Source: Campylobacterota bacterium (lineage in GTDB: Bacteria > Campylobacterota > Campylobacteria > Campylobacterales > Sulfurovaceae). Taken from it: a stretch of 8,663 bases of DNA. The notes under the pieces were generated by a model. It was given only the letters and a program-made list of their open reading frames with translations, ran no database searches and was not told the DNA's origin. The stretch covers positions 1-8,663 of the forward strand of contig QMKT01000078.1 of the NCBI GenBank assembly GCA_003646505.1. The letters are read 5' to 3'. Shown here one piece after another: positions 1 through 8,663 of this stretch (position 1 is the first letter of the stretch; each line of letters starts with the position of its first letter). Both the position numbers and the translations under genes were made by a program.

Positions 1-1
1 A

Positions 2-1153
2 TCTCTTTTTAGATTTTTAGCACTTTATCTATCATCAGTATTTGTTTTACTAGTTATTATCGGTTATCTTTTCTTTGAAAATAACCGTGCCTCGATGAAG
101 TCTGCTATGAAGTTTGAAATGATGTATCAAGGGCGTATGATATCTTCAAATATTGTCATGGAAGCGATGAAAAACCCTGAAGGATTGAAGCCATTTACGT
201 TAAAGACATTTTTAGAAAAACTGGATCATTGTCGTTTTGATGTGGGCTATTATGATAAAGATAAAAAACCTATTTTTACACAAATAGATAATTTTGAAGG
301 ATTTGAGAAAGAATTTTTTGCGAAAGATGAGTGTTGCTACAATGTGGTTGTGGATTCAAGTGACCACTTAGGTGTACATTACATTGTGTTAAAAGAGAAT
401 GAACTTTCACTTGCATTTAAAGAGTTACGCATAAAGATCATCTCTTATCTTTTATTGTCTTTTCTATTGATGGGGGTTGTGGGGTATTTTTTAGGCAGAC
501 TCTTTTTACAACCAGTACGTGAACAGATAGAGTCTTTAGACAGATTTATATCTGACACCACACACGAACTCAATACACCCATCTCTGCAATACTAATGAC
601 TATACAGTCTTTAAAAGGTGTTGAATCTAAAAAGGTCAGACGACTTGAAGCCTCTGCCAAACGTTTAAGTACAATGTATAGTACTTTAACCTATAGACTT
701 GAAGGAAATGAAACAGTATCGGAAAATCTCTGTTTTGCAAGTATTATTGAGATGAGGGTAGAGTATGTTAAGGAACTCATAGACTCTAAGCGTTTAAGCA
801 TAGATCTTGATATTGAACCAGTAAAAATATTTATGCCTAAAGAGTCTGCACACAGACTAGTAGACAATTTACTCTCAAATGCGATCAAGTACTCTGATGT
901 GGGAGACAGTATATCAATGACATTAAAAGACAATGTTTTTAAGATCAAAGATACAGGGATCGGCATAGATAAAAAGGTACAAGAAGATATATTTAAACGT
1001 TATAATCGAGCCAATGAAGAGCGTGGCGGTTTTGGTATTGGATTAAGTATCGTATTGGCTATTTGTAAACAATACAAGATTAAGTTGGGACTTGAATCAA
1101 AAAAAGGGGAAGGGAGTACTTTTATACTTACTTTCCCTAAAATAAAGAATTAG
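2..1153 (+). CDS. Sensor histidine kinase, N-terminus cut by window edge
   Basis: Membrane-bound two-component sensor kinase. The reading frame is open to the window edge: the 31 codons before the ATG at 95 encode a hydrophobic helix (FLALYLSSVFVLLVIIGYLF), so that ATG is internal and the true start lies outside. Counting from the ATG at 95: a periplasmic sensor region runs to about 112 with three cysteines (C46, C80, C81), a second membrane helix spans 113-138, the H-box DTTHELNTP has phospho-acceptor H157, the N-box RLVDNLLSNAIKYS has N262, the G1 box is DTGIGID at 286-292, the F-box region is IFKRYNR at 299-305, and the G2 box is GGFGIGLS at 311-318. All catalytic boxes look intact. I see no clear HAMP domain; the second helix runs almost straight into the H-box helix. 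The partner response regulator is probably upstream, outside the window. The stop codon abuts the stop of the convergent CBS gene. The signal sensed is unknown; the periplasmic cysteines could suggest redox or metal. Confidence 0.95.
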   Translation, partial: SLFRFLALYLSSVFVLLVIIGYLFFENNRASMKSAMKFEMMYQGRMISSNIVMEAMKNPEGLKPFTLKTFLEKLDHCRFDVGYYDKDKKPIFTQIDNFEGFEKEFFAKDECCYNVVVDSSDHLGVHYIVLKENELSLAFKELRIKIISYLLLSFLLMGVVGYFLGRLFLQPVREQIESLDRFISDTTHELNTPISAILMTIQSLKGVESKKVRRLEASAKRLSTMYSTLTYRLEGNETVSENLCFASIIEMRVEYVKELIDSKRLSIDLDIEPVKIFMPKESAHRLVDNLLSNAIKYSDVGDSISMTLKDNVFKIKDTGIGIDKKVQEDIFKRYNRANEERGGFGIGLSIVLAICKQYKIKLGLESKKGEGSTFILTFPKIKN

Positions 1154-1546
1154 TTACTCGACACTGTTCATTAAGATACCTATGATATCTGTCATCGTAA
1201 GAATACCTTGAAGTTCATTGTTGTCGATCACTAAAAGACGTTTAATACTGTGTCGTACCATCATTTTAGCTGCATATTTTACATCAAGTTTTGCAGAGAC
1301 AGAAAAGGCTGGTGTTGATGCGATGTCATAGACATTAAGAAGATCTATATCCCCATCTTCAGCAACAATACTTTGTAAGATATTTTTAAAGGTTACAAGT
1401 CCATAAGCACCATCTTCCGTACCTTTATTGACAACCACAGAACGTACTGTGTGTGTTTTCATTAAACTGAGTGCTTCTCTTACTGTCGACATAGCTGAGA
1501 TAATTATCAACTTTTCATGAGGTGTCATTACATTTTTTACTAACAT
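1154..1546 (-). CDS. Two-CBS-domain protein (130 aa), third gene of DUF1538 operon
   Basis: Soluble cytoplasmic protein made almost entirely of a CBS pair (Bateman module): CBS1 about residues 3-60, CBS2 about 70-127. CBS domains usually bind AMP, ATP, SAM or cyclic dinucleotides and gate enzymes, channels and transporters. CBS2 keeps the ribose/phosphate-binding signature GILTMTDI (T117, D120). In CBS1 the matching stretch is GLVTFKNI, with Asn in place of the usual Asp, so one site may be altered. It lies 11 bp downstream of the P-II-like gene, whose TAA stop runs into this gene's ribosome site (AAAGGAAAAG, then TAA, then ATG). Co-translation with P-II and the DUF1538 transporter is likely. 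I infer a regulatory subunit that senses a nucleotide for the transporter; no effector or enzyme domain is fused to it. Family assignment is firm, role inferred. Confidence 0.93.
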   Translation of the reverse strand: MLVKNVMTPHEKLIIISAMSTVREALSLMKTHTVRSVVVNKGTEDGAYGLVTFKNILQSIVAEDGDIDLLNVYDIASTPAFSVSAKLDVKYAAKMMVRHSIKRLLVIDNNELQGILTMTDIIGILMNSVE

Positions 1547-1557
1547 TTACTTTTCCT

Positions 1558-1908
1558 TTATATCATTGTTTTGATGTCATGTTCAAATTTGTGTAACTCT
1601 TTTGTATCAAGACCTGCTACGTGACTTAATGGCAGTGTAAAAGCCAAACCGGGTGTTTGTGGATTATCAAGATCAAATTTTTTACGAAGTATACGCATCA
1701 CTTGCAGTGAGAGTTTTCTTGGCATTACAAAGAGTAAAACAGAGACATTTTCTTCAAGTGTGAGACCAAAGAAAACCTTTTTCTCTTCAAGTCCGATACT
1801 CTTTCCCTGTAAGATGGTCACCGATCCTGCACCTGCCTCTTTGGCAGCTTCTATAGCAGCTTCTTCATCTTTATCTTGAATGATTGTGATAAGTGCTGTA
1901 AACTTCAT
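1558..1908 (-). CDS. P-II-like signalling protein (116 aa)
   Basis: Small protein of the GlnB/GlnK-like fold. P-II proteins are trimers that bind ATP/ADP and small effectors and control transporters by inserting the T-loop. The N-terminal strand-helix-strand ([20 protein letters not shown], then a helix ending [12 protein letters not shown]) and the second half ([22 protein letters not shown]) fit the P-II double ferredoxin-like fold. A B-loop-like segment follows (NPQTPGLAF, 82-90). The T-loop region (about 36-54, [15 protein letters not shown]) seems shorter than in GlnB and has no tyrosine, so it cannot be uridylylated as GlnB Tyr51 is. Its ATG overlaps the DUF1538 stop as ATGA, with a strong AAGGAG site at 1916-1921 inside the end of that gene, which indicates translational coupling. 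By analogy with GlnK-AmtB and SbtB-SbtA it probably regulates the adjacent transporter; this is inference. Confidence 0.88.
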
Positions 1909-3440
1909 GATAGTTCTCCTTTTTGTGTAGTTTCTTCTACAGTGTTCTTCTTTTTATAATATTCTGCATGTATCCCGTATCCCATGACAGTAAGCATAGG
2001 GAAGAGTGATGCAAAGGCAATAAGTCCAAACCCGTCAATAAGAGGGTTTCTCCCTTCTATATTCTCTGCCAGACCCAAGCCTAAAGCTGCTACAAGCGGT
2101 ACGGTAACAGTAGAGGTGGTTACCCCTCCGCTATCATAAGCTATCGGTATGATATATTTAGGTGCAAAATAGGTAAAAATAATGACTAAAATATACCCTG
2201 CAACAATATAGTAGTGTATAGGATCTCCCGCAACTATACGGTAAGAACCAAGAGCTATACCTATGGCAACACCAAATGCAACAACCATTCTAAGTATATT
2301 TTGCCGTATCTTTCCTTGACTTATCTCTTCTGCTTTAATAGCAATGGCCAAAAGTGCCGGTTCTGCCATAGTTGTTGAAAAACCTATGAGAAAAGCAAAA
2401 AGATAAATAAGTAAGTTATTGCCCATGTCTGTAAGTTGAAAAGCGATGGTCTCGCCAATAGGAAAAAGTCCCATTTCAAGACCTACTATAAATGCATAAA
2501 GTCCAAGTATCACCAATATGATCCCTACCAGGATCTTATGTAAATGTGCTACAGATTTACGGATGACCAAATATTGAAAAAAGAAGATCACTGCGAGTAT
2601 GGGTATCACATCCATGATCGTATTGACCAGTTCCCAGAAGATGTTCATCCAGTCAAAGTGATATACTGCTGCTTTTCCCTTCTCTACAACTTTGGTCGCA
2701 ATCTCTACAGTTTTTGTAGCTGTTGTTGATGTGGAGTAGACCAAAATACCGTATGCCTGTACAAATATCATAGGCATAAGTGAGGCAAATGCTATGAGAC
2801 CAAAGCCATCAATGGCAGGGTTACGACCTTTGATACTTGACGCAAGCCCTATACCCAAAGCAGCAACCAGAGGTACTGTTACTGTTGAGGTGGTGACACC
2901 ACCAGAGTCATAGGCCAAGCCTATGATCTCTTTTGGTGCAAAGAAGGTGATCACTACTACGAGGATATATCCGCTGATGATGTAGTACTGTATAGGGTGA
3001 CCAACAAGGATACGATAAGTACCAAGGGCTATTGCAAAACCAACTGAAAAAGCAACGGTCATACGTAGAAAAAAAGCATCTACCCGGCCATCACTTATTA
3101 AGGCGGCTTTGTCAGCTATTGCTATAAGTGCCGGCTCAGCGACAGTTGTAGAAAAACCAATGGTAAATGCAAAAGCCAGTAACCAGAAGAGCGAACCTTT
3201 TCTGGCAAAGTCAACAGCCAGTCCTTCCCCTATGGGAAAGATACCAAGTTCTAGTCCACGAATGAAAAGTGCAAGTCCGATGGCCACGATGGTTAAACCT
3301 ATGACGATGGAGCTTACATTTTCAGGTATAGCTTGGATGATAACACCTTGAAACAACGCTACAACAATGATAATGGGAAGCAGGTCTTTAAAAGAGTTTT
3401 TTAAATCTCCTGCGAATATCTTTAAACTTTCTTTTATCAT
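1905..3440 (-). CDS. DUF1538 (UmpAB-type) membrane transporter, two tandem repeats
   Basis: Polytopic inner-membrane protein of 511 aa made of two DUF1538 units, about 14-235 and 268-492, joined by a polar linker (236-267). Signature blocks repeat at a constant 258-residue offset: [11 protein letters not shown] (62) and [11 protein letters not shown] (320); [19 protein letters not shown] (94) and [19 protein letters not shown] (352); [20 protein letters not shown] (177 and 435, identical); [20 protein letters not shown] (205) and its counterpart (463). Conserved acidic residues inside otherwise hydrophobic motifs (E64, E72, E102, D178; E322, E330, E360, D436) could bind cations or protons. 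From memory, the two-gene DUF1538 pair UmpAB of Halomonas was reported as a Na+(Li+,K+)/H+ antiporter; here both units are in one chain. The substrate in this organism is not shown by the sequence. The ATG at 3440 has no Shine-Dalgarno site, and an in-frame TAG 37-39 nt upstream, with no other usable start between, leaves it as the only good choice. P-II and CBS genes follow in the same operon. Confidence 0.92.
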
Positions 3441-3447
3441 GAGTAAA

Positions 3448-3453
3448 ATTATA
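3448..3453 (-). promoter_or_regulatory. -10 element (TATAAT) of DUF1538 operon, nearly leaderless
   Basis: A perfect TATAAT preceded by GA (the gnTATAAT form usual for Campylobacter sigma-70 promoters) lies in the 36-bp gap after the Crp/Fnr gene. Only TTTACTC separates it from the ATG at 3440, so +1 would fall at or one base before the start codon. That fits the missing Shine-Dalgarno site. Read-through from the Crp/Fnr gene may also transcribe the operon. Confidence 0.5.
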
Positions 3454-3476
3454 TCTATGATAAGGTTATTCTATGC

Positions 3477-4088
3477 CTATAGAAGTTCAATTTTTCCTCT
3501 ATGTAAGCTTACTGTACCTTTTTGTTCCAGTGCTTTGAGTAAACGACTGACAACAACGCGAGAACTCCCTAATTTGATCGCTAACGCTTCATGTGTTATC
3601 TCTATCATCTTTTGTGGTTGCTTATGGAGCCATTCAACAATACGTGTATCTAAACGTTTAAATTTAATGTCATTAATGAGGTTTGTGAGTTCTTCAAAAC
3701 GAAGTTGATAGAGTGAAAAAAGATAGCTTTGGTAGACATCTGACATTCTGCTCAACATTTTGACACTCTCTACATCTATGAGGTAACCCTCAATATTTGT
3801 AAGTGTTTCAGCAGAAGCTACTGCATCTGTTTGTGAAAGTAATGAGGCTGTATTAACGATACACTGTTCTCCCGCTTTGAGTGTATAGAGTGTGATGTCT
3901 TCTATGCTGTCAGCCTGTGTATAGAGGCGTACTTCACCTTTAGTCAGCCATAAAATGTTGTCACAAATATCACCTTGGTAAAAGAGCAGGGTACCTTTTG
4001 GTATTTTGATAGGTTTGATGTGTGTGTCGAGAAATTGTAGGGCTTCTGGTTCTAGTTGTTTTAGAAAAGGGTAAGTGCTAAACTGCAT
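3477..4088 (-). CDS. Crp/Fnr-family transcription regulator (NssR-like candidate)
   Basis: DNA-binding regulator of 203 aa with the Crp/Fnr layout: an N-terminal cyclic-nucleotide-type beta-roll (about 15-110), a long dimerisation helix (about 112-140) and a C-terminal winged helix-turn-helix (about 145-200). The recognition helix reads SSRVVVSRLLKALE (175-188), with R177, S181 and R182 at positions that contact DNA in this family. It has only two cysteines (C42, C76), so it cannot carry an FNR-type 4Fe-4S cluster. In both respects (no cluster, nearby TAAC-N4-GTTA dyads) it resembles C. jejuni NssR, the nitrosative-stress regulator; orthology is not proven. A GGAG site precedes the ATG. It lies 45 bp downstream of a DUF2892 gene whose promoter carries such a dyad, so positive autoregulation by read-through is plausible. 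It is the obvious candidate regulator for the three operators in this window. Confidence 0.92.
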   Translation of the reverse strand: MQFSTYPFLKQLEPEALQFLDTHIKPIKIPKGTLLFYQGDICDNILWLTKGEVRLYTQADSIEDITLYTLKAGEQCIVNTASLLSQTDAVASAETLTNIEGYLIDVESVKMLSRMSDVYQSYLFSLYQLRFEELTNLINDIKFKRLDTRIVEWLHKQPQKMIEITHEALAIKLGSSRVVVSRLLKALEQKGTVSLHRGKIELL

Positions 4089-4100
4089 AGGTACTCCGTA

Positions 4101-4120
4101 CTATAGATTTATAACTATAG
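4101..4120. repeat. CTATAG-N8-CTATAG dyad upstream of Crp/Fnr gene
   Basis: Two copies of the self-complementary hexamer CTATAG flank ATTTATAA, giving an overall inverted repeat 13 bp upstream of the Crp/Fnr start codon. On the minus strand it contains a TATAAA that could act as a -10 for that gene. It may be an operator for autoregulation or only AT-rich promoter sequence. It does not match the TAAC-N4-GTTA sites elsewhere in the window. Confidence 0.3.
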
Positions 4121-4133
4121 CACGAAAAAACTT

Positions 4134-4331
4134 TTAGTCGTTCTTAGTTTTACATCCTGTGTTAATACCAAGTAAAGCATATGGTGGACACCATCCTATA
4201 ATAGCTGTAAATAAAACTATACCACCAACTACATCAGCAATGATGTTTCCATTCATTACACCCCAAGCAATTACTGCTGCGCCTACTATACCTCTAATTA
4301 CTCTGTCGATCTTTCCTACGTTACATGTCAT
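4134..4331 (-). CDS. DUF2892 (YgaP-like TM) small membrane protein, copy 1
   Basis: 65-aa inner-membrane protein of the DUF2892/YgaP transmembrane family. Two hydrophobic helices (about 11-27 and 31-47) are followed by the family motif GWCPPYALLGINTGCK. Three cysteines (C3, C48, C60) match those of the paralogue at 5798-5986. In E. coli YgaP this domain anchors a rhodanese; here it stands alone, so a sulfur or redox role is only suggested by the family. A strong AAAAGGAAA ribosome site precedes the ATG. The promoter has a -10 CATAAT and a Crp/Fnr dyad centred at -41.5. The Crp/Fnr gene follows after 45 bp on the same strand. Promoter, gene and the 20-odd bp after the stop are all similar to those of copy 2, so the whole unit was duplicated. 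Confidence 0.9.
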   Translation of the reverse strand: MTCNVGKIDRVIRGIVGAAVIAWGVMNGNIIADVVGGIVLFTAIIGWCPPYALLGINTGCKTKND

Positions 4332-4353
4332 AATGTTTCCTTTTTTTTTAATG

Positions 4354-4403
4354 TAGATGTATTATGACAGTTTAAAAATGATTTGTTTGTAACATGAGTT
4401 ACA
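4354..4403 (-). promoter_or_regulatory. Class II Crp/Fnr-type promoter of DUF2892 copy 1
   Basis: The perfect dyad TGTAAC-ATGA-GTTACA occupies 4388-4403, six bp past the end of the cytochrome gene. A -10 CATAAT lies at 4361-4366, predicting +1 at 4354. The dyad centre (4395.5) is then at -41.5, where Crp/Fnr proteins activate by replacing the -35. The leader is 23 nt. The TAAC-N4-GTTA core matches the C. jejuni NssR consensus. Confidence 0.72.
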
Positions 4404-4409
4404 TAAAGA

Positions 4410-5540
4410 TCAAAATTTAAATTTTTGTGTTTTTAAGATCCTGAATCTACTAACCTCTTCATTTTTCTCAAGTCCAAGTGCTTTGGCACCTTTTTTTGTT
4501 AAAAGTTGTACACCAAGTGTCAATGTAAGTATGTCCCCTTTTTGCAAAGTTTCAGTGAAGTCAATTTTTTTATGTGCATAGATTAAAGTATCTTTCAGTG
4601 TAGCTGTTGCATTCCAAGGCATGGTTTCTTTACCATCTTTTGCCAAAATACGTGTAAAGACAAAAGGTTTAAGTGTAATAGTCTTACCTTTGCGTTCTAT
4701 GCTTACTTTGAGTTTCCCTTCACGCAGTGCTTGTCCAAAGAGTGCATGGTTTGATTTGTTTATAACATCAATGTGGAAACCTGAGTTGTCTTGAGTTACA
4801 TTGAAATCTATATATTTCCCCATCTCTTTATTCATATGGTAAATACCGGCAATACCATGAAAAGCATGTGTTTTTGTCTTATTAATGGTTACTTTTGAGC
4901 CAAGTACTTGAGGCATATGGCAGGTAACACAAGTATTTTTGTCATCTTTATCTATAAGTGCATCAAGCATAACAATATCAAAATCATGTTCATTGTTAGT
5001 GTGTGAGTGACATCCCATACAGACATTCCCATTGTAGTAATTTTCATTGCTATAGTCTATTTTATGGTAGGGTGAGTTCTTTGATTTTTTCACCAATCCG
5101 AACCAGGAGGATTCTATTTCAAACTTAGCGGTATTTAAATTTTTTTTAGATGTCTCAGCACTAAAGAACTCTTTGTTTTTGTCTGTTATTATATTGGTAT
5201 TTGACATTTTTCCGGAATCTACATTTTTAATGGTATGACAATAAACACAAGATATAGGTTCATCTTTTTGAATGTCATTGTCTTCTAAAATACCTGTTTG
5301 CATCAGTTTCTTGTCAGAAGGCGAGTGACACTTGGCACAGGTGTAGCTTTTATCATCTTTAGGATGTTTTTCCCAGTAGGCTTTGTGTATAGAGTTGTTG
5401 ACCACAGAAGCTTTTCTATGTGAAGATTTATAATACTCGTTGTAGATAATAGGATGACACTGTTGACATATTTTACTCTCATTCGCAATGGCAAAAAGAG
5501 AGAGTGAAAGTATAGTAAATAAAATAAATATTTGTTTCAT
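4410..5540 (-). CDS. Periplasmic pentahaem cytochrome c (c554-like)
   Basis: 376-aa exported multihaem cytochrome. Residues 1-20 form a Sec signal peptide. Five CXXCH haem-attachment motifs follow: CQQCH (25), CAKCH (68), CVYCH (98), CMGCH (174) and CVTCH (204, followed by MP). The spacing and the first block (CQQCH-x-IIYNEYYKSSH) resemble the cytochrome c554-like family. Haem-free residues 215-376 look beta-rich and contain VINKSNHALFGQALREG, a variant of the N-x-GH-x-LPTG-like block found C-terminal to haems in many such proteins. It probably shuttles electrons or reduces a small periplasmic substrate; nitric oxide, hydroxylamine or peroxide are candidates, and the NssR-like operator makes a reactive-nitrogen role attractive but unproven. 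The ribosome site is AAAGGGA. No membrane quinol oxidase is next to it, so its electron donor is unknown. It is monocistronic by context, with its own class II promoter. Confidence 0.9.
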   Translation of the reverse strand: MKQIFILFTILSLSLFAIANESKICQQCHPIIYNEYYKSSHRKASVVNNSIHKAYWEKHPKDDKSYTCAKCHSPSDKKLMQTGILEDNDIQKDEPISCVYCHTIKNVDSGKMSNTNIITDKNKEFFSAETSKKNLNTAKFEIESSWFGLVKKSKNSPYHKIDYSNENYYNGNVCMGCHSHTNNEHDFDIVMLDALIDKDDKNTCVTCHMPQVLGSKVTINKTKTHAFHGIAGIYHMNKEMGKYIDFNVTQDNSGFHIDVINKSNHALFGQALREGKLKVSIERKGKTITLKPFVFTRILAKDGKETMPWNATATLKDTLIYAHKKIDFTETLQKGDILTLTLGVQLLTKKGAKALGLEKNEEVSRFRILKTQKFKF

Positions 5541-5561
5541 TTGTTTCCCTTTGAAACTTGA

Positions 5562-5617
5562 TAGATATATTATAGATTAAATATGTTTATAGATATGTAA
5601 CAATGGTTGCATATCTA
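5562..5617 (-). promoter_or_regulatory. Class II Crp/Fnr-type promoter of pentahaem cytochrome
   Basis: A 28-bp dyad at 5590-5617 has 12-bp arms (TAGATATGTAAC and GTTGCATATCTA) around AATG with a single mismatch. A perfect -10 TATAAT lies at 5569-5574 on the minus strand, predicting +1 at 5562 and a 22-nt leader. The dyad centre (5603.5) is at -41.5, the same geometry as at both DUF2892 promoters, although the intervening sequence is unrelated. Confidence 0.75.
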
Positions 5618-5793
5618 CTCTATTGCTTCTGAGATGGCATTATGATTGTTATAGGTTACTTTTTAGGAAGATAAATTTTTTCTCTGTAGATCAAGCTGTT
5701 ATCAAAGCAGATTATGCAATGAAAACAGTTGATGGTAAAGATGATAATATCATCTTTGTAGGTATGGGTCATAGACTATATAGCACGAAATAA
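5593..5793 (+). pseudogene. Possible decayed coding remnant, GGDEF C-terminus-like
   Basis: A frame open from 5593 to the TAA at 5791 lacks a convincing start or ribosome site. Its second half reads like real protein (DQAVIKADYAMKTVDGKDDN, then IIFVG). The order ADYAM...GKDDNIIFV resembles the C-terminal end of GGDEF (diguanylate cyclase) domains, where KADxAMYxxKxxGKNxIxF is usual, with about two residues missing. The last residues (YSTK) derive from the 3' flank of the duplicated DUF2892 unit, so the remnant would be truncated at that junction. Short and possibly fortuitous. The rest of the gap 5541-5797 holds only the cytochrome promoter. Confidence 0.25.
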
Positions 5794-5797
5794 CTTT

Positions 5798-5986
5798 TTA
5801 GTCGTTTTTGCAACCAGTATTTATACCAAATAGTGCATAAGGTGGACACCAGCCAATAATAGCTGTTCCAAGAGGAACAATACCAATAGCACCAAGCCAG
5901 TTTTGCTCTACAACACCCCAAGCAAGAACTGCTACTCCTACAATACCTCTAATAACTCTTTCGTATTTGCCTATATTACATAACAT
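5798..5986 (-). CDS. DUF2892 (YgaP-like TM) small membrane protein, copy 2
   Basis: 62-aa paralogue of the DUF2892 protein at 4134-4331. The N-terminus (MLCNIGKYERVIRGIVG) and the C-terminal motif (GWCPPYALFGINTGCK) are nearly the same, with the same three cysteines (C3, C47, C59). The stretch between the two helices and the first half of helix 2 (about 26-40) differ most, with one residue fewer. Two membrane helices are expected. The ribosome site is AAAGGAA. It lies downstream of msrAB with an 84-bp gap that contains its own promoter and the best dyad in the window, so it is probably transcribed alone. Unlike copy 1 it is not followed by a regulator gene. Function unknown; the conserved cysteines suggest thiol or metal chemistry. 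Confidence 0.9.
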   Translation of the reverse strand: MLCNIGKYERVIRGIVGVAVLAWGVVEQNWLGAIGIVPLGTAIIGWCPPYALFGINTGCKND

Positions 5987-6007
5987 AATTGATTCCTTTT
6001 TTTAATG

Positions 6008-6061
6008 TAGAAGTATTATGGCAGAATAGAAAAACTTTGTATGTAACCAATGTTACATACA
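6008..6061 (-). promoter_or_regulatory. Class II Crp/Fnr-type promoter of DUF2892 copy 2
   Basis: A perfect dyad with 10-bp arms (TGTATGTAAC and GTTACATACA) around CAAT spans 6038-6061. A -10 CATAAT lies at 6015-6020 on the minus strand, predicting +1 at 6008 and a 22-nt leader. The dyad centre (6049.5) is at -41.5. This is the strongest of the three operators and sits between the msrAB stop and the gene it should control. Confidence 0.77.
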
Positions 6062-6070
6062 GAAGATACT

Positions 6071-7309
6071 TTAATCTTTGGTATTTTTAAATTTTGCTCT
6101 TGGTACAAATTCAAGTACAGTTGCATTAATACAGAAACGTTGTTTACCACCAGGTCCATCGTTAAAGACATGCCCCAGATGCGCTCCAGACTTTTTAGCA
6201 AGTATTTCTACCCGTCTCATGCCATATTTGTTATCTGCTTTTTGAACAGTAGAGCCTTTTACAGCTTTAAAAAAGCTCAACCACCCAGTCCCAGAATTAA
6301 ATCTTTCACGTGCGTCAAAGAGTATATCTCCAGAGATCTTGTCTATAAATACCCCATCGCCTGTGTTTTTAAACTTTTTGTATTGTTTACAAAACCTGCC
6401 ATCTGTTTTTTGTTTGAAAGCAACATCGTAGCCCTCACTCTCTTCACCTAGTTTAAATGCACCTACAGCTTTATAGAATGTTTTTTCATCCATGTATCCT
6501 GTGTAGGCATACACTTCTTTTCCATCTTCTATGAATAATATAGTAGGTGTTCCTTCTATCTTTGAATTAAGTTTAAAGCCTTTGAGTGCTTCTTGTTTAA
6601 CAGTTCTAAGTGTGATGCTGCCATTATAATGGTCTGTGACATTTTTCTTGAACTTCTCACAAAACCTACAGTGCTCTGCATCGATGACTACGATCTCTTT
6701 GCCTCCTAGTGGAGAGATAGTCTCCGTTTTGAACTTTGCGTTTCCAAATTTTACACCTGTAGAATGGTTAGGGCAGTAGCCTCGAGGATTTTTTTCTAAG
6801 TAGTTTTGATGATACGCTTCTGTGGAGTAGAATTTTTTTAAAGGTTTTATCTCCGTAGTGATGGGCCCATACCCTGCTTTTGTTAAAAGTTTTTGATAAC
6901 TCTTTTTTGTAACCATAGCAATTTTCTTTTGTGTATCTGTTGTATAGTACAGAGCAGATCTATAGTTGTTTCCTTTGTCATTACCTTGTCTGTCACCTTG
7001 TGTAGGGTTATGAAGTTCCCAAAATGATCTGATGAGTTTTTCTGTAGAGATCTTACTGTCATCATAGACCACTTCAACCACTTCGGTATGGTTGATGATA
7101 TTTTTACTGCCGTGTCGATACTTAAGCACAGTTTTATAAGTAGGGTTGTCATAATTCCCTCCTGCATAACCAGATTTTGCACTTTTGACACCATCTAGGT
7201 TTTCAAAGTATTTCTCCACACCCCAAAAGCATCCTGCACCAAAGACAATTGTTTGTGTCTTTGCAAAGAGTGATAAGCTGAGAGCCAAAAATAACATGAG
7301 TGTTCTCAT
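6071..7309 (-). CDS. msrAB: Exported MsrA-thioredoxin-MsrB methionine sulfoxide reductase
   Basis: 412-aa envelope repair enzyme that reduces S- and R-methionine sulfoxide in oxidised periplasmic proteins. Residues 1-16 form a signal peptide (MRTLMLFLALSLSLFA). The MsrA domain (about 19-185) has the catalytic GAGCFWG (C27), YHQNYL (166) and a candidate resolving cysteine in GYCPNH (C179). Residues about 203-290 form a thioredoxin-like domain with CRFC (C214, C217) and a cis-proline-like GTPTILFI (253). The MsrB domain (about 295-404) has GTGWLSF (340; the usual form is GTGWPSF), HLGHVFNDGPG (377) and the catalytic RFCIN (C393). It lacks the two CxxC zinc pairs of zinc-type MsrB; C307 may resolve. 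The central thioredoxin would pass electrons to both active sites. Known PilB-type fusions place thioredoxin first. An AAAAGGA site precedes the ATG. It lies 80 bp after the peroxidase stop, possibly co-transcribed; a weak TATGCT at 7344-7349 could be its own -10. No Crp/Fnr dyad was seen. Confidence 0.95.
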   Translation of the reverse strand: MRTLMLFLALSLSLFAKTQTIVFGAGCFWGVEKYFENLDGVKSAKSGYAGGNYDNPTYKTVLKYRHGSKNIINHTEVVEVVYDDSKISTEKLIRSFWELHNPTQGDRQGNDKGNNYRSALYYTTDTQKKIAMVTKKSYQKLLTKAGYGPITTEIKPLKKFYSTEAYHQNYLEKNPRGYCPNHSTGVKFGNAKFKTETISPLGGKEIVVIDAEHCRFCEKFKKNVTDHYNGSITLRTVKQEALKGFKLNSKIEGTPTILFIEDGKEVYAYTGYMDEKTFYKAVGAFKLGEESEGYDVAFKQKTDGRFCKQYKKFKNTGDGVFIDKISGDILFDARERFNSGTGWLSFFKAVKGSTVQKADNKYGMRRVEILAKKSGAHLGHVFNDGPGGKQRFCINATVLEFVPRAKFKNTKD

Positions 7310-7389
7310 AATATGTATCCTTTTTTATTTGATGAGGGAGTTTAGCATATTGTCTGTGTAGTGTGTGTAGTCTGTAGTAAAGTGCTTAT

Positions 7390-8520
7390 TTATGGAATTA
7401 AATGTTCATATTCTTCATCTGTTAATGTAATGAGAAAGGCAACAAGATCAGCCTCTTCTTCATCTGTTAATTTGAGGTTTCCAAGTTCTGCACTGTTTTT
7501 GTTTATTTCTACTTCCCCTTTTTCCCAAGCAGCACCTGTTTCAGGGTTGATAGCTCCTACTACATCTCTTGTGTTGTAGAAATGTACCACAGTAGCAAGG
7601 TCTTTAAAGAGACCATTATGCATATAAGGACCAGTCACGGCAATGTTTCTAAGTGTAGAAACTCTAAATGCCCCTTTGAGGCCTTTATCATTCACTTGTG
7701 TATTTTCATACAATCCATTATCTATAAAGTCAGCACCTTTTCCATTGGCAGATCTCAGGGCATGGTTGACAGGTACACCTAAGTTGTCATAAGAGAAGTC
7801 AGTAAAGTTTGCTTTTGACCCATCAGCAGGGTGACAGGCATGACACTCTGCTTTGCCATTAAACAATGCTAACCCTCTTACTTCTTGTTCGGTGAGTATC
7901 TCTTCGCCTTTGAGTGCTTTGTCGTATTTGGAGCTAAACGGTGCAAAAGTATCAGATTTTTCAAATTTTGCGATGGTGTCAGCAAGTGCTGCATACGCTT
8001 TTTGGGTATCAGCAAAAATATCATCTCCATATATTTCCTTAAATGCCTGAACATACTCGGAATTTTCTTGTACTCGTGCTATGACTGAGGCTTCATCGGG
8101 CATATTCATCTCTACAGGATTTAAAAACGGTCCTTTAGCCTGTTCTGTAAGGTCTGTGGCTCTTCCGTCTAAAAACTGTCCGCCTATGAAAAGCCCTTCG
8201 CGACTGTCAAAATGAAATTTTGGTATAAATTTAGCATAAGCAGCAGTAGGGGCATTTCTATCTCCTATAGAGACAAGATCATCACCGAGTGAAGCACCTA
8301 AACTTAAGTTTGTAGGTCTCGGATCTACAAAAGCACTGTCTATGACATGGCAGGTGGCACAAGACATGGTTTTGTCTTTGGAGAGTGAAGTATCATGGTA
8401 GAGTTTTTCACCCAATGCTATTTGATTGATCCCAAAGTTCTCAGAAGAAGAACTTCCTCCTCCACATCCTACAAAAATGAAGCCACAGAATGTAGTAACG
8501 AGTAGTGTATTTAATTTCAT
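7390..8520 (-). CDS. Di-haem cytochrome c peroxidase (CCP/MauG family) lipoprotein
   Basis: 376-aa periplasmic enzyme that would reduce hydrogen peroxide to water with electrons from cytochrome c. The N-terminus is a lipoprotein signal ending FVGC (C19), followed by a Gly/Ser tether, so it is probably lipid-anchored. Two haem sites: CATCH (C54, C57, H58), the peroxidatic haem, and CHACH (C226, C229, H230), the electron-transfer haem with likely distal Met in GPYMHNG (M300). The active-site block FLNPVEM supplies the catalytic Glu (E137). The usual FWDGRA block reads FLDGRA (L117), replacing a tryptophan known to sit between the haems, and about 10 extra residues (containing H103) precede it. 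The ribosome site is AAAGGGA. A near-consensus Fur box overlaps its -10. msrAB follows 80 bp downstream, which fits a joint peroxide defence and repair role. Family call is firm; peroxidase versus MauG-like activity is less certain. Confidence 0.93.
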   Translation of the reverse strand: MKLNTLLVTTFCGFIFVGCGGGSSSSENFGINQIALGEKLYHDTSLSKDKTMSCATCHVIDSAFVDPRPTNLSLGASLGDDLVSIGDRNAPTAAYAKFIPKFHFDSREGLFIGGQFLDGRATDLTEQAKGPFLNPVEMNMPDEASVIARVQENSEYVQAFKEIYGDDIFADTQKAYAALADTIAKFEKSDTFAPFSSKYDKALKGEEILTEQEVRGLALFNGKAECHACHPADGSKANFTDFSYDNLGVPVNHALRSANGKGADFIDNGLYENTQVNDKGLKGAFRVSTLRNIAVTGPYMHNGLFKDLATVVHFYNTRDVVGAINPETGAAWEKGEVEINKNSAELGNLKLTDEEEADLVAFLITLTDEEYEHLIP

Positions 8521-8541
8521 TGTATTCCCTTTAATCTATCT

Positions 8542-8556
8542 TGATAGTAATTATCA
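8542..8556. promoter_or_regulatory. Fur-like box over the cytochrome c peroxidase promoter
   Basis: TGATAGTAATTATCA matches the 7-1-7 Fur consensus TGATAATnATTATCA at every defined position but one. On the minus strand it contains GATAAT (8550-8555), a plausible -10 giving +1 at 8543 and a 23-nt leader. A repressor bound here would block RNA polymerase, so iron-dependent repression of the haem peroxidase is likely. PerR, which binds related boxes, is the alternative. Confidence 0.55.
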
Positions 8557-8617
8557 AATGCAACTTTACTTTTTTTTCTTAAGAGAATATGAAAAATTTA
8601 AAAATATTTTATTTTAT

Positions 8618-8662
8618 CTAAAACCAATGACTTCCCTCCATACCGTCCTTAGATGTATATCT
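8618..8662 (-). CDS. Possible C-terminal end of an upstream gene (partial)
   Basis: The minus strand is open from the window edge to a TAG at 8618-8620 and encodes RYTSKDGMEGSHWF. A terminal phenylalanine after mixed polar/aromatic residues is typical of outer-membrane beta-barrel proteins, but 14 residues cannot identify a family. If real, the gene lies upstream of the peroxidase on the same strand, about 97 bp away, with AT-rich sequence and the Fur-like box between. Confidence 0.3.
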   Translation of the reverse strand, partial: RYTSKDGMEGSHWF

Positions 8663-8663
8663 A

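What the first reader, a model, noticed from the sequence alone, without database searches (positions are those of the whole stretch)
4354..6061. Three-promoter Crp/Fnr regulon with identical -41.5 geometry
Both DUF2892 genes and the pentahaem cytochrome have a dyad with core TGTAAC-N4-GTTACA (one base changed in the cytochrome site), centred exactly 41.5 bp upstream of the +1 predicted from a visible -10, and 63.5, 63.5 and 64.5 bp from the start codon. The cytochrome promoter is otherwise unrelated to the DUF2892 promoters, so the shared geometry is functional rather than copied. The core TAAC-N4-GTTA is that of the C. jejuni NssR site (established knowledge). A Crp/Fnr protein without FNR cysteines is encoded between these genes. 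I infer a local nitrosative- or redox-stress regulon whose outputs, DUF2892 and a c554-like cytochrome, differ from the globins NssR controls in Campylobacter.
Basis: partly seen in the sequence, partly recalled or inferred. Interest (0 to 1): 0.75.

Follow-up and report, generated by a model that had tools for sequence, protein, structure and literature searches.

The report
Two-cysteine Crp switch for DUF2892 genes
In a Sulfurovum-type bacterium three genes carry the same 16-base control site (one base changed in one of them) at the same distance from their start signals; the site is likely bound by the Crp-type regulator encoded among them, and because the same regulator, site and small membrane-protein gene recur together in many sulfur-cycling relatives, the switch would more likely sense reactive sulfur than nitric oxide.

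Summary
TGTAAC-N4-GTTACA lies 21 nt before a -10 hexamer at both DUF2892 genes (exact) and the pentahaem cytochrome (one mismatch). This composite with at most one mismatch occurs three times in the assembly, all here. It belongs to a conserved module: a Crp-family protein (R-V recognition helix, cysteines C42/C76), DUF2892 (YgaP-like membrane protein) and this operator recur in Sulfurovum, Sulfurimonas, Sulfuricurvum, Sulfurospirillum and Arcobacter. Of 47 testable DUF2892 promoters beside such regulators, 28 dyads are exact, 12 have one mismatch, 5 two, 2 more. In the genus, all 14 genomes whose DUF2892 gene keeps the dyad encode the regulator family; 12 of 13 others do not.

Kinship with NssR is not supported: its homologues NssA/NssB have a Dnr-type helix, Nss sites are TTGA-N6-TCAA, and NssR has one cysteine. 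HcpR2 shares the operator. In an Arcobacteraceae relative the two exact dyads stand before DUF2892-DUF302-rhodanese and DsrE-redoxin-crp genes, so I predict a reactive-sulfur switch. Binding, activation and signal are untested; two relatives keep cytochrome dyads without this regulator.

The parts
3477..4088 (-). CrpX: 203-aa Crp/Fnr-superfamily regulator (cNMP-like domain + HTH_Crp_2), cysteines C42 and C76, recognition helix SSRVVVSR
   Evidence: Pfam; cysteine conservation; helix
4134..4331 (-). DUF2892a (PF11127 YgaP-like_TM), 65 aa, 45 bp upstream of CrpX on the same strand, likely one operon
   Evidence: pairing conserved
4361..4366 (-). -10 hexamer CATAAT of DUF2892a, 21 nt after the dyad
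4388..4403 (.). exact dyad TGTAAC-N4-GTTACA, likely operator of DUF2892a-crpX
4410..5540 (-). pentahaem c-type cytochrome (five CxxCH; Cytochrome_C554 and C7 matches), 376 aa
5569..5574 (-). -10 hexamer TATAAT of the cytochrome gene, 21 nt after the dyad
5596..5611 (.). dyad with one mismatch (TGCAAC-N4-GTTACA read on the - strand), likely operator of the cytochrome gene
   Evidence: exact dyads at the corresponding place in L100, L104, L105
5798..5986 (-). DUF2892b (PF11127), 62 aa, duplicate of DUF2892a including its promoter
6015..6020 (-). -10 hexamer CATAAT of DUF2892b, 21 nt after the dyad
6042..6057 (.). exact dyad TGTAAC-N4-GTTACA, likely operator of DUF2892b

Best explanation
The three dyads sit at one fixed distance from a -10 hexamer and are likely the operators of the Crp-family protein CrpX encoded at 3477-4088, which is predicted to activate its own DUF2892a-crpX operon, DUF2892b and the pentahaem cytochrome from -41.5 in response to reactive sulfur or another thiol-active stress sensed through cysteines C42 and C76. 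Shown by sequence: dyads, spacing, recurrence of CrpX + DUF2892 + dyad across Campylobacterota, absence of the dyad (at most 1 mismatch) from the DUF2892 promoters of the 12 genus members with DUF2892 but without this regulator family, and cysteine conservation. Inferred: that CrpX is the protein that binds (its R-V recognition helix fits a published residue-base correlation for GTAAC half-sites), class II activation rather than repression, and one operon with autoregulation. Predicted and least certain: the signal. It rests on YgaP-like DUF2892 as core target, on DsrE, redoxin, DUF302 and rhodanese genes behind the same site in an Arcobacteraceae relative, and on analogy with YgaV, whose two cysteines form a tetrasulfide that derepresses ygaVP.
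For: Composite dyad/-10 pattern with at most 1 mismatch only at these three promoters in the assembly. 61 loci of the family from named genomes: 47 with DUF2892 nearby; promoters 28 exact, 12 one mismatch, 5 two, 2 more; about 1.6 sites with at most 1 mismatch expected by chance in all 68 loci of the scan. 45 non-identical DUF2892 promoters with a dyad: a -10-like hexamer (at least 4 of 6) at 21 nt in 29 and at 22 nt in 16, the best one between 10 and 40 nt in 40 of 45, while centre-to-ATG runs from 60.5 to 82.5. Gene order varies (crp-dyad-DUF2892 or dyad-DUF2892-crp), and the dyad stays with the DUF2892 promoter. Genus: 27 of 78 genomes have DUF2892; 14 keep a dyad with at most 1 mismatch and all 14 encode the regulator family; of the other 13 one does; Fisher 7e-7, without correction for relatedness. 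Published correlation: R180 with G3 and E181 with A6 of the half-site; HcpR2 (R180/P181) GTAACnnnnGTTAC (PMC1274295, passages). C42 and C76 in 121 of 121 sequences (CrpX and the best 120 of 1,093 homologues) and both in 59 of 61 wider loci. G215: two exact dyads in the genome, before DUF2892-DUF302-rhodanese and DsrE-redoxin-crp, each with TATAAT at 21 nt. A DUF2892 gene of Azospira suillum was about 10-fold higher under H2S oxidation (PMC5358917, passage). YgaV C31-C98 tetrasulfide (PMC9774250, passages).
Against: No binding, expression or effector data. G067 and G084 keep exact cytochrome dyads but have no CrpX-family protein at E 1e-30; they encode another Crp-type protein with R-S in the helix (L266/L267), so the cytochrome site may belong to a different regulator there. 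Five of nine testable close cytochrome orthologues have no dyad. There is no genome-wide excess of exact dyads in the genus: 26 in 78 genomes against 25 for the reversed control. Nine of the 61 named loci have neither DUF2892 nor a dyad. The own genome holds a second two-cysteine protein with R-P in the helix (C96). Most DUF2892 promoters have GACA directly after the dyad, a -35-like element 17-18 nt from the -10, which fits a repressor at least as well as an activator. In three of the 14 genomes the regulator is only a 38-46% relative. C42 is Thr in three of 29 order loci. The distance between the two cysteines could not be measured (model coordinates not returned). In the Azospira study deletion of the DUF2892 gene left the H2S oxidation rate unchanged. 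P460 and MsrAB neighbours also fit nitrogen or oxygen stress.
Confidence: 0.55

Rival explanations
1. CrpX is a repressor: it covers the -35-like GACA of the DUF2892 promoters and lets go when its cysteines are modified, as YgaV does at ygaVP.
For: GACA directly after the dyad (G 36, A 44, C 42, A 41 of 45), 17-18 nt from the -10, and an extended -10 TGTCATAAT in many Sulfurovum promoters: promoters that look able to work unaided.
Against: The window's cytochrome promoter has no -35-like element yet keeps the same 21-nt spacing; -41.5 is the classic class II activator position for this superfamily (established knowledge).
Confidence: 0.3
2. An NssR/Nss-type regulator of nitrosative stress controls the three promoters.
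Against: NssA/NssB: Dnr-type helix, Nss sites TTGA-N6-TCAA; NssR single cysteine; CrpX differs in these; separate Dnr-like proteins exist in the genome.
Confidence: 0.14
3. The dyads are read by the second two-cysteine Crp protein of the same genome (contig C96, R-P helix), CrpX being a minor or redundant player.
For: R180/P181 is the HcpR2 helix type for GTAACnnnnGTTAC; both cysteines present.
Against: Its own upstream dyad is TGTAAT-N4-ATTACA, and genes close to CrpX (mostly with R-V helices) are the ones beside DUF2892 across the order.
Confidence: 0.1
4. HcpR-like haem/NO sensing: CrpX uses the HcpR2 operator and also binds haem to sense NO.
For: Same published operator; a haem cytochrome as target.
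Against: No chain named HcpR among the 41 solved-structure sequence matches; conserved cysteines rather than a known haem pocket; hcp was not sought genome-wide.
Confidence: 0.12

Closest known systems
HcpR2 (Crp/Fnr-family regulator of hcp; Rodionov et al. 2005, PMC1274295, passages)
   Same: operator GTAACnnnnGTTAC, Arg at position 180, no FNR-type cysteine motif
   Different: Pro instead of Val at 181; target hcp instead of DUF2892; haem/NO sensing described for P. gingivalis HcpR (PMC12750200, abstract start and passages); conserved cysteine pair here
YgaV-YgaP of E. coli (PMC9774250, passages)
   Same: two-cysteine regulator gene beside and controlling a YgaP-type membrane protein; operon under its own regulator
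   Different: YgaV is an ArsR-type (SqrR/BigR) repressor; CrpX has the Crp fold; DUF2892 here lacks a rhodanese domain
NssR / NssA-C of Campylobacterota
   Same: Crp/Fnr superfamily, same phylum, small regulon; possibly a TAAC-N4-GTTA core (recalled)
   Different: Dnr-type helix of NssA/NssB, TTGA-N6-TCAA site of the Wolinella proteins, single cysteine in NssR, globin and denitrification targets
NtcA
   Same: best NCBIfam match by profile; R-V type helix and GTA-N8-TAC site contained in the dyad (both recalled)
   Different: score 38.6 against a cut-off of 244.95
Eubacterium rectale Crp/Fnr protein, PDB 3dv8 (a 'putative transcriptional regulator')
   Same: closest solved structure by sequence (E 1e-19) and first in the fold search; cysteines aligned at both positions
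   Different: R-E helix; other phylum

Membership tests
Crp/Fnr superfamily | cNMP-binding-like domain plus Crp-type HTH | tested here: met
   PF00027 2e-10 and PF13545 8e-9, both over cut-off; fold matches CRP-type structures
FNR | N-terminal Fe-S cysteines | tested here: not met
   only cysteines are C42 and C76
NssR/Nss | Dnr-type recognition helix (described for NssA/NssB) | tested here: not met
   SSRVVVSR against the description in PMC11539149; the helix signature P-E itself is recalled
NssR/Nss | TTGA-N6-TCAA operator (Wolinella Nss consensus) | tested here: not met
   TGTAAC-N4-GTTACA at the promoters
NssR/Nss | operator of C. jejuni NssR itself | not tested
   in no passage read; a TAAC-N4-GTTA core (reader, my recall) would be shared
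NssR/Nss | single cysteine (NssR) | tested here: not met
   two cysteines in CrpX against PMC4601167
NssR/Nss | sequence kinship with C. jejuni NssR | not tested
   no NssR sequence was obtained
HcpR2 | operator GTAACnnnnGTTAC | tested here: met
HcpR2 | R180/P181 recognition helix | tested here: inconclusive
   R180 yes, V instead of P at 181
HcpR2 | hcp as target | tested here: inconclusive
   no hcp in the window; hcp not sought genome-wide; no further composite site with at most 1 mismatch in the 80% complete assembly
HcpR2 | haem-based NO sensing | not testable with these tools
   needs purified protein
NtcA | NCBIfam equivalog cut-off | tested here: not met
   38.6 of 244.95 bits
YgaV/SqrR/BigR | ArsR fold | tested here: not met
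   Crp domains
YgaV/SqrR/BigR (works like) | two conserved cysteines and a YgaP-type partner gene | tested here: met
YgaV/SqrR/BigR (works like) | cysteine (tetra)sulfide switch | not testable with these tools
   needs biochemistry; cysteine distance not obtainable

The most novel reading that the evidence does not exclude
CrpX founds a Crp-fold class of reactive-sulfur sensors: a two-cysteine switch that evolved independently of ArsR-type YgaV/SqrR/BigR yet controls the same YgaP-type membrane protein, is the standard sulfane-sulfur regulator of sulfur-cycling Campylobacterota, and in this Sulfurovum lineage has recruited a pentahaem cytochrome and a duplicated DUF2892 gene into its regulon.
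Probability: 0.35. Interest if true: 0.72.

Novelty: new variant of a known kind. Interest (0 to 1): 0.56.

Why it matters
DUF2892 is a widespread membrane protein whose function is not established (my knowledge), and sulfur-oxidising Campylobacterota have few characterised regulators. A one-locus regulator with a defined operator, fixed geometry and two candidate sensor cysteines makes both directly testable. If the signal is sulfane sulfur, a second protein fold has converged on the same job as YgaV/SqrR. Four papers in the full-text library used here hold the word DUF2892, and none listed describes this regulator-DUF2892 pair in the passages or abstract starts that I saw; other wordings, or journals outside the library, could.

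Tried and rejected
Genome-wide dyad counts as proof: rejected. With 1 mismatch the reversed control equals the dyad in the own genome (6 and 6) and exceeds it in many relatives; exact dyads number 26 against 25 for the control in 78 genus genomes. The signal is positional. The C11 dyads were rejected as targets (inside an open frame); the C82 site lies about 240 bp before the start of a glyA-like gene (name recalled) with a poor -10. In 33 genomes of the order that have the family, 18 exact dyads (control 10) divide into 9 before DUF2892, 1 before DsrE-redoxin-crp, 1 beside crp at a contig end (G119), and 7 elsewhere: G352, G328, G259 and two in G168 inside open frames, G335 and one of G200 between genes without a -10 at 21-22 nt; these 7 were not counted as targets. 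In the genus, exact dyads of G023, G079, G075 and G062 also lie in open frames, and G072 has one before an unassigned 152-aa open frame. Distant cytochrome homologues (about 41-47% identity): none of the 20 with loci has a dyad with fewer than 3 mismatches; 30 of 47 cytochrome matches had loci. A PDB fold search gave only the general CRP fold.
Full report
Setting. The window is contig C78 of a 1.46-Mb, 80% complete assembly. Same-genus loci are mostly named Sulfurovum, so the organism is inferred to be Sulfurovum-like. On the - strand lie a CBS protein, a PII-like protein (label recalled, no Pfam match), a UmpAB-type antiporter (DUF1538), CrpX, DUF2892a, a pentahaem cytochrome, DUF2892b, an MsrA-thioredoxin-MsrB fusion and a MauG/MbnH-like dihaem protein.

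Observation. The dyads and their spacing are as described. A composite search (dyad, 21 nt, YATAAT; up to 3 mismatches) of the own genome returned 8 matches, 5 for the reversed control; the three with 0 or 1 mismatch are the three promoters of the finding, and the next (2 mismatches) lies in an open frame on C11. The regulon is therefore local, within the limits of an 80% complete assembly. The two DUF2892 promoters are copies. The cytochrome site is not a clear copy. Ten close cytochrome orthologues (55% identity or more) had loci, nine of them with upstream sequence: four have the dyad (own, one mismatch; G089, G067, G084, exact) and five do not (G090, G085, G014, G079, G008); those five also lack the CrpX family at E 1e-30. 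In G089 the cytochrome gene with its dyad lies on the same contig as CrpX-DUF2892.

Conservation in the genus. CrpX-family proteins at E 1e-30 occur in 20 of 78 genomes, DUF2892 in 27 of 78. DUF2892 promoters keep a dyad with at most one mismatch in 14 of these 27 genomes, and all 14 have the regulator family (three of them, G025, G064, G080, only a 38-46% relative). The 13 others: G066 (two mismatches) has CrpX; G100 and G026 (two mismatches), G075, G070, G003 (three) and seven genomes with five or more mismatches do not. These genomes are related, so the Fisher value 7e-7 overstates the number of independent events. Exact dyads anywhere occur in 19 of 78 genomes: 11 of 15 with a close CrpX orthologue, 8 of 63 without; in two of the 11 (G062, G072) the dyad is not at DUF2892. 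In total there are 26 exact dyads against 25 for the reversed control: no genome-wide excess.

Conservation in the order. A profile search found the family in 45 of 298 genomes. Of the 29 new loci that came with it, 28 have DUF2892 close by and 25 a dyad with at most one mismatch, 24 of these together with DUF2892. In 33 of these genomes searched for the exact dyad there are 18, against 10 for the control; 9 stand before DUF2892 (and see Tried and rejected). A scan of named genomes gave 68 loci. 61 belong to the family (60 titled as Campylobacterota groups, among them Sulfurovum, Sulfurimonas, Sulfuricurvum, Sulfurospirillum and Arcobacter; one titled Proteobacteria). 47 hold DUF2892, and their promoters are 28 exact, 12 one mismatch, 5 two, 2 three; of the 14 without DUF2892, five have a dyad somewhere in the locus and nine have none, some of them cut by contig ends. 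The other 7 loci (distant proteins, mostly with E-type helices) have neither DUF2892 nor dyad.

Promoter anatomy. Of 56 non-identical DUF2892 promoters read, 45 have a dyad with at most two mismatches (22 exact, 17 one, 6 two). All 45 have a -10-like hexamer (at least 4 of 6) at 21 (29) or 22 nt (16), and in 40 of 45 it is the best between 10 and 40 nt; elsewhere the highest count is 18 of 45 (offset 32). The centre-to-ATG distance ranges from 60.5 to 82.5. Several of these genomes are close relatives. GACA follows the dyad in most, one-sided and 17-18 nt from the -10, hence a -35-like element rather than part of the palindrome. It is weak or absent in the window's own three promoters.

Which regulator. 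The recognition helix reads S-S-R-V-V-V-S-R. In the published analysis, position 180 (R) correlates with G3 and 181 (E) with A6 of the half-site, and the R180/P181 group HcpR2 uses GTAACnnnnGTTAC; I place R177-V178 of CrpX at 180-181 from the alignment with CRP-type proteins. R-V is present in 52 of 61 loci, R-E in 4, R-A in 2, unread in 3. Among the five Crp-type proteins over the PF13545 cut-off in the own genome, two have R and no E: CrpX and the C96 protein; the others read TPET (C20, C38) and APAT (C74). Adjacency, co-occurrence and helix together favour CrpX.

Signal. CrpX has two cysteines, C42 and C76, kept in 121 of 121 close sequences and 59 of 61 wider loci; three of 29 order loci have Thr at 42, so C76 is the more constant. 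DUF2892 is the YgaP membrane domain (PF11127). In an Arcobacteraceae genome (G215/L241; the same contig is named so, L337) the two exact dyads stand before DUF2892-DUF302-rhodanese and DsrE-redoxin-crp, each with TATAAT at 21 nt. DsrE-like genes also lie beside crp in L258 and L259, there without a dyad. A DUF2892 gene in Azospira was about 10-fold higher under H2S oxidation; its deletion gave a minor impairment in onset and no change in rate. YgaV is the functional parallel. Against this, P460 with a dyad in G084 and a DUF2892 gene in a TrxC operon affected in an nnrR mutant of Bradyrhizobium (PMC6710368, table passage) keep nitrogen stress in play. I rank reactive sulfur first, at modest confidence.

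Unexplained. G067 and G084 keep the cytochrome dyads without CrpX. Either another R-type protein (L266/L267, R-S) reads them or they are relics. The model of CrpX (mean pLDDT 83.7) gives the CRP fold, but no coordinates were available to measure the C42-C76 distance.

Papers: only passages, abstract starts or search listings were seen, none in full.

Noticed in passing
window 5668-5790 (+): Remnant matching the C-terminal tail of a porin-like gene (label from sequence, no Pfam match) that is about 412 aa long next to this locus in many relatives; it lies between the cytochrome gene and DUF2892b and suggests a rearrangement.
   Followed up: partly
window 5798-6057 and 4134-4403: DUF2892b with its promoter is a duplicate of DUF2892a (75% over 304 bp).
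   Followed up: yes
window 6071-7309 (-): MsrA-thioredoxin-MsrB fusion directly upstream of the DUF2892b promoter; the same junction is seen in G009 beside DUF2892-CrpX.
   Followed up: no
L157 6724-7318: Cytochrome P460 gene with an exact dyad 68.5 bp before its start, next to the dyad-bearing cytochrome gene, in a genome without CrpX.
   Followed up: partly
L240 3217-3828 (own genome, contig C96): Second two-cysteine Crp protein (R-P helix, 33% identical to CrpX) with its own upstream dyad TGTAAT-N4-ATTACA.
   Followed up: partly
L256 59-1156 and L262 6060-7157: YgaP-like membrane domain fused to an HD_5 domain (PF13487) within a few kb of a CrpX-type gene.
   Followed up: no
L092 5031-5642 (G021) and L095 2494-3020 (G081): crpX reading frame broken in two genus members although DUF2892 and the dyad (one mismatch in G081) are kept.
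   Followed up: no
L165 6540-6555 (G090): A one-mismatch dyad lies just behind the cytochrome gene, the place of the DUF2892a operator in the window, in a genome where neither DUF2892 nor CrpX was found: possibly a relic.
   Followed up: no
L311 and L313-L315: Sulfurimonas CrpX-type proteins with R-E helices; one of the sites (L311) has TGTGAC in one half, as an E181-type helix would prefer.
   Followed up: no
window 1558-3440 (-): A UmpAB-type antiporter gene with PII-like and CBS genes follows crpX; in three genus genomes without CrpX the DUF2892 gene lies directly before it.
   Followed up: no
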